NCBI RefSeq assembly: GCF_947503705.1
Contig: NZ_CANNES010000001.1
Location: forward strand, 1-64,000
Reading direction: 5' to 3'
Source: an uncultured Tateyamaria sp.
GTDB lineage: Bacteria > Pseudomonadota > Alphaproteobacteria > Rhodobacterales > Rhodobacteraceae
Length of the DNA stretch: 64,000 nt
The position numbers and the translations under genes were made by a program. This document shows, piece by piece, positions 1 through 64,000 of this stretch (the first letter of the stretch is position 1; each line of letters starts with the position of its first letter). Below the pieces are notes generated by a model. That model saw nothing but the letters and a program-made list of their open reading frames with translations. It made no database searches and had not been told where the DNA came from.

Positions 1-116
1 AAGATAATCCCACTCAAGACCCGCCGGTCATCGACGCGGGGCTTGCCGTGTGACTTGGGAAAAAAGGGCTCAAGACGCGCCATCTGCGTATCCGTTAGCC
101 AGAACAGATCAGACAT
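1..116 (-). mobile_element. IS5-family transposase, N-terminal part (runs off the window)
   Basis: Reading leftward from an ATG at 116, the frame gives 38 residues beginning MSDLFWLTDTQMARLEPFFP and continuing with SHGKPRVDDRRVLSG. This is the familiar N-terminus of IS5-family DDE transposases common in Rhodobacteraceae. The rest lies outside the window. The presumed element end is at about 179, where the minus strand reads GGGTCAGGACCC. It abuts a CTAG tetranucleotide at 180-183, as expected of IS427-group elements that duplicate YTAR targets. Family identity is clear from the residues; the group is inferred. Confidence 0.8.
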
Positions 117-159
117 GTTCACCGCTCGTTTTTCGAACCGTGAATCACGCCGTCGCCCG

Positions 160-183
160 GAAATCAATGGGTCCTGACCCTAG
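160..183. repeat. Putative IS5-family terminal repeat plus CTAG target site
   Basis: On the minus strand the bases GGGTCAGGACCCATTGATTT (180-161) follow directly on CTAG (180-183). The first twelve bases are nearly self-complementary. The transposase start lies 45 bp inward, so this is the likely left tip of the element. The other tip is outside the window, so the inverted repeat cannot be confirmed here. Confidence 0.55.
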
Positions 184-1322
184 CCAATCGTTTGCCCTCG
201 GCTCCAAATCCCGCGAAGGAGGGGCGTTGACCCTGCTTGGCGAACGCGAAGGACATCGCCGCGCATACCGACTTGTAGCACGCCTCGGTCGTCAAGGCGC
301 GCTGCATTGGCCGGGTTGCGGGTCACGGTTGCAACAGCCCGCGGAAGATCATTCCAGATGCGCGCAAGATGGAAGGCAGACAGCAGAAGCGCCGAAGGGA
401 CATAGTCAGATGACACGATGTCCAGCAGGTTCTGTTTCGCCAACTCTTCAGCGGCCACATTGCCAGAGTGAGAACCCCCGCGGATCAGATTGGGCGCACC
501 CATCATGACCGCGATACCCTGTTCCCGGCAGGCCTGGGCAGCTTCGACTGTCGTTGGGAATTCCGCAAAGCCAACGCCGTTGGTGGCTGATGTCGCAACA
601 TGCTCTGCCGTCGTGTCGTCATGGCTGGCCAGCACTGCGCCCAAACGGGTCGCCTCTGTGACCGCGCCTTTTTCGTGCCTGGCACCATACCGCTCCTGGA
701 GGCCGAGCAGATTTTGTACATGCTCGGCAAATTCCGCATCGTTCATGCCGCGCTTCTTGGCGACATAGGTCTTGAGCGCCGTAAGATCACGGAATTGCCG
801 CTGCCCGGGCGTGTGGTCCATCAGGCTGACAATGCCGACGCGATCCTCGTGGCCAAAGGCGGCCAATTCGTCAAGCAACGTTTCAGAACAGATCTCGGCG
901 CGCAGGTGGAGGAAGTGGCTGATCTTGAACATGCCTTCCGCGCGCGCAGCCAAAAGCTCGTCGGCCAGTCTGCGGGCATAATCGATATAGCGCCCTTTGC
1001 CCGAATGGATGGACCCAACGCGCATGGCATCGAACACTGTGGTGATACCGGTGGAGGCCAGTTCTGCATCATGGGCGAGTAGGGCGGGCAAATGGGGCCA
1101 ATCGACCTCGGGGCGTGGCTCGATGTGGCGCTCGACATTGTCGGTATGCAACTCCACAAGACCCGGCAGAACCAGATCCCCGCCACAATCCAGAGCCCCT
1201 GTCGGGATACTATCCCCTTCGGTGATCTCGGAAATGACGCCCGCTTCGATTGTGATTGCGCCCAGCAGCACGCGATCTGGCAAAACAAGCTGAGCATTGG
1301 CAAGACAAAGGTCTGCTGACAC
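180..1322 (-). CDS. phnM: PhnM, ribosyl methylphosphonate triphosphate diphosphatase
   Basis: Amidohydrolase-family enzyme of the C-P lyase pathway. It removes pyrophosphate from alpha-D-ribose 1-methylphosphonate 5-triphosphate. The segment LPGLVELHTDNVERHIEPRP is the PhnM metal-binding region, and VSSDYVPSALLLSAF near the C-terminus is also typical. I take the GTG at 1322, giving 380 aa, because the following residues (SADLCLANAQLVLPDRV) align with the usual PhnM N-terminus and E. coli PhnM is about this length. An ATG at 1373 would give 397 aa but overlaps the start codon of the divergent DUF1045 gene. The stop codon TAG lies in the CTAG presumed target of the adjoining IS element, so the protein seems intact. 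It is cut off from phnN by the opposite-strand DUF1045 gene and probably has its own promoter. Confidence 0.93.
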   Translation of the reverse strand: MSADLCLANAQLVLPDRVLLGAITIEAGVISEITEGDSIPTGALDCGGDLVLPGLVELHTDNVERHIEPRPEVDWPHLPALLAHDAELASTGITTVFDAMRVGSIHSGKGRYIDYARRLADELLAARAEGMFKISHFLHLRAEICSETLLDELAAFGHEDRVGIVSLMDHTPGQRQFRDLTALKTYVAKKRGMNDAEFAEHVQNLLGLQERYGARHEKGAVTEATRLGAVLASHDDTTAEHVATSATNGVGFAEFPTTVEAAQACREQGIAVMMGAPNLIRGGSHSGNVAAEELAKQNLLDIVSSDYVPSALLLSAFHLARIWNDLPRAVATVTRNPANAARLDDRGVLQVGMRGDVLRVRQAGSTPLLRGIWSRGQTIG

Positions 1323-1371
1323 CGAGGTGTCACATGCGTTTGTCAAAGAGGACGCAGGAAAAGGGGAATTC

Positions 1372-2043
1372 ATGTCATACGCTCGTTTTGCAATTTACTA
1401 TCTGCCGCCCGACGGCCCGCTGTCCGAATTCGGCGCGAAATGGCTGGGCTGGGATGTTGTGACGGGCCGTGAGGTGCCTCAGTTCGATGTGCCCGGTTTG
1501 CATGACATCACGATGACACCCCGCAAATATGGCTTTCACGGAACCCTGAAACCGCCGTTCCGCTTGAAAGAGGGTCAAACGCCTGAGGCTCTTGAAGCAG
1601 CTGTGTCCGACTTGGCAGGTGTGCTTTCGCCCGCGGTTTGTGATGGGCTGAAGCTGACGCAGTTGGGCCGATTTCTGGCGCTTACGCCCTTTGGAACGCT
1701 GGACGGTTTGCAGCGGGTCGCCGAGGCCTGCGTGCGCGATCTTGATGGGTTTCGCGCGCCTGCGGGCGAGGCAGAGCTTGCGCGGCGCCGCAAGGCGGGG
1801 TTGAGCACCCGCCAAGAGGCGCTGCTCGCGCAGTGGGGATACCCTTACGTCTTCGAGGAGTTTCAGTTTCACCTGACCCTCTCGGGTCGGTTGCCCAAAG
1901 ACGGGATGCGAGGGTGGATTGACACGCTGCAGGATCGCTTGCCGGATTTGCCCACACCTTTCGTTATGGACCAGGTCGCGCTTTGCGGCGAACGGCAGGA
2001 TGGACACTTTGAACTGATCCATCGTCATACGCTCACCGGCTGA
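1372..2043 (+). CDS. DUF1045 phosphonate-operon protein, 2H-phosphoesterase type
   Basis: 223 aa beginning MSYARFAIYYLPPDGPLSEF, the DUF1045 / putative phosphonate metabolism protein family. Two HxT motifs are visible: H56-G-T58 in YGFHGTLKPPF, and H167-L-T169 in QFHLTLSG. Paired HxT motifs are the hallmark of 2H phosphoesterases, which open cyclic phosphodiesters. The ATG at 1372 follows an AGGGGA ribosome-binding site; longer upstream starts lack one. The gene is on the plus strand between phnN and phnM. Its 3' end overlaps the 3' end of phnN by 19 bp, and its start region lies close to that of phnM. Because no phnP is visible nearby, it may act on the phosphoribosyl 1,2-cyclic phosphate made by C-P lyase. 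That role is inference. Confidence 0.88.
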   Translation: MSYARFAIYYLPPDGPLSEFGAKWLGWDVVTGREVPQFDVPGLHDITMTPRKYGFHGTLKPPFRLKEGQTPEALEAAVSDLAGVLSPAVCDGLKLTQLGRFLALTPFGTLDGLQRVAEACVRDLDGFRAPAGEAELARRRKAGLSTRQEALLAQWGYPYVFEEFQFHLTLSGRLPKDGMRGWIDTLQDRLPDLPTPFVMDQVALCGERQDGHFELIHRHTLTG

Positions 2044-2570
2044 AGCAGCTTGGCAGCGCGCGCAATTGTCTGATCAAGCGGTCCGTCATTGGAAAGCGTG
2101 ATGACCTCCAGACTTTCAGGTAGGGGCTTTGTCGCCTCAGACAGGCGTCTGGCGATATCGGCCTCGGACTCGCGACCTCGAGCCGTCAACCGTGCAGCCA
2201 AAGTCTCCGGCTCGGCCGTGATGTTGAGAACGACGAAATTGGGAAACGCATCTGCACCGGCCCGAAGCGCTTTCCTCGAAAAGTTGGCAAGGCAGTCGGC
2301 ACCATTGTTCAACTCGTATCTCACCGTTTGTGGAATGCCGTAAAACAGCCCATGCGCGCCCCAATGAACGGCGAATGCACCATCCTTAACCAGATCCTGA
2401 AACTGCGGTTCGGAGACAGCGTCGTAATCTTCGCCGCCCAAACCCGGAGCGCGCGTGATAACGCGCCGGACAAGATGCAGTTTCGGCATGACCGCGGCCA
2501 CGCCTTGCATCACGCTGTCCTTGCCCACACCGGAAGGACCGACAACCGCAATGAGGCGGCCCTTGCTCAT
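2025..2570 (-). CDS. phnN: PhnN, ribose 1,5-bisphosphate phosphokinase
   Basis: 181 aa, close to the usual 185. The P-loop GPSGVGKDS sits at residues 11-19, followed by the guanylate-kinase-like core (LVRRVITRAPGLGGEDYDAV). The enzyme phosphorylates ribose 1,5-bisphosphate to PRPP, the last step that returns the C-P lyase carbon skeleton to nucleotide metabolism. The ATG at 2570 overlaps the phnL stop by 4 bp, so translation is probably coupled. The 3' end overlaps the convergent DUF1045 gene by 19 bp. Confidence 0.95.
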   Translation of the reverse strand: MSKGRLIAVVGPSGVGKDSVMQGVAAVMPKLHLVRRVITRAPGLGGEDYDAVSEPQFQDLVKDGAFAVHWGAHGLFYGIPQTVRYELNNGADCLANFSRKALRAGADAFPNFVVLNITAEPETLAARLTARGRESEADIARRLSEATKPLPESLEVITLSNDGPLDQTIARAAKLLQPVSV

Positions 2571-3250
2571 GCCGCAACTCCGGGCGTGAAAGCGCTAACG
2601 TCGATTTCGCGGTCGCAGACACGCGCGCGCGCCGCCTCGTCGTGAAAAATGCCGATGATCGCCACACCGCTTGCCTTGGCCTCTTCGATCAGGGACAACA
2701 CGACCTCGCGGTTGGTGGCGTCCAGGCTCGCGGTGGGTTCGTCCAAAAGCATTGCGGGATATGCGTGGGCAAAACCGCGCGCGATATTCACCCGCTGCTG
2801 TTCGCCGCCCGAAAACGTGGTGGGCGAGAGCGACCAAAGCCGCTGGGGAATGTTCAGTTTTTCAAGAAGGGCCGCGGCGCGGGCCTCTGCCGCCCCCGCG
2901 GAGACCCCGACCGCGCGCAGAGGCTCGGCAACCACTTCCAGTGTTGGCACCCGTGGCACCACCCTCAGAAACTGACTGACATAGCCAAGCACCTCACGTC
3001 GCAGGGCAATCACCGCGCGCGGTTCGGCTTGAACGATATCGACATCCCCGATGCGGATAGAGCCCGCCTGCGTCAAGTAGTTGCCATAGATCATGCGCAT
3101 CAACGTTGATTTGCCCGCACCTGAAGCCCCGGTCAGCGCCACACATTCGCCGGGCGCGACAGACAAGGAGACATCGTTGACCACTTCGATTACGGCGCTG
3201 CCCTGATTGTGAAGGGTAAAGGTTTTTGAAACGTCCTTGAGGTCAATCAT
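2567..3250 (-). CDS. phnL: PhnL, ABC-type ATPase of the C-P lyase system
   Basis: 227 aa ABC ATPase. Walker A is GASGAGKST, the signature is FSGGEQQR, and Walker B is MLLDEPTASLD. PhnL is required for phosphonate use together with the PhnGHIJ core but is not the importer ATPase, which is PhnC here. The ATG at 3250 is taken; a GTG one codon upstream at 3253 is possible. It abuts phnK without a gap and overlaps phnN by 4 bp. Confidence 0.95.
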   Translation of the reverse strand: MIDLKDVSKTFTLHNQGSAVIEVVNDVSLSVAPGECVALTGASGAGKSTLMRMIYGNYLTQAGSIRIGDVDIVQAEPRAVIALRREVLGYVSQFLRVVPRVPTLEVVAEPLRAVGVSAGAAEARAAALLEKLNIPQRLWSLSPTTFSGGEQQRVNIARGFAHAYPAMLLDEPTASLDATNREVVLSLIEEAKASGVAIIGIFHDEAARARVCDREIDVSAFTPGVAA

Positions 3251-3253
3251 CAC

Positions 3254-4036
3254 TCACACCTGTAAAACGGAAGAGACAAGAAGCTGGCTATAGGCGTGCT
3301 GGGGGTCGTCGAGTACCTGGTCAGTCAGGCCTGATTCAACCACACGACCCGACTTCATGACCATCAGCCGATCCGCGAGCAGTCGCACAACGGCCAAATC
3401 ATGGGTTACGATGATCGCAGACAGGCCCATGTCGCGCACCAATCCGCGCAAGAGATCAAGCAGACGCGCTTGCACGGACACGTCGAGCCCTCCTGTCGGT
3501 TCATCCATAAAGACCAGCCGCGGCCCGGTGACCAGATTGCGCGCGATCTGTAAGCGCTGCTGCATCCCCCCGGAAAACGTGGTGGGGCGGTCGTCGATGC
3601 GGTCGGCGTCAATTTCCACCCGCCCGAGCCAATCCGTCGCTTTGCCCCGGATGTCACCATAGTGCCGCTCGCCGACCGCCATCAAGCGCTCGCCCACATT
3701 GCCGCCGGCCGAAACACCCATGCGCAACCCGTCGCGGGCGTGCTGGTGGACAAAGGCCCAATCGGTGCGGCCCAGCATACGGCGCTCCGGCTCTGACATG
3801 GTGACGGTGTCTTTGGGGCCATCGGCGCGGGTATCAAAGACAACCTCGCCCGCATCGGGGGCCAGATGTCCCGCCATGCAATTCAAGAGCGTCGACTTCC
3901 CAGAACCGCTTTCACCAACAATGCCCATGACCTCGCCGGGATAAAGGTCAAAGGACACATCCGCGCACCCGATGTGAGCGCCGTAGTATTTTGAAATGCC
4001 TTTGACCGACAGTAGTGGAGAAAGATCTGCACTCAT
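3254..4036 (-). CDS. phnK: PhnK, C-P lyase-associated ABC ATPase
   Basis: 260 aa. Walker A is GESGSGKST, the signature FSGGMQQR, and Walker B VFMDEPTGGLD. The order phnJ-phnK-phnL and the dipeptide-ATPase-like sequence identify it as PhnK, which docks on the PhnGHIJ complex. The ATG at 4036 overlaps the phnJ stop codon by 4 bp. Confidence 0.95.
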   Translation of the reverse strand: MSADLSPLLSVKGISKYYGAHIGCADVSFDLYPGEVMGIVGESGSGKSTLLNCMAGHLAPDAGEVVFDTRADGPKDTVTMSEPERRMLGRTDWAFVHQHARDGLRMGVSAGGNVGERLMAVGERHYGDIRGKATDWLGRVEIDADRIDDRPTTFSGGMQQRLQIARNLVTGPRLVFMDEPTGGLDVSVQARLLDLLRGLVRDMGLSAIIVTHDLAVVRLLADRLMVMKSGRVVESGLTDQVLDDPQHAYSQLLVSSVLQV

Positions 4037-4938
4037 GTCTGAAACTCCAGATTACGTTGCGTGGTCATCGTGGGAGCGGATGGGTTTTCAGCGGACATTT
4101 CTCCGAAAAAACCCGCAGCACGGCGGCCTTCGCAATAGTCAGTGTCAGAACAGACAAACATGCGCCCACCTTGATCATCCGTGATCACTTCATCCAAATA
4201 GCTGTCCGTAGCTCCGCACAGCCCACAGGAGTGGTCGGCTTTGCTGGCCTCAAACGGGTGATCTTCAAAATCGAGACTGACAACCTGGGTGTAAGGTGGG
4301 AGCGCATAGATGCGTTGCTCACGGCCTGCCCCGAACAGCTGGATCGCGGGCATGTTGCCCAGCTTGGGGTTGTCAAACTTGGGTATGGGCGACGGGTCCA
4401 TCACATAACGCCCTTCCACCTTGACCGGATAGGCATAGGAGGTGGCGATGTGGCCGTGGCGCGCGATGTCCTCATAGAGCTTCACATGCATCAGGCCGTA
4501 TTCTTCCAGACTGTGCATCTTGCGGGTCTCACTCTCGCGCGGTTCCAGAAAGCGCAGTGGCTCGGGGATCGGCACTTGGTAGACCAGGATCTGATCCTCG
4601 GTCAGCGCTTCTTCGGGGACGCGGTGGCGGGTCTGAATTACGCTCGCCTCCGAGGTCGTGGTCGTGGTCGCCACACCTGCGGTGCGTTCAAAAAACGACC
4701 GGATGGATACCGCATTGGTGGTGTCGTCCGCCCCTTGGTCGATCACCTTGAACCTGTCTTCGGGTGTCAGAACTGCTGCCGAAACCTGCACGCCGCCTGT
4801 GCCCCAACCATAGGGCATCGGCATTTCGCGGCTTGCAAAGGGCACCTGATAGCCGGGGATTGCCAAGCCTTTCAGGATCGCGCGGCGGATCATTCGCTTG
4901 GTCTGCTCATCAAGATAAGCAAAGTTGTATTCCGTCAT
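4033..4938 (-). CDS. phnJ: PhnJ, radical-SAM carbon-phosphorus lyase subunit
   Basis: 301 aa. This is the catalytic subunit that cleaves the C-P bond of ribosyl alkylphosphonate 5-phosphate using S-adenosylmethionine and a 4Fe-4S cluster. The unusual cysteine pattern CX2CX21CX5C is complete at C238, C241, C263 and C269. The glycine-rich segment MPYGWGTGG lies at residues 41-49. Every key cysteine is present, so the enzyme should be active. It overlaps phnI and phnK by 4 bp each. Confidence 0.98.
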   Translation of the reverse strand: MTEYNFAYLDEQTKRMIRRAILKGLAIPGYQVPFASREMPMPYGWGTGGVQVSAAVLTPEDRFKVIDQGADDTTNAVSIRSFFERTAGVATTTTTSEASVIQTRHRVPEEALTEDQILVYQVPIPEPLRFLEPRESETRKMHSLEEYGLMHVKLYEDIARHGHIATSYAYPVKVEGRYVMDPSPIPKFDNPKLGNMPAIQLFGAGREQRIYALPPYTQVVSLDFEDHPFEASKADHSCGLCGATDSYLDEVITDDQGGRMFVCSDTDYCEGRRAAGFFGEMSAENPSAPTMTTQRNLEFQT

Positions 4939-6023
4939 TCTGCCGCCTCCTGAAATTGCCCGGCGCCAGCTTCGCGACGTAGCTTGCGCACGAGTTCCAG
5001 TTCTGACTGGAAGTCAACATAATGGGGCAACTTGATATGCTCCAAAAAGCCAGTCGCCTGAATGTTGTCCGCGTGATACAGAACAAACTCGGTGTCCTGC
5101 GCGGGCGCGCCGACATTGTCTTCGCCCAGCTCTTCCCACCGCAGCGCACGGTCAACCAACGCCATTGAAATCGACTTGCGCTCTGACTGACCAAAGACGA
5201 GCCCGTATCCACGGGTAAACTGTGGCGGCTCGGTCTTGGAGCCTTTGAACTGGTTCACCGTCTCGCATTCGGTCAGGGTGATCTCGCCAATCTCAATCGC
5301 AAAACCGAGCTCAGGAATGTCCATCTCGACCGCGACGGCGCCGATGCGCAATTCGCCCACAAAGGCGTGGTTACGGCCGTAGCCGCGCTGAGTGGAATAG
5401 GCGAGACCAAGGGCAAAGCCCTCATCCGCGCGGGTCAGCGCCTGCAGGCGAAGCGCGCGGTCCGCAGGCATTTCAAGCGGCGCGCGGGTCAGGTCTGGAG
5501 GTACTGTGTCGTCATGTGGAGCCTCTTCGATCAGACCCTCCCGGTTTAGAAATTCGGTCACATGTGGCACGTCTCCGGTTGCGGCCTCACGCGCAGGGGC
5601 CTCTGGCACTTCGCCATCGGCGGCCAGTTTGAAATCAAGCAAACGATGCGTGTAATCAAAGGTCGGCCCCAAGATCTGCCCGCCGGGCAAATCCTTGAAC
5701 GTGGCCGAGATGCGTCGATCACAGTCCATCGCACCCGTGTCTATCGGGTCCGACGCGCCGAACCGCGGCAACGTGGTGCGATAAGCACGGATCAGGAAGA
5801 TCGCCTCAATCAGATCACCACGCGACTGCTTGATCGCGAGCGCCGCCAGATCGGGATCATAGAGCGAGCCTTCAGCCATCACCCGGTCCACCGCCAGCTT
5901 CAGCTGTTCACGGATTTGGGCAACGGAAAGCTCGGCAACACTGATATCCCCCCTTCTCTCCTCTGCCAGCCAGGCATGGGCGCTTTCAATGGCGCGCTCG
6001 CCCCCCTTCACAGCGACGTACAT
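4935..6023 (-). CDS. phnI: PhnI, C-P lyase core subunit
   Basis: 362 aa, beginning MYVAVKGGERAIESAHAWLA, which is the standard PhnI start. With PhnG, PhnH and PhnL it couples phosphonate to the ribose of ATP with release of adenine; PhnI carries the nucleosidase function. Its ATG at 6023 overlaps the phnH stop by one base, and its 3' end overlaps phnJ by 4 bp, so the genes are tightly co-translated. Confidence 0.97.
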   Translation of the reverse strand: MYVAVKGGERAIESAHAWLAEERRGDISVAELSVAQIREQLKLAVDRVMAEGSLYDPDLAALAIKQSRGDLIEAIFLIRAYRTTLPRFGASDPIDTGAMDCDRRISATFKDLPGGQILGPTFDYTHRLLDFKLAADGEVPEAPAREAATGDVPHVTEFLNREGLIEEAPHDDTVPPDLTRAPLEMPADRALRLQALTRADEGFALGLAYSTQRGYGRNHAFVGELRIGAVAVEMDIPELGFAIEIGEITLTECETVNQFKGSKTEPPQFTRGYGLVFGQSERKSISMALVDRALRWEELGEDNVGAPAQDTEFVLYHADNIQATGFLEHIKLPHYVDFQSELELVRKLRREAGAGQFQEAAE

Positions 6024-6613
6024 CAGGACACCTCCATCGCGCCCTCTGGCGCACTAACTATCGTTGAGCGCGGCAAAGCGGCCACTTGGCCCCCGCACGT
6101 AAAGATGAAGTCGAGACCAAGCGGGAACAAGCCTCGGTTGCTTTGGAAGGCGTCGAGTTCGGGCAAGGACAAAGCGGCACGTGACTTGATGCCCGGACCG
6201 CTCAGATTTGCGCCCGATGTGGTCAACTCTGTGCATTCCACAATCAAGGTCGCAGACCGATCCGGATATTCCGAAGTGCCAATCTGATAGCCCTGCAATG
6301 GAACCAGCGCCTCCCACCGGCCAACGGCAAACATGGCTTGGGACGGGCCGGTCAGCGGGGCGCCTGTATGAAATGCAAGCCAAGCGCGCACATCATCCGT
6401 ATCCGCATCTCCCGCAAGGTAGATGGGCGTGTCGGTGTCACACAAGGTCAGCAGCACACTGCCGGCGGCGGCGGAAAGCGGCGCAGGCGGTTGCGCGCCC
6501 GAGATGTCCTTGATCTGGCCTGGACGGGCCATTGCCTCCATCACTGCGCGAAAGGCGTGGGCCGAATCGACCGGCGGCGTTTCAAACCCGCCCGAGAGCG
6601 TTTGTGCGTGCAT
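6023..6613 (-). CDS. phnH: PhnH, C-P lyase core subunit
   Basis: 196 aa with the PhnH pattern (GGFETPPVDSAHAFRAVMEA near the N-terminus, then MARPGQI). It is a PLP-transferase-fold protein without a cofactor that forms part of the PhnGHIJ complex. The ATG at 6613 is preferred over the TTG one codon upstream because GGAGAGG is well placed before it. It lies 12 bp downstream of phnG. Confidence 0.95.
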   Translation of the reverse strand: MHAQTLSGGFETPPVDSAHAFRAVMEAMARPGQIKDISGAQPPAPLSAAAGSVLLTLCDTDTPIYLAGDADTDDVRAWLAFHTGAPLTGPSQAMFAVGRWEALVPLQGYQIGTSEYPDRSATLIVECTELTTSGANLSGPGIKSRAALSLPELDAFQSNRGLFPLGLDFIFTCGGQVAALPRSTIVSAPEGAMEVS

Positions 6614-6625
6614 CAATCCTCTCCT

Positions 6626-7081
6626 TCAGTCTTCGCCGCGGGCCATGGTGAAAAACTCCACCTTGGTCGCGGCGGCTTTTTGCGCGCGCGCCGTTTTGGC
6701 GATCATCTGTTCGGCCTGCAGCGGTTCCAGAACAGCGGTGCGGACAGCACCTGCGGCGCCGCCTTGCATCAGTGCGTCCACCAGCGCGGCGGCTTCGGCA
6801 TCGGCTTTGCGGCGGCCTTGGATATACGCATGACCAACCTCGCCGCCGGGTAGTGTCAGAGCACAGCGGGTCACGGTCATCTCACCGATATTGAATGGCG
6901 CACCCGTCCCGCCTGCACGACCCTGCACCATGACGCTGCCGATCTCGGGGGCACGAAGCCATTTGAAATCCGGTCGGGCCATCGCGGCATCAAGCAGAGT
7001 GGCGACACGGCCCGCGGGTGCTTTGGACAAAAGGCTCATCCAAGTTTTCCGCTCTGTTTTTTCGTCAAAAGCGTCTTTCAT
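6626..7081 (-). CDS. phnG: PhnG, C-P lyase core subunit
   Basis: 151 aa from the ATG at 7081, starting MKDAFDEKTERKTWMSLLSK. The open frame continues far upstream but the extension overlaps phnF and does not look like protein. GEVGHAYIQGRRKADAEAAA is the typical PhnG core. It is the first gene of the phnG-H-I-J-K-L-N run. Its promoter must lie in the 81-bp gap shared with the divergent phnF. Confidence 0.94.
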   Translation of the reverse strand: MKDAFDEKTERKTWMSLLSKAPAGRVATLLDAAMARPDFKWLRAPEIGSVMVQGRAGGTGAPFNIGEMTVTRCALTLPGGEVGHAYIQGRRKADAEAAALVDALMQGGAAGAVRTAVLEPLQAEQMIAKTARAQKAAATKVEFFTMARGED

Positions 7082-7101
7082 CTCGACAACTTTTCCATAT
7101 C

Positions 7102-7116
7102 CTATACAACTATACA
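7102..7116. promoter_or_regulatory. Candidate PhnF operator between phnG and phnF
   Basis: The divergent gap 7082-7162 holds a direct repeat of CTATACA at 7102-7108 and 7110-7116, inside an AT-rich stretch running from 7095 to 7123. Such short TATAC repeats fit GntR/HutC-family binding sites, and phnF lies beside it. The assignment to PhnF is inferred from position. Confidence 0.45.
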
Positions 7117-7162
7117 TATCATAACAGATTCCCTCCATCACGACAGAAGAGATTTGTGAAAC

Positions 7163-7882
7163 TTGCGTGACAGTTCTGGCAAAACACCCATCTGGCAGGC
7201 CATCGCAGATGCCCTGCGAAGTGACCTGGCGGAGGGCCGATATGTTCCGGGGGACAGACTCCCGACCGAAGCTGCGCTGGCCGAGCGCTTTGGCGTCAAC
7301 CGACACACAGTAAGGCATGGGATTTCGGCCTTGGTCGAAGAGGGCCTCGTTCGCACCCGCCGAGGATCTGGCGCTTTTGTGGCAGCAACCCCTACCGATT
7401 ACGCCATCGGAAAAAGGGTACGGTTCCACGAAAACCTGATTTCTGCCGGGCGACGCCCGGAAAAACAGGTTTTGCAAATTGAAAATCGTGCTTCAACGGC
7501 AGGCGAGGCGCGGGCTTTGAGGATCGCGCCAGGGGCTGAGGTTTGCGTTTATCACGGGCTGTCTTTGGCAGATGGTCAGCCTGTTGCAGTGGTTGAGAGT
7601 GTGTTTCCCTCCGACAACCTTTCCGGCATTGCATCCGCCTTGAGTACCTACACCAGTATTACCGAAGCTTTGAAAACGGTTGGCGTTATCGATTATACCC
7701 GCGCGTCAACGCGGCTCACTGCGGTACGCGCCACTGTAACGCAAGCCTTGCACTTGCAAGTCGCAGAAGGCGATCCGCTGCTGAAATCAACAAGCGTGAA
7801 CGTAGACGACACAGGCCAGCCAATCGAATACGGGCGCACATGGTTTGCAGGGGATCGGGTGACATTGACGTTGGAACATTAG
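7163..7882 (+). CDS. phnF: PhnF, GntR/UTRA-family regulator of phosphonate genes
   Basis: 239 aa. A winged-helix GntR domain occupies about residues 8-75 (LPTEAALAERFGVNRHTVRH). A UTRA ligand-binding domain follows to the end (YGRTWFAGDRVTLTLEH). The start is TTG at 7163; the nearby GTG at 7156 is out of frame. It is divergent from phnG, the classic arrangement for the repressor of the C-P lyase operon. Residues after the TTG (RDSSGKTPIWQAIADALRSD) match the normal N-terminus of this family. Confidence 0.9.
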   Translation: MRDSSGKTPIWQAIADALRSDLAEGRYVPGDRLPTEAALAERFGVNRHTVRHGISALVEEGLVRTRRGSGAFVAATPTDYAIGKRVRFHENLISAGRRPEKQVLQIENRASTAGEARALRIAPGAEVCVYHGLSLADGQPVAVVESVFPSDNLSGIASALSTYTSITEALKTVGVIDYTRASTRLTAVRATVTQALHLQVAEGDPLLKSTSVNVDDTGQPIEYGRTWFAGDRVTLTLEH

Positions 7883-7941
7883 GATCATGCGCTTCGCAAT
7901 TGGGCCGAACTTTTTTGGTCCGCTCACGTCTCACGCAACAA

Positions 7942-7974
7942 AGTGCAAAGGCCCCCACCCAACTGGTAGGGGCC
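7942..7974 (-). terminator. Hairpin terminator after the glycerophosphodiesterase gene
   Basis: GGCCCC at 7950-7955 pairs with GGGGCC at 7969-7974, with additional pairing inside around a CAACT loop. On the minus strand the stem is followed by TTTGCACTTTGTTG. It lies just beyond the stop of the minus-strand gene at 8003 and converges on phnF. Confidence 0.6.
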
Positions 7975-8002
7975 GAACGCGCCAGGCGCCGAGAGTTGTC
8001 GC

Positions 8003-9217
8003 TCAATCAAGCCCCATGCAATTGGCATAGTAAGTCACCGTCGCGGGCCAGTCCGAAAAGATCCCCTCAACACCGACATCCATCGCCAATGCGTCGATCA
8101 ATTCGTACATGATACCATCGCTGTCGGTCACATCGGCGATGGACTGATAGTACCAACCGCCACCGCGCACGAGAGGGCCAGAGCGTTCAATGGTCCATGT
8201 GATGATCTTGAGACCTGCGGCGTTGGCCTGTTTGGCCAGTTCAGACGGCACGATCTCTTCGCCATCCAAGGTCACAAGCATCCAAGTGGGCGGTGCGATG
8301 TAGTTCACGCCCATGGCCTTGAGCTCTTCCATCGTATTAGGCCATGTGTCCGGGTCCATCGGAGAGTAGCCGTCGATATTGTATTCATCCATCAGATAAA
8401 CCGCTTGCGCGCCAAACTCCGGCTCGGCCTTGATCCAATAGAGCACGTCTTCGAGGTTAAAGGATTGAAGCCACACATCGCTGGCAGGGACGCCTGCTGC
8501 CTTGTACTCGTCCACCAGCTTTTGGGCATAGTCTTCTTGGCTGAACCCGTTGAAAGGCATGTCTACCGCGGGGGACTTAAGCTCGGGCGTAAACTTCGCA
8601 CCCAAGGATTTGAACAACTCGATCGACTCTGCATGGGTCATGATCGTGGCATTTTCCACGCTGTAGAGATCTGTGCGCCAATCTGCCGTGCCGCCCAGAT
8701 AGGCTTCGGCCGTGGCCGCCGTTTTGTCGGCTGCGTCCATCTTTGGCGTCAGTGTTCGGTATTCCGCCAGAGTGATCTCGGATGTGCGGCACTCGGCGGC
8801 GGCGGGGGTTTCACCATTTGCAGGGCTGAAAGGCACTTTGCACGTGTCAGCAAGACCTGACGTCAGGATGTTTGTTGTCGTATGCAAATCATTCTGGGCG
8901 TGACGGCAAACCAGCTCCAGATCTTTGGTAAAGGTCACGTCGCATTCCAGAATGCCGGCACCCATGCGCGCAGCAGCCAGGTTCGATTCCGCCGTATGCT
9001 CCGGGAATTTCAACGGTGCGCCACGGTGACCAATAGAGAAAAGTGACGGTTTGGCTTCTTGGCCCGAGCAAGACCGCAGTTTGGATTTGAGCGCCCCGTC
9101 TTCCATCCGATCAATCAGATAAAAAGGGCGCGGACCGTACTCGACACTCTCAACAGATTGCGCAAGAACGGGGGCGGCGACCAGTGCGGTCGTCGCAATG
9201 ACAAGGGTGCGAAACAT
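8003..9217 (-). CDS. Secreted glycerophosphodiester phosphodiesterase
   Basis: 404 aa with a signal peptide ([20 protein letters not shown]). The GDPD domain begins at [19 protein letters not shown] and includes [20 protein letters not shown]. Later [14 protein letters not shown] and the C-terminal [14 protein letters not shown] are standard for the periplasmic GlpQ type. The enzyme releases glycerol-3-phosphate from glycerophosphodiesters outside the membrane. I use the ATG at 9217, which follows AGGGAT and a correct signal sequence. It sits in the phn locus and, with the ugp-like transporter downstream, suggests joint use of phosphonates and phosphodiesters. Confidence 0.92.
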
Positions 9218-9293
9218 GGGAAATCCCTGTAATATGATGGACACCGCAAAGTCGCCCGAAAATGCAACTCTCATGTGAAGATCGCTTGAAGGT

Positions 9294-9610
9294 TTAGTAA
9301 CGAATACCTGTCGGTTTGGTGACGCGGTCAGAGGGGTCCAATTGCAAGCACCAACGCTCCGCAGTTTCTTCCTGCAATTTAAGCCCCAGCCCTTGGTACA
9401 AGCGCCGCGCGTTTGGATTAGTGCTCAGAACCCATAACCAAACGGGGCGGCTTTCCGCGTCGATCTTTTGCAAAAATACACCAGCGCTTAAGCGCGCAAA
9501 TTGCCCCATAGGGCCTTCGCATAGGCCCACTTACCGTCTTCTTCCGATCGCAGGACCAACGCCCGGTCCGCAGCTTTAGCGACCCGCAAGCCGACACGAT
9601 CAGGTTTCAT
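9294..9610 (-). pseudogene. Decayed GNAT acetyltransferase
   Basis: From an ATG at 9610 one frame reads [20 protein letters not shown] and continues to a stop after LWGNLRA. The next frame carries a clear GNAT C-terminus: [20 protein letters not shown], then [10 protein letters not shown], ending at 9294. The halves are in different frames and together are far shorter than a GNAT domain, so the middle has been deleted. It lies between the phosphodiesterase and the acyltransferase of the phn locus. Confidence 0.6.
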
Positions 9611-10217
9611 ACTTTTCCAAAAAAGCGTCCGCAGATAGCGCGCGAAAATCATTCAGTGCGGCGCGCAGCGCATCATGATCCCAGTCCCACCACGCCAACG
9701 CGATCAACCGATCGGCGATGTCGCGTGGTTGACGCAAGCGCAATGGTTTGGCTGGGGTGCCTGCGACCATGGTGTAGGGTTCGACGTCTTTGGTTACAAC
9801 CGCACCCGCTGCAACGACAGCGCCGTGGCCGAGAGTGATCATGGGCTTGACCATTGCGCCAGCGCCGATCCACGTATCATGGCCAATGTGAGCTGTGCGG
9901 GACTTGCGGTGTGCAAAGAACGCCTCATCTCGGCCCGCATCCTGCCAATAATCCTCAGAGCGATACAGAAAGTGATGCAGAGACGCGGTATGCAGCGGGT
10001 GATCCGTCGCGCCAATCCGGGAGAAGGCGGCGATGTTGGCAAACTTGCCGATCTGCGCATTCGCAATATCGGCATAGCGGTCGCAATAGGAATAGTCCCC
10101 GAAGTGCGAATTGTTCACCCGGCTGCCTTTGCCGATCTCGACATACGCGCCAAAGGTGCTGCCGGCGATTTCGCATTCGGGGTGAATGAAAGGTTCTGTT
10201 GCAGTCAGCCGTGCCAT
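9600..10217 (-). CDS. Phosphonate-locus hexapeptide-repeat acyltransferase
   Basis: 205 aa left-handed beta-helix protein with hexapeptide repeats ([53 protein letters not shown]). It resembles the xenobiotic/chloramphenicol acetyltransferase-like family often annotated as a phosphonate metabolism acyltransferase beside phnE. The ATG at 10217 overlaps the phnE stop by one base. An upstream extension of the frame lies inside phnE and is rejected. Substrate unknown; N-acetylation of aminoalkylphosphonates, as done by PhnO, is a possibility but is inference. Confidence 0.85.
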
Positions 10218-11530
10218 CAGTCTTTGCGCCCGATCAGTTTGCCGCGCAGCCAGCCCGAGAACCAATCCATGAACATTACCATGACGACGATCAGGACGAT
10301 GTAATAAGCGACCTCTTCCCAATCCTTCTGGGTCTGGATCGCCTGGGTCAGCATCAATCCGATGCCGCCGCCCGTAATCGCGCCAATGATCGTGGCGGAC
10401 CGGGTGTTGGATTCCAGAAAATAGAGGATCTGAGCCAGCAGCACCGGCACCACCTGTGGGATCACGCCAAAGCGATAGCGTTGCAAGGGTTTCGCACCCG
10501 TGGAAGAAACGCCTTCGATCTGCTTCTGGTCCACATTTTCCAATGCTTCGGAAAAGATCTTGCCGAAAGTGCCCGTATCGGTGATCAGAATTGCCAGTGT
10601 CCCGGTCAGCGGCCCCGGGCCAAAGGCGCGCGCCAACACGACGGTCCAGATCAACGCATCGACCCCGCGTACAAAGTCAAAGACCCGCCGCGTGCCCGCC
10701 CGCAGCAACATCAAGGGCGAAAACCTCTTGGCCGCCAGAAAGGCAAGTGGCAGGGCCAAGATCGCGGCCCCCATCGTGCCAAGGAACGCCATCAGGATCG
10801 TTTCGCCAATGGCCCAGGCCACATCCTTGTGCCGCCACATTTTGTTGTTCCACCAATCGGACACAGCACCCTCGATATTGCCGCGGTCCGGGTCGAGACG
10901 GGTGCCAAACAGGATCGTTCCAAGGCTTTGGCCGTGATACGGGCTGTCGAGGGTGAACCAGAAAAGCTCCCATCCGGGGAAATAGTTGAACACCTCTGTG
11001 CGTGCGCCCGTCAACGTGATGCGGCCCTCTGGCGTCGTGATGCCGATACGACGGTTCGAGGCGGATATCCACTCAGGCACATCCTCGGGCAGATTGCTGG
11101 TAAGGCTGCGCCCCTTGGCCTCCACTTTGATAAGTGGGAAACCGGGCACTTCGATCTCGGTTCGGTTTTCCGGCAGATACCGCACAGTGTAACCTGAACC
11201 CAGATTGATGGTGATCACCTCATCGCCACTGACCCAATCGGGGCGCTGACCTTCAGGGTAGCGCCCTTTGCGCTCGCCTTCGACGGCATAGCTGATCTCG
11301 CCCGAGCGGTTGTCGCGTGTGACATGCACCTTATGCGACCAACTGTCGGAGGCCAACGTGACCGCGTTGTCCAGATTGGCACGCCCCGCCAGACCGGCGA
11401 TATCGAAAGCGAAAAATATATAGAAGAGATAGGCGAAAATAACGGCCGGGATGCCAAAGCCGATCAGTCGCTTGCGCTGAAACAGTTTGTCGGCATCCTG
11501 TTTCGTCAGGCTGAGATCAGTCATGGTCAT
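10217..11530 (-). CDS. phnE: PhnE, phosphonate ABC transporter permease with large periplasmic insert
   Basis: 437 aa, far longer than the usual 260-280. One membrane segment lies at about 24-45, followed by about 170 mostly soluble residues. The standard PhnE permease comes after that, including the EAA-like loop ([20 protein letters not shown]) and a closing helix [17 protein letters not shown]. The core is clearly PhnE. The insert has repeated beta-strand-like stretches and would face the periplasm. It overlaps the second phnE by 4 bp. Confidence 0.92.
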
Positions 11531-12402
11531 TGGCCCTGCCCCTCTGTCAAACGGTTGCGATAGCGGCTGGAGACCTGATCAAAGAACACGATGGTACCGA
11601 ACAAAAGAATGAAAATCGCGGCGGCCTCGTCAAACCGGCCCGGCCCCCACGCCATGGCGTTGCGCAGTTCGTATCCGATACCGCCCGCGCCGACAAAACC
11701 AAGGATGGCCGAAGCGCGGATGTTTATCTCGAACCGCAGCAAAGAATAGCTGATGTAGTTCGGCGCGACTTGCGGCAGCACGCCCAAGAGCATGCGCTGC
11801 GTCCATGTTGCACCTGTCGATTCAAGTCCCTCAACCGGCTTGAGGTCAGCGTTTTCCGCAACCTCAGAGAACATCTTGCCCAATGCGCCTGCGGTGTGGA
11901 TGGCAATGGCGATCATGGCAGGCACCGGGCCGCCGCCCAGAACAAAGATCAGGACCAGCGCGATCACGATTTCGGGCACCGCGCGCATGATGTCAGAGAT
12001 GCGACGAAAAAGCGGGATCAACCTGGGCCATTTGGCCAGTCCGCGCGTGCCCAGCAAAGACAAGACGATGCCGCCCGCAACGCCGATCAGGGTCGAAACT
12101 GCGGCAATGTTTATGGTTTCGACAAGCGCGGGAAAGTATTTGGCGATCAAACCGGGCAGATCGGCGCGTTTTTCCCAAGCCTCGGATAGCACGTCAGCGG
12201 GGTAGTCCCCGATCTGGTGGAGCCCTTCCCAAAATCCGCCTGCATTGCGGTCGTCCGCGATGTTGAAGCCCGAGACCATCAGGATGACGAAGATCAATAG
12301 CGTCAACCCGCCATAAAGCCTGCGTCGCTGAACCTGCGCCATATAGCTTGATTGAACGCCGCCCACGCTTTGCGGTGCGCCGCCTATGGAAATGTCAGCC
12401 AT
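11527..12402 (-). CDS. phnE: PhnE, second phosphonate ABC permease
   Basis: 291 aa, normal length for PhnE, with about six membrane helices. The cytoplasmic loop is EVAENADLKPVEGLESTGAT, the counterpart of the EAA motif. Two paralogous PhnE proteins, probably forming a heterodimer, are common in alphaproteobacterial phnCDE operons. It lies 64 bp downstream of phnD, the gap holding a strong hairpin. Confidence 0.95.
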   Translation of the reverse strand: MADISIGGAPQSVGGVQSSYMAQVQRRRLYGGLTLLIFVILMVSGFNIADDRNAGGFWEGLHQIGDYPADVLSEAWEKRADLPGLIAKYFPALVETINIAAVSTLIGVAGGIVLSLLGTRGLAKWPRLIPLFRRISDIMRAVPEIVIALVLIFVLGGGPVPAMIAIAIHTAGALGKMFSEVAENADLKPVEGLESTGATWTQRMLLGVLPQVAPNYISYSLLRFEINIRASAILGFVGAGGIGYELRNAMAWGPGRFDEAAAIFILLFGTIVFFDQVSSRYRNRLTEGQGQ

Positions 12403-12414
12403 TCTGCCCCCGGA

Positions 12415-12448
12415 TAAAAAAATACCGACAGGCCCAAGGGCCTGCCGG
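12415..12448 (-). terminator. Intrinsic terminator between phnD and phnE
   Basis: On the minus strand an 11-bp stem (12448-12438 with 12435-12425, one G-T pair) closes on a two-base loop and is followed by TATTTTTTT (12424-12415). This is a textbook intrinsic terminator directly after phnD. It probably lets only part of the transcripts continue into the permease genes, giving more binding protein than permease. Confidence 0.8.
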
Positions 12449-12466
12449 CTACGTCATGGAAATGGT

Positions 12467-13378
12467 TTAGCCGCCGATTTTCGCTTTGCGCGCTTCGACG
12501 ATCGAGATGTAGGTATTATGGGCCACCGGCTGGAAGCCCAGCGTGTCGCCCGCAGCCACGCCATAGGCGCAATCCGGGTCCGCTTCGAACAGGCCATCAA
12601 CCAGCGCTGTCATTGTGGTCTTGACGTCTGCTGGCAGCGCCTTGCGCAGAACGATTGGACCTTCGGGGATCACTTTGGATTTCCAGATCTGCACCATATC
12701 GTTCATGTCAACGAGGCCAGCATCGACGGCTTTGCGCAGCGCGCCGGAGTTGTACCCGTCTTCCCAGTTACCCTGACCGTCGGCCCATGTCACACCGCCG
12801 TCGATGTCACCATTGTTCACTGCGACAATGGTCTGCTCGTGGCCGCCGGTGAATTTGACCTCACCGAAATACTCGCCCGTTTCCATGGTCACGCCCTCCT
12901 TGTACTGCGGGATTTCGATGGAGGGGATCAGGTAGCCGGATGTGGAGTTTGGATCACCAAAGCCAAAGACTTTGCCTTCCATATCATCCAGCGAGGTGAT
13001 GCCGCTGTCTTTGCGCGCAAAACCGATAGAGTGATAGCCGACAGAACCATCCACGTTCACTTTGATCAGAACGGGTTCAACAGCATCTGCGTCCTGCAGG
13101 TAGGTCGCGGCATAGGAGGACGCGCCGAGCCAGGCCATGTCGATTGTGCCGCCCAGCAAACCCTGGATCACACCGTTGTAGTCAGCAGGGGCAAAGAGCT
13201 TGGTTTCAACACCAAGCGCTTCGGTCGTGTAGTCAGCAAGACACTGGTAGGAGTTCATCCGGTCTTGGGCGTTCTCGCCGCCCAGAATGCCGATACGGAA
13301 TTCGGTAATGCCTTCGGCGAAGGCGGTGCCGGTCAGGGCTGTCGTGGCGGCAAGCGCCAATGCGAGGGTCTTTTTCAT
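12467..13378 (-). CDS. phnD: PhnD, periplasmic phosphonate-binding protein
   Basis: 303 aa with a signal peptide (MKKTLALALAATTALTGTAF). Typical PhnD segments follow: EFRIGILGGENAQDRMNSYQ, YNGVIQGLLGGTIDMAWLGA, and FGFGDPNSTSGYLIPS. The start at 13378 follows GGAGATAACG; a longer upstream frame is rejected. It delivers phosphonate to the PhnE/PhnC importer. A terminator hairpin follows the gene. Confidence 0.96.
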   Translation of the reverse strand: MKKTLALALAATTALTGTAFAEGITEFRIGILGGENAQDRMNSYQCLADYTTEALGVETKLFAPADYNGVIQGLLGGTIDMAWLGASSYAATYLQDADAVEPVLIKVNVDGSVGYHSIGFARKDSGITSLDDMEGKVFGFGDPNSTSGYLIPSIEIPQYKEGVTMETGEYFGEVKFTGGHEQTIVAVNNGDIDGGVTWADGQGNWEDGYNSGALRKAVDAGLVDMNDMVQIWKSKVIPEGPIVLRKALPADVKTTMTALVDGLFEADPDCAYGVAAGDTLGFQPVAHNTYISIVEARKAKIGG

Positions 13379-13436
13379 CGTTATCTCCGTTGGGTTAATG
13401 AAGGTGGCCCGCGAAAAGGCGCGGGTGGCAGCTGGC

Positions 13437-14246
13437 TCAGGCGAGGGCTTTCTGTGCCTCCGACCTGTCCAGGGTTTCAATTTCGGTGGATGTGGCGGCT
13501 TCTGAAAAATCCGCGCCTGCCCCGTAGATATCTCGCGCGACTCCGGTGGTCAGTTGCTCAGGCGTCCCGTCAAAAACGATCCTCCCATCGCGCATTCCGA
13601 TCACCCGGTCACAATAGCGCCGGGCCGTGTCCAGCGTGTGCAGGTTGGCAATGACCATGCGGCCGTCTTGCTCGTGAATGTCGCGCAGGCTTTGCATCAC
13701 CACTTGGGCATTCATTGGATCGAGCGAGGCAATGGGCTCATCGGCCAAAATAATCTTGGGATCCTGCATCAACGCCCGCGCAATCGCGACGCGCTGTTGC
13801 TGACCGCCCGAGAGCGCCTCGGCGCGCTTGGGCGCTTGTTCGGCGATGCCTAGCCGATCAAGGATCTCGATCGCTTGGTGAACGTCCGATTGTGGAAAGA
13901 GGTTGAACATGGTTGCAAAAGTCGACCGCTTGTTCAACGTGCCGTGCAGCACGTTCGAAACCACATCCATGCGGGGGACAAGATTGAACTGCTGAAAGAT
14001 CATCGCGCAGCGTGACTGCCAATCCCGTTTGGCGGCACCACGTAAGGCCGTGACCTCTTCCCCTTCGAAAGTGATGGTCCCACTGGTTGCATCGCTGAGG
14101 CGGTTGACCATCCGGAGCAGGGTGGATTTCCCCGCTCCAGAGCGCCCGATAATCCCAATCATCGTTGGTTGGTCTACGAAGATATTGGCCGCATCTACAG
14201 CCGTCTTGTCCCCAAAGCGCTTAGTCAGTGCATTTATTGTCAGCAT
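13437..14246 (-). CDS. phnC: PhnC, phosphonate importer ATPase
   Basis: 269 aa. Walker [11 protein letters not shown]-loop [10 protein letters not shown], signature LSGGQQQR, and Walker [25 protein letters not shown] is characteristic of PhnC. It is the first gene of phnC-D-E-E-acyltransferase, transcribed leftward from the 14247-14456 intergenic region. A GGGGG ribosome-binding site precedes the ATG. Confidence 0.96.
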
Positions 14247-14327
14247 ATCGCCCCCGTGTTTAGGGGGCGGATAAGCGCGCTACACTACATCTGCGTGACG
14301 GTTTTGATTCAGTTTCTTGGCATTTGC

Positions 14328-14345
14328 GAAACGAATTTGTGACAG
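14328..14345 (-). promoter_or_regulatory. Pho-box-like site upstream of phnC
   Basis: The minus strand reads CTGTCACAAATTCGTTTC. The first seven bases and the AAAT spacer fit the PHO-box consensus CTGTCATAAATCTGTCAC; the second half is weak. It lies about 85 bp upstream of the phnC start. A further partial half-site (CCGTCAC on the minus strand) is at 14293-14299. PhoB control of phnCDE is established in many bacteria; here it is inferred from the motif. Confidence 0.5.
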
Positions 14346-14413
14346 CGGCTATTTTGAAGGCAGGGCACAAGGCATTGATCGATTTTGCCCGTAAACGAAG
14401 TTTTATCCACAAA

Positions 14414-14431
14414 CCGTCATAAAACCGTTAC
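14414..14431 (+). promoter_or_regulatory. Pho-box-like site upstream of the small secreted protein
   Basis: CCGTCATAAAACCGTTAC matches CTGTCATAAATCTGTCAC at 14 of 18 positions by my count, with both half-sites recognisable. It ends 26 bp before the ATG at 14457, close enough to overlap a promoter. It is the best PHO-box match I saw in the window. Confidence 0.6.
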
Positions 14432-14456
14432 GTCCTTCCTTGGGGTCAACTATGCT

Positions 14457-14756
14457 ATGAACATGATCCATCGACTTTTTCTCTCGCTGACGTTTTGTCT
14501 CACCGTGCCAACACTCGCTGGCGCAAAGATGTCGGAAGTCAGCTGTGATGACAGCGCGCGTATGCTTTTGATGTTAACCGAAATCCTGGGGGCCGAACGT
14601 CAGGGCATGGGATTGCGTGACCCGGACACCGTCCTGGAAGTCTGGGTCAGCCCTCGGGATGGCGAGTGGATGATCGTGCAGAATTACGCGAATGGCACGT
14701 CTTGCATCGTTGCCATGGGCGAACACTGGGAGGCAGGTCAGGCCGGGCCAGCCTAG
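14457..14756 (+). CDS. Small secreted protein of unknown function
   Basis: 99 aa. The N-terminus MNMIHRLFLSLTFCLTVPTL followed by AGA is a signal peptide, giving a mature domain of about 75 residues with two cysteines (one after EVS, one in NGTSCIVAMGEHW). The pattern resembles small periplasmic proteins seen in alphaproteobacteria, but I do not recognise a named family. It starts just downstream of a Pho-box-like site and is divergent from phnC, so phosphate-starvation expression is likely. Its 3' end overlaps the convergent reductase gene by 4 bp. Confidence 0.7.
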   Translation: MNMIHRLFLSLTFCLTVPTLAGAKMSEVSCDDSARMLLMLTEILGAERQGMGLRDPDTVLEVWVSPRDGEWMIVQNYANGTSCIVAMGEHWEAGQAGPA

Positions 14757-15691
14757 GAAGGCGCTTCTTCCAAGCGGTCGGTGGCAGGCGCGGGCCGCTG
14801 AGACAAAGCCTCAATCTGCGTGTATTGTTCCGCAGCCAAGCTGACACCCAAAGCCTTCAAAGACGAGTCCAACTGTTCGGCGTTGCGTCCACTGATTATC
14901 GGAGCAGAAACAGCAGGATGTTTGGCGGCCCATGCCACTGCCAAAGTCGCAGGGTCAGTTCCCCATTCACGGGCCAAAGCGGACAAGGTCTGCGCCGTCT
15001 CTACCATCCAAGGCTGCCCGTAGCGGGCCGCATATCGTTTGTCAGTCGACAGACGTCCCTTGCCACCAGCTTGGTATTTACCTGTAAGCAGACCGCTGCC
15101 CAATGGTGAATAGGCAGCAACGGCAAAACCCTCCGAAAGCGCCATCGGGAAAAGCTCCACCTCAGCCTGCCGCTTGATCAGCGAATACATAGGTTGCAAA
15201 ACATCGATGCGCGTTCCGAACTGTTCGGCAACAGCTTGTGACTTCATGACCTGCCAGGCCGCGAAATTGGACACGCCGATGTGTCGAACCTTGCCTTGAG
15301 ACTGCAATTCGCAAAGCGTTTCGAACGTTTCAAGCAGGGGGGGCGTGGGGTCCCATCGGTGCAGGTACAAGATATCGACGGCATCCAGCTTCAGACGAGA
15401 TCGGCTTTCGTCGAACTGAGCGAGTATGTTTTCGCGGCCGCTGCCGCCAGTATAGCCGGTTTTCGTCGCTATGATCAGCGCGTCGCGGTCCTGTTTGATG
15501 AAGTCGCCCAGCAATTCCTCCGACCGACCGCCTGTATACGTGTGGGCTGTATCGAAGAGGTTGATACCGGCGTCTCGGCAAGCTTCGAACATGGCGCGGC
15601 TTGCAGCCGCAGCTGCAGTCCCGCCGAATTGCATGCACCCAAAACACAAGGGAGAAGCGTCCTTGCCGTCGAGTGCCTTCAGGCTGACCAT
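14753..15691 (-). CDS. Aldo/keto reductase
   Basis: 312 aa with the catalytic tetrad D47, Y52, K77 and H111 (in FDTAHTYTGG, ATKTGY and LYLHRWD). The NADPH-binding end is present (APIISGRNAEQLDSSLKAL). It is a cytosolic NADPH-dependent carbonyl reductase; substrate not predictable. The ATG at 15691 is chosen because the longer frame adds a non-conserved extension. It lies at the end of the ugp/phosphoesterase gene run but may have its own promoter, since TTTGTGAC at 15751-15758 resembles the sites before phnC and ugpC. Confidence 0.88.
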   Translation of the reverse strand: MVSLKALDGKDASPLCFGCMQFGGTAAAAASRAMFEACRDAGINLFDTAHTYTGGRSEELLGDFIKQDRDALIIATKTGYTGGSGRENILAQFDESRSRLKLDAVDILYLHRWDPTPPLLETFETLCELQSQGKVRHIGVSNFAAWQVMKSQAVAEQFGTRIDVLQPMYSLIKRQAEVELFPMALSEGFAVAAYSPLGSGLLTGKYQAGGKGRLSTDKRYAARYGQPWMVETAQTLSALAREWGTDPATLAVAWAAKHPAVSAPIISGRNAEQLDSSLKALGVSLAAEQYTQIEALSQRPAPATDRLEEAPS

Positions 15692-15924
15692 GCGTTCTGT
15701 TCCGAGTGTATTGTGCCGACCGAGGCAGCGTAAGCTGACCGCATAAAGGTTTTGTGACAACTTCAACAGACGCCGCTATCGAGTCTCGACTGCCACGTCC
15801 AAATCAAAAGCGATCTCTGGATGGGCCGAAAGCGTCTAAGCAAGCGGCACGTTGGTCCGAAACAGCGATCTTTCACCGCGCCCGTTCGCTGGCGCCTTGT
15901 CACGGCGCTCAAGGTACGCAGGCA
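15692..15924. other. Intergenic stretch, no gene seen
   Basis: No convincing coding frame on either strand. It contains TTTGTGAC at 15751-15758, 60 bp upstream of the reductase start. The rest may be the eroded 3' part of the broken metallophosphoesterase, but no residues can be aligned. Confidence 0.5.
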
Positions 15925-16136
15925 TTGTCATGTCAGCTTCGCGATCTCGCTGGCAAACCTCGTAAGGGCCTCTGCATCGCCCAATAGGTCATGCCGCCGG
16001 TGACAATCACAAAGTGCGCATCTCCGTTCTCCGCGTTGGTCGTCGCGACAGCGCGGGAAAGTCGCTTCGCAGGATCCTGACCGTAAAGCAGGCCCGCCCC
16101 GACAACATGCGTATCTGCGAGGGGGATGAATTTCAT
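15925..16136 (-). pseudogene. Broken second metallophosphoesterase
   Basis: The ATG at 16136 overlaps the stop of the intact paralog by 4 bp. The frame reads MKFIPLADTHVVGAGLLYGQ, then AHFVIVTGGMTYW, close to the family pattern (TGD-MTHWG). One G is missing at about 15993 (TGGGCG where TGGGGCG is expected). The next frame then continues GDAEALTRFASEIAKLT and stops. The metal-binding blocks GNHD and GHxH are absent. So this is a frameshifted and truncated copy, and an aspartate of the active site (TGD) has also become glycine. Confidence 0.75.
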
Positions 16137-16960
16137 TCAGCTGCGACGGGCTTGGCCCAGTCGTCCCATCCGGTGCCCGACGAAAAGACCGGGCCATCCC
16201 ATGTGAAGGGAATGTCATGGATCACGGTCCCGTCGCCGCCAACTTCGATGAGAGCAAAAGAGGGGGCCAACGGCCCACCATGCAGGAGTTCCGTCTCGGT
16301 GAAGTCGGGCAGGGATTGATTGCCTGTGGACCGCACTGACGCAAAGGGGATGCCGCAATAGGTACCGGTGCAGATCGCATGGATATGGCCAAAGTGCAGA
16401 TAATCGATCTTGCTCTGGTGTCTCTTGAGCAAATCCGCGAAAGCCGGACGGTCTGCGGAAACCAGCGCGATTTTGTCCTCGGCCGGTTGCGACAGCGTCA
16501 TGACGTTGTGGTGCATGAACAGACGTGCATGGGTGCAGTCCTGCAATTGCGCCTCAAGCCATTGAATACGGTCCACACCGAAATGGCCCGCATGGGTGCG
16601 CGGCGCGGTGGTGTCGAGATAGATCAGACGGGTGCCGTCCAAATCTTCGGCATAGTTTATATAGCCGTGCTCATCGCGCGGATGATCCGGAAAGGCTGAC
16701 AGAAAATTCGCTCGGTTGTCATGGTTGCCCACCAGCAAACGTACCGGACAGGGCAGATCCACAAGCGCATCGTTGAGCGCTGCATAAGCGTCCGGCTCGC
16801 CCCAATGGGTGAGGTCACCGGTGATGATGATCCGGTCTGCATCCTGATGTTTGCCGCGCACCTCGTCCAAGGCTTGCGCAAAACGACGATGGGGATCAAG
16901 CCCGGCCATCCGTTCGCCGGGGCACGTGAGGTGGATGTCAGAGATATGGACGAATTTCAT
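16133..16960 (-). CDS. Metallophosphoesterase, CpdA/GpdQ type
   Basis: 275 aa with all calcineurin-like metal-binding blocks: DIHL (D8, H10), GDLTHWGEPDAY, GNHDNR, FMHHN and HFGHIH. This group includes cyclic-nucleotide and glycerophosphodiester phosphodiesterases. Its place directly downstream of a ugp-like transporter favours a glycerophosphodiesterase that releases glycerol-3-phosphate from imported diesters; that is inference. The ATG at 16960 begins the conserved MKFVHISDIHL. A strong hairpin separates it from ugpB. Confidence 0.88.
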   Translation of the reverse strand: MKFVHISDIHLTCPGERMAGLDPHRRFAQALDEVRGKHQDADRIIITGDLTHWGEPDAYAALNDALVDLPCPVRLLVGNHDNRANFLSAFPDHPRDEHGYINYAEDLDGTRLIYLDTTAPRTHAGHFGVDRIQWLEAQLQDCTHARLFMHHNVMTLSQPAEDKIALVSADRPAFADLLKRHQSKIDYLHFGHIHAICTGTYCGIPFASVRSTGNQSLPDFTETELLHGGPLAPSFALIEVGGDGTVIHDIPFTWDGPVFSSGTGWDDWAKPVAAE

Positions 16961-16996
16961 GATCATGCCTTTTGATCGGGGCCTGTCGAAGAGTAC

Positions 16997-17027
16997 GTTG
17001 GCCGCCCAGTGGTTCCGGGCGGCCAAC
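16997..17027 (-). terminator. Perfect 11-bp hairpin after ugpB
   Basis: GTTGGCCGCCC (16997-17007) pairs perfectly with GGGCGGCCAAC (17017-17027) around a nine-base loop. No T-run follows on the minus strand, so it may protect the 3' end of the binding-protein transcript rather than terminate fully. Confidence 0.6.
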
Positions 17028-17035
17028 AAAAGGGA

Positions 17036-18283
17036 TTAGCCGTTCGGCAGAAGGTCGGCGATTTCTTCGACCAGCTCGGCTTGCAGCTCTTTCATGTCGG
17101 TGGCGTCACCCGTGACGATCCGCTCGATCCCGTCATAAATCACCTGCGTGATCGCGAGGCCATTGTCACCCGGATAGGCCAGCCAGTCGCGCAGGAGCGG
17201 AAGTTGGTCCACGGCGGTCTGCTTGTTCGGGTTCTGCTCGTAGAAGTCCGCAAGGATGATCTCGTTCGCGGCCTTGTTCGGCGGCATGTAGCCGGTGGTC
17301 TTTGCCACTTCGGCAGCACCATCGCCAGAGGTGATGTACTTGAGCCATGTCCAGGCGGCTTCACGCACTTTCGGGTCATCGGATGTCGACGTCAGCATCG
17401 CGGCGTTGCCGCCAGCAGGCAGACCCAAGGGCGCGCCATTCAGGCCGGGGAACGGGCCGGTGACCAGTTCGAAATCACCCTGGCTGCGTTCAACCGCACC
17501 CAAAGCAGAGGTTGACCAGAACATCATGCCGATCTCGCCGGCAGAGAAGGACGCCAAAGCCGCCTTCCACTCCAAGTTCTTCATCTCGCATTCGGTAAAG
17601 ATCTCGTGCATCTGCTCCAACGCAACCAGCGCCTCTGGGCTGTCCATGGTCACGCGGCCGCCTTCAACAATCGCTTTGTCCTGGCTCCAGAGCAGGGCCT
17701 GCATGAACCAGTTACCGGTGATGTTCCAACCCCAGAAGATCGGGTTATCGATGCCGTTGGCCTTCATCGTCTTGCAGGCAGCGATCACGTCGTCCCATGT
17801 CGTCGGCAGCGCGTCGATGCCGCCAGCACGCAGGATGTCCATGTTGTAATAACCGACGGGCAGAGAGATCGAAAACGGCAAGCCGTACACCTTGTCATCA
17901 AAGGTCGACAAAGACAGCATGGCCTGATGATAACCGTCCTTCTCAAATTCGGCTTCGGCGGCGATGAACGTCTCCAGTGATTGGGCGATCCCCTTGTCCA
18001 CCAGCGGGGCCTGACGGTTCAGGCCCTGCATGGTGACATCGGGCAGGTTGCCTGCAACAGCTTCGCGCAGAACGGTATTGGTGCCATCCTCGTAGGACTC
18101 GTATGTCGCTCGGAACTTTACTTCGATGTTTGGATGCGCCTTTTCAAAGGCAGGCATCATCGCCTCATAGGTCACGTCAAAAAGGTGGCTGTAAGGATAG
18201 GCGAATTCGATTGTAACCTTGTCCTCGGCGAACGCTGCACCTGCGGACAGGGCCAGAACTATTGCAGTTGTGGTCAGTTTCAT
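17036..18283 (-). CDS. ugpB: UgpB-like periplasmic binding protein
   Basis: 415 aa with a signal peptide (MKLTTTAIVLALSAGAAFAE) and a family-1 solute-binding fold (FEKAHPNIEVKFRATYESYE, LPFSISLPVGYYNMDILRAG, PTTWDDVIAACKTMKANGI). Family membership is firm. The ligand, glycerol-3-phosphate or a glycerophosphodiester, is inferred from the neighbouring phosphodiesterases and Pho-like motifs. It is the fourth gene of C-A-E-B, whereas ugpB is first in E. coli. Hairpins lie on both sides of it. Confidence 0.8.
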   Translation of the reverse strand: MKLTTTAIVLALSAGAAFAEDKVTIEFAYPYSHLFDVTYEAMMPAFEKAHPNIEVKFRATYESYEDGTNTVLREAVAGNLPDVTMQGLNRQAPLVDKGIAQSLETFIAAEAEFEKDGYHQAMLSLSTFDDKVYGLPFSISLPVGYYNMDILRAGGIDALPTTWDDVIAACKTMKANGIDNPIFWGWNITGNWFMQALLWSQDKAIVEGGRVTMDSPEALVALEQMHEIFTECEMKNLEWKAALASFSAGEIGMMFWSTSALGAVERSQGDFELVTGPFPGLNGAPLGLPAGGNAAMLTSTSDDPKVREAAWTWLKYITSGDGAAEVAKTTGYMPPNKAANEIILADFYEQNPNKQTAVDQLPLLRDWLAYPGDNGLAITQVIYDGIERIVTGDATDMKELQAELVEEIADLLPNG

Positions 18284-18364
18284 TAGGTTGCTCCTGTTGT
18301 CCGGGACTGACGGTTTGGCGATTGGCAGACCCCGGTGATTGTCCCCTTGCGGGGCTATGGGTAG

Positions 18365-18382
18365 GGCGGGATCGATCCCGCC
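18365..18382. terminator. Perfect palindrome directly after ugpE
   Basis: GGCGGGATC (18365-18373) is the perfect inverted complement of GATCCCGCC (18374-18382) and begins right after the ugpE stop codon. There is no T-run. It probably acts as an mRNA hairpin or weak terminator between the permease and binding-protein cistrons. Confidence 0.5.
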
Positions 18383-19345
18383 TTACTTCATTCCAGTCAA
18401 AGTGATCCCCTCGATAAAGCGGCGTTGGGCGACCAGAAATGCGACGATCAGCGGTGTTACAATAATGGTGGCGGTGGCCATCATAGGCCCAAAGAACGAG
18501 CCGTCCGCATCGCCCTTGAACTCCCTCAAACCCAAAGGCGGCGTAAAAAGGTCGCGGCTGCCGGTTACCACGATACGCGGCCAGAAGTAGTCGTTCCAAT
18601 GCGCAACGATACTGAAGATGGCAAAAGCCAGAAGGGCGGGAACCGCTGTCGGCAACATGACGCGCCAGACAATCGCGAATTCGGTCATGCCGTCCATGCG
18701 CGCGGCATCAATCAGGTCATCCGGCACCGTCATGAAAAACTGGCGCATCAGAAAGATGCCAAAGACCGAGATTGTCCAGGGCACGACGAGCGCGGCGTAG
18801 GTGTTGGTGAGCCCCACCTTGGCCAAAATGATGTAGAGCGGCAGAGCAATCGCGTGCACAGGGATCAACAAACAGAACAGGACAAGACCAAAAACCGCCT
18901 CGCGCCCCCAGAACTTCAGCTTGGCCAGCGCATAGGCGGCAGGCAGTGCGACAAGCACCTGGATCACAAAGATCGAAACAGTCACAATCACGCCATTCAG
19001 CAGATAACGCAGCAGCGGCGCTTCGATGAAAGCCTTGGTGTAGTTGAAGACAACGGGTCGCATCGCGCACGCCACAGCGGCCTCTTCCATGATTGCGTCG
19101 CGGATTTCCCGGTCTGACTTGCCGGGATATTGCGGCGCGGCGGCGGCAATTTCGTCTCGGTTCGGATCGCGCAGCTGCACGCAGCGCTCATCGACCATCA
19201 TCTCCTGTCGGCCAAAGAAACCGCCGGTCCCGCGGTCAATCTCGCCCGGACTTTTGAAGGAATAGCTGAGCATCATGTAGAACGGCGCCAGCACGATGAT
19301 CGCACCGATCACAAGGATTAGATGTTTCCAGATATCGCGCGTCAT
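18383..19345 (-). CDS. ugpE: UgpE-like ABC permease with a periplasmic insert
   Basis: 320 aa, about 40 longer than E. coli UgpE. The first helix is at about 9-28 and the permease core begins near 105. The EAA motif is VPDDLIDAARMDGM. Between helix 1 and the core is a hydrophilic insertion (about 32-98) with two cysteines, C55 and C93, which would face the periplasm. It overlaps ugpA by one base. Confidence 0.85.
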   Translation of the reverse strand: MTRDIWKHLILVIGAIIVLAPFYMMLSYSFKSPGEIDRGTGGFFGRQEMMVDERCVQLRDPNRDEIAAAAPQYPGKSDREIRDAIMEEAAVACAMRPVVFNYTKAFIEAPLLRYLLNGVIVTVSIFVIQVLVALPAAYALAKLKFWGREAVFGLVLFCLLIPVHAIALPLYIILAKVGLTNTYAALVVPWTISVFGIFLMRQFFMTVPDDLIDAARMDGMTEFAIVWRVMLPTAVPALLAFAIFSIVAHWNDYFWPRIVVTGSRDLFTPPLGLREFKGDADGSFFGPMMATATIIVTPLIVAFLVAQRRFIEGITLTGMK

Positions 19346-20310
19346 CAGTAATGCACCTTGCGCTCGACCAGCCAGCGCTGGATCAGGGTGAGGAACATCA
19401 CAAAGACCAGAAACAACATGGTGATCGCCGAGCCGATGCCGATCAGGTTCTGTTGCACGCCTTTCTCAAAAATCGCGAACATCATCACGTAGGTGGACTT
19501 GTTTGGGCCCCCGCCCTGAGGCCAGAACGCCTCGACCGTGTCAAAGACCTGAAAAGCGCGGATGCAAGAGATCGTGACAACGAACACGGTTGTCGGTCCA
19601 AGCGCTGGCCATGTGACCAGCCGAAACCGCTCCCACGCGCTTTTGACGCCGTCCATTTCGGCGGCGTGATAAAGCTCGCGATGCACCCCGGTCAGCCCGG
19701 CGAGGTAGAGCACCATGTTAAAGCCGAAACCCTGCCAGACGCCGATGAAACACAGCACCCAGATGGCATAGTCCCGATCGCCAAGCCACAAGGGGAAGCC
19801 GTCGGCACAGCCATTGCCAAAGAAGCGGATTGCCTCGAGGAAAGTACCGCAAGACAGCTCAAGCGTTTGATTGATCACACCAATTGTCGGGTGCAGCATG
19901 AATTCCCAAACAATCGCCATGGCGAGCAGTGTCGCCATGACCGGCAGGAAATAGATCGTCTTGTAGACGTCCCCGATCCGCCCCAACGAATTGACCAGAA
20001 GCGCGGCCCCTAGCCCTAAGGCTACCGAAACCGGCACGACCACCACCACATAGGTAAAGGTCGCAATGAACATCTTTTCGTAGGTCGAGCGTGACAACAG
20101 GCGATCATAATTCTTGAACCCAACCCAGTCAAAGCTGGAATTGCCCAGCGAATAGTTCGTAAAGGACAGAACACCCGCGACGACAACGGGCACCAAGAGG
20201 ATCAGAAACATCAAGGCCAGTGCCGGTGTCGTCAAACCCCATGCCGTCCGGGCCTGCCGGTTCACTTCCCGCGAAGTCCGGGCAGCAACTGGCGCATCAA
20301 TTACAGCCAT
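19345..20310 (-). CDS. ugpA: UgpA-like ABC permease
   Basis: 321 aa, six predicted membrane helices, EAA motif ELYHAAEMDGVKSAW. A periplasmic loop in the middle holds a cysteine pair (SCGTFLEAIRFFGNGCADG), which reminds one of the paired cysteines of the UgpE insert. The ATG at 20310 lies one base after the ugpC stop; a longer frame that begins inside ugpC is rejected. Confidence 0.85.
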   Translation of the reverse strand: MAVIDAPVAARTSREVNRQARTAWGLTTPALALMFLILLVPVVVAGVLSFTNYSLGNSSFDWVGFKNYDRLLSRSTYEKMFIATFTYVVVVVPVSVALGLGAALLVNSLGRIGDVYKTIYFLPVMATLLAMAIVWEFMLHPTIGVINQTLELSCGTFLEAIRFFGNGCADGFPLWLGDRDYAIWVLCFIGVWQGFGFNMVLYLAGLTGVHRELYHAAEMDGVKSAWERFRLVTWPALGPTTVFVVTISCIRAFQVFDTVEAFWPQGGGPNKSTYVMMFAIFEKGVQQNLIGIGSAITMLFLVFVMFLTLIQRWLVERKVHY

Positions 20311-20311
20311 G

Positions 20312-21466
20312 TCAGGCCACCTCTCGCTCGTTGGAGAGGGCAACTTCGACGCGCCGTTGACGCGTGCCATCCACGTCGAAAATCAGGGCGTCCTGCAAAT
20401 CAAAGCTCATGCTGACCTGCGCGCCCAGACGTAAGCTGTGACGCTCTGCGGGGGTCGCGCGCAGGGTCACGCGCGCAGTCTGATCCGCGAGGGCAACTTG
20501 CGCATAGACCTCAGACCCCAGATTCTCCAAATGTGCGACGGTACCGGTGATCATCGGCTCTGCCTGAGTGAGTTTCAGCGCTTCGGGGCGCAGCCCCAAG
20601 TGATACACACCAGCTTTCGAAGCCTCGGCAACGCGGGCCAAAACCAAACCGAACAAGGTCATCTCGGAATGTCCGAGTTCGACTGGCAAAATATTTATCT
20701 TTGGCGAGCCAATGAACTCTGCCACGCGGATATCATTTGGATCTTCATAAATGACGCTCGGTGCGTCGCATTGCAGTATCTCGCCGCCCATCATGACAGC
20801 GATCCGGTCCGACATCGTCATCGCTTCGACCTGATCGTGGGTCACGTAGATGAATGTGGCGTTCAGGCGCCGATGCAGCTGCGCGATCTCGGCGCGCGTT
20901 TGCACACGAAGCTTGGCATCCAGATTGGATAGCGGCTCGTCCAGCAGAAACGCAGCGGGCTCTCGCACCAAAGCACGCCCAAGCGCCACCCTTTGCCGTT
21001 GCCCACCGGAAAGTTGGCCAGGCTTGCGATCCAGCAAAGCGCCGATCTCGAGCATTTCGGCTGCGTTCTGCACCGCAGAGGCGATCTCGGTCCGCTGTTC
21101 TTTGGCACCGGGTAGAAAGGGCCCGACGAAAGGCAGTCTTTGCGCGGCTGAAAGCGACCTCATACGCAAAGGAACCGCAATGTTTTCGGCCACGGTAAGA
21201 TGCGGGTAAAGCGCGTAGGATTGAAACACCATCGACAGGTTTCGATCCGCAGCGCGCGTTCCCGTAACAATCGAGGCACCAATCTCGATCTCACCGCTGG
21301 TCGGGTCCTCGAGACCAGCAATTATACGCAGCAATGTCGATTTTCCGCACCCAGACGGGCCAACAAGCGAGACGAACTCTGCATCCGCAACATCCAGCGT
21401 CACACCCCTCAAGACCTCGGTGTCCCCGAAGCGTTTGGTGATCGATCTGATCGACAGGCCAGCCAT
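20312..21466 (-). CDS. ugpC: UgpC/MalK-type ABC ATPase
   Basis: 384 aa. Walker A GPSGCGKST, signature LSGGQRQR, Walker B AFLLDEPLSNLD, then a C-terminal TOBE/MOP regulatory region (YHLGLRPEALKL). It energises import through UgpA/E. It is the first gene of the leftward operon. GGGAGAATT precedes the ATG at 21466. TTTGTGAC, a partial Pho-type motif, is at 21515-21522, about 50 bp upstream. Confidence 0.87.
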   Translation of the reverse strand: MAGLSIRSITKRFGDTEVLRGVTLDVADAEFVSLVGPSGCGKSTLLRIIAGLEDPTSGEIEIGASIVTGTRAADRNLSMVFQSYALYPHLTVAENIAVPLRMRSLSAAQRLPFVGPFLPGAKEQRTEIASAVQNAAEMLEIGALLDRKPGQLSGGQRQRVALGRALVREPAAFLLDEPLSNLDAKLRVQTRAEIAQLHRRLNATFIYVTHDQVEAMTMSDRIAVMMGGEILQCDAPSVIYEDPNDIRVAEFIGSPKINILPVELGHSEMTLFGLVLARVAEASKAGVYHLGLRPEALKLTQAEPMITGTVAHLENLGSEVYAQVALADQTARVTLRATPAERHSLRLGAQVSMSFDLQDALIFDVDGTRQRRVEVALSNEREVA

Positions 21467-21573
21467 GCAATTCTCCCGAATTCTGCTCAACAGGTATTGC
21501 CGCCTCACAACAATTTTGTGACGTCATATTAGTGATACCGATGGGGTATATGGGCGCCACGAAAGGAAGCCGG

Positions 21574-22434
21574 ATGCGTCCCAATCATCACCAGTTCATC
21601 GCCTTTGCCTATGTTGTCCGCGAGGGCAGCTTTTCTGCGGCGGCAACGCGGATGGGCGTGACGCAATCCACGATCACACAGCATATTGGTAATCTGGAAA
21701 AGACCGTCGGAACGCTCCTTCTCCGACGCGGCAGAGACGGAGTGGACCTGACGCCCACGGGGCAGGGGTTTTATGATCTGGCCGACCGCATGGTTTCGTT
21801 GGACGCCGAGGTGTCAGAGCGGCTTGACGGGTTCAACGCCATGAAACACGGGCGTTTAAGTGTAATAGGCAACGCGCCACAGCCTGCGCTCAGAATTATT
21901 GCGAGGTTCAGACAACGTTTTCCAAACATACAAGTGAACTTCGGCCTTCATGACTGGTCAACCGCGACCAGAATGCTGCGCAATCGGCTAGCCGATATCG
22001 GTCTGATCACCGACGCACCGATATCAGACGCATGGGAGCGTATATTTATCGAAAGCGCTAAATATGTTCTTTATTGCCCGAATGAACACCCCCTGAGCGC
22101 GCAGGTTTCTTTATCAATCAGAGACTTGCGGGGAGAAACTCTCATCATTCCGGAGCGAGGGTCGTTGACAAGGAAACTGCTCGAAGAAGTCTGCCGGACA
22201 CATGACGTTGCACTCGAAAGAACCGTGACGATGACGACGTTTCCGCTCATGTACGAGGCTGTTTTACAGGGTATTGGCGTCGCAGTGTTCTTGCGCAACA
22301 GCAGTCTTATCAAAAAGTCGGTCTCGGAGATCCCGATCCGAGAAATGCCTGAAAAACATGAGACGCACTTGATCGCCACAAAAGACAGAGTGGGATTGAA
22401 ACTTATCTCCGAGTTCATCAACTCAATTGACTAA
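21574..22434 (+). CDS. LysR-family transcriptional regulator
   Basis: 286 aa. The helix-turn-helix is at about 5-62 (FVV-type start MRPNHHQFIAFAYVVREGSF, then VTQSTITQHIGNLEKTVGTL). The rest is a LysR substrate-binding domain. The ATG at 21574 follows AAAGGAAG; upstream in-frame ATGs are less likely. It is divergent from ugpC, 107 bp apart, so it likely controls that operon. The second half is richer in A and T than its neighbours. Confidence 0.88.
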   Translation: MRPNHHQFIAFAYVVREGSFSAAATRMGVTQSTITQHIGNLEKTVGTLLLRRGRDGVDLTPTGQGFYDLADRMVSLDAEVSERLDGFNAMKHGRLSVIGNAPQPALRIIARFRQRFPNIQVNFGLHDWSTATRMLRNRLADIGLITDAPISDAWERIFIESAKYVLYCPNEHPLSAQVSLSIRDLRGETLIIPERGSLTRKLLEEVCRTHDVALERTVTMTTFPLMYEAVLQGIGVAVFLRNSSLIKKSVSEIPIREMPEKHETHLIATKDRVGLKLISEFINSID

Positions 22435-22640
22435 AAAAACTTCATGATGGGGTTTTATTTGAAATGCAGGTGCGCGCCACTCTGGAGTTCGATTTACATT
22501 ACTAAACAATAAGTTACCCAATTTCAGCTATATTGCATGGGGGCGATTTACACTCAACTTCTGGGCAGGTTATGCGTCTCCAAAGAAATGCCCTGAATAC
22601 TTTGGGATGGCCGTACATATGGGCCGAGATCCGGACACAA
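22435..22640. other. Non-coding stretch before the IS30 remnant
   Basis: AT-richer than the flanks, with no frame that looks like protein. It may hold the edge of the degenerate insertion sequence that follows; no terminal repeat could be recognised. Confidence 0.4.
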
Positions 22641-22875
22641 ACGTGGCTCCGTGACCCTTTATTGCCCTGGCAGAAAGGCACCGTGGAAAACACCAATCGG
22701 CGCGCATAAAGATGGTTGCCGAGCAAGCATGACATCACTGCGCTCTCGGATCATGAATTGAAAACGATCCGCGACCGCCTCTACGCGCGCCCCCAGAGAA
22801 TGCCACGGGTGCCAGACACCCGCAGAGGTCTCCGGGGAAAAGGTGATGGAAGCAATTGGCCGCCCCCCTACCCCC
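22641..22875 (+). mobile_element. Degenerate IS30-family transposase C-terminus
   Basis: From 22641 the frame gives TWLRDPLLPWQKGTVENTNR, the catalytic-region signature of IS30 transposases (PWQKGTVEN). An in-frame TAA at 22707 interrupts it. The same frame resumes with RWLPSKHDITALSDHELKTI and RDRL. A frameshift in a run of C at about 22790 then moves the reading to RECHGCQTPAEVSGEKVMEA. The 5' two thirds of the gene are missing. It is a dead remnant. Confidence 0.75.
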
Positions 22876-23273
22876 CGTTGGCATCAAGTCTCGCAGGTCA
22901 ATTATCGCTCACAAAACACAAGAAATTGAACGAGGCAGGCGTCTGGGAAACCAGGGGCACCTCAGTCCTGACATTCGTTACCTGACCCCCGGCACCATGA
23001 CAGCCCTTCCACCTGTCCGCAAACCCTCGCCAACGCCACGTTTATCCCGCATTAACAAGCCCGACCGTACGCCCTGCTACCCCGCCAAAAGCTGCGCAAC
23101 CGGTGTACGGACGGCGCACGCAAAGTGTACGGCCTGTGCATCCCGATTTTCCCATATGCCAAAGGCGTTAACCCACATTTCACGCGCCGCGCGCGACACA
23201 CCCCACCGTCCATTGCACCACGCGGCACCAGGGGCCATTGACCAGCCCCCCATTCCGCTACATATCCCTTCCC
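22876..23273. other. Upstream region of lepA, no gene seen
   Basis: About 400 bp with no convincing coding frame. C-rich near lepA. It should contain the lepA promoter, but I cannot pick one out with confidence. Confidence 0.5.
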
Positions 23274-25070
23274 ATGACACCGCTTTCACATATCCGCAAT
23301 TTCTCCATCGTCGCCCATATCGACCACGGGAAATCGACCCTCGCCGACCGGCTCATCCAGTCCACCAACACCGTGGCCGACCGGGACATGAAGGAACAGC
23401 TGCTCGACAGTATGGATATCGAACGCGAGCGCGGCATCACCATCAAGGCCAACACCGTACGGATCGACTACGTCGCCGAGGATGGCGAAAAATACGTCCT
23501 CAACCTGATAGATACGCCCGGCCACGTGGACTTTGCCTATGAGGTCAGCCGCTCCATGCGCGCCGTCGAAGGGTCGCTTCTGGTTGTGGACAGCACTCAG
23601 GGGGTCGAGGCCCAGACGCTCGCCAATGTCTACCAAGCCATTGATGCAGATCACGAAATCGTCCCCATCCTGAACAAGATCGACCTGCCCGCCGCCGATT
23701 GCGACCGTGTAGCCGAACAGATCGAGGATGTCATCGGCATCGACGCCTCGGGCGCCATCCAGGTCTCGGCCAAGACCGGCGTGGGGATCAAGGAAACGCT
23801 GGAATCCATCGTCAAACACCTGCCCGCCCCCAAAGGCGACGAGGACGCACCGCTCAAGGCGATGCTGGTCGACAGCTGGTACGATAGCTACCTCGGCGTG
23901 ATCGTCCTGATCCGCGTCATCGACGGCCGCCTGAAAAAGGGCGAAAAGGTCAAATTCCTCTCCAACAACACCGTCCACCACGTGGACCGCATCGGCGTCT
24001 TCCGCCCCAAGATGGAAATGGTGGACAGCCTCGGCCCCGGCGAGATCGGCTTCCTCACCGCCTCCATCAAACAGGTGCGCGACACCCGCGTCGGCGACAC
24101 AATCACCCACGAACGCAAAGAGGTCGCACCGCTCCCCGGCTTCAAACCCGCGCAACCGGTCGTCTTCTGCGGCCTCTTCCCCGTGGACAGCTCCGAGTTC
24201 GAGGACCTGCGCGACGCCATCGACAAACTGGCGCTCAACGACGCGTCCTTCAGTTTTGAAATGGAAACCTCCGCCGCCCTGGGCTTCGGCTTCCGCTGCG
24301 GCTTCCTTGGGCTTTTGCACCTCGAAGTGATCCGCGACCGGATCGAGCGGGAATACAACATCGAATTGATCACGACCGCCCCGTCGGTGGTTTATCACGT
24401 CTATATGCGCGACGGCTCGATGCTCGAACTGCACAACCCCGCCGACATGCCCGACCTCAGCGTGGTCGACCACCTGGAAGAGCCGCGGATCAAGGCGACC
24501 ATCCTCGTGCCCGACGACTACCTGGGCGATGTGCTCAAGCTCTGCCAAGAGCGGCGGGGCGTGCAGCTGGACCTGACCTATGCGGGCAGCCGGGCGATGA
24601 CGGTCTATGACCTGCCGCTGAACGAAGTGGTGTTCGACTTCTACGACCGGCTGAAATCGGTGACGAAGGGCTATGCGTCCTTTGACTACCAGATGACAGG
24701 TTACCAAACCGATAACCTCGTGAAAATGTCGGTGCTGGTGAATGACGAACCGGTGGACGCGCTGTCGATGATGGTGCACCGCGACCGCGCCGAAATGCGG
24801 GGCCGGGCGATGGTCGAAAAGCTCAAAGACCTGATCCCCCGCCACATGTTCAAAATCCCGATCCAGGCGGCGATTGGCGGCAAGGTGATCGCGCGCGAAA
24901 CTTTGTCAGCGATGCGCAAGGACGTGACGGCAAAATGCTACGGCGGCGACGCAACGCGGAAACGCAAACTGCTGGACAAGCAGAAGGCGGGTAAGAAAAA
25001 GATGCGCCAATTCGGGAAAGTGGACATCCCCCAGGAAGCGTTTATTTCCGCGCTGAAGATGGATGGTTAG
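23274..25070 (+). CDS. lepA: LepA, elongation factor 4
   Basis: 598 aa, the normal length. GTPase motifs: G1 [10 protein letters not shown]3 [12 protein letters not shown]4 NKIDLPAAD. The EF4-specific C-terminal domain follows ([20 protein letters not shown], then [17 protein letters not shown]). A ribosome-associated GTPase that back-translocates stalled ribosomes. The start at 23274 gives the standard [19 protein letters not shown]; twelve extra upstream residues are rejected. Confidence 0.98.
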
Positions 25071-25325
25071 TCGACCTTCAACGCTGACCTAGTCGCTTGA
25101 TTGTTTTCTTCGACAACATTTTTCGTCGAACACGCAGTGTTGTAGCGCCGGTGGCTTCGTTGATTACGACACACCAGATTGTTCCTTGTTCTCAGTCAGA
25201 CACCATCTGTTGGTTGCTGGATTGCCTCTGTTAACGATGAGTCAATAAACTAAACGTCAACCCTCTTGCAGCAACCTATCAAAATGATAAGTGAGTAACA
25301 GAGTGGTAACGAGAATCAACAATCA
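25071..25325. other. AT-rich gap between lepA and the DUF4258 gene
   Basis: Base composition falls sharply after lepA. TCGAC...GTCGA around 25110-25130 could be a weak hairpin for lepA termination. No coding frame. The lower GC continues through the next two genes, which suggests that the block 25071-26160 was acquired together. Confidence 0.45.
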
Positions 25326-25655
25326 ATGAGCGGTAGTCAACCCTGGTCGCCAGCAGATGCTACGACCTTCATAAACAAGATAGCGTTGAACAAGACGTGT
25401 GATGTAGCCATTACTGCTCATGCTAAGGAGAGAATGAATGAACGTAGTCTAATCATGTCAGATGTCCTTTTTGTACTGAAGAATGGGTATGTGTACGAAG
25501 AGCCTGAACCTTCGACACTTGACAGTTTCTTCAAGTATAAGGTGGAGAGCCAGTCACCGAACTCGGGAACTCGCACACTGCGAGTTGTGGCAATCCCAGA
25601 CGAAAAATCGTGCCAGTTGAAGATAGTAACAATAATGTGGCGCGACGAAAAATGA
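25326..25655 (+). CDS. DUF4258-family protein, possible toxin of a two-gene module
   Basis: 109 aa. The core ITAHAKERMNERSLIMSDV, with H32, R36 and R40, followed by LFVLKNGYVYEEPEP and LRVVAIPDEKSCQLKIVTIM, fits DUF4258 proteins (small alpha/beta proteins with an HxxxR motif). It is followed after 10 bp by an HTH gene of the sort that partners DUF4258 or MqsR-like proteins. Gene order (putative toxin first), small sizes and low GC fit a type II toxin-antitoxin module, but toxicity is inference. No strong ribosome-binding site is visible before the ATG. Confidence 0.7.
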   Translation: MSGSQPWSPADATTFINKIALNKTCDVAITAHAKERMNERSLIMSDVLFVLKNGYVYEEPEPSTLDSFFKYKVESQSPNSGTRTLRVVAIPDEKSCQLKIVTIMWRDEK

Positions 25656-25665
25656 CGGAGAAAAA

Positions 25666-26115
25666 ATGGCACCTTATCAATACACTGAGTGCGGCCTAGA
25701 CAATGTGTTCATCGAAGGAATGAATGTAGTGGAAGATCATGCCGGTGAGGAGACAGTAACAATTCCGGCAATAGGCCTGCTTCATCAGGTAATCGCGGAG
25801 GGGATCGTCTCTCTACCATCGAAGATGAGCGGTAAGGAACTGAGATTCCTTCGTACAGAGATGGGAATGACACAGGAGCAACTGGCGGAAATACTAAAGG
25901 TCACACCCCTAACCGTGAGTAGGTGGGAACGTGAAGAGTCGCCGATCAAAGACGCGGCAGAAATGCTGATACGTATTATGGCTGTTCAGCGGCTAGAGTT
26001 GGATGTGGACATGGACGTCGATGATGTGTCCGAGAAGGTGACGCTGTCAGTCCGGAGTTCTCCAATTCGGATCGATGGCAGCGATCCTCAGCACTATAAT
26101 CTAGTGGCTGCTTAA
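25666..26115 (+). CDS. HTH protein, possible antitoxin partner of DUF4258
   Basis: 149 aa. The N-terminus YQYTECGLDNVFIEG is a short domain seen in HTH regulators next to DUF4258 genes. An XRE/MqsA-like helix-turn-helix lies at about 57-95 (GMTQEQLAEILKVTPLTVSR). The C-terminus is acidic. GGAGAAAAA precedes the ATG. It may bind its own promoter in the gap 25071-25325. A 14-bp hairpin follows the stop codon. Confidence 0.75.
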   Translation: MAPYQYTECGLDNVFIEGMNVVEDHAGEETVTIPAIGLLHQVIAEGIVSLPSKMSGKELRFLRTEMGMTQEQLAEILKVTPLTVSRWEREESPIKDAAEMLIRIMAVQRLELDVDMDVDDVSEKVTLSVRSSPIRIDGSDPQHYNLVAA

Positions 26116-26121
26116 GTGAAC

Positions 26122-26154
26122 CGGTGTCCGATGAACTGACTTCATCGGACACCG
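26122..26154 (+). terminator. 14-bp perfect hairpin after the HTH gene
   Basis: Bases 26122-26135 (CGGTGTCCGATGAA) pair perfectly with 26141-26154 around the loop CTGAC, 7 bp after the stop. There is no strong T-run on either side. It probably ends the two-gene transcript and may also serve the convergent rbsD gene. Confidence 0.65.
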
Positions 26155-26192
26155 AACCTAAGTTGCGTTGTTATAGACAATTAAACGAACAC

Positions 26193-26567
26193 TTAAAAAA
26201 CCACCCCACTCACCAACCCCACATTCGCGTAAGGCGTGCCTTCCCCCGTCCGCACCACCACGACGGCCCCACCGGAACGCTCCTTGAACACCTCGTGGGG
26301 CACCAGGTCGCAGGCCACCCGTGCGTCGATCTCTCCACCAACAGCCCCCGCCTCTGATGCCCGGAACGCCGCCTCGACGCACATTTCGCCCAACACCGCT
26401 TCCAGCACATCCAGCATCGCGGGCACGCCCAACGTTACCGCCAGATCCACGCAAGGCACTCCAGCAGGGACAGGCAATCCAGCGTCGCCGATCACCAGCA
26501 CGTCGCCATGGCCAAGACCCGCCACGATCCGCGACAACTCTGCATTTAGAATTCCGGATTTCTTCAT
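26193..26567 (-). CDS. rbsD: RbsD, D-ribose pyranase
   Basis: 124 aa starting MKKSGILNAELSRIVAGLGH. The catalytic H20 in GLGHGD is in its standard place, and VIGDAGLPVPAGV follows. It interconverts the pyranose forms of ribose. C-terminal TGEGTPYANVGLVSGV matches the family. No rbs transporter or kinase is beside it. Confidence 0.92.
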   Translation of the reverse strand: MKKSGILNAELSRIVAGLGHGDVLVIGDAGLPVPAGVPCVDLAVTLGVPAMLDVLEAVLGEMCVEAAFRASEAGAVGGEIDARVACDLVPHEVFKERSGGAVVVVRTGEGTPYANVGLVSGVVF

Positions 26568-26611
26568 TGCGCCACCTCCGCCCCGACCCTAGCGGAGCAA
26601 GGCGGCCCGAG

Positions 26612-26956
26612 CTAGCGCCGCGTCGCCTTCCATTTCCGGTACGTCTCGTCATCCATCCCAACAGGCGGATAGCTCCCCGACCAGGGCAGCACCGGTTCAG
26701 ACATCCAGCGCTTGCGTTCTTCGATCGCCGAAACCATCCGGTCGGCATCGACCATCACGCGGTGCATCGCCTCCTTGGGGTCCAGACCAATGGCCCGGTG
26801 CAGCACCAATTCGTCCCGCATCGGGATCACCACACAGCGCGGTTTACCATGATTGTGCAGCCACAGATGGCCCAGCTCTTCATAGACGAACTTCAGCTCG
26901 TTACTGGCGTGCTTTCGGAAATCGGTGAAATTTATTTTGCGAATTTCGGTGGGCAT
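26612..26956 (-). CDS. Phd/YefM-like small protein
   Basis: 114 aa. The N-terminal part (KINFTDFRKHASNELKFVYE, then LWLHNHGKPRCVVIPM) has the shape of Phd/YefM antitoxins: a short helix, then a strand pair ending in CVVIPM. The C-terminal half (WMSEPVLPWSGSYPPVGMD) is not typical of antitoxins, and no toxin gene adjoins it. So it may be a solitary regulator. The ATG follows AGGACC. A repeat-rich stretch lies directly upstream. Confidence 0.6.
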   Translation of the reverse strand: MPTEIRKINFTDFRKHASNELKFVYEELGHLWLHNHGKPRCVVIPMRDELVLHRAIGLDPKEAMHRVMVDADRMVSAIEERKRWMSEPVLPWSGSYPPVGMDDETYRKWKATRR

Positions 26957-26983
26957 GTTGTCGCGGTCCTTTGACGCATTTTC

Positions 26984-27098
26984 AAAACGTACAGATCGCG
27001 GGTCAAAATGCGCATTTCATGCAAAACGGCCCCAAATCCGCAGATCGGGGCCGTTTGAAATTGTGCAATTCGGGGCCGAACCTGTACGTTTTTGACCC
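26984..27098. repeat. Nested inverted repeats upstream of the Phd-like gene
   Basis: Two levels of symmetry are visible. An outer 11-bp pair, AAAACGTACAG (from 26984) and CTGTACGTTTT (27082-27092), encloses the element, with GGGTCAAAA (27000-27008) matched by TTTTGACCC (27090-27098). Inside, AAACGGCCCC (27024-27033) pairs perfectly with GGGGCCGTTT (27047-27056), which looks like a bidirectional terminator. The outer repeats could be an operator for the Phd-like protein or the ends of a small non-coding element. Confidence 0.6.
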
Positions 27099-27154
27099 TA
27101 TCCGACGCCCCTCAGGGCATGGTTAAGGGGCCGTACGCTGTGGCCACGGGAGCT

Positions 27155-27721
27155 TTACTTATAGCCAAAGGCGGCGTTGGGCATCCAGTCGGGCGCACCC
27201 TTGCCGGCCCGCATGTGCAGGCACGAACTGCCAACCCGCTGGAAATATGTGGCCTCTAGCGGGTACCAGCCGGCCTGGGGCACTTCGACCTCAACCGCGC
27301 GCGTTTCACTGCACGATTGGCGCCCGTCGAAATAGCCAACCGTCTGCCCGCCGACCCTCGCGTCGAGGCCATCATTGGTCAGAAAATCAATGGTATAGGT
27401 GCCGGGGCTGTAAAATTTGACATAGCCCGAAATTGCGGCCGCAACGTGGTGCGCCTGGCCGGATGTGAGCGTGTCATCGCCATTGTTGGTGTCCCGATAA
27501 TCCAATCCGGACAACGGCTTACCGGCCTTGGCCTTCTTCAGATAGCGGGTGGCCTGGCTCAGGCTTTTGACATCAGCCGGAAAGGCGTATTTCACCGCCA
27601 GCCCTTGTTTCAGCCCTGTGGGCTGCGGGTTTGCAGGTTTCAGCTTGAGCGGGGCGGCAAATGCGCCCGTCGCAACCATTGCCAAGGCGGTTGCCGTCGC
27701 AACCGTTCTAAAGAATTTCAT
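27155..27721 (-). CDS. Secreted PA14-domain-like protein
   Basis: 188 aa with a signal peptide (MKFFRTVATATALAMVATGA). Segments such as VKFYSPGTYTIDFLTNDGLD and GWYPLEATYFQRVGSSCLHM follow the beta-sandwich pattern of PA14-type domains, which often bind carbohydrate. Two cysteines (in RQSCSET and SSCLHM) may form a disulfide. The start at 27721 is set by the signal peptide. Function unknown. Confidence 0.75.
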   Translation of the reverse strand: MKFFRTVATATALAMVATGAFAAPLKLKPANPQPTGLKQGLAVKYAFPADVKSLSQATRYLKKAKAGKPLSGLDYRDTNNGDDTLTSGQAHHVAAAISGYVKFYSPGTYTIDFLTNDGLDARVGGQTVGYFDGRQSCSETRAVEVEVPQAGWYPLEATYFQRVGSSCLHMRAGKGAPDWMPNAAFGYK

Positions 27722-27836
27722 TCCGTAACTCCCAGTGTCCCGGCCGCTATGCTGCAGCCTTTTATAGCCAGAGTGTAAAAGGGCGATGCGGGCGCTGGCA
27801 ACCTCTTGGCAACAAACGTGATCTGGCCCTTGGCGA

Positions 27837-28316
27837 TTACGGCGCACGGTAGAACAGATACCGCTCGGGATCGATTGTATCCGGCCCGCTGATCTGCTCA
27901 AAACCGATCAGAGGTTGCTGCGAAAGCACCAGCCCATTTGGCACCATGACCGCCGCAATCAGGGGGCTTAGCTTGGCTCCCTCCTCAACGTCCAAGTCCT
28001 TGACACCAAAACCGAAATCATAATGGGCCAGCGCGATCCGTGCGCCGTTTTGCGCCAGATCGTGCAACATGTCATCGGCCTCGCCTTGCAGGAAATCGGC
28101 CTCTGGTGGGACACAGGTGGGATGGCATTTCAGGATACGGTCGATTACCCAGATCCGCCGCCCTTTGATCTCCTGGCGCAGGTGGTCATAGCTGCGCCCA
28201 TTGCCCAGCCCCATTTCCAAAACATCGCCCGCGACACCGTCGATCTGACCCGCCGCCCAATTGATACCGTCGATCTGCGCGGTCAGGCGGCGGCGCATTG
28301 ATTCCAGTCTGCTCAT
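27837..28316 (-). CDS. Methyltransferase of the Methyltransf_17 type (glycosyl operon)
   Basis: 159 aa. The SAM-binding motif I is VLEMGLGNGRSYDHLR, and the family is the small class I group exemplified by PF12692. It is the last of seven genes that overlap by 4 bp each, so it probably modifies the product of the upstream glycosyltransferases or acts in the same pathway. A paralog of similar length lies at 45112-45609. Substrate unknown. Confidence 0.78.
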   Translation of the reverse strand: MSRLESMRRRLTAQIDGINWAAGQIDGVAGDVLEMGLGNGRSYDHLRQEIKGRRIWVIDRILKCHPTCVPPEADFLQGEADDMLHDLAQNGARIALAHYDFGFGVKDLDVEEGAKLSPLIAAVMVPNGLVLSQQPLIGFEQISGPDTIDPERYLFYRAP

Positions 28317-29059
28317 TTGTCGGTCTCCATGGTCCAGGGGCGGGCGCCCCCGGCCTGCATTTCTGTCAAAAACGCCTCTGAAAAGGTCCAGATGGCGGGT
28401 GTGTGAACAAGGTGATGGGTCAAAAGGCCAAAGGGTTCATGCGCGTCCGCAAGGCCACTGGCTCGGTCCGTCAAATGAGCGGCAGCATCCGCGATCAACT
28501 GCTCTGGGGCCACGAGGTCACGCGTCCCTTTCCACCAGATCGGATCGACATGGGTGTTCACCACATCCAGGTCGGCAAGGCGGGCCCCGGCACGCGGCCC
28601 ATATGTGGACAAAATCCGGTATCCCTGCGCTGCCAGCCCATGGGTCACCTCATCGTTGATGCGGTTCCAGGGCGGCACAAACATAGGCCTGAGCCGCGCT
28701 CCAAAGAGGCGCGCCATCTTGTCGAGGGCTTGTTGGGTTTCAGCCAACGAACCACTCCGAAGCGTTTGAAACTCATTCCTTTTTTCGCCTGACCTACTGT
28801 AATCTGTGTGCGCCCAGCCATGCACGACAGGCACGAACTGCGCCGGATCAAGGGCCTCGGGCAAAGCCTCATCCACATGGGCGGGAATGATCGCGAGGTG
28901 CACCGGCACGCCGCACCGCTTCGACACTTGCGAGAGTTGAGACAGAGCGGGCGTCATCGCAACTGCATCATCGTCGCGCCACCACAGCGGCACGTCGACA
29001 CCTGCGTCTCGACAGGCGGCCAAGGCGGCGCGCAGCGGTGTCCAATCAAACTCTGTCAC
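28313..29059 (-). CDS. Polysaccharide-deacetylase-like protein
   Basis: 248 aa. The N-terminal block VPLWWRDDDAVAMTP has the metal-binding aspartates of NodB-type deacetylases. VVHGWAHTDYS supplies the histidines, and FVPPWNRIND is the expected motif 3. No signal peptide, so it should act in the cytoplasm, as do related deacetylases that work on nucleotide- or lipid-linked sugars. It starts with GTG at 29059 and overlaps the preceding and following genes by 4 bp. Confidence 0.8.
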   Translation of the reverse strand: MTEFDWTPLRAALAACRDAGVDVPLWWRDDDAVAMTPALSQLSQVSKRCGVPVHLAIIPAHVDEALPEALDPAQFVPVVHGWAHTDYSRSGEKRNEFQTLRSGSLAETQQALDKMARLFGARLRPMFVPPWNRINDEVTHGLAAQGYRILSTYGPRAGARLADLDVVNTHVDPIWWKGTRDLVAPEQLIADAAAHLTDRASGLADAHEPFGLLTHHLVHTPAIWTFSEAFLTEMQAGGARPWTMETDK

Positions 29060-30183
29060 AACGCCCCCTTTCGCAACTGATGCGCGATCTGCACTGTTTC
29101 ACGCGCGCCATCCATAGTTTGGGTTCGGGGGGCACGCCGACCAGTAGTGATCACGTCATTGACAGCACGCGCGAGCGTGGCGGCATCCAACGATTCCTGC
29201 CGCAAAACCGCAATGCCGGGCATCTGCCCCAACGCATCCGCGCGCAGCCCTTGTTCAACCTCGCCACCGTCATCAAAAGGCACCAGGACAGCAGGCACAC
29301 CCGTCTGCATCACGTCCAAGGCGGTGTTGTAGCCCGCCATGGAAACCGACGCAGCGGCGCTCGCCAGAAACTGGCGAAACTCCGGATGCGGCGCTTCGAT
29401 CGTGACGTTGTCAGCTGCCTCGGCTTGCAGCGCGCCCCGGCGGGCCTCTGCCCCGCCAACAAACAGCCGCCATTGCATCTGGGGCATCTCTGACGCGGCT
29501 TGGATCGCGGCGGCGAACAACGCGTCCCCGACACTTCCGCCGCCTGCACTGACCAAAACGGTCTGGTCTAGTTGCCCGCCCAGCCGGGGTGGTGGCGGTG
29601 CGACATAGCCTGTGTAACACAGCTTGGTTTGCAGGGCTGCCGTCACAGGCCAACTGTGTTCCAGCGTCACAACGTCCGGGTCCGAATGGACCAAAACGCC
29701 GTCGTAAAAACGCGAAACAAGCTCTTCTGCGAATACAACTTTTTTGGGTTTACTGGGTGGGGCGAGGATATCACGGATCGAACTCAGGACGACGGGTGCG
29801 GGTGTCATGGATTTGGCCGCCTGTAGCAGCGCCTGCAACTCCTGGCGCAATATCCGCCGCCCAAAGGGAAAAAGCTCGGTCATCAAGATGTCGGGCTGTA
29901 TGCGGCGCAGGATCGACAGCATTTGGTCCTCCCTGCGCAACAGCATGTCCGGGGTCGCTTCGGCGCCATCCGCTGTCAGCAATGTCGAAAAATCAACGCC
30001 GTTTGAACGCACTGGCTCAAGCTGTTCGAAGCCGATGCCAACAGTATTGAAATGCGGCACGGGCAAGCCGCCGCTGACCACGGTCACCTCATCGCCCGCC
30101 GCCAAAAAGGCGCGCGCCAGCGTCAAGGCACGCGACAGGTGGCCGGTGCCCAACAGGTGCGTGACCACGATCATCGCCTTCAT
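29056..30183 (-). CDS. GT-B glycosyltransferase, MurG-like (COG4671 type)
   Basis: 375 aa from the ATG at 30183 (MKAMIVVTHLLGTGHLSRAL). The GTGHLSRA motif near the N-terminus and the C-terminal donor-binding region VSMAGYNTALDVMQTGVPAV are characteristic of MurG/UGT-like GT-B enzymes. The longer upstream frame overlaps the phosphatase gene and is rejected. It is similar in layout to the first gene of this operon (33075-34298). Confidence 0.82.
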   Translation of the reverse strand: MKAMIVVTHLLGTGHLSRALTLARAFLAAGDEVTVVSGGLPVPHFNTVGIGFEQLEPVRSNGVDFSTLLTADGAEATPDMLLRREDQMLSILRRIQPDILMTELFPFGRRILRQELQALLQAAKSMTPAPVVLSSIRDILAPPSKPKKVVFAEELVSRFYDGVLVHSDPDVVTLEHSWPVTAALQTKLCYTGYVAPPPPRLGGQLDQTVLVSAGGGSVGDALFAAAIQAASEMPQMQWRLFVGGAEARRGALQAEAADNVTIEAPHPEFRQFLASAAASVSMAGYNTALDVMQTGVPAVLVPFDDGGEVEQGLRADALGQMPGIAVLRQESLDAATLARAVNDVITTGRRAPRTQTMDGARETVQIAHQLRKGAL

Positions 30184-30764
30184 GACGCACCGCGCAACAG
30201 GCGGACGGGTGTGGCCTCTGCTGACAGGTTGCCATTTTGGATATGCAGAACAAACAGGCGATCTCGCTTGATCTGAAACGGGGCGGGGCCGCTGAAGTTC
30301 CAGCCCGTCGCCATAGCCATGAGGACCCGCATAACACCAATGTGGCAAACGGCGACCGTGTCACGTTCAAGCGCCTCTACCCATGGCGACAGCCGCGCGC
30401 GCAGGGCGGTCGGCGGTTCGCCGCCCGGCGGGCAATAGTCCCAGCCCCAGGCCTCGATATCGCGAAACGCGCTGCCCGGTTCCGACTTCAACTCAAGGCC
30501 TTTGCGACCTTCCCAATCGCCCCAATCCATTTCCATCAGCGCGGCTACCGCCATAGGCTGACGCCTCACCACGATCTGCCCGGTTTCGACCGCACGGGAC
30601 AGCGGACTGGAGACCAGGTCGGCCTCTTCCCAGTCATGTGGCAAACGCAGTTCGGCCAAGTGCGCGCGCGCCACGTCATCCAGAGGGATGTCCGTACGCC
30701 CCTGTATTCGGCCTGCTCGATTCCACGCGGTATGCCCGTGGCGCAGCAATGCAAGCCGTGTCAT
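30180..30764 (-). CDS. Histidine phosphatase family protein
   Basis: 194 aa with the RHG catalytic motif at residues 8-10 (LLRHGHTAWN), a second conserved arginine in SSPLSRAVET, the acid MDWGDWEG, and the second histidine in VCHIGVMR. It is of the phosphoglycerate-mutase/CobC type. In this operon it may remove phosphate from a sugar or sugar-phosphate intermediate. It overlaps both neighbours by 4 bp. Confidence 0.88.
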   Translation of the reverse strand: MTRLALLRHGHTAWNRAGRIQGRTDIPLDDVARAHLAELRLPHDWEEADLVSSPLSRAVETGQIVVRRQPMAVAALMEMDWGDWEGRKGLELKSEPGSAFRDIEAWGWDYCPPGGEPPTALRARLSPWVEALERDTVAVCHIGVMRVLMAMATGWNFSGPAPFQIKRDRLFVLHIQNGNLSAEATPVRLLRGAS

Positions 30765-31831
30765 GTGCGAACCTCGACCAGTGCCGCCGCCAAGGTCCGT
30801 GCCGCTGGCCCCAACAGATGATGCGCACCAACCATCGCACGTGCGTCCGCCCCCATCTTCTGGCGCAATGGCGGGTCACTCAGCAAATTCACTATTGTGT
30901 GCGCCATGGCATCTGGGCCCTCGTGGGGACGCGGATGCTGGCCGTGCACCACATCGCGCACACCGGGGCGGTCCTGAGCAACAACGGGCAAGCCCGCAGC
31001 CTGCGCTTCGAGGTAAACCACGCCAAAGGCCTCGTTAACACCGGGCCAGAAAAACAAGCTGGATTGCGCATAGATGCCTGCCAAGGCCTCTGGCGGCCGG
31101 GCACCTAAAAACGACACGCGGTCCTGTTCTGGGGCCATCATCTGCTCCACCCTTGCGCGCGCCGGGCCATCGCCGACAATCGCCAAAGACCAGTCCAGCC
31201 CGCTGGGCAAAACGGCCAGCGTGTCAGCAATTAACTGATAAGACGCCAATTTATCGCCATGCCGCATCATACCCACGCTCAGCATCTTGCCGTTCAGCGG
31301 GCTTTGCGGTGGTAACTCCTCGCGGGATAAAAAGGGTGGCAGGTGCACCAGTGATTGGCCCGTGGGCGCGTCCCGGCGCAGCGTTTCGGCGTCGCGATGT
31401 GTGAAGTACAGGATCGTATGCGCGGCATCGCTGGCCGCCTCCGCAGCAGCGGCAAATGCAGCCCAAGGGCCGACAAGCCGCTTGCGGGCCCGCGTACTTT
31501 CGACTTGCAAGTAGGGAATGCCCAGAGCTTGACTGACAGCGGGGCCAATCAGGTCAGGGGCCTTATAGTAGTTGTGGTAGGTCACCCACGCCTGCCAGTT
31601 TTTCGCCTCGGGACAAGCGACCAGACGTGCCACTTCGACCTGCGCTTCCAAGGCCAGCGCATCTTGCTTGGCCCGGTCCCCATGCTTGTCCAAAAGGCGC
31701 AACTCAGACGCCAGATGCACTGACACATCGGCATGAACCAAGGCTGCCATCAATGCCGCCGCCATCGCACGATCACCAGACGGAACCGGATGGTTTGGCG
31801 ACTTCAGCGGGGCATAAAAGGCCACCGTCAT
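30761..31831 (-). CDS. GT4-family glycosyltransferase
   Basis: 356 aa. The C-terminal donor site motif NEAFGVVYLEAQAAGLPVVA is the EX7E element of GT4 enzymes, and LSVGMMRHGDKLASYQLIAD opens the C-terminal Rossmann domain. Cytoplasmic, retaining transferase; donor and acceptor not predictable. Third of seven co-directional genes; 4-bp overlaps on both sides. Confidence 0.85.
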   Translation of the reverse strand: MTVAFYAPLKSPNHPVPSGDRAMAAALMAALVHADVSVHLASELRLLDKHGDRAKQDALALEAQVEVARLVACPEAKNWQAWVTYHNYYKAPDLIGPAVSQALGIPYLQVESTRARKRLVGPWAAFAAAAEAASDAAHTILYFTHRDAETLRRDAPTGQSLVHLPPFLSREELPPQSPLNGKMLSVGMMRHGDKLASYQLIADTLAVLPSGLDWSLAIVGDGPARARVEQMMAPEQDRVSFLGARPPEALAGIYAQSSLFFWPGVNEAFGVVYLEAQAAGLPVVAQDRPGVRDVVHGQHPRPHEGPDAMAHTIVNLLSDPPLRQKMGADARAMVGAHHLLGPAARTLAAALVEVRT

Positions 31832-33078
31832 GCGGGCAGCCCCTCGCGCATGATGGCCCGCAAACGGTTCGCCAGATGATCAATGCCCGGCTGCATCTGG
31901 AACTCGGATTGCAACCGGTCAAAGGCGGCTTGGGCCATTTCCGCGCTGACATCCGGGGCCTGTTCGAGGCGCAGCATATGCCCCGCAAGTGCGGCGGGTG
32001 CATCGTCGCTCAGAACACCGTGCACGCCATCATCAATGAACTCGGGGATGGCAGAGACGGGCGTGGACAGAATAGGCAGCATTTGGCTGGCAGCCTCCAT
32101 CAGCACATTTGGCAGGCCGTCGCGGTCCCCGTCCTCCGCCACGCGACTGGGCAAGACGAACAGGTCAGCAGAGCGCATCGCCGCGATGACCTCTGGCTGA
32201 TCGCAAGCGCCGCGCCAAGTGATACGCGCCTCGACGCCCAAGGCTTCGGCGCGGGATCGCATCTGGGCATCAAGCGCGCCGCCACCGATATGCACCCAAT
32301 GCCAATCCATGTGATCGGGCAGCAACGCCAAAGCATCCAACAGCCGGTCAAACCCCTTTTTCTCGACCAGACGGCCGACCGACAGCATTTCGAACCGCTG
32401 GCCGGGGATCCGTGTCGGCCGCGCCGCAGGCAAGGGAAAACGCGCAAGGTCTAGGCCGTGATAGACCAGATCGACCGGCGTGCTTTGAGCCAGATCATTC
32501 AGGTGCGCCGCGCCAAAGGCCGTACAGGTTGCCCCGAACGAAGCACCAGCCGTCTGATGATCCAGTTTCTCGCGCAATTCCCAGTCCGGCGACGTCCAGA
32601 TATCCTTGGCATGGGCGGAGAAGGACCACGGCATGCTGCGCAGCATCGCAGCATAACGCGCAACAGACGATGGCGTATGGAGAAAGTGGGCATACAGCGC
32701 CTGAGTGCCAGACGGCAGCTCTTTGGCCAACACACAAGCCTGGCCAAAACGGCGGATGCGGTTTTTTGTCGGATCACGACGCAAGTCGCGAAAAAACTGG
32801 ACCGCAGCCCGCCAGAACCCTAGCCGTCCCATCGACCAAAACAGGCCAGATAGCACGCGGCCCGGCGCATCGCCCAGGTATTCCGGCAAATAGAACACGT
32901 CAGCCCTGAGCTGATCATGCAACGGGTGGGTCTTGTGATCCGTGGGGTGGCGCAGTGACCAGATCGCGAAATCAATGCCCGCCCGCTCGAGGGCCAACAG
33001 CTCCTGCGCGATAAAGGTTTCGGACAAGCGCGGCCAGCCTTTGACCACGATGGCCAGCCTAGGCGTGGGCTGGGTCAT
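31828..33078 (-). CDS. GT4-family glycosyltransferase
   Basis: 416 aa. N-terminal acceptor domain (VVKGWPRLSETFIAQELLAL) and C-terminal donor site DGDRDGLPNVLMEAASQMLP fit the GT4 group related to colanic-acid-type transferases. The nucleotide-binding domain begins near MLSVGRLVEKKGFDRLLDAL. Cytoplasmic. Second gene of the operon; 4-bp overlaps on both sides. Confidence 0.87.
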   Translation of the reverse strand: MTQPTPRLAIVVKGWPRLSETFIAQELLALERAGIDFAIWSLRHPTDHKTHPLHDQLRADVFYLPEYLGDAPGRVLSGLFWSMGRLGFWRAAVQFFRDLRRDPTKNRIRRFGQACVLAKELPSGTQALYAHFLHTPSSVARYAAMLRSMPWSFSAHAKDIWTSPDWELREKLDHQTAGASFGATCTAFGAAHLNDLAQSTPVDLVYHGLDLARFPLPAARPTRIPGQRFEMLSVGRLVEKKGFDRLLDALALLPDHMDWHWVHIGGGALDAQMRSRAEALGVEARITWRGACDQPEVIAAMRSADLFVLPSRVAEDGDRDGLPNVLMEAASQMLPILSTPVSAIPEFIDDGVHGVLSDDAPAALAGHMLRLEQAPDVSAEMAQAAFDRLQSEFQMQPGIDHLANRLRAIMREGLPA

Positions 33079-34298
33079 TCGGCGGCATCGCTCACCCGGC
33101 GGGACATCAGATGCCGCGCCCGGTCGATCACCACATCAAGCCCGTCCAGCAGGCCATCCGCCCCCGCCTCGGACGGGCGGTTCTGACCCGGCAAGGCGCG
33201 GATGGCGGCAATCATGCTTTGCGGCGTCAGCCCGTCGCGGAACTGGTCGAGGTTGCGCACCAGCCCAAGCTCTTCGGCGCGGTTGGCCCTGATCCACTGT
33301 TCCAGACGCGGTTTGGTGCGCGGCACGATCACGGCCCGTTTGTCAAAGGACAGAACCTCGCAGAAGGTGTTGTAGCCCCCCATCGACACAACGCCCTCCG
33401 CCCCGGCAAAAAGGGATTCGATGCGGCTGTCAAAGCCGGTGGCGACCACACGGCCATTCAATGCGGCCACGCGCGCCTCGAACGCGTCGCGGGTGTCGCC
33501 GGACAGGAACGGGCCGTAGACCAGCACCGCATGGGGCGCCAGCGTCGGGTCCTTCTCATATGCCTGCAAAACCAGATCGACCATTGCGCGCCCGTCGCCG
33601 CCGCCGCCGGGCGTGACCAGAACATATGGCGTGTCAGGCACTTCGGCGTGATCAATGATCTCTCGGCGCAAATAACCGGTCCAGAACATCCGCGCGCGCG
33701 CAGCATCCGACAGGGGCAAACCGGCAGTGGGGTCATAGACGGATTTCACGCCATAGACCCAAATCTCGTCATAAAAGGCCTCAGTGGCCGCGATTGAACC
33801 CTTGCGCTCCCACTCGGCGGCCAGCACTTCGGGTTCGTCCAGCACATCGCGCAGGCCCAGAACGATCCGGGTCTTGCCCGAACGGTTCAGCATCTCGAGG
33901 GTGGGCAAAAGTTCGCCCCGGAAGCCGGTGGATTCCTTGTCAACGATCAGGAGGTCTGGTTCGTATTGCGCAACGGTGGATTGGATCAGGCCTGCCCGCA
34001 GGGCTGTGGTGGCCTCGATATCTTCGCCGGGAGCCTGACTGACATATGACCCGTCAGCCAGTTTCTTAACACCTGGCAAGCGCACGTGATCTACGGATTC
34101 CGGGAACGTGAATCGGCCAGCCACGGGGCTGCCCGTCAGAATGATGGCAGACGCGGCCACGCCTGATTGGGTCAACGCTGAGGCCAGTGCGCGGCTACGC
34201 CGCAAATGGCCCAATCCAAATGTGTCATGACTATACAGGACCACGCGGCGCTGGCGCGTCCCGATATGCGTCGGCGCTGCTGCTGTCGATTGGCCCAT
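33075..34298 (-). CDS. GT-B glycosyltransferase, MurG-like (COG4671 type)
   Basis: 407 aa. Begins with a disordered stretch, then VVLYSHDTFGLGHLRRSRAL, the glycine-rich acceptor-side loop. The donor side has TPGGGGDGRAMVDLVLQAYE and GVVSMGGYNTFCEVLSFDKR. This fits the predicted glycosyltransferases of COG4671. It is the first gene of the seven-gene operon, whose promoter should lie in the 272-bp divergent gap shared with the mscS-like gene. Confidence 0.83.
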   Translation of the reverse strand: MGQSTAAAPTHIGTRQRRVVLYSHDTFGLGHLRRSRALASALTQSGVAASAIILTGSPVAGRFTFPESVDHVRLPGVKKLADGSYVSQAPGEDIEATTALRAGLIQSTVAQYEPDLLIVDKESTGFRGELLPTLEMLNRSGKTRIVLGLRDVLDEPEVLAAEWERKGSIAATEAFYDEIWVYGVKSVYDPTAGLPLSDAARARMFWTGYLRREIIDHAEVPDTPYVLVTPGGGGDGRAMVDLVLQAYEKDPTLAPHAVLVYGPFLSGDTRDAFEARVAALNGRVVATGFDSRIESLFAGAEGVVSMGGYNTFCEVLSFDKRAVIVPRTKPRLEQWIRANRAEELGLVRNLDQFRDGLTPQSMIAAIRALPGQNRPSEAGADGLLDGLDVVIDRARHLMSRRVSDAAE

Positions 34299-34570
34299 AT
34301 TCGTCGTCTTTACCTTGTCGCTCTCTGACCGCGCACATGGCGGCGTTCAAAGAATCTTAACAGCCGTATATCACAGCAATCGATTTTCCCAAGCCATGGC
34401 ATGTCACACCTACTCACGCAAAGCGGATTGCGCCGTCACATTGTGCGAAGCGGGACCGAAATGGCACGGCATTCAAGGACCGGTCCCGGCAAAATGCACG
34501 GGGCGACCAATTGCATTGCCCAAGGCGGTGGCATAGCGTTTGCGAAAGGTGACTGGGGTGGACTACTGCG

Positions 34571-36919
34571 ATGAAACACTGGCTTGGCGGGCTGTTGGCC
34601 TGCATGTTCCTGGCACTTTTGCTTTTGTCGCCCGCACAGAGCATAGCACAGGGCCTGACAAATCTGTTGCCCCAACCCGCGGCCTCGGGCGAGACGGATG
34701 CCGAAACTGACATTGAAAGCATCATGCGCACCGCCGCCGAAAACGGCGTCAGCGTGGTGGTCATCGACAGTGATGGTCGCGTTCTGACCCAAGTGGGCGA
34801 TAGCGGCCAGAGCGCCGAGCCCGAACCGGGTGCGGGCTCGAACCTTATGGCGATCCAGGACGAGGCCGCTGCCTTTCGCACCGTTCTGATCGACCGGTTC
34901 TTGAACCTGCCCGACGCCTTTAACGAAGTGATCTACATCCTGCGGGCCACCAGCCCCGACGGCACCATTTTCGCCTATGTCGAGGTGCTGCTTTACAGCC
35001 TTGCCCTGCTCGGTGTCGGCGCGTTGTTTCAGCACGAAATCTACGGCAAGCGGATCGTCAAACGCTTTGTCGTAGCGCGCATTCTGGAAAATCCGCAGGG
35101 CTATGGCGGCAAAATGCCGTTCCTCATGTTCCGCTTTTTCATGGGTGCGATCGGGATCGTGGTGGCCATGGCGGTGGCCTATATTCTGGGGATGATCCTC
35201 TTTGGTCCGCTTGAGGACCCGGCGCTGCAATTCACGGCTGCGCTGATCAACGTGGGCTTTTTCCTGATCCGGCTGGTGGTCAGCGTCTGGCGCATGATCC
35301 TGTCGCCCTTCCTCACGCAATACCGCATCCCGCTGATGTCGGATGCGGACGCGAAAAAGCTGTTTCGCTGGTTGTCCGTCGGGACATTCCTAGGCATCTC
35401 GACGATCCTCTTTGGCATCTGGATCAAGGAACTGGGTCTGAATGTCGAAGTACACGTGTTCCTTTATTCGCTACTGACCCTCGTCACCATGGCCCAAAGC
35501 ATCGCCCTCGTCCTCGTGAACCGCACCACAGTGACCCAGGCGATCCTGAACGGCACCCGCCCCGAGGCGGCGACGTGGGTTCTGCGCACGCTGTCCAAAC
35601 TCTGGGCCCCGATCAGCATTCTGTTCTTTCTGTTTGCCTGGGGCGAACAGACCTATCACCTGATCATTGGCGACGACGAGGGCGTACCCTTGCTCGTTGG
35701 CGGCTGGATCATTCTGACGACCATCATAACGGTTTACGGCATCCTCAACTTTTTCATCGAACGCAGCTTTGCCCGCGCTCGCCTTGTCGAGGTTCAAAGG
35801 ACGCAGAGCGATTATGGCGACGATGACACACTGCCCGTTGACCCCAACCCGGCCTACCGGCCCGGTCTGACGTCGTTCCAGGGGCTGGCCCAACGCATCG
35901 CGGGCATCATCGCCTTTGTGGCGGGGTCCTATGCGTTCATATCCATGTGGCAGCCATCAACAGGCATGATGACCGACACGCTGGCTGATCGTTCGCTGGA
36001 TGTGGTGGCGATCATTTTCCTCGGCTACATTGCCTACAACGCCTTCCGCATCTGGATCGACAAAAAGATCGTCGAGGAACAGGGCGACATGGAAGAAGGC
36101 GAGTTGGGCGATGAGGGAGGCGGCTCAAGTGCGTCCCGTTTGGCAACCCTGCTGCCCCTGTTTCGCAATTTCATCCTTGTGGTCATCGTCGTCACCATCT
36201 TCCTCATCACATTGATGGAACTTGGCGTGAATGTCGGCCCCCTCTTTGCGGGTGCGGGCATCGTGGGCGTGGCTGTGGGTTTTGGTAGCCAGAGCCTGGT
36301 GCGCGACATCTTTTCCGGTGCATTCTTCCTCTTTGATGACGCGTTCAGACGGGGCGAATATATCGACGTGGGCGGGGTCAAAGGGACGGTCGAAAAGATC
36401 AGCGTGCGCAGCTTTCAATTGCGCCACCATCTGGGCGCACTGCACACCATGCCTTTTGGCGAAATCCAGGTGCTGACCAACTATTCGCGCGACTGGGTGA
36501 TCATGAAACTGCCCCTGCGCGTGACCTACGACACCGATGTGGAAAAGGTCCGCAAGCTGATCAAAAAGCTGGGGGTGGAGCTGCTGGACGATCCAGTGAT
36601 CGGTGACAACTTTATCCAACCGCTGAAATCCCAGGGCGTGATCGAGATGCAGGACAGCGCCATGATCATCCGGGTCAAGTTCATGACCAAACCGGGCGAT
36701 CAATGGCTGGTGCGCAAAAAGGTCTACGAGGAAATCCGCGCCCTCTTTGAGCGCGAGGGCATTCACTTTGCCCACCGCGAGGTCACCGTCCGTCTGGCCG
36801 AGGACAAAAAGATCGAAGATCTGACCGACAGCGACCGCAAGGCCATCACCGCCGCCGCACAGGCCGCGATGGACGATGAACTGCTCGAAGGTGGGGTCGA
36901 GGACGGCGACGACCGATAA
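34571..36919 (+). CDS. Large MscS-family mechanosensitive channel
   Basis: 782 aa with a signal peptide, a short periplasmic domain, and about nine membrane helices. The MscS core is near 565-740: a pore helix VGVAVGFGSQSLVRDIFSGA, then the beta domain GGVKGTVEKISVRSFQL and FGEIQVLTNYSRD. Such long channels open on membrane tension and protect against osmotic shock. Acidic C-terminus. It is divergent from the glycosyl operon. Confidence 0.92.
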   Translation: MKHWLGGLLACMFLALLLLSPAQSIAQGLTNLLPQPAASGETDAETDIESIMRTAAENGVSVVVIDSDGRVLTQVGDSGQSAEPEPGAGSNLMAIQDEAAAFRTVLIDRFLNLPDAFNEVIYILRATSPDGTIFAYVEVLLYSLALLGVGALFQHEIYGKRIVKRFVVARILENPQGYGGKMPFLMFRFFMGAIGIVVAMAVAYILGMILFGPLEDPALQFTAALINVGFFLIRLVVSVWRMILSPFLTQYRIPLMSDADAKKLFRWLSVGTFLGISTILFGIWIKELGLNVEVHVFLYSLLTLVTMAQSIALVLVNRTTVTQAILNGTRPEAATWVLRTLSKLWAPISILFFLFAWGEQTYHLIIGDDEGVPLLVGGWIILTTIITVYGILNFFIERSFARARLVEVQRTQSDYGDDDTLPVDPNPAYRPGLTSFQGLAQRIAGIIAFVAGSYAFISMWQPSTGMMTDTLADRSLDVVAIIFLGYIAYNAFRIWIDKKIVEEQGDMEEGELGDEGGGSSASRLATLLPLFRNFILVVIVVTIFLITLMELGVNVGPLFAGAGIVGVAVGFGSQSLVRDIFSGAFFLFDDAFRRGEYIDVGGVKGTVEKISVRSFQLRHHLGALHTMPFGEIQVLTNYSRDWVIMKLPLRVTYDTDVEKVRKLIKKLGVELLDDPVIGDNFIQPLKSQGVIEMQDSAMIIRVKFMTKPGDQWLVRKKVYEEIRALFEREGIHFAHREVTVRLAEDKKIEDLTDSDRKAITAAAQAAMDDELLEGGVEDGDDR

Positions 36920-37012
36920 ACCCCCTCGACATGAGGCCAGAAAGGGCATAGGCGCGCAGGCTTGGTGACCGGCATCGGCCGGACCCTTTGATGTGTTAGG
37001 ACCGATCCTTTG

Positions 37013-39052
37013 ATGATACCGCTGCAAACCGCGCTGACCGCCCGCGGCTATACCGAATTGACCCCCGTTCAAACTGCCGTCACCGACCCCGACCTGATCG
37101 GCGCGGATATGCTTGTCTCGGCCCAGACCGGGTCGGGAAAAACGGTGGGCTTTGGCCTTGCCCTGGGCCCAACGCTGTTGGGGGACGCAGACCGGTTTGA
37201 CGCGGCGGATACACCGCTGGCCCTGATCATTGCCCCCACGCGCGAGTTGGCGATGCAGGTCAAGCGGGAGCTGGCCTGGCTTTATGCCGAGACGGGCGTT
37301 GTGATGGCGTCCTGTGTCGGCGGTATGGACATGCGCGACGAACGCCGCGCCTTATCGCGTGGTGCGCATATCGTGGTGGCCACGCCCGGGCGTCTGCGCG
37401 ATCATATCATGCGCGGCTCTATCGACCTCACCGCCATTCGCGGCGTGGTGTTGGACGAGGCCGACGAGATGCTTGACCTCGGTTTCCGCGAAGATCTTGA
37501 GTTCATTCTGGGCGAATGCCCCGAGACCCGCCGCACGCTCATGTTTTCGGCCACGGTGCCTGCACAAATCGCGCGTCTGGCCAAGACCTATCAAAAAGAC
37601 GCGGTGCGCGTCGCGACGCAAAGCAGCGGAAGCCAGCACGCCGACATTACCTATCAGGCGATGATGGTCGCCAACCACGACGCCGAAAATGCGATTATCA
37701 ATGTGCTGCGCTTTCACGAGGCGCCCAATGCCATCGTCTTTTGCAATACGCGGGCAATGGTCAACCGGGTCACAACGCGGCTGTCAAACCGCGGGTTCTC
37801 CGTTGTCGCCTTGTCCGGCGAGTTGACGCAGTCGGAGCGGACAAACGCCCTCCAAGCGATGCGCGACGGGCGGGCACGGGTCTGTGTGGCCACGGACGTG
37901 GCAGCGCGCGGTATCGACCTTCCCAACCTTGAACTGGTGGTGCACGCCGAACTGCCCTCGAACCACGAGACGCTCTTGCACCGCTCGGGCCGGACGGGCC
38001 GCGCGGGCCGCAAAGGCACCAGCGCCCTGATCGTCACAGCCAAAGTGCGATCCAAAGCGATGCGCATCCTCAAGGGGGCCAAGCTTGAGGCGGAATGGAT
38101 CGACGCACCCTCCGCCGACGCCGTGCGGGCGCAAGACGAATTGCGCTTGATGGACGATCCGATGTGGACGGACGAGGTCACCGAAGGCGAAGCGGTCATG
38201 GTCGCCAAACTGGCCGCCGGGTTTACCCCCGAACAACTGGCCGCTGCATTGTTGCGGATGCACGGCCTGCGCCATTCCGCCCCTGAACATCTATCCGCCA
38301 TCACCGGCGATAAGGCGCCCAAGGCGCGCGCGCCCTTTGGACCAAGCGTCTGGTTCTCGGTCACTGGCGGGCGCAATCAGGGCGTCGAGGTTCGCCGCCT
38401 CTTGCCCATCGTCTGCAACGCGGGCGACATCACCAAGGACGACATCGGCGCGATCCGCATCCAGGGCGACATGTCTTATGTGGAAATTCAAGAGAGTGCC
38501 GCAAACGGCTTTGTCACGGCCCTGGGATCGGACATGAAAGTCGAAGGCGGCGCCGTGGTCACCAAGCTTGATGGCGTACCAGCGGCGGCCAGCCAACCCA
38601 AACCACGGTTCGAGCCGCGTACAGGCGGCAAACCTGCCCCGCGCGGCCCCAAGCGGGATTATGGCGACAAGCCCAAGTACAATCCCGATGATGCCCCGCC
38701 ACCTGCGCGCACCAAAAAGGTCTGGGACAGCCCTGCTAAACCCAAGGGAAAATCCTCGGCCCCCATTGACTGGGACGATGCCCCGCCCCCGCGGCACAAA
38801 AAACCGAAACCCGGCGCAAAACCCACGAGCAAACCTTCGTCGAAATCGAAATTCTCCAAGCCGCCATCGACCATGGAAAAGGCGGTCAAGGACGGTGCGG
38901 TGTCGGACTTCAAGAAACCCCGACACAAATCCGGGGCCAAGGGGCCAACAACGACGGGCGCACCCAAAGTCGGGAAGCCCAACAGCAAAAAGAACAAGGC
39001 CCGCCGCGCAGCCGCCGCCGGAGGTACGCAACCTCCGCGCCGCAAACCGTAA
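37013..39052 (+). CDS. DEAD-box RNA helicase with a long basic tail
   Basis: 679 aa. Helicase motifs are complete: AQTGSGKT, PTRELAMQV, TPGRLRDH, VLDEADEML, SATVP, VATDVAARGIDLP and HRSGRTGRAG. A DbpA-like RNA-binding domain follows (WFSVTGGRNQGVEVRRLLPI). The last 150 residues are rich in K, P, R and S and are surely disordered. The DbpA-type domain points to ribosome assembly or cold-shock RNA remodelling. I choose the ATG at 37013 rather than the TTG just before it. Confidence 0.92.
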   Translation: MIPLQTALTARGYTELTPVQTAVTDPDLIGADMLVSAQTGSGKTVGFGLALGPTLLGDADRFDAADTPLALIIAPTRELAMQVKRELAWLYAETGVVMASCVGGMDMRDERRALSRGAHIVVATPGRLRDHIMRGSIDLTAIRGVVLDEADEMLDLGFREDLEFILGECPETRRTLMFSATVPAQIARLAKTYQKDAVRVATQSSGSQHADITYQAMMVANHDAENAIINVLRFHEAPNAIVFCNTRAMVNRVTTRLSNRGFSVVALSGELTQSERTNALQAMRDGRARVCVATDVAARGIDLPNLELVVHAELPSNHETLLHRSGRTGRAGRKGTSALIVTAKVRSKAMRILKGAKLEAEWIDAPSADAVRAQDELRLMDDPMWTDEVTEGEAVMVAKLAAGFTPEQLAAALLRMHGLRHSAPEHLSAITGDKAPKARAPFGPSVWFSVTGGRNQGVEVRRLLPIVCNAGDITKDDIGAIRIQGDMSYVEIQESAANGFVTALGSDMKVEGGAVVTKLDGVPAAASQPKPRFEPRTGGKPAPRGPKRDYGDKPKYNPDDAPPPARTKKVWDSPAKPKGKSSAPIDWDDAPPPRHKKPKPGAKPTSKPSSKSKFSKPPSTMEKAVKDGAVSDFKKPRHKSGAKGPTTTGAPKVGKPNSKKNKARRAAAAGGTQPPRRKP

Positions 39053-39077
39053 ATCGGATCGTTGTCCGCCCCTAGCT

Positions 39078-40232
39078 TTAGCTTTTGTACGGGTCCAGAC
39101 TGTCGCGCAGACCGTCACCAAGGAAGTTGAAGGCCAGCACCACAATGATGATCGGCAGCATCGGGATCGCCGTCCACGGATAGATCTCGATGCTGGCCAG
39201 GTTCTGCGCATCGTTCAGCATCACGCCCCAACTGACCGCTGGAGCCCGCAGGCCCAGTCCCAGAAAGGACAGCGCCGTTTCCCCAAGGATCATCGCCGGT
39301 ATCGACAGCGTCGCCGAAGCGATCAAATGTGACATGAAGTTCGGCAGCAAATGCCGCCGGATCACCCGCCCGGGCTTGGCCCCCATCATCTCTGCTGCGC
39401 GTACATATTCCTCCTCTCTCAACGAGAGGAACTTACTTCGGACGGCCCGCGCCAGGCCGGGCCAATCCAGTATCCCCAGGATAATGGAGATGATGAAAAA
39501 GACCGACACCGGTCCCCAATTCGAGGGCACCGCCGCCGACAGCGCCAACCACAAGGGCAGTTCTGGCAGCGAGCGCAGGATTTCAATCGCACGGTTTACA
39601 ACCCAGTCCACCGTGCCGCCAAAATAGCCCGCGATAGAGCCAAAGAAGATGCCCAGAACAAAAGACACAGTGATGCCGATCAGACCAACGGTCAGCGACA
39701 GTTGCGCCCCGTAGGAAATCCGCGAAAACACATCCCGGCCCAACCGGTCAGAGCCAAAGATAAAAACCGTAGCGCCCTCGGGCGCGCAAAACAGATGCCG
39801 TTCGCTTGGGATAAAGCCAAAAAGGTTATATTCCGTCCGCTTGCAGAAAAACTGCAACGGCATGGGCCGGGTTTCATCCGTGACATAGGTCCAACGGTAA
39901 TTTTCAAGGTCCGCCACCGCCTCGGTCGGATAAACAAAGGGGCCGATATACTCGCCCTCATGCCAGAAATTGATCGCTTGCGGCGGGTGGTACAGATACT
40001 CGGCGCTGCGCTCGTTCGGGGTATAGGGCGAAAAGAAGCCGGCAAAGGGGATCGCCATATAGGCCAAGAGCAGGAAGATGCCCGAAAGCAGTCCCAGCTT
40101 GTGCCGCCGAAATTTCCGCCACACCAAGAGCCAGTTGGGCGCGTCCATGTCCGTGCGGTCAATGGCCGACAAGTCCACGTTCGGGTCATAGGGCGCATCG
40201 TCGATAAAGCGACCGTCGGGAAGCGTGCTCAT
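39078..40232 (-). CDS. yejE: YejE-like peptide ABC permease
   Basis: 384 aa. A hydrophilic N-terminus with one early helix, a long periplasmic section, then the permease core with the EAA-type motif LREEEYVRAAEMMGAKPGRV. Such an elongated second permease is typical of YejE. With YejA/B/F it imports oligopeptides or peptide antibiotics of the microcin C sort. 3 bp after yejB. Last gene of the operon. Confidence 0.87.
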   Translation of the reverse strand: MSTLPDGRFIDDAPYDPNVDLSAIDRTDMDAPNWLLVWRKFRRHKLGLLSGIFLLLAYMAIPFAGFFSPYTPNERSAEYLYHPPQAINFWHEGEYIGPFVYPTEAVADLENYRWTYVTDETRPMPLQFFCKRTEYNLFGFIPSERHLFCAPEGATVFIFGSDRLGRDVFSRISYGAQLSLTVGLIGITVSFVLGIFFGSIAGYFGGTVDWVVNRAIEILRSLPELPLWLALSAAVPSNWGPVSVFFIISIILGILDWPGLARAVRSKFLSLREEEYVRAAEMMGAKPGRVIRRHLLPNFMSHLIASATLSIPAMILGETALSFLGLGLRAPAVSWGVMLNDAQNLASIEIYPWTAIPMLPIIIVVLAFNFLGDGLRDSLDPYKS

Positions 40233-40235
40233 GGT

Positions 40236-41264
40236 CTATCCTTCCCGCGCGCCATAGCGGATGCGCGGATCTAGCAGCACCAGCAATAGGTCTGAAATCA
40301 TCGTCCCGATCAGCGTCAACAGCGCCACGAACATCAGCACAAAAGCCGCCAGGAACTGGTCCTGCGACTTGAGCGCGGTGAGCAGCGCAGGCCCGATGGT
40401 CTGAAGCCCAAGCACCACAGACACCAGAACCGACCCCGACACCATGGCTGGCAGCAGGTTGCCGATATCCGCGACAAAGGGGTTAAAGGCCATGCGCAGC
40501 GGGTATTTGGTGAGCAGCTTGGTGGGCGAAAGGCCCTTGGCCACGCCGGTCTCGACATAGGGTTTGCTCAGCTCGTCCAGCATATTGGCACGTAGGCGCT
40601 GCATCATGCCCGCCGCCCCGGAGGTGCCGATCACAAAGGTGGGCACGATCAGGTGGACCAGAATGGATTTGACCTTGTCAAAGGACATCGGCTCGCCCTC
40701 GAACTGCGGGTCCATAAGGCCGCCGATGGGCAGGCCAAGGTACTTGTGGCCGTAGTAGAACAGCATGAGCGCCAGCAAAAAGTTCGGCGTCGCAAGGCCC
40801 AGATAACCGATGAACGCTGTGGTGTAATCCACCCATGTGGCAGACCGCGCAGCTGCCAGAACGCCAAGCGGCAAGGCCACCATATAGACAAACAAAACCG
40901 CTGCCAGATTCACCAGAACCGTCAGCCACAGTGCATCGCCCACGATATCCGCCACGGGCGCGTCAAACTCAAACGACCAGCCGAAATCGCCTTGCAACAG
41001 CCCGGAAAAGCCTTGCGGTCCGGGAATGGCACCCACCCAGATCAGATACTGCTGCCACAAGGGCCGATCCAGCGCGTATTCCTGGCGCAGGAACTCTGCC
41101 TTGGCCACGCCCTCGGCCTGACCGGTAGCACGCAGTTCGGCAATCTGGTTCGACAGGTAATCGCCCGGCGGCAGGTTGATGATGATGAAAATCAGAACGG
41201 AAACGACAGCCAGCGTCAGCAGCATCGTCAACAGACGATAAGCGGCGTAACGCAGAAACATCAT
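40236..41264 (-). CDS. yejB: YejB-like peptide ABC permease
   Basis: 342 aa. DppB-type permease beginning MFLRYAAYRLLTMLLTLAVV (after an initial Met), and with the EAA-type segment ELSKPYVETGVAKGLSPTKL. The N-terminal YRLLTMLLTLAVVSVLIF followed by INLPPGDYL is the standard start. Its ATG overlaps the yejA stop by 4 bp. Confidence 0.9.
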   Translation of the reverse strand: MMFLRYAAYRLLTMLLTLAVVSVLIFIIINLPPGDYLSNQIAELRATGQAEGVAKAEFLRQEYALDRPLWQQYLIWVGAIPGPQGFSGLLQGDFGWSFEFDAPVADIVGDALWLTVLVNLAAVLFVYMVALPLGVLAAARSATWVDYTTAFIGYLGLATPNFLLALMLFYYGHKYLGLPIGGLMDPQFEGEPMSFDKVKSILVHLIVPTFVIGTSGAAGMMQRLRANMLDELSKPYVETGVAKGLSPTKLLTKYPLRMAFNPFVADIGNLLPAMVSGSVLVSVVLGLQTIGPALLTALKSQDQFLAAFVLMFVALLTLIGTMISDLLLVLLDPRIRYGAREG

Positions 41265-43207
41265 TCGATCACCTGCGCAAGCTCTGGGTCGGCAAAGAAG
41301 AATTCATCGACCCGGTGGATACCGAAATGCGCCCCTGGCTCCCATGCCCACTTGCCGAATTCTGGCACATTTCGCAGCCGGTCCGACACCACGACGGGCT
41401 GCGGCGCCTCAGACAGGATGCCAATGCCGTATTGCTGTTGCGAGTGTATTTCCAGCATCTCGTTCCAGACCCGGCTCCGCGCGGCGGGGTCTTCGACCTC
41501 GGCCCAATGTTTGTTCAGCTCCATCAGCCGCTTGGCCGGTTCCATATCCACAGGCTCGCCCGCGGCACCGCGGGTCTGGTAATATTGTCCCCATTTAGGC
41601 CAGGCAAAGAACACCTGATCCGTGGGCGCAAGGTATCCGGGCGGCGTGTAGGATTGCGGAATGCCGTTGTCCCAGCCGTACCAGACCGACGCCATGGTCA
41701 CCCCGGAAAACACCCGGTTGCGCAGGATGTCACGATCCAGCGGGCGCATGATCAGCTTGATGCCCAGATCGCGCCAGGTGTCGGTGATGATGGCCAGCGC
41801 ATTTTCGACCTCCTGCCGTTCGCCGGCAGTCTCGATCACGAACTCCATCGGACGGCCATCAGGCAACAGGCGGATGCCGGATTTGTCCCGGGTCGTCAGA
41901 CCCATTTCATCTAGCATCGCATTGGCCGTGGACAGATCATAGAGCGCCCAGCGTGACAGGTTGTCGGCGTCAAAGAACGGGCTTTTGGCCAGTGCCGTCA
42001 TGCCCCCTTCTTTGCCAAGCCCGAAATAGAGGGCTCGGTTGATCATGCGACGGTCAATGCCCATCGACAGGGCACGGCGGAACCGCGCATCGCGGATCAC
42101 CTCGCGCCAGACCGGGTCGGCAAAGTTGAGGTTGGGGTAGATCGCGATCTGGCTTGCGGCACCATTGGCCCAAAGAAAAGTGCGATAGGGCGCGCCATCG
42201 GCCTCCCCCTTTTTCAGGATCGACACATCCCGAAAATCAAGGCCTCGGGCCTGCAAATCGCTTTCGCCCGCGTTGGATTTTGCGGCCACAAGGCCCGAAC
42301 CCACAATCCCCATCTCGACCACATCGATGTAGGGCAATTGCACACCGCGCGCGTCAACCCGATGGAAATAAGGGTTGCGCACGAACAAGGCGCGAGATTG
42401 CCCGCCTACGCTTGCCGGTTTCCAGGGTTGCAAGGTCGGCAGCTCGTGGTTGTCAAACTTGTACATGTTATCAAGTTTGTTGTGCAGCGGTGCCCAGCCC
42501 CGGACCCGCTTGCGATCGATCATTTCCTCCATCTCTTCAACCGTGTTGAAGTCGACATGGAACTGTTTGAGGTAATGCGCAGGCCGGTAGATAAAGGGTG
42601 GGCTGGCCCCGGCCAGTGACTGCAAAAAAATGGGATTGGGCTGTGGGAACTCAATCACGACTGTCTGAGCGTCAGGAAAGGTCATCGTGGCCACTTCGCC
42701 ACCTGCGCGCATGACCTCGGGCGGGCCGTTCGGGCTCAGTTCTTCGTTTTGGGCGACGTGGTTCCACCAATACTCAAAATCGGCCGAGGTGAAGGGTGCC
42801 CCATCTGACCAGCGATGGCCGGGGCGCAAATGCAGGGTGAAGATGCGTTCATCCACCACTTCAATGTCGCGCAGGATGTCAGGGCGTAGCGCATAATCGT
42901 AGTCATAGCCCACAAGGCGGGCATAGCCGTAAACCACCATCTGGCGCACGTCCTTGGTCCGTGTGACCATGGTGCGCAAGGTGCCGCCCTGTTTGCCAAA
43001 GTCACGGCCCTTGGCCTCAAGATCGACAACCAGCGGCGTTTGCGGCACGCGCATCGGCGCCGGGTCCATCTGACCCTTTTCGACTTCGGCCGCCCAAAAC
43101 GCGCTTTCCTGCACAACGAGTTGCGCGCCTTGTGGCGCGACGGACTGAGCAAAGGCAGGCAGGGCCATCAGCCCTGCGATCAAAATGGCAGTCAAACGGT
43201 CAAACAT
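41261..43207 (-). CDS. yejA: YejA-like periplasmic peptide-binding protein
   Basis: 648 aa with a signal peptide (MFDRLTAILIAGLMALPAFA). Family-5 binding protein: VYGYARLVGYDYDYALRPDI, LRPGHRWSDGAPFTSADFEY, and FRRALSMGIDRRMINRALYF are typical. The length and the middle region fit YejA. The ATG at 43207 overlaps the yejF stop by 8 bp. It delivers peptides to YejBEF. Confidence 0.9.
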   Translation of the reverse strand: MFDRLTAILIAGLMALPAFAQSVAPQGAQLVVQESAFWAAEVEKGQMDPAPMRVPQTPLVVDLEAKGRDFGKQGGTLRTMVTRTKDVRQMVVYGYARLVGYDYDYALRPDILRDIEVVDERIFTLHLRPGHRWSDGAPFTSADFEYWWNHVAQNEELSPNGPPEVMRAGGEVATMTFPDAQTVVIEFPQPNPIFLQSLAGASPPFIYRPAHYLKQFHVDFNTVEEMEEMIDRKRVRGWAPLHNKLDNMYKFDNHELPTLQPWKPASVGGQSRALFVRNPYFHRVDARGVQLPYIDVVEMGIVGSGLVAAKSNAGESDLQARGLDFRDVSILKKGEADGAPYRTFLWANGAASQIAIYPNLNFADPVWREVIRDARFRRALSMGIDRRMINRALYFGLGKEGGMTALAKSPFFDADNLSRWALYDLSTANAMLDEMGLTTRDKSGIRLLPDGRPMEFVIETAGERQEVENALAIITDTWRDLGIKLIMRPLDRDILRNRVFSGVTMASVWYGWDNGIPQSYTPPGYLAPTDQVFFAWPKWGQYYQTRGAAGEPVDMEPAKRLMELNKHWAEVEDPAARSRVWNEMLEIHSQQQYGIGILSEAPQPVVVSDRLRNVPEFGKWAWEPGAHFGIHRVDEFFFADPELAQVIE

Positions 43208-44969
43208 GGCAACGCACCTTATGTCCGGGTTCAATCTGTACAAGAGCGGGGGCGTCCGTGCCTTCAAACCGATACATGTCCGGCCATGAGGCAGAAGAGC
43301 CCGCGCCAAACGCGACCTCGTTCAGGTCAATGGGGCGGTTCACGTCCGGCTCGGGCTGGGCCGCGATCAGCGCCTTGGTATAAGGATGGCGGGGGTTATA
43401 AAACAGCGTCTCGGGCGGGGCCTGTTCCACGACCACGCCTTGGCGCATCACCGCGACTTCATCCGCGATGCGGGCCACAACAGCCAGGTCGTGGCTGATG
43501 AACAAGTAGCTCAGGCCCATACCGTCGCGAATGCGCTCCAGCAGAGTCAGGATCTGTTCCTGCACGGACACATCAAGGGCCGAGGTCGGCTCGTCACAGA
43601 CCAGCAAGACAGGATCAAGGGTCAAGGCACGCGCAATGGACAGCCGCTGCCGCTGACCACCAGAAAAGGCGTGCGGATAGCGTTTGAGCATATCGGGGTT
43701 CAGGCCGACCCATCTCAACATCTCGGCAGCCTTGTCGCGGCGGGCCAAGCGATTGCCGATGCCATGGATTTCCATAGGTTCGGTCAGTGCCTGCTCCACC
43801 CGCATCCGCGGGCTGAGCGAGGAATAGGGGTCTTGAAACACCATCTGCGCCTGACGCTGAAAGGCGACTTTTTCGGCGCGCGACATCTCATTGATGCTGA
43901 CCGGTGGGCCATCGGCTGTCGGTCGAAACAGCACTTGCGAACCAGGATCCGGGGTTTCGGCGCCCAAAGCGATGCGGGCACAGGTGGTTTTGCCTGACCC
44001 GCTTTCACCGACAATGGCAAGCGTCTTGCCGCGCTGCACAGCAACGTTGACGTCCTTGCACGCGGTGATCTGATGCTGGGCCCGCCAACCGCCTGCGCGC
44101 ATCACATAGGTCTTGGAAACGCTGTTCAGCTCAAGGATCGGATCGTCATGCACCATTGGCTCGGCCGGTTTGGCCACTTCGAGGATCATCGGGGCGGCCG
44201 CAAACAGCTTTTGGGTATAGCCGTGACCCGGATCGCCCAGAACCGCCGGGGCCGGGCCGCTTTCCATCACGTGGCCCTTATTCATCACGACGACGCTGTC
44301 GGCCATATTGGCCACCACGCCCAGATCATGGGTCACCAGGATCATGGCCATGCCGGTGTCGCGTTGCAGGTCTTTCATCAGGCCCAAGACCTGAGCCTGC
44401 GTTGTCACATCCAGCGCTGTTGTCGGCTCGTCCGCGATCAGCAGATCGGGCTTGGCCACCATCGCCATGGCAATCATGGCCCGCTGACGCATGCCGCCCG
44501 ACATCTCGAAGGGATAGGACCGGAAGGCGCGCTCAGGATCATTGAAACCAACGCGTTCAAACGTGGCCAGCACGTCCTTTTTCGCCTGCGCGAACGACAT
44601 GTCCCGGTGCAGGGTCAACACTTCGCTCACCTGATTACCGATCCGGTGCAGCGGCGAGAGAGAGCGCATAGGCTCCTGGAAAATCATCGAAATCCGGTCA
44701 CCGCGAATATCGCGGATCTGGCGCGGTGTCAGGCGCAGCAAATCCGTCTGTGCGCCACCGGCCCCGAATTTCACCATACCGCTGCGTAGCTGCGCGGCCC
44801 CTGGCAGGATGCGGAGGATCGAACGGCATGTCAGGGTCTTGCCCGATCCGCTCTCGCCCACAATCGCCAGCGTCTCGCCTGCATTCACCTGAAAGCTGAC
44901 AAAGGCCACAACGGGCGGATCTTCTCCGAAACCGATAGACAGGTTTTGCACGTCGAGCAGCGGCGACAT
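43200..44969 (-). CDS. yejF: YejF-like fused ABC ATPase
   Basis: 589 aa with two complete ABC domains. Domain 1: GESGSGKT and signature MSGGMRQR. Domain 2: GESGSGKT again, FSGGQRQR and LLVCDEPTSALDVSVQEQIL. Fused dipeptide-type ATPases of this size are YejF. First gene of the leftward yej-like operon; AAGGATGG precedes its ATG. The order F-A-B-E differs from the A-B-E-F of E. coli. Confidence 0.9.
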   Translation of the reverse strand: MSPLLDVQNLSIGFGEDPPVVAFVSFQVNAGETLAIVGESGSGKTLTCRSILRILPGAAQLRSGMVKFGAGGAQTDLLRLTPRQIRDIRGDRISMIFQEPMRSLSPLHRIGNQVSEVLTLHRDMSFAQAKKDVLATFERVGFNDPERAFRSYPFEMSGGMRQRAMIAMAMVAKPDLLIADEPTTALDVTTQAQVLGLMKDLQRDTGMAMILVTHDLGVVANMADSVVVMNKGHVMESGPAPAVLGDPGHGYTQKLFAAAPMILEVAKPAEPMVHDDPILELNSVSKTYVMRAGGWRAQHQITACKDVNVAVQRGKTLAIVGESGSGKTTCARIALGAETPDPGSQVLFRPTADGPPVSINEMSRAEKVAFQRQAQMVFQDPYSSLSPRMRVEQALTEPMEIHGIGNRLARRDKAAEMLRWVGLNPDMLKRYPHAFSGGQRQRLSIARALTLDPVLLVCDEPTSALDVSVQEQILTLLERIRDGMGLSYLFISHDLAVVARIADEVAVMRQGVVVEQAPPETLFYNPRHPYTKALIAAQPEPDVNRPIDLNEVAFGAGSSASWPDMYRFEGTDAPALVQIEPGHKVRCHV

Positions 44970-45111
44970 TCACCATCCTTTTTGCGCGTAAGGGCCAGAG
45001 GTCAGTCAAACCGATTCCAACCGTGAGGTCCAGTCACGCATTCATCGCGCGATCGTGCTACACATTTCGGACAATCTGCCCCATCTAGGGTCAAAGCCAA
45101 AGGATAATCTG

Positions 45112-45609
45112 ATGACCCAAAGCCGCCTTGACCTTTTTGTTGACCGAATGGTGTCCCAACGGGCCTGTCTGGACCACGCCGCGCGCGTGATTGCCGACCT
45201 GCCGGGCCCGGTGTTCGAGTTGGGATTGGGCAATGGACGGACCTATCATCACATCCGACACATCCTCCCCGACCGGGACACCTATGTGTTCGAGCGCGCC
45301 ATCGCCTCGCATCCCGACAGCACGCCGCCCGATGAGATGGTTTTGCTGGGCGATGTCTATGACACACTGCCCCAGGCGCTGGAGAGGTTTGGGCCGACGG
45401 CGGCCCTGATCCATGCGGATCTGGGCGGACACAACCGGGCCAAAAATGACATTTTCGCCCGGAAAATCTCGCCTTTTGTCGAGCCATTGCTGGCGGTCGG
45501 CGGGTTGATGGTGGCCTCGGACAGGATGTATTTTGACGGTCTGGTCGAACAGCCTTTGCCCGATGGGGCCGTCGAAGGTCGTTGTTTCATCTATCGCCGC
45601 GAGGTCTGA
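45112..45609 (+). CDS. Methyltransferase of the Methyltransf_17 type
   Basis: 165 aa. The SAM-binding motif VFELGLGNGRTYHHIR closely matches the 27837-28316 gene. ALIHADLGGHNRAKNDIFAR and the closing GRCFIYRREV match it in layout as well. Start at 45112 after AAGGATAATC. It stands alone between the divergent yejF gene and the fatty-acid operon. Substrate unknown. Confidence 0.78.
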   Translation: MTQSRLDLFVDRMVSQRACLDHAARVIADLPGPVFELGLGNGRTYHHIRHILPDRDTYVFERAIASHPDSTPPDEMVLLGDVYDTLPQALERFGPTAALIHADLGGHNRAKNDIFARKISPFVEPLLAVGGLMVASDRMYFDGLVEQPLPDGAVEGRCFIYRREV

Positions 45610-45772
45610 GCTTACGGCGGGCCAACCCTCTGGGACGGATGTTTTTAAGCGGAGAAACCGGACGTGGCGTCTTGCGCCTTGGGGCTTGCCCTTTTGTCTG
45701 GGCTGCCTAGGCTGAAGGTCATGCGTGCGCGGTGGGGAGCCTTGCGCGCCGATCAGCATCAGCGGAGGCCTC

Positions 45773-47866
45773 ATGAGCGACAAGATTGCGTATTCCCGCC
45801 ACGGCGACATTGCCGTTCTCACGGTCCGGAACCCGCCGGTCAACGCGCTCAGCCAGGCGGTGCGCCAGGGCCTTTGGGACGGGATGGACCGGGCCGAGGC
45901 AGATGATGGCGCGCGCGCCGTTCTGATCGTCGGCGAGGGCCGTGCGTTCTTTGCGGGCGCTGACATCACCGAATTTGGCAAGCCGCCCTTGCAGCCGCAC
46001 CTGCCCGATCTGATCAACCGGATTGAGGCGTCGCCGCTGCTGGTGGTCGCCTCGATGCATGGTGTGTCCCTGGGCGGCGGCCTTGAGGTCGCCTTGGGCT
46101 GTCATTATCGCATTGCGGTGCCTTCGGCCCGTGTGGGCTTGCCCGAGGTGCATCTGGGTCTTTTGCCGGGTGCCGGTGGAACGCAACGCCTGCCGCGCCT
46201 GACGGGCGTTGAGGCGGGGTTGGAGGTCATGACAACCGGCCGCCATGTGGGCGCGAAAGAGGCCCATGCCCTGGGCATTATCGACGTTTTGCAAGATGGC
46301 GACCCGGCAGAGAACGGGATTGCCTATACCGAAAAGCTGTTGTCCGACGGCGCACCGCGTCGCGCAGTCAGCGAAATGCCACCCCCAACACCCATCGACT
46401 GGGACGCGGCGTTTGAGGCGACCCTGAAACGGGGGCGAGGCCAGATTTCACCTGCCTGGTGTGTGCGCGCCGTACAAGCTTCGGTTGAGAAACCCTTTGC
46501 CGAGGGGCTCAAGGCCGAGCGGCAGATTTTCTATGACCTGATGCAAACCGACCAACGTCAGGGCATGATCCATGCCTTTTTCTCTGAGCGCGCCGTTAGC
46601 AACCTACCAGAACTGAAGGGCGTCGAGCCGCGCCCGGTGCAACAGATTGGTGTGATCGGCGGCGGGACCATGGGCGCGGGCATTGCCACGGCAGCCCTCT
46701 TGGCGGGGCTTCGGGTCACCTTGCTTGAAATGTCGGCAGAGGCGGGCGAGGCCGCGCGCAATCGCATCGCGGGTAACCTGGTTGGTGCACTGAAACGGGG
46801 CAAGATCAATCAAAAGGGCCATGACACAATCCTTAACGACACGCTGTCCATTGCCACGGATTACGACCGCCTCAGCGACGCCGATCTGGTGATCGAGGCC
46901 GTGTTCGAGGACATGGCCGTCAAGAAAACCGTCTTTGCCGCGTTGGACCGCGTTTGCAAACCGGGCTGCATTCTGGCCTCCAATACCTCCTATCTGGACA
47001 TCAACGAGATTGCGGCAACCACGTCGCGCCCCGCCGATGTGCTGGGCCTGCACTTTTTCTCGCCTGCCCATGTGATGAAGCTGCTTGAAGTGGTTGTTGC
47101 GGACGCGACCGCGCCGGATGTGGCCGCCACCGGCTTTGCTCTGGGCAAGATGCTGGGCAAGATCAGCGTGCGGGCGGGCGTGTGCGACGGATTTATCGGC
47201 AACCGTATTCTGTCGACTTATCGAACCTGCGCTGATCACATGATATTGGACGGCGCGTCGCCCTATGAGATCGACAAGGCCTTGGAGGATTTCGGCTTTG
47301 CCATGGGCCCCTTTGCCGTAGCCGACCTTGCGGGCCTCGACATTGGCTGGGCCGTGCGCAAACGCAAACGGGCCGAAGGGCTGGACCCGCGCGCCCGCGA
47401 CGCCGCTTATGCCGACAAGCTTTGTGAAGATGGCCATTTCGGGCAAAAGACCGGCAAGGGTTACTATGATTATGCCGCCGGCCCAAAGGCCCGCGTGCCC
47501 AATCCAGACGTCATGCCCTTGATCGAGGCAGAGCGGGCCGCGCAAGGCCTGACACCCCGCGAATTCAGTCACGAAGAGATCGTGCGCCGCTATATGGCCT
47601 CAATGGTCAATGAGGCGGCCAAGGTTGTCGGCGAAGGCATTGCGCGCCGCCCGCTTGACGTCGATATGACCCTGCTCTTTGGCTATGGTTTTCCCCGCTA
47701 TCGCGGTGGGCCGCTCAAATGGGCGGATATTGTGGGCCTTGACGGGCTCTTGGCCGACATCAAACGCTATGCCGAGGATGACCCATATTTCTGGCAACCT
47801 GCACCGCTGTTGGAACAACTGGTGGCTGAGGGTCGCACATTTGACGATCTGAACAAGGAAAGCTGA
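45773..47866 (+). CDS. Fused enoyl-CoA hydratase / 3-hydroxyacyl-CoA dehydrogenase
   Basis: 697 aa, FadB/FadJ-like. The N-terminal crotonase domain (to about 190) has FAGADITEF and PGAGGTQRLPRLTG. The NAD-binding HCDH domain begins at IGVIGGGTMGAGIATAALLA, with the catalytic His in LGLHFFSPAHVMKLLE. GGAGG precedes the ATG at 45773. It begins a tight six-gene operon and performs the hydration and second oxidation of beta-oxidation. Of the peroxisomal/monofunctional-alpha type rather than E. coli FadB. Confidence 0.93.
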   Translation: MSDKIAYSRHGDIAVLTVRNPPVNALSQAVRQGLWDGMDRAEADDGARAVLIVGEGRAFFAGADITEFGKPPLQPHLPDLINRIEASPLLVVASMHGVSLGGGLEVALGCHYRIAVPSARVGLPEVHLGLLPGAGGTQRLPRLTGVEAGLEVMTTGRHVGAKEAHALGIIDVLQDGDPAENGIAYTEKLLSDGAPRRAVSEMPPPTPIDWDAAFEATLKRGRGQISPAWCVRAVQASVEKPFAEGLKAERQIFYDLMQTDQRQGMIHAFFSERAVSNLPELKGVEPRPVQQIGVIGGGTMGAGIATAALLAGLRVTLLEMSAEAGEAARNRIAGNLVGALKRGKINQKGHDTILNDTLSIATDYDRLSDADLVIEAVFEDMAVKKTVFAALDRVCKPGCILASNTSYLDINEIAATTSRPADVLGLHFFSPAHVMKLLEVVVADATAPDVAATGFALGKMLGKISVRAGVCDGFIGNRILSTYRTCADHMILDGASPYEIDKALEDFGFAMGPFAVADLAGLDIGWAVRKRKRAEGLDPRARDAAYADKLCEDGHFGQKTGKGYYDYAAGPKARVPNPDVMPLIEAERAAQGLTPREFSHEEIVRRYMASMVNEAAKVVGEGIARRPLDVDMTLLFGYGFPRYRGGPLKWADIVGLDGLLADIKRYAEDDPYFWQPAPLLEQLVAEGRTFDDLNKES

Positions 47867-47869
47867 GAG

Positions 47870-49069
47870 ATGGACCTGAGCTATACACCCCAAGAGCTGG
47901 CCTTTCAGGACGAGTTGCGCACCTTTCTGCGCGACGAACTGCCCAGTGACATCGCGGAAAAGGTACGCATGGGCCGCGACCTGGCCAAAGACGACATGGA
48001 ACGCTGGCACGCGATCCTGAACGGGCGCGGCTGGCTGGCCCAGAACTGGCCCAAGGCGTTCGGTGGCGCGGAGTGGAGTGCGGTGCAGCGCCACATCTAT
48101 GACGTGGAGGCCGCCGCCGCCAATGCGCCGCGCATCGTGCCCTTTGGCCTGTCAATGTTGGGACCCGTTTTGCAGAAATTCGGATCAAAGGAACAGCAGG
48201 ATCATTGGTTGCCACGTATCCTCGACGGGTCCGATTGGTGGTGCCAGGGCTATTCCGAACCGGGGGCCGGATCCGATCTGGCATCTCTGAAATGCAAGGC
48301 CGAACGGGACGGCGACCACTATGTCGTCAACGGGCAAAAGACGTGGACGACCCTCGGCCAGCACGCCAACATGATCTTTTGCCTCGTGCGCACAGACCCG
48401 AACGTCAAACAGCAGGAAGGGATTTCTTTCCTGCTGATCGACATGGACACGCCCGGTGTCGAGGTACGTCCGATCATCCTGCTGGATGGCTGTCACGAGG
48501 TGAACGAGGTCTGGTTTACAGATGTGCGTGTGCCTGTGGCAAACCTCGTGGGCGAGGAAAACAAGGGCTGGACCTATGCCAAATATCTTCTGACCCACGA
48601 ACGCACCGGCCTTGGCGGTGTGGGCGCCAGCCAGGCCGCCTTGGCAGCGGTCAAGCGGCTGGCACGGGCAGAAAACCATAATGGAAAACCCTTGATCCAG
48701 AACCCGCATTTCGCAGCCCGCGTAGCGCAGGTGGAAATTGACATGCGGGCGATGGCCACATCGAACCTGCGGATTGTCAGTCAGGCGGCAGCGGGCGGCG
48801 CGCCGGGGTTGGAGGCCTCGATGCTCAAGGTCAAAGGGTCGATCATCCGTCAGGAAATCAACGACCTGGCACGCCGTGCGGCGGGGCCTTATGCGATGCC
48901 CTTCGCCTCCGAAGGGGTGGAAGGGGCCAATGACACGATCCCCGATCCGAACGGGGCGGGCCCGGCAGCGGCCAAATATTTCAACAATCGCAAACTGTCG
49001 ATTTTTGGCGGTTCAAACGAGATTCAGCGCGGCATCATTGCCAAGGTGACGATGGGCGGTGGCAGATGA
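47870..49069 (+). CDS. Acyl-CoA dehydrogenase, subunit 1
   Basis: 399 aa FAD-dependent dehydrogenase. WWCQGYSEPGAGSDLASLKC and VNGQKTWTTLGQHANMIFCL are the central strand signature, and FGGSNEIQRGIIAKVTMG ends it in standard fashion. It is 3 bp after the hydratase gene and overlaps the second dehydrogenase by 4 bp. Paired dehydrogenases of this kind often form alpha2beta2 enzymes, for example for sterol or bile-acid side chains. Confidence 0.92.
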   Translation: MDLSYTPQELAFQDELRTFLRDELPSDIAEKVRMGRDLAKDDMERWHAILNGRGWLAQNWPKAFGGAEWSAVQRHIYDVEAAAANAPRIVPFGLSMLGPVLQKFGSKEQQDHWLPRILDGSDWWCQGYSEPGAGSDLASLKCKAERDGDHYVVNGQKTWTTLGQHANMIFCLVRTDPNVKQQEGISFLLIDMDTPGVEVRPIILLDGCHEVNEVWFTDVRVPVANLVGEENKGWTYAKYLLTHERTGLGGVGASQAALAAVKRLARAENHNGKPLIQNPHFAARVAQVEIDMRAMATSNLRIVSQAAAGGAPGLEASMLKVKGSIIRQEINDLARRAAGPYAMPFASEGVEGANDTIPDPNGAGPAAAKYFNNRKLSIFGGSNEIQRGIIAKVTMGGGR

Positions 49070-50136
49070 ATTTTGAACTGACCGAAGAGCGGCAAATGCT
49101 GCAGGATACCCTGCGGCGATATCTGTCGGACAAATACACGACGGCCCGGCGAAACGAGATTCTGGGCTCCGAGGCGGGCATGTCCACCGAGATTTGGACC
49201 GAACTGGCCGAACTGGGCGTGATTGGCGCGCTCTTTACCGAGGACCATGGCGGTTTTGGAGGTGCGGGGTTTGACCTGGCTGTCGTCTTCGAGGAATTGG
49301 GGCGCGCAGGCGTGGTTGAGCCGTTTCTGGACGGCGCTTTGATCGGAGGGCGTTTGCTTGCCGCCGCTGGGCGCAGTGATCTGGTCGATGCGGTCATTGC
49401 AGGTACGGCGCAACTGGCATTTGCGCATGGTGAGCCCGGGGGCCGCTATGACCTTGATCACGTCACAACCACCGCGACTGGAGGCACTCTGACGGGTCGC
49501 AAAGCCGTGGTAATGAATGCCGAGGCCGCCGATCATCTGATTGTTTCGGCCACAAACGGCGATGCCATCGGCCTTTATCTGGTGGCCAAAGGAGCCACAG
49601 GGCTTGAGGTGCAGGGTTATCCCTTGCTTGCCGGAGGTCGCGCCGCCGAGGTTACGCTGGACAACACGCCCGGCGAGGCGCTGAACCTTGGTTTGGACGC
49701 GATCCAAAACGTCACCGCATTGGCGATCGTGGCGCAATGCGCCGAAGCGCTGGGGGCGATGGAAACGGCCACAGCCTTGACCAAGGACTACCTTGGCACC
49801 CGCAAGCAATTTGGCCGCCCTATCGGCACTTTTCAGGCACTGGCCCACCGAATGGCCGACATGCTGATCGAGATGGAACAGGCGCGTTCCGCCGTCATTA
49901 ACGCGGCGGGACATCTGGACAGCGACGAGCGCGACCTGACCCTGTCGGCCAGCAAAAATTTGATGGGCCGCGTGGGCCGTCTGGTGGCCGAAGAAGCAAT
50001 CCAGATGCACGGGGGTATTGCCATGACCCAGGAATACGAACTGGCCCATATCGCGAAACGGATCGTCATGGCCGACCACCGCTTTGGCGATACGGACTAT
50101 CATCTGGAGCGGTTCATTGAACTCTCAACCGCCTGA
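49066..50136 (+). CDS. Acyl-CoA dehydrogenase, subunit 2
   Basis: 356 aa, short for the family, beginning MNFELTEERQMLQDTLRRYL. EDHGGFGGAGFDLAVVFEEL and the C-terminal IQMHGGIAMTQEYELAHIAK are typical. Shorter partner of the 399-aa protein; the two overlap by 4 bp and probably form one heteromeric enzyme. That is inference from gene pairing. Confidence 0.9.
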   Translation: MNFELTEERQMLQDTLRRYLSDKYTTARRNEILGSEAGMSTEIWTELAELGVIGALFTEDHGGFGGAGFDLAVVFEELGRAGVVEPFLDGALIGGRLLAAAGRSDLVDAVIAGTAQLAFAHGEPGGRYDLDHVTTTATGGTLTGRKAVVMNAEAADHLIVSATNGDAIGLYLVAKGATGLEVQGYPLLAGGRAAEVTLDNTPGEALNLGLDAIQNVTALAIVAQCAEALGAMETATALTKDYLGTRKQFGRPIGTFQALAHRMADMLIEMEQARSAVINAAGHLDSDERDLTLSASKNLMGRVGRLVAEEAIQMHGGIAMTQEYELAHIAKRIVMADHRFGDTDYHLERFIELSTA

Positions 50137-50545
50137 TCCACCCGGCATCATCCGGGACGAAACGGGCGCGCAAACGCTGCTTGGCTATGTGGTGGACATC
50201 ACCGCACAGGACGGCACGGCGCGGTGCATCCTCGACATCGAGGCACAGCACGGCAACAGGCATGGCAGCCTGCATGGCGGCATCATCGCCTGCATGCTCG
50301 ACAACGCGATGGGCTTTGCCGCCTCACTGACGGGCGATGCAGGCGGTGACACGCGGTTCATGACCATTTCAATGAACACCCAATTCATGGCACCCGCGCG
50401 CTCAGGGCGCGTAGTCGCCACGGGTTCGATCTCTGGCGGCGGGCGGAGCCTTCTTTTTGCGGAGGGCGAGGTTGTGGACGAAAACGGGACGGTCATTGCC
50501 ACCGCCACAGGTGTCTACAGACGCGTCCGCGAGGGCGGATCGTGA
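50117..50545 (+). CDS. PaaI-family acyl-CoA thioesterase
   Basis: 142 aa hotdog-fold protein with HGSLHGGIIACMLDNAMGFA, the PaaI motif with its catalytic Asp. I place the start at the TTG at 50117, preceded by GGAGCGG, 20 bp inside the dehydrogenase gene; an upstream ATG at 50084 would overlap by 53 bp. It frees CoA from acyl-CoA esters. Overlaps the next gene by 4 bp. Confidence 0.85.
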   Translation: MNSQPPDPPGIIRDETGAQTLLGYVVDITAQDGTARCILDIEAQHGNRHGSLHGGIIACMLDNAMGFAASLTGDAGGDTRFMTISMNTQFMAPARSGRVVATGSISGGGRSLLFAEGEVVDENGTVIATATGVYRRVREGGS

Positions 50546-51315
50546 GCGCGCGGATTGAGGATGCCGGTGACCGGGTGATTGTCTGGAACGGCAATACGGC
50601 ACGTCGGGGTGCACTGTCGCCGGCACTTTACGACTGCATCGCGCAAGCGATGGAACTGGCGCAGGAGCGGCGCATACGCGCAGTAATCCTGTCCTCTGAC
50701 GGCCCTTTCTTTTGCGCGGGTGGCGATCTGAATGTACTGATCGAACGGCGCACCCTGTCCGAAGCAGAGCGGAGCGCCAAGATTGAGGACCTGCATGACC
50801 TGGTCCGCGCCATCCGGGCCTGTCCCGTGCCCGTCATTGGAGCAATCAAAGGGGGGGCTGCGGGTGCTGGTGCCTCGCTTGCACTGGCTTGTGATTTCAT
50901 CGTGGCCGAACAGGGCGTTAATTTCACCGCTGCCTATGTGAAGGCGGGCCTTGTGCCTGATGCGGGCCTCACCGCCTCACTGGCCCGGCTGTTGCCACGA
51001 CCCTTGGCGATGGAGATGTGCCTGCTGGCTCGGCCCGTGAGCAGTGATCGTCTGAGCCACCTTGGCGCCGTGAACGCAGTGGTCCCGGTGGACGACGTTC
51101 TGCCCGAGGCGCACAGGATCGCGGATGCATTGGCCATCGGCCCGCGCGATGCCATCGGAGTGATCCGGGGCATGGTCGCCGCGGCCTATGATCAAAGCGA
51201 GGCGGCACAACTAGATCTTGAACGCGACGCCATGGCCCATGCTGCGGGGGGCACCGAGGCGGCAGAGGGCATTGCAGCATTTCTTGAGAAACGCAAACCG
51301 AGGTTTGCTTCATGA
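50542..51315 (+). CDS. Enoyl-CoA hydratase/isomerase family protein
   Basis: 257 aa crotonase. Oxyanion-hole segments are FCAGGDLNVL and IKGGAAGAGASLALACDFIV; KAGLVPDAGLTASLARLLPR completes the active-site region. The start codon is GTG at 50542, overlapping the thioesterase stop. Whether hydratase or isomerase cannot be told from these motifs alone. A second crotonase in this operon suggests a substrate that needs an extra step. Confidence 0.88.
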   Translation: MSARIEDAGDRVIVWNGNTARRGALSPALYDCIAQAMELAQERRIRAVILSSDGPFFCAGGDLNVLIERRTLSEAERSAKIEDLHDLVRAIRACPVPVIGAIKGGAAGAGASLALACDFIVAEQGVNFTAAYVKAGLVPDAGLTASLARLLPRPLAMEMCLLARPVSSDRLSHLGAVNAVVPVDDVLPEAHRIADALAIGPRDAIGVIRGMVAAAYDQSEAAQLDLERDAMAHAAGGTEAAEGIAAFLEKRKPRFAS

Positions 51316-52808
51316 ACCGGGTCGAAGACTATCTTGCCGACCACCTGAGCACGCCCGACCGGGCCACAGCCCTTGCCCTGACCGACAGCACGGATGCGCG
51401 CTGGAGCTATGGCGACCTTGACGCGGCCGCCCAAGCCTTGGGTGCCGCATTGACGGAAAAGGGTGTTGCACCCGGCGACCGGGTCATGATCGTCTCGGAA
51501 AACTGTGCGGCGGCCGTTGCGGCCCTCTTTGCAACCTGGCGGATCGGGGCAATCGCACTCCCCGTGAACGCCAGGCAATCGCGCAGCGAATTGCAACGGA
51601 TTATGGAACATGCCGACCCCCGCGCAGTTTTGTTGACGACGGACGTGTCGCCCGACGCGGTCAAGCACGCCCAATGGCTGCACGCCCACAGCATGCCGGG
51701 CCCTTGGGGGCGGATCTGGGCGGCCTTTGCCATGGCCTCGGACCCTTACCCAGATCCGGAGATTGCCGTCTTGCTCTATACCACGGGGACAACGGGCGAC
51801 CCCAAAGGTGTCATGCTGACCCATGAAAATGTTCGCTTTGGGGGACTGACCTCGGCGAACCTGCGGGGCATGACGCCTCGGGACATGATCTACGGCGTGC
51901 TGCCGACGACGCATGTATTTGGCCTCTGCTCTGTAGTCGTGGCGGCGATCTATGCGGGCGCGCCCGTGCGGCTTGTGCCTCGCTTTGAGGTGGGAGCCGT
52001 CTATGATGGGCTGCGCGATGGTGTGACGCTGTTCTCAGCCGTGCCGCAAATGCATGCCTTGCTGATGGCGCATGCCAGGGCGCATGGATTGACAGAACTC
52101 GGTTCGGCTACATTGCGCTATGTCTCGTCCGGGGCGGCACCACTCGACCCCACATGGAAGCGCGAGGCGGAGGCGTTTTATGGTGTCGCGTTACAAAACG
52201 GTTATGGGATGACCGAAACAACCGCCGGAACTTCGGCCACGCGCAACGAAATCGGTGACCCCGATATATCGGTCGGCCCACCCCTGCCGGGGATCGAGGT
52301 GGCGATTGACGTCAACGCGCCTGGGGGCGGCGATAACATGGGCGAGGTGATGACACGCGGGCCACACATCATGCGTGGATACTTTCGCAACCCGATCGAG
52401 ACAGAAAAGGTGCTAGATGCCCAAGGCTGGATGCACACTGGTGATCTGGGCCGGGTGGATGAAAAGGGACACCTGCATATATTGGGCCGCTCCAAGGAGT
52501 TGATCATTCACGGTGGGTTCAATGTCTATCCGCCCGAGGTTGAGGCGGCGTTGAATGATCATCCCGGCGTCGTACAGGCCGCCGTTATCGGTCGGCAGGT
52601 CAAAGGAGATGAAGAGGTGTTGGCCTTTGTGCAGGTCCCCGCGGACAGCGATCTGACGGAAGAGGCACTAAAAACCTTCGTCCAGGACAAACTGGCCGGG
52701 TACAAACGGCCCGCCCGGATCATTCTGGCGACAACATTACCCGCAGCGCCGACCGGCAAAGTGCTCAAGCACAAACTTCTCGACACCTTTGCGCGGGATT
52801 TGAGCTAG
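51312..52808 (+). CDS. Acyl-CoA synthetase (AMP-forming)
   Basis: 498 aa. AMP-binding motifs: LLYTTGTTGDPKGVMLTHEN, YGMTETTAGTSA, and MHTGDLGRVDEKGHLHILGR. The catalytic lysine lies in AAPTGKVLKHKLLD. It activates a carboxylic acid for the dehydrogenases upstream. Last gene of the operon, overlapping the hydratase gene by 4 bp; two hairpins follow it. Confidence 0.92.
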   Translation: MNRVEDYLADHLSTPDRATALALTDSTDARWSYGDLDAAAQALGAALTEKGVAPGDRVMIVSENCAAAVAALFATWRIGAIALPVNARQSRSELQRIMEHADPRAVLLTTDVSPDAVKHAQWLHAHSMPGPWGRIWAAFAMASDPYPDPEIAVLLYTTGTTGDPKGVMLTHENVRFGGLTSANLRGMTPRDMIYGVLPTTHVFGLCSVVVAAIYAGAPVRLVPRFEVGAVYDGLRDGVTLFSAVPQMHALLMAHARAHGLTELGSATLRYVSSGAAPLDPTWKREAEAFYGVALQNGYGMTETTAGTSATRNEIGDPDISVGPPLPGIEVAIDVNAPGGGDNMGEVMTRGPHIMRGYFRNPIETEKVLDAQGWMHTGDLGRVDEKGHLHILGRSKELIIHGGFNVYPPEVEAALNDHPGVVQAAVIGRQVKGDEEVLAFVQVPADSDLTEEALKTFVQDKLAGYKRPARIILATTLPAAPTGKVLKHKLLDTFARDLS

Positions 52809-52810
52809 GC

Positions 52811-52852
52811 GGAATGCGATACGCATTCCGGCCGTTTTCCGGGTCGGAAAAC
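52811..52852. terminator. Two tandem hairpins between convergent genes
   Basis: GGAATGCG (52811-52818) pairs with CGCATTCC (52822-52829), and GTTTTCC (52834-52840) with GGAAAAC (52846-52852). The second stem's T and A content gives T-rich ends on either strand. They serve the acyl-CoA synthetase and the convergent rpe gene. Confidence 0.65.
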
Positions 52853-52854
52853 GT

Positions 52855-53544
52855 CTATGCCCAAACGCCTGACGCTGCTGCACGAATGGCGCGGATATTG
52901 TCGCCATAGGGCGCAGGATCGGCGACCGATCCCCCGCGAAATACCGCAGAGCCCGCAACCAGCACATCCGCTCCAGCCTGCGCCACTAGCGGCGCGGTTT
53001 TCGGGTCAACGCCACCGTCGATTTCGATGTGAACGGGTCGGTCCCCAATCATTTCACGCAGCGCTTTGATCTTGGCCGTCATGTCGATGAATTTCTGGCC
53101 GCCAAAGCCCGGATTCACCGTCATCACACAGACGAGATCGACCAGGTCCATCAACTCTGACACTGCGGACGCTGGTGTTCCGGGGTTCAAGGCCACACCC
53201 GCCTTCATACCCGCCCCGCGAATTGCTTGCAGGGTCCGGTGAATATGTGGTCCCGCCTCCACGTGCGCCGTCAGCACGTCGGCACCCGCCTTGGCGAAGT
53301 CCTCGATATAGGCGTCCACTGGCGCAATCATCAGGTGCACATCCATGACACCCTTGATATGAGGCCGGATCGCCGCGCAGGTGGCCGCACCAAAGGTGAT
53401 GTTGGGCACAAAATGACCATCCATCACGTCGACATGGATCCAATCGGCGCCTTGCGCCTCAACGGCCGCGCATTCCGCACCGAAATTGGCGAAATCAGCG
53501 GCAAGGATGGATGGGGCAATCTTGATCGAGCGGTCAAAGGTCAT
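52855..53544 (-). CDS. rpe: Ribulose-phosphate 3-epimerase
   Basis: 229 aa, beginning [20 protein letters not shown]. The active-site blocks [16 protein letters not shown] and [14 protein letters not shown] are intact, and [20 protein letters not shown] follows. TIM-barrel enzyme of the pentose phosphate and Calvin routes. AGGAGG precedes the ATG at 53544; the longer upstream frame is rejected. It lies downstream of the epimerase/dehydratase gene. Confidence 0.96.
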
Positions 53545-53635
53545 GGCAGCCTCCTGTGGCGGTGTTGTGGGCGCTATACCGGGCGGCGGGCTTTGTGGAA
53601 AGGGGGCCTTCGAAGAGGATATCAGAACAGAGAAA

Positions 53636-54637
53636 TCAGACCCCGTAATACTCGCGATACCACGCGACAAACGCATTGATACCGTCCTGGACAGGCGTTT
53701 GTGGCCGATGTCCGGTCAGACGATGCAGCAGCCCTGCGTCGGCCCACGTGGCGGGCACATCCCCCGGCTGCATATCGTGATAGGTCTTGATGGCCTCGAC
53801 GCCACAGGCCGCCTCGATCGCCGCAATGAAATCCATCAACGCTACCGGCGCGCCGTTTCCGATATTGACGACACGGTGTGGAGCCACCGGCGACAGGCTG
53901 TCCCCGTCAACCGGCACATCCCCCGGCACCGTGTCGATCAGCGCCAGGATGGCCGACGTCAGATCGTCGATATAGGTAAAGTCCCGCCGCATGTCGCCGT
54001 GGTTGTAAATATCGATGGGGTCGCCATTCAGGATCGCCTTGGTGAACTTGAAATGCGCCATGTCGGGACGCCCCCAAGGCCCATAGACCGTAAAGAAGCG
54101 AAACATCGTGATCGGCAGATCATAAAGATGGGCATAGCTGTGAGCCATGTTCTCTGTCGCCTTTTTGGTGGCGGCATAGAACGACATCTGATGATCGGCC
54201 TTGTCGGTTTCCACATAAGGCATCCGGGTGTTGGCGCCATAAGCCGAAGACGTGGACGCCAGCAACATATGCGCAGGGGGAAAAGCGCGGGCCGCCTCCA
54301 ACAGCTCGAACGTGCCCATCAGGTTCGCCTCGACATAGGACCTTGGGGCCTCGATGGAATAGCGCACCCCCGCTTGCGCGGCGAGGTGAATGACGGCATC
54401 AAACTGATGCTCCTCAAAGAGGTCATGGAGTATGCCGGGCGTCTCAACCCGCGCCTCGACATCCCTATAGCTCGGCGACTGGCGCAGCATAGCCCGCCGC
54501 CGTTCTTTCAGCGTCACATCATAGTAATCAGTCATCGCGTCCAGGCCCACGATTTGCCAGCCTGCGTCCAGCAACGCCTTGACGGTAAAATATCCGATGA
54601 ACCCGGCTGATCCGGTGACCAGTGCTGTGCGCGCCAT
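53636..54637 (-). CDS. NAD-dependent nucleotide-sugar epimerase (UDP-glucuronate 4-epimerase-like)
   Basis: 333 aa short-chain-type epimerase. N-terminal NAD site [19 protein letters not shown]. Catalytic [19 protein letters not shown] is the YxxxK, and [20 protein letters not shown] is the segment typical of UDP-glucuronate 4-epimerases (CapI/LpsL). It makes sugar nucleotides for surface polysaccharide. The ATG at 54637 gives the proper N-terminus. Confidence 0.87.
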
Positions 54638-54696
54638 TGAACTCTCCGCCTGACTGGCGTCGGTTGTGCCGGAGCGGAGGCAAAAAGACCAGCGCT

Positions 54697-54726
54697 CGAT
54701 AATTAAATTTGACAATCGAATTAATT
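54697..54726. promoter_or_regulatory. AT-rich repeat upstream of xylB, possible operator
   Basis: In this GC-rich region 54697-54726 stands out. TCGATAATTAA (54697-54707) is echoed by TCGAATTAATT (54716-54726), with TTGACA at 54709-54714 between them. It may be the xyl operator, with TTGACA as a -35 element. No well-spaced -10 was found, so this is tentative. Confidence 0.35.
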
Positions 54727-54755
54727 GCCGCAAGGGTAATAGCGGGAGGACTATT

Positions 54756-56204
54756 ATGTTTGTCGGGCTTGATCTGGGCACTTCAGGTGTCAAGGCGGTG
54801 TTGGCTGATGCCGACGGCGTTATCGTGGGCAGCGCGGATGCCACATATGAGGTGTCGAACCCTGCGCCGGGGTGGAGCGAACAGGACCCTACCACCTGGA
54901 CCAAAGGCGTTGCCCAAGTGCTGGCCCACCTCAAGTCCACTCATCCCAAGGCCTATAGCGCCATTCAAGGGCTATCCTTGTCCGGTCACATGCATGGCGC
55001 TGTTCTGGTGGATGCAGACGGCGCCGTCTTGCGCCCCTGTATCTTGTGGAATGACACGCGCAGCCATGTCGAAGCTGCCGCCCTCGACGGTATGCCGAGG
55101 GTCCGTGACCTAAGCGGCAACATCGTTTTTCCCGGCTTTACCGCCCCGAAACTGGCCTGGGTGGCCGCACATGAGCCGGATGTTTTTTCCCGCGTGGCCA
55201 AGGTCATGCTGCCCAAGGATTATGTGCTGTGGTGGCTGACCGGGCGGTACGTGACCGAGATGTCGGATGCCGCCGGGACCGCGTGGCTGGATGTAAGTGC
55301 GCGGGCCTGGTCACCGGAGTTGCTGGCCGCAGGCGGAATGCGCCCCGATCAGATGCCCGACCTGCTGGAAGGCACGGATGTGGTTGGCCCCGTGCAAACC
55401 GCGCGCGCTGATCTGGGCCTGCCCCAAGGCGCGCAAGTCGTTGCGGGCGGCGCCGACAACGCCGTGGCCGCTTGCGGTGTGGGGGCACTTGGTGAGGGTG
55501 ATGGATTTGTCTCTTTGGGGACATCGGGTGTGGTTCTAGCCGGACGCGACCGCTATGCGCCCCGCGCCGAAAGTGCCGTGCACACATTCTGTCACGCGGT
55601 GCCGGGGCGTTGGTATCAAATGGGCGTGGTGCTGGCCGCGACCGACAGCCTGAACTGGCTGTCCCGGATCACAGGGCAAAGCGCTAGTGATCTGTCAGGC
55701 GGCCTCGGCACAACGATTGATTCCCCTTCTGCCCTCAAATTCTATCCCTATCTGTCCGGCGAACGGACGCCCCACAATGACGCCCAAGTGCGTGGCGGGT
55801 TCACCGGCCTTGACGTGGCCAGCGGCCCCCGCGATCTGACCAAGGCGGTGATGGAGGGCGTCAGCTTTGCGCTGCGCGACAGCTTTGAAGCGCTGAAATC
55901 CACCGGCGTCACGCTTGAGACCGCCCTTGCCATTGGCGGCGGCAGCCGGTCAGATCACTGGACACGTATGCTCGCGACCGTCCTGAACATCCCGCTGGAA
56001 CGCCCTGATGAAAGCGCCTTTGGCGCGGCCCTCGGGGCAGCACGGATCGCCATCTGTGGCGTGACGGGGGCAACCCCCGCCAGCGTGATGACCAAACCCC
56101 CTGTCAAGGATGTCATCCATCCCGACCCTGAACATGTCGCCGCCTATGACGACGCTTATCGCGGCTTTGCCGCCGCATTCCCAACACTGAAAGCCATGCC
56201 ATGA
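54756..56204 (+). CDS. xylB: Xylulokinase
   Basis: 482 aa FGGY kinase starting [40 protein letters not shown] and [20 protein letters not shown] are typical for XylB, and [20 protein letters not shown] closes the ATP site. GGGAGGA precedes the ATG at 54756. It phosphorylates D-xylulose and overlaps xylA by 4 bp. B comes before A, as in some alphaproteobacteria. Confidence 0.95.
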
Positions 56205-57508
56205 CAACCGGATTTTTCGAAGGGCTTATGCCCGCCACATTTGAAGGTGCCGACAGCACCAACCCTATGGCTTTCCACCACTACAACCCCGACGAAATGG
56301 TCATGGGCAAGCCGATGAAGGATCATCTGCGTTTTGCCGTCGCCTATTGGCACTCTTTCGCATGGGAGGGGGGCGACCCCTTTGGCGGGCCAACCTTTGA
56401 ACGCCCGTGGCACCCCCAGGACGACATGGGCCGGGCCAAGATGAAGGCGGATGTGGCTTTCGAGATGTTCGACCTGCTGCAAGCGCCGTTCTTTTGCTGG
56501 CACGACGCCGATGTGCGGCCCGAAGGCGCCAGTCTGGCCGAAAGCATTGCCCGGCTGGACGAGATCACCGACTATTTCATGGCCAAAATGGAGGGGCGTG
56601 ACATTGGTCTGCTTTGGGGGACGGCCAACATGTTCAGCCACCGCCGCTGGATGGGCGGGGCCTCCACCAATCCGGACCCGGATGTCTTTGCCTATGCTGC
56701 GGCGACAGTGAAATCCTGCATCGACGCGACCCACAAAATGGGCGGCGAGAATTATGTACTTTGGGGCGGGCGCGAGGGCTACGAGACTTTGCTTAACACC
56801 GATATGGGCCGCGAGCTGGACCATATGGGCCGTTTCCTGAACATGGTGGTCGAATACAAACACAAGATCGGCTTCAAAGGTCAGATCCTGGTCGAACCAA
56901 AACCACAAGAGCCGTCCAAGCACCAATACGACTTTGATGCAGCCACTTGCATCGGGTTCCTGCGCAAGTACGGGCTGGAAGATGAGGTCAAGCTGAACCT
57001 CGAACAGGGTCACGCGATTTTGGCGGGCCATTCGTTCGAACACGAGATTGCCGTGGCTGCCGCAGATGGGATGTTGGGGTCCATTGACATGAACCGCAAC
57101 GACTACCAATCGGGCTGGGACACCGATCAGTTTCCCAACAACGTGCCCGAGGTGGCGCTGTGCTACTATCACATTCTCAAGGCCGGTGGGCTGGGTCAGG
57201 GCGGCACCAACTTTGACGCAAAGCTGCGCCGCCAGTCGCTCGACGCCCAAGACCTGATTGCCGCCCATATCGGGGGGATGGACATCTGTGCGAGGGGCCT
57301 CAAGGCCGCCGCCGCGATGATCGAAGATGGCGGCTTGGAAAGCGCGCTCGCCGACCGCTATGCTGGGTGGGAGACGGATGGGGCCAAGGCGATGCTCGAC
57401 AGTGATCTTACCTCGATTTCAGACGATGTTCTGGCGCGCGGTCTTGATCCGCAACCCCGCTCTGGTCGGCAAGAAATGTTGGAGAACTATGTTTCGCGCT
57501 TTGTCTAG
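56201..57508 (+). CDS. xylA: Xylose isomerase
   Basis: 435 aa. [20 protein letters not shown] carries the catalytic histidine, [20 protein letters not shown] the second active-site block, and [20 protein letters not shown] metal ligands. Converts D-xylose to xylulose. Its last 20 bp overlap the start of the cytochrome c peroxidase gene. Confidence 0.97.
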
Positions 57509-58793
57509 GTTTGCCGCTGTTGTCCTTTGGATGAGCCCCGCCCTGGCGGGCCCCCTGCCCTATGCCGAACCGGAATTTCCCGAGGTCAACAGCGCGCAGG
57601 TCGAGCTGGGGCAATTGCTGTTTTACGATCCCATCCTGTCAGGCTCAAAAACCGTGTCCTGCGCCACCTGCCACCACCCGCGTTTTGGCACAGGCGACGG
57701 TGTGTCGCTGGGGCTTGGGGATGGCGGTATCGGTCTGGGACCAGAGCGATTGGCTGACACAGACAACCTGCCCGAACAACGCATCCCCCGGAACGCCCCG
57801 CCCCTGTTCAACCTTGGGGCCAAGGAATTCACCGTCTTTTTCCACGATGGCCGGTTGGAGGAAGACCCGAACCGTCCCTCGGGCATCCGCACACCCCTTG
57901 GATCAGAGATGGAGATGGGATTTGCCTCTGCCCTGTCGGCGCAGTCGATGTTCCCCGTGCTGTCACCGGATGAGATGGCGGGGCACTATGCCGAAAACAA
58001 GGTCGCGCAAGCAGTCCGTCAGGGTCTGATCACGGGTCCGGGTGGCGCATGGGATATCTTGTCAAAACGGGTCGAGGATATTCCCGATTATCGCGCCCGC
58101 TTTGATATCGTCATCGGACCCGAACCAGTCAGCTTCACCCACATTTCGGACGCCATTGCGGCCTTTATCGACTTTGAATGGCGCGGCGTGGCCAGCCCCT
58201 TTGACCTTTACCTGCGCAATGGCACCGCGATGGAAGATGCAGCCATGCGCGGTATGGACTTCTTTTACGGCGATGCGGGCTGTGCTGCGTGCCATTCGGG
58301 CCGGTTCCAGACCGATCACGGGTTCCATGCGATTGCTATGCCACAGATCGGCCCCGGCAAAGCCGCCCGATTTGAGAGCCATGCGCGCGACACCGGGCGG
58401 ATGCGGGTGACAGGCCGCTCTGAGGATGCCTATGCCTTCCGCACCCCGCCTTTGCGCAACATTGCCCAAACGGCCCCTTATGGCCATTCCGGGGCCTATG
58501 CGACGCTGGAAGGCGTTATCCGCCACCATCTCGATCCAGTCGCCAGCTTGCGCGGCTATGACATCTCTCAGGCGGTGATGCCCGGTTTTGAGGCGGATGA
58601 TTTACGGATAATGACCGACGCGGCAGAGGTTGACGCCATTGCGCGTGCCAACAGCCTGGCTCCTGTCGCCCTGAGCGACGGTCAAGTGGCTGATATCATT
58701 GCCTTCCTTAACGCGCTTACCGATCCGCAAAGCGTGCGCGGTGCGTTGGGCATTCCACAAACGGTGCCCAGCGGCCTGCCCGTGGATCAGTAA
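57489..58793 (+). CDS. Di-haem cytochrome c peroxidase (MauG/CcpA family)
   Basis: 434 aa with a signal peptide ([20 protein letters not shown]). Two CXXCH haem motifs: C58-A-T-C61-H62 and C265-A-A-C268-H269. [20 protein letters not shown] is the standard C-terminal block. Periplasmic enzyme that reduces peroxide or oxidises an unknown substrate as MauG does. The ATG at 57489 lies 20 bp inside xylA with GGAG before it; longer frames run through xylA and are rejected. The link with xylose use is unexplained. Confidence 0.88.
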
Positions 58794-58797
58794 GCGA

Positions 58798-59298
58798 TCA
58801 CATCAGATTGCGGATCATCATGAGGTCGTCTTCCATCCCATCCGCGCCATGAATCGCGTTGGGTATTTTGCCCGACGTGACAAAGCCGTGACGTTCATAA
58901 AGCGCGATCGCAGGCGCGTTCTCCACATTCACAAATAGCTCCAACTGCCAGATTCCAACAGCCTGCGCTGCATCCATGAGCTGTGTCATGATCAGGTCAG
59001 AAACGCCCTGGCCCCGCACTTGGGGCGCCACATAAAGCGGACCGATTTCGGCGCGATGATTGGCCCGCGGCACGCCATTGCGGTTGAACCCTGCAAGGCC
59101 AACAGGTGTTTCCCCTAAGAAGGCCAAAAGCCTGTCGCCTTTGGCCAGTCGTTTGATGTCTGCGTCGATCGGAACTGCGGCTGCTTCTTCTGCTGTGACA
59201 ATGAAGACCGAGGGGTTTTCGACGATCCCGGCCATGCGCAGGGCGCGCCACACGGGCGCATCGTCCGGCCGGGCTATCCGGACCGTTACATCAGCCAT
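58798..59298 (-). CDS. GNAT-family N-acetyltransferase
   Basis: 166 aa. Acetyl-CoA site in YVAPQVRGQGVSDLIMTQLM; the C-terminal LELFVNVENAPAIALYERHG is a standard GNAT ending. The ATG at 59298 overlaps the DUF2948 stop by 8 bp. Substrate unknown. Confidence 0.85.
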   Translation of the reverse strand: MADVTVRIARPDDAPVWRALRMAGIVENPSVFIVTAEEAAAVPIDADIKRLAKGDRLLAFLGETPVGLAGFNRNGVPRANHRAEIGPLYVAPQVRGQGVSDLIMTQLMDAAQAVGIWQLELFVNVENAPAIALYERHGFVTSGKIPNAIHGADGMEDDLMMIRNLM

Positions 59299-59761
59299 CG
59301 TGGGATGGCACCGATTTCGACGGGGCCACATATGGCCGGGTCACATCCTTCAAGGTCGCCTCAATCGCCTCGACGCTCAGTCGGATACCGCCATCACCGG
59401 CGAGGGTCAGTTCGATCTCGCCCGCGCCGTCCTCACTCGCCTCGAAGGTGACGGACAAAAGAGACAGAACCATGTCCTTGTCCCGCCGATCAATGCCCTG
59501 ACTCGCCACGCGCAGCACGTTGTCAAAGGCCAGAACCGCCTGCACCCGCTCGGGAGCGTGACGTTCCTTGCCCGCATCTTCCCAGCGGAACCGGTTCAGC
59601 AACAGCGCAAAGCGGCGCGCCTTGGCATCCCAGCGCATTTCAGTAATGGGAAAGACCGCGTCTTGAGCCAGCGAGGACAATACCTTGATATCCTCAGCGT
59701 CCAAGGCACCAAGGTTCAGCGGCTTTTCGCGCCCGTCTTCAAATCGTGCATCTTCGCTCAT
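59291..59761 (-). CDS. DUF2948 family protein
   Basis: 156 aa, with [20 protein letters not shown], then [20 protein letters not shown] and [20 protein letters not shown], the known DUF2948 pattern. The family is found beside murA in many alphaproteobacteria. It overlaps murA by 4 bp, so it is co-translated. Function unknown. Confidence 0.88.
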
Positions 59762-61029
59762 TCGCCCTGCACCCGCTCGATATTTGCGCCCACGCCTGAC
59801 AGCTTGCGCACCACATGTTCGTATCCGCGATCCAGATGGTAGACGCGCGACACCCGGGTTTCACCCTCGGCAGCAAGACCCGCAAGGATCAGGCTGACGC
59901 TGGCGCGCAAATCCGTCGCCATCACCGGCGCACCTTTGAGCTTTTCGACACCGGTCACAGTGGCCGTTCCACCATGCACGTCAATCTGCGCACCCATACG
60001 GATCAGTTCGGGGGCATGCATGAACCGATTCTCAAAGATTTTCTCTTCCAGCACAGAGGTGCCATCGGCGGTGCACAAAAGTGCCATCATCTGCGCCTGC
60101 AAATCGGTAGGAAAGCCGGGGAAAGGCTCGGTCGTGACGTCCACGGCATGGATGCGACCGTTTTTGCGCGAAACCTTCAGGCCTTTGTCGGTCTCGGTTA
60201 CCGAGATGCCCGCAGCATCCAGCTTTTCACAGAAGGCACCCACCAGATCGATGCGTCCGCCCAAAAGCTCCACTTCGCCGCCGCACATCGCAGGGGCCAG
60301 CATATAGGTGCCCAATTCAATCCGGTCAGTCACTACGCGGTGGGTCGCACCGTGCAGGTGATCCACGCCTTGAATGGTGATTTCGCTGGTGCCATCCCCC
60401 TCGATCTGTGCGCCCATGGCGCGCAGGCAGGTGGCCAAATCCACGATCTCGGGTTCGCGGGCCGCGTTCTTGATCACAGTTGTGCCCTTGGCGAGGGTCG
60501 CGGCCATCAGGATGTTTTCGGTTGCGCCAACGCTGGCAAAGGGAAATTCGATCACGGCGCCCTTCAGCTTGCCGCCCGCAGCCTTGGCATGCAGATAGCC
60601 ATCGCGCAGATCAATCTCCGCCCCCATCTGGGCCAAACCGTCGGTGTGAATATCCATGGGGCGCGCACCAATAGCGCAGCCACCGGGCAAGGACACTTCC
60701 GCATGCCCCTCGCGGGCGAGCAAAGGACCCAGAACGAGGTTTGAGGCGCGCATCTTGCGCACGATATCGTATTCGGCGCGGGTATTGATCGCCCCGTGGC
60801 ACGACATGGCAATGACCTGTCCATCCTGCATCGACGTCACCTCGGCCCCAAGAGAGCGCAAAAGCGCAGTCATGGTGCGGATGTCCGATAGGCGCGGCGC
60901 GTTGGTCAGCGTCAGCGGCTCGTCGCTCAGCAAGGTGGCCGGCATCAAGGCCAGACACGCGTTCTTGGCCCCTGCAATCGGGATTTGCCCGTTCAGCGGC
61001 CCGCCGCCCCGTACCAGAATGCTATCCAT
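59758..61029 (-). CDS. murA: UDP-N-acetylglucosamine 1-carboxyvinyltransferase
   Basis: 423 aa, first committed step of peptidoglycan synthesis. N-terminal [20 protein letters not shown] and the catalytic loop [15 protein letters not shown] with C118, the residue that fosfomycin alkylates, so it should be fosfomycin-sensitive. The ATG at 61029 lies 8 bp inside the small gene upstream. Confidence 0.97.
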
Positions 61030-61171
61030 CGTCCTGCTCCTCGGTTTTTTCCGCTGCGTTACGCGCCTTGGCCTGTGCCTTGCGCCGCGCCAGATTGAAC
61101 TTGAGCGCCGCCTTGAGGCGCGCATCCCGGTCATCTGCCGTCTTGTTTTTGGGGGCGGATTTGTCTGTCAT
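61022..61171 (-). CDS. Small basic protein upstream of murA
   Basis: 49 aa, starting [20 protein letters not shown], highly charged and probably helical in the middle ([20 protein letters not shown]). It ends 8 bp inside murA. Similar short charged proteins precede murA in related bacteria. The longer frame upstream runs through the tRNA gene and is rejected. Function unknown. Confidence 0.7.
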
Positions 61172-61255
61172 GGGGTCTCTGTATCGCAGGGGCGCGGGGG
61201 CGTCCAGAATGGGGTTGCAGGCGCGGGCGATTGTCGCTAATGACCCGCCCACGGC

Positions 61256-61330
61256 GCTGTGGTAGCTCAGTGGTAGAGCACACCCTTGGTAAGGGTGAGG
61301 TCGAGAGTTCAATCCTCTCTCACAGCACCA
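61256..61330 (+). tRNA. tRNA-Thr (GGT anticodon)
   Basis: 75 nt including an encoded CCA. The acceptor stem GCTGTGG pairs with TCACAGC, the D-arm is GCTCAGTGGTAGAGC, and the anticodon stem CACCC/GGGTG frames TTGGTAA with anticodon GGT. The T-arm is GAGAG-TTCAATC-CTCTC. All stems fit. It reads ACC and ACT codons. Its last 29 bases are repeated downstream twice. Confidence 0.95.
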
Positions 61331-61612
61331 TCTGTTTCCCTTCCCATACAGATGTTGCACCCAGCCCTACCGCACGGTCTCGACTGACGCGCAGCCTGCA
61401 GGGCCACGCTGAGTGCGAGAGTTCAATCCTCTCTCACAGCACCATCTGTTTCCCTTCCCATACAGATGTCGCACCCAGCCCTACCGCACGGTCTCGACTG
61501 ACGCGCAGCCTGCAGGGCCACGCTGAGTGCGAGAGTTCAATCCTCTCTCACAGCACCATCTGTTTCCCTTCCCATACAGATGTCGCACCCAGCCCTGTCG
61601 CACGGTCTGGAC
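61302..61612 (+). repeat. 114-bp tandem repeat containing the tRNA-Thr 3' end
   Basis: Unit starts are at 61302, 61416 and 61530. Each begins with the T-arm, 3' acceptor strand and CCA of the tRNA (29 bases). CATCTGT...ACAGATG, a small hairpin that may terminate transcription, then a 60-bp filler follow. Units 1 and 2 differ at one base (TTGC for TCGC at about 61355). Unit 3 departs after about 61596. Only the first unit belongs to a whole tRNA. The near-identity implies recent duplication. Confidence 0.9.
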
Positions 61613-61666
61613 GGAGCCACGAACCCAGTCGCGATGCCTTGCGTTGAGTTCATCGTCTGAAAGGCT

Positions 61667-62116
61667 TCACAGAGGTACTGACAGCCCAACCTTTACCTGG
61701 TCGACCACGACATTCGTGTGAAATCGCCTGATGTTGGGGTTCTCGGTAAAGACGCGCCGGGTGAACTGTTCATAGCTGGCCATATCCCGGGCCATAACGA
61801 CCAAAATAAAGTCGGTGTGCCCAGTGACGTAGTAGCACTGCTGCACCTCTTCGAGCTTGAGCATGGAGCGCCGGAACTCGTCCAGCAAATCCACACGCTC
61901 GCGTTCCAGTTCGACCTCGACGACAAAGGTTATCAAGGCGACGTGCCTGGTGTCCACAACGGCGATCTCTTTGCCGATGACACCCGTTTCGCGCAATATC
62001 TGGACGCGTCTTTGCGCAGAGGACCGTGATACGCCCACGCGCGCGCCCAAATCGTCCGAGGACAGCCGCGCATTTTGCTGAAGTTCGCGCAGAATCGCGC
62101 GATCCGTCTCATCCAT
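61667..62116 (-). CDS. Lrp/AsnC-family transcriptional regulator
   Basis: 149 aa. Helix-turn-helix at about 3-50 (SSDDLGARVGVSRSSAQRRV), then the RAM ligand-binding domain (CYYVTGHTDFILVVMARDMA). The ATG at 62116 gives the usual MDETDRAILRELQQNARLS start. It is divergent from the fold-IV transaminase gene, 130 bp away, and so probably regulates it in answer to an amino acid or amine. Confidence 0.92.
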   Translation of the reverse strand: MDETDRAILRELQQNARLSSDDLGARVGVSRSSAQRRVQILRETGVIGKEIAVVDTRHVALITFVVEVELERERVDLLDEFRRSMLKLEEVQQCYYVTGHTDFILVVMARDMASYEQFTRRVFTENPNIRRFHTNVVVDQVKVGLSVPL

Positions 62117-62246
62117 GATTCTGGCACTTTGCTCTGTAATAATAAAAATATCAGGCACACTACCTATTCTTTACTGCATCTTCGAGTAAAAAGACACCAA
62201 TTCACTGATAATCTGGCGACGACCTCTACAACTCAGCAGACGCCTG

Positions 62247-63188
62247 ATGACATTCCCCTTACTCTCCCCCGCCTATCACGACCCGCACAAATATCCCCAA
62301 GGGGTCGCCTTTCAGGACGGCCAATACCTTCGGATGCGCGACGCAAAGGTGTCTGTCCTGGATTGGGGGTTTCTGCATTCCGATGCCACCTATGACACTG
62401 TGCATGTTTGGGAGGGTGCGTTTTTCCGGCTAGACCTGCATCTTGACCGGTTTTTCGCCGGGCTCGAAAAGCTGCATATGACGATCCCGTTCGATCGCGG
62501 CCAGGTCACCGAAATTCTCTCTCACTGTGTCGCCCTTTCAGGGCACAGAAACGCCTATGTAGAGATGATTTGCACGCGCGGCGCGGCGCCTGACTTCAGC
62601 CGCGATCCCCGCGCGGCCACCAACCGGTTCATGGCCTTCACCGTGCCCTATGGCTCGGTCGCCAATCGTGAACAAATGGCGCGTGGATTGCGCGTTGCCA
62701 CCAGCGACGTGGTGCGTATTCCGCCCAAGTCCGTTGATCCTTCGATCAAGAATTACCATTGGCTCGATCTTGTACGCGGCCTTTATGACGCATTCGAGAA
62801 AGACGCGGAAACAGCGCTGATCTTGGACACCAATGGCAATATCGCCGAGGGCCCGGGCTTTAACGTCTTTGCCGTCGCAGAGGGCCGGTTGCTGACGCCG
62901 GAATTTGGCGTCCTGCCGGGCATCACGCGTCGCACCGTCTTTGATCTGTGTCACCGACTGAACCTTGACGTTTCGGTGGGTGATCTGGCTCCGGATACTT
63001 TGAAACACGCGGATGAAGCGTTTTTGACTTCGACCGCAGGCGGCATCATGCCCGTCAGTTCGGTTGACGGGGTTCTGTTGGGCGATGGACAACCCGGACG
63101 TATCACCAACCGCCTCAAGGCGCTCTATTGGGACATGCACAAAGACCCGACTTGGGCCACCCGGATCACTTATCCCGGCGACGAATAA
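62247..63188 (+). CDS. Fold-IV PLP transaminase resembling (R)-amine transaminases
   Basis: 313 aa. Class IV aminotransferase with the PLP lysine in SIKNYHWLDLVRGLYDAFE and the closing TAGGIMPVSSVDG. Several stretches resemble (R)-selective amine transaminases from fungi and bacteria as I remember them: NAYVEMICTRG, RIPPKSVDPSIKNYHW, and FGVLPGITRRTVFDL. Branched-chain or D-amino-acid transaminases are the alternatives. It is divergent from an Lrp-type regulator. No transport or catabolic genes adjoin it. Confidence 0.88.
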   Translation: MTFPLLSPAYHDPHKYPQGVAFQDGQYLRMRDAKVSVLDWGFLHSDATYDTVHVWEGAFFRLDLHLDRFFAGLEKLHMTIPFDRGQVTEILSHCVALSGHRNAYVEMICTRGAAPDFSRDPRAATNRFMAFTVPYGSVANREQMARGLRVATSDVVRIPPKSVDPSIKNYHWLDLVRGLYDAFEKDAETALILDTNGNIAEGPGFNVFAVAEGRLLTPEFGVLPGITRRTVFDLCHRLNLDVSVGDLAPDTLKHADEAFLTSTAGGIMPVSSVDGVLLGDGQPGRITNRLKALYWDMHKDPTWATRITYPGDE

Positions 63189-63253
63189 ACCTGTTACCGG
63201 CGTCATAATGACGACAGGCAAGCCGTAGCTTCAACGCAAAACAGCGCCTCCTT

Positions 63254-64000
63254 TCACCAACGCGCAACGTCCTTGCGAAGCAACCCGGCAGGGTAGAGCC
63301 AACTGGGGCCAACATCTCCCAAACGGATCGGAAATTTCAGGCGGCGGGCAGGCCCCCAATCAGTGTGCTCCACGCCCGGCGCGAGGTCATCGGGTGTCTC
63401 GATGATCTTTTTACCTTCCATGTCACGCGGACCAGTCGCAGTCAGTAACGCGGCTGTCCTGGCCAATGACAAGCGGGCGGAACGGATTTGACCACTGGTA
63501 TTGCGCACCCGGATTGCACGCAGAACAGCCGCCGCCATCAGGTAGCCAGTGGCATGGTCAAGCGCTTGCACAGGCAGGGGCACCGGATGCGCGGCTTTGG
63601 TACGGCGCATCCCTTCAGCAGCAATGCCACAGCTCATCTGCACCAGACTGTCAAACCCTCTGCGTCCCGCCCAGGGGCCGTGCCACCCATAGGCGCACAG
63701 ACTGACTTCGATCAGATGCGGCGCGAGCGTGTGCAAACGGTCGGGGCCATAGCCCAGGCCATCAAGCGCACCGGGGCGGTAACCATGGACAAGCACATCG
63801 GCCTCGGCCAACAACGCTTCAAACTCCGCCCGATCCGCCGGATGGTTCAGGTCCAGTCCGGCGCGGCGTTTGCCCAAAGTCACCTCAGGCTCGACACCAG
63901 GCTCCCCCCACCACGGCGGATCAATCCGCAGCACATCAGCGCCAAACCCGGCCAGAAACCGCGTCGTAACTGGCCCGGCAAGAACCCGCGTCAGATCCAG
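63254..64000 (-). CDS. CaiB/BaiF family CoA-transferase (partial, N-terminus outside)
   Basis: The frame runs off the right edge; about 248 residues are in the window. Toward the start it reads LDLTRVLAGPVTTRFLAGFG, the signature of family III CoA-transferases, followed by ADVLRIDPPWW. The active-site aspartate region is GFDSLVQMSCGIAAEGMRR. LPVQALDHATGYLMAAAVLR follows. C-terminus is complete at 63254. Substrate unknown; its first codons lie beyond base 64000. Confidence 0.9.
   Translation of the reverse strand: MDLTRVLAGPVTTRFLAGFGADVLRIDPPWWGEPGVEPEVTLGKRRAGLDLNHPADRAEFEALLAEADVLVHGYRPGALDGLGYGPDRLHTLAPHLIEVSLCAYGWHGPWAGRRGFDSLVQMSCGIAAEGMRRTKAAHPVPLPVQALDHATGYLMAAAVLRAIRVRNTSGQIRSARLSLARTAALLTATGPRDMEGKKIIETPDDLAPGVEHTDWGPARRLKFPIRLGDVGPSWLYPAGLLRKDVARW

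Follow-up and report, generated by a model that had tools for sequence, protein, structure and literature searches.

A tRNA-tail-adapted palindromic repeat, in tandem behind tRNA-Thr and other tRNA genes of Tateyamaria, that may be maintained by recombination

Tandem repeats at the 3′ side of a bacterial tRNA gene are familiar from Escherichia coli, where the units behind the tRNA of the tyrT/tyrV region each close with a duplicate of the tRNA's 3′ terminus, CCA included. These are the 178-bp repeats that go by the names RttR and rtT RNA and that Rfam lists as RtT (RF00391); the RNA is a stable small RNA set free from the tRNA transcript. A role of these repeats in termination or processing, strengthened by tandem copies, has reportedly been proposed, and to our knowledge the tyrT tail repeats have so far been an oddity of one locus. 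Two other systems are related in appearance to the locus described here. REP elements are short dispersed palindromic hairpins with a mismatch and with a 5′ tetranucleotide (GTAG/GGAG) beside the hairpin, and their transposases are the RAYT proteins, while the attachment sites of tyrosine integrases at tRNA genes present themselves as a direct repeat of the tRNA 3′ end. Searches of an open-access library turned up no title on repeats of the kind that we describe.

The locus lies in a window of 64,000 nucleotides at the start of a contig of an uncultured Tateyamaria sp. (NZ_CANNES010000001.1), with the tRNA and all repeat units on the plus strand. A tRNA-Thr(GGT) gene with encoded CCA (61256–61330; called by ARAGORN and matched by Rfam RF00005 at 69.3 bits) is followed by two complete units, 61331–61444 and 61445–61558, which were delimited with TRF and by unit-to-unit comparison and agree in 113 of 114 bases. 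A partial third unit (61559–61612; 51 of 54 bases as in unit 2) holds a spacer and a damaged left arm and is without a tail copy. Each complete unit consists of a spacer of approximately 45 bases after the CCA, a palindrome (61378–61420 in unit 1 and 61492–61534 in unit 2) and a copy of about positions 48–76 of the tRNA (61416–61444 and 61530–61558), which in both units equals the local tRNA in 29 of 29 bases. The palindrome of unit 1 runs from a left arm, TCTCG, and the triplet ACT through an inner hairpin with a C-A mismatch to AGT and a right arm, CGAGA, the latter being the 5′ strand of the T-stem of the tail copy. Both palindromes are matched by two covariance models of the core: R1, whose outer helix is offset by a single column and which served for detection only, and R2, in which the offset is corrected. 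For unit 1 the scores are 54.1 bits (R1, 61373–61416) and 55.3 bits (R2, 61375–61422).

In good agreement with a sequence-only reading of this stretch, which had noticed that the tRNA-Thr tail recurs nearly unchanged with a period of 114, TRF reports a tandem repeat at 61302–61612 with that period (2.7 copies, 97% match, score 594), and the 28-mer tail of the tRNA at 61303–61330 returns without change at 61417–61444 and 61531–61558. The GCTG that the same reading placed at 61408–61411 and 61522–61525 is indeed found there; it falls within a block, GCTGAGTG, that is common to units behind other tRNAs. The array is situated between the 3′ ends of the tRNA-Thr gene and a convergent gene. Judging by eye from the neighbouring frames, we take the upstream neighbour to be a murA-like gene and the downstream one to be Lrp-like, both on the minus strand. 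When 61000–62000 was searched against Rfam at E-values up to 5, three matches were returned, namely the tRNA and, below their gathering scores, Plastid-ycf2 and YrlA. A 138-codon open frame (61231–61647, plus strand) spans the whole array and, since 114 is divisible by three, encodes a repeated peptide; the frame is probably incidental, periods elsewhere including 113 and 116.

The same layout recurs behind five kinds of tRNA. A genus-wide DNA search led to further matching places in the genome of the window itself, where units stand behind tRNA-Met(CAT), tRNA-Val(TAC) and tRNA-Val(CAC), and one orphan copy has no tRNA; the tRNA-Val(CAC) array was added by a model search and the other arrays of this genome by reading the DNA matches. 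A census of the genome counts arrays behind 4 of 37 tRNA genes, tRNA-Thr(GGT) and the three just named, one of the 38 genes called by ARAGORN having been dropped, with its first 60 bases those of another gene. A fifth apparent array turned out to be an ordinary tandem of tRNA-Asp genes. The fifth kind of tRNA with an array is tRNA-Ala(GGC), in Tateyamaria relatives; the tRNA-Ala(GGC) of the window's genome is followed by a left-arm remnant only.

Across the genus, R1 matched 16 of 20 genomes (E-values up to 0.05). Sixty matches fell in the loci that we read, and 47 of the 49 that we tabulated lie behind a tRNA; the remaining two are L072, which starts at a contig end, and L031, a true orphan. 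The 11 untabulated matches comprise ten that are partial or are second hairpins (including L075) and one of full length, L076. Both L075 and L076 are without a tRNA, and with L076 counted the proportion becomes 47 of 50. Outside the genus the layout is present in three genera: behind Thr with a decayed tail copy in G071, behind both Val genes in G089 and behind Thr in G124. Matches of R2 in G024 (five) and G050 (one) were left out of the member counts. The family-wide model searches ran over 40 genomes and scored 21 or up to 146 of thousands of first-look candidates, and absence from their results is weak evidence. Matches to the exact core pattern came from seven named contigs, five of them Tateyamaria; the two outside the genus (Akkermansia and a Nitrospirae bin) resemble, by eye, chance matches inside coding sequence. 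Among 295 genomes of the family, three contain the exact pattern of the Thr version, including two from the window's own genus, and none contains its reversed control.

The number of units differs from locus to locus. With a tail copy defined by at least 20 of 28 bases, the 19 tRNA-Thr(GGT) loci of the genus hold none in eight cases, one in six and two in five (one further Thr locus, in which no tRNA was called, was left out), and at L009 and L010 all or part of the palindrome is kept with zero tail copies. At least one tail copy follows tRNA-Val(TAC) at 8 of 20 loci, with none at the other 12, and 3 of the 8 tRNA-Val(CAC) genes that fall within those same stretches have one. Some species carry a second, longer type of unit (187 bases) with a double hairpin behind tRNA-Thr, tRNA-Met and tRNA-Ala. 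Its hairpins at L078, L063, L016 and L018 read, by eye, CCCCTCTCGCGCATC...GATACGCTGCCGGGGCGACGCGC...ACGCTGG, and its tail copy begins at the T-loop and not at position 48.

From the CCA to the palindrome the spacer measures 38–50 bases at 36 loci, and 43–50 in 35 of them, with a sequence that has widely diverged; this near-constant length despite divergence hints at selection on the spacing or on the transcript. Read as its reverse complement, the left arm gives the 5′ strand of the T-stem in the local tRNA: GAGA (Thr) is faced by an arm TCTC, GACA (Thr in G071) by TGTC, AGCG (Ala) by CGCT, GGGA (Met and Val TAC) by GCCC and AGGA (Val CAC) by GCCT. For these five T-stem kinds, represented by consensus 4-mers that were read off the tabulated units by hand, 18 of 20 arm bases fit the T-stem; the mean of the 120 pairings is 9.6, and the true pairing alone reaches 18. 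Since for Met and both Val a 6-base anti-T-stem match on its own is reached by 4–8 of 36 foreign flanks (for Thr by 0 of 36), the case for matching between arm and T-stem rests on its conserved position and on the comparison between kinds. As a general trait, an anti-T-stem was not seen in the tRNA flanks of the window's genome.

The column that adjoins the arm covaries as well (U-A 35, C-G 9, G-C 4, other 4) although its right side is not a tRNA copy, which shows that the arm's partner is the tail copy and not the upstream tRNA. The tail copy begins at about position 48, or 46 in the Val type, and ends at 76. Its mismatch to the local tRNA is lowest for the T-stem 5′ strand (5%), rises through the T-stem 3′ strand (7%), the T-loop (8%) and the acceptor strand (11%), and is highest at positions 73–76 (16%). 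These rates, like the one-piece folds described below, cover 41 units, end units included; the other six of the 47 units linked to a tRNA, whose type-1 tail is too scant to score, are in neither set.

Pairing within the palindrome was assessed on two alignments. A2 comprises 40 hand-picked units found with R1 and aligned with MAFFT, and A3 comprises 59 model matches (54 distinct) fitted to the structure, an alignment that leans towards the model. Over the 16-pair structure, cells changed on both sides number 105 in A2 as compared with 36.5 after shuffling, and 140 in A3 as compared with 49.9, a value that 0 of 500 shuffles reach; slid controls of A3 give at most 32. Two measures that the covariation tool rates as less sensitive to kinship stay near the shuffles. 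Pairs changed on both sides number 11 versus 9.6 in A3 (reached by 39/500 shuffles) and 10 versus 9.4 in A2 (250/500), and further pair types 26 versus 24.7 in A3 (153/500) and 22 versus 20.5 in A2 (142/500); these measures do exceed the slid controls, which in A3 are at most 7 and at most 20. At the inner C-A mismatch all 40 units have the C and no fewer than 90% the A, and because the mismatch is conserved, simple correction of the palindrome cannot be the whole story.

G-U pairs are rare in the palindrome, accounting for 15 of 802 cells as against 104 non-pairs, 39 of which sit on one column pair; the acceptor stems and T-stems of the genome's own tRNAs contain 33 G-U pairs against 7 other non-Watson-Crick pairs. 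Stems rich in G+C, and the decay of end units, may account for part of this scarcity of G-U pairs. When palindrome and tail are folded together as one RNA, the T-arm is predicted in 25 of 41 units, left-arm pairing in 9 and neither in 7, and both Thr units of the window fold with the copied T-arm. If the palindrome and the minihelix are instead compared as separate pieces of unequal length, the palindrome is favoured in 45 of 47 units, a comparison that carries a length bias and that the one-piece fold reverses. Because the outer arms form in only 9 of the 41 units, an RNA fold leaves the matching of the arms unexplained. On the grounds of the rare G-U pairs and the preferred T-arm fold, we infer that the inverted repeat is kept as DNA, through template switching or as a DNA hairpin, and not as an RNA helix.

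The inner hairpin also forms a dispersed family of its own. Its exact pattern has 27 matches in 14 of the 20 genus genomes, 0–4 per genome (reversed control, 0), and for 22 of the 27 there is no tRNA within 200 bases upstream. Many of these dispersed hairpins are, by eye, of a two-hairpin form; their intergenic position was likewise judged by eye, with three of the 27 resembling coding sequence. Two of the matches have surroundings that are alike; one of this pair follows tRNA-Ile and tRNA-Ala, in what is probably an rRNA operon. In the window's genome, the dispersed double hairpin of L189 (G000:C3:136824-136847), a locus in which no tRNA was found, stands just before a terminator-like hairpin, and at L188 (G018:C1:1018346-1018475) two dispersed double hairpins lie 87 and 190 bases after tRNA-Tyr(GTA).

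Two units of the window's genome bear on how such repeats may come to stand at different loci. In the Val(TAC) unit, the Met unit's spacer and core are joined to a Val tail. The orphan unit L031 (G000:C10:12542-12587) has a spacer, core and tail of the Met type with no tRNA upstream, and over 119 bases it shares 95% identity with the Met unit and 92% with the Val(TAC) unit. The orphan meets coding sequence at CCACCA. In two relatives this place reads CACCA, and the stretches of these relatives that were compared contain no counterpart of the orphan's right flank, as though the orphan marked the junction of a rearrangement. The hybrid Val(TAC) unit and the orphan junction would both be explained if short stretches in common had served for conversion or template switching.

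With moderate confidence, we favour reading the array as a palindromic repeat in tandem that is adapted to the tRNA tail and maintained by recombination. The palindrome is a composite, its left arm mirroring the 5′ strand of the adjacent tRNA's T-stem, its inside a REP-like hairpin and its right arm made up of the first bases of the tail copy. Units would multiply by unequal exchange between the tRNA tail and a tail copy, and conversion with the tRNA would keep the tail copies alike. The left arm would track the right arm through quasi-palindrome template switching or through selection for a DNA hairpin. Inner parts, for their part, would move between tRNA loci by conversion at short shared stretches, CCACCA at one end and GGGAGTTC at the other. 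In the transcript the repeat probably forms the tRNA's 3′ trailer, which is cut off at the CCA; on this reading, consequences for transcript ends would come only in second place.

Putting the transcript end first gives the alternative that survives best, in which the C-rich spacer and the hairpin constitute a termination or processing module of tRNA transcripts, Rho-dependent or cut by RNase, that tandem copies would strengthen. It is in keeping with this that the palindrome stands 38–50 bases from the CCA at 36 loci, that the Thr array of the window abuts a convergent gene and that the E. coli unit is annotated as the small RNA RttR. The composition of the spacers (33% C and 23% G, with C above G in 28 of 36) points the same way, but array-free flanks are C-richer too (27% versus 22% G, with C above G in 24 of 33), and Rho-site composition, being shared by them, is a weak discriminator. 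Similarly, no intrinsic terminator was seen behind the four array tRNAs of the genome, but by the same criterion 24 of 33 array-free flanks also lack one, and a discriminator that stands at 0 of 4 against 9 of 33 is uninformative. Furthermore, the tail copy is missing at 8 of 19 Thr and 12 of 20 Val(TAC) loci, and G-U pairs are few. Judged from the sequence, the repeat may play a part at the ends of tRNA transcripts; a functional trailer as the explanation of the array we regard as unlikely, though well worth keeping in view.

A different RNA-based account goes back to the sequence-only reading, in which GCTG stands in for the 5′ acceptor strand of a minihelix-like fold and the resulting tRNA-like RNAs bind tRNA enzymes or compete for them. 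The fold as such is available: the T-arm, acceptor strand and CCA are retained in most copies, and the copied T-arm is the usual prediction (in 25 of 41 units, the two of the window included), although any copy of that tRNA stretch would be expected to give a T-arm. The proposed acceptor strand fares less well, with the 5′ flank pairing best with its own acceptor strand in only two of six groups (36 of the 47 units used). In addition, of 12 Ala copies that were scored, three depart from the tRNA at three T-loop positions apiece. That RNAs of this type would explain the arrays seems to us improbable.

Plain slippage, which would have duplicated the tRNA tail and its flank without further meaning, had been put forward as well. 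The near-perfect tandem units and the variable copy number, from 0 to 2 tail copies over the 19 Thr loci of the genus, are what slippage would leave behind, but it does not provide for one palindrome shared behind five tRNA kinds with an arm matched to each T-stem, nor for the dispersed relatives of the hairpin, and as a full account it is very improbable.

The sequence-only reading had finally offered repeated integration sites, and tRNA-Thr(GGT) does appear to serve as an attachment site in relatives. Among eight viral contigs with the exact 28-mer tail (L204–L211), seven carry the 3′ part of the tRNA without its 5′ half, sharing it from the anticodon loop to the CCA, and one has a whole tRNA-Thr; a tyrosine-integrase-like frame also follows tRNA-Thr in L017 (by eye). 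One of the viral contigs, L209, has a frame that by eye resembles a tyrosine integrase. We give very little credence to tail copies as attachment scars of phages or islands that use tRNA-Thr, given that phage identity starts at the anticodon loop and extends over at least 45 bases whereas the array copies start near position 48, that the exact palindrome patterns have 0 matches in the viral contigs and 61331–61660 has none in phage and plasmid records, and that unrelated integrases would not be expected to produce one core behind five tRNA kinds. Reading by eye, we saw no integrase in the frames beside the Thr array, and the units are too small to hold one.

How, then, does a recombination-maintained palindromic repeat compare with the described systems? 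Attachment sites share with it the direct repeat of a tRNA 3′ end, but differ in where the copies start, which is near position 48 here and at the anticodon loop in the viral contigs with tRNA-Thr, and the units, at about 110–120 bases (187 in the longer type), are too short for a gene set. REP elements are closer in that they too are short dispersed hairpins with a conserved mismatch that lie mostly away from tRNA genes. Here, however, exact-pattern copies are few (0–4 per genome), and a subset is tied to tRNA tails with adapted arms. A search for the enzyme that might move the repeat found no gene for Y1_Tnp (PF01797) in the window's genome, in contrast to REP/RAYT systems, and a match over the cut-off in 3 of the 20 genus genomes.

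The tyrV/tyrT region of E. coli MG1655 (L121) offers the nearest likeness. It contains three exact periods of 178 with a 19-base tail copy, and its first unit includes a 10-base inverted copy of its own tail (GGGGAAGGAT; 2 of 2000 shuffles reach that length), an inverted tail copy being visible by eye in the other two units as well; the feature table shown for the region makes no mention of it. Directly before the tail the E. coli unit has GCGCTGAGT. The two systems differ in that the E. coli inverted copy comes from the 3′ side of the tail whereas the Tateyamaria arm comes from the T-stem 5′ strand, and in that one tRNA locus was looked at in E. coli as against five tRNA kinds here. R2 does not match the E. 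coli repeats (best score 6.1 bits), nor does the Rfam RtT model match within 61000–62000 at E-values up to 5, and on this sequence evidence the tyrT/rtT repeats would be an analogue and not a member of the family. Tentatively, one might go further and propose a class of small parasites or accessory elements of bacterial tRNA genes, in which a palindrome settles on tRNA 3′ ends, acquires a duplicate of the host tRNA from T-arm to acceptor end and remodels one of its arms to suit whichever tRNA it follows, and of which the Tateyamaria family and E. coli tyrT/rtT would be two separate or distantly related cases. With the layout present behind five tRNA kinds in many species of one genus, and with an arm that tracks the T-stem, the origin and purpose of such repeats become testable by comparison, which could address how the arm is re-tailored, whether selection acts on a DNA hairpin or on RNA, and whether the arrays affect the ends of tRNA transcripts.
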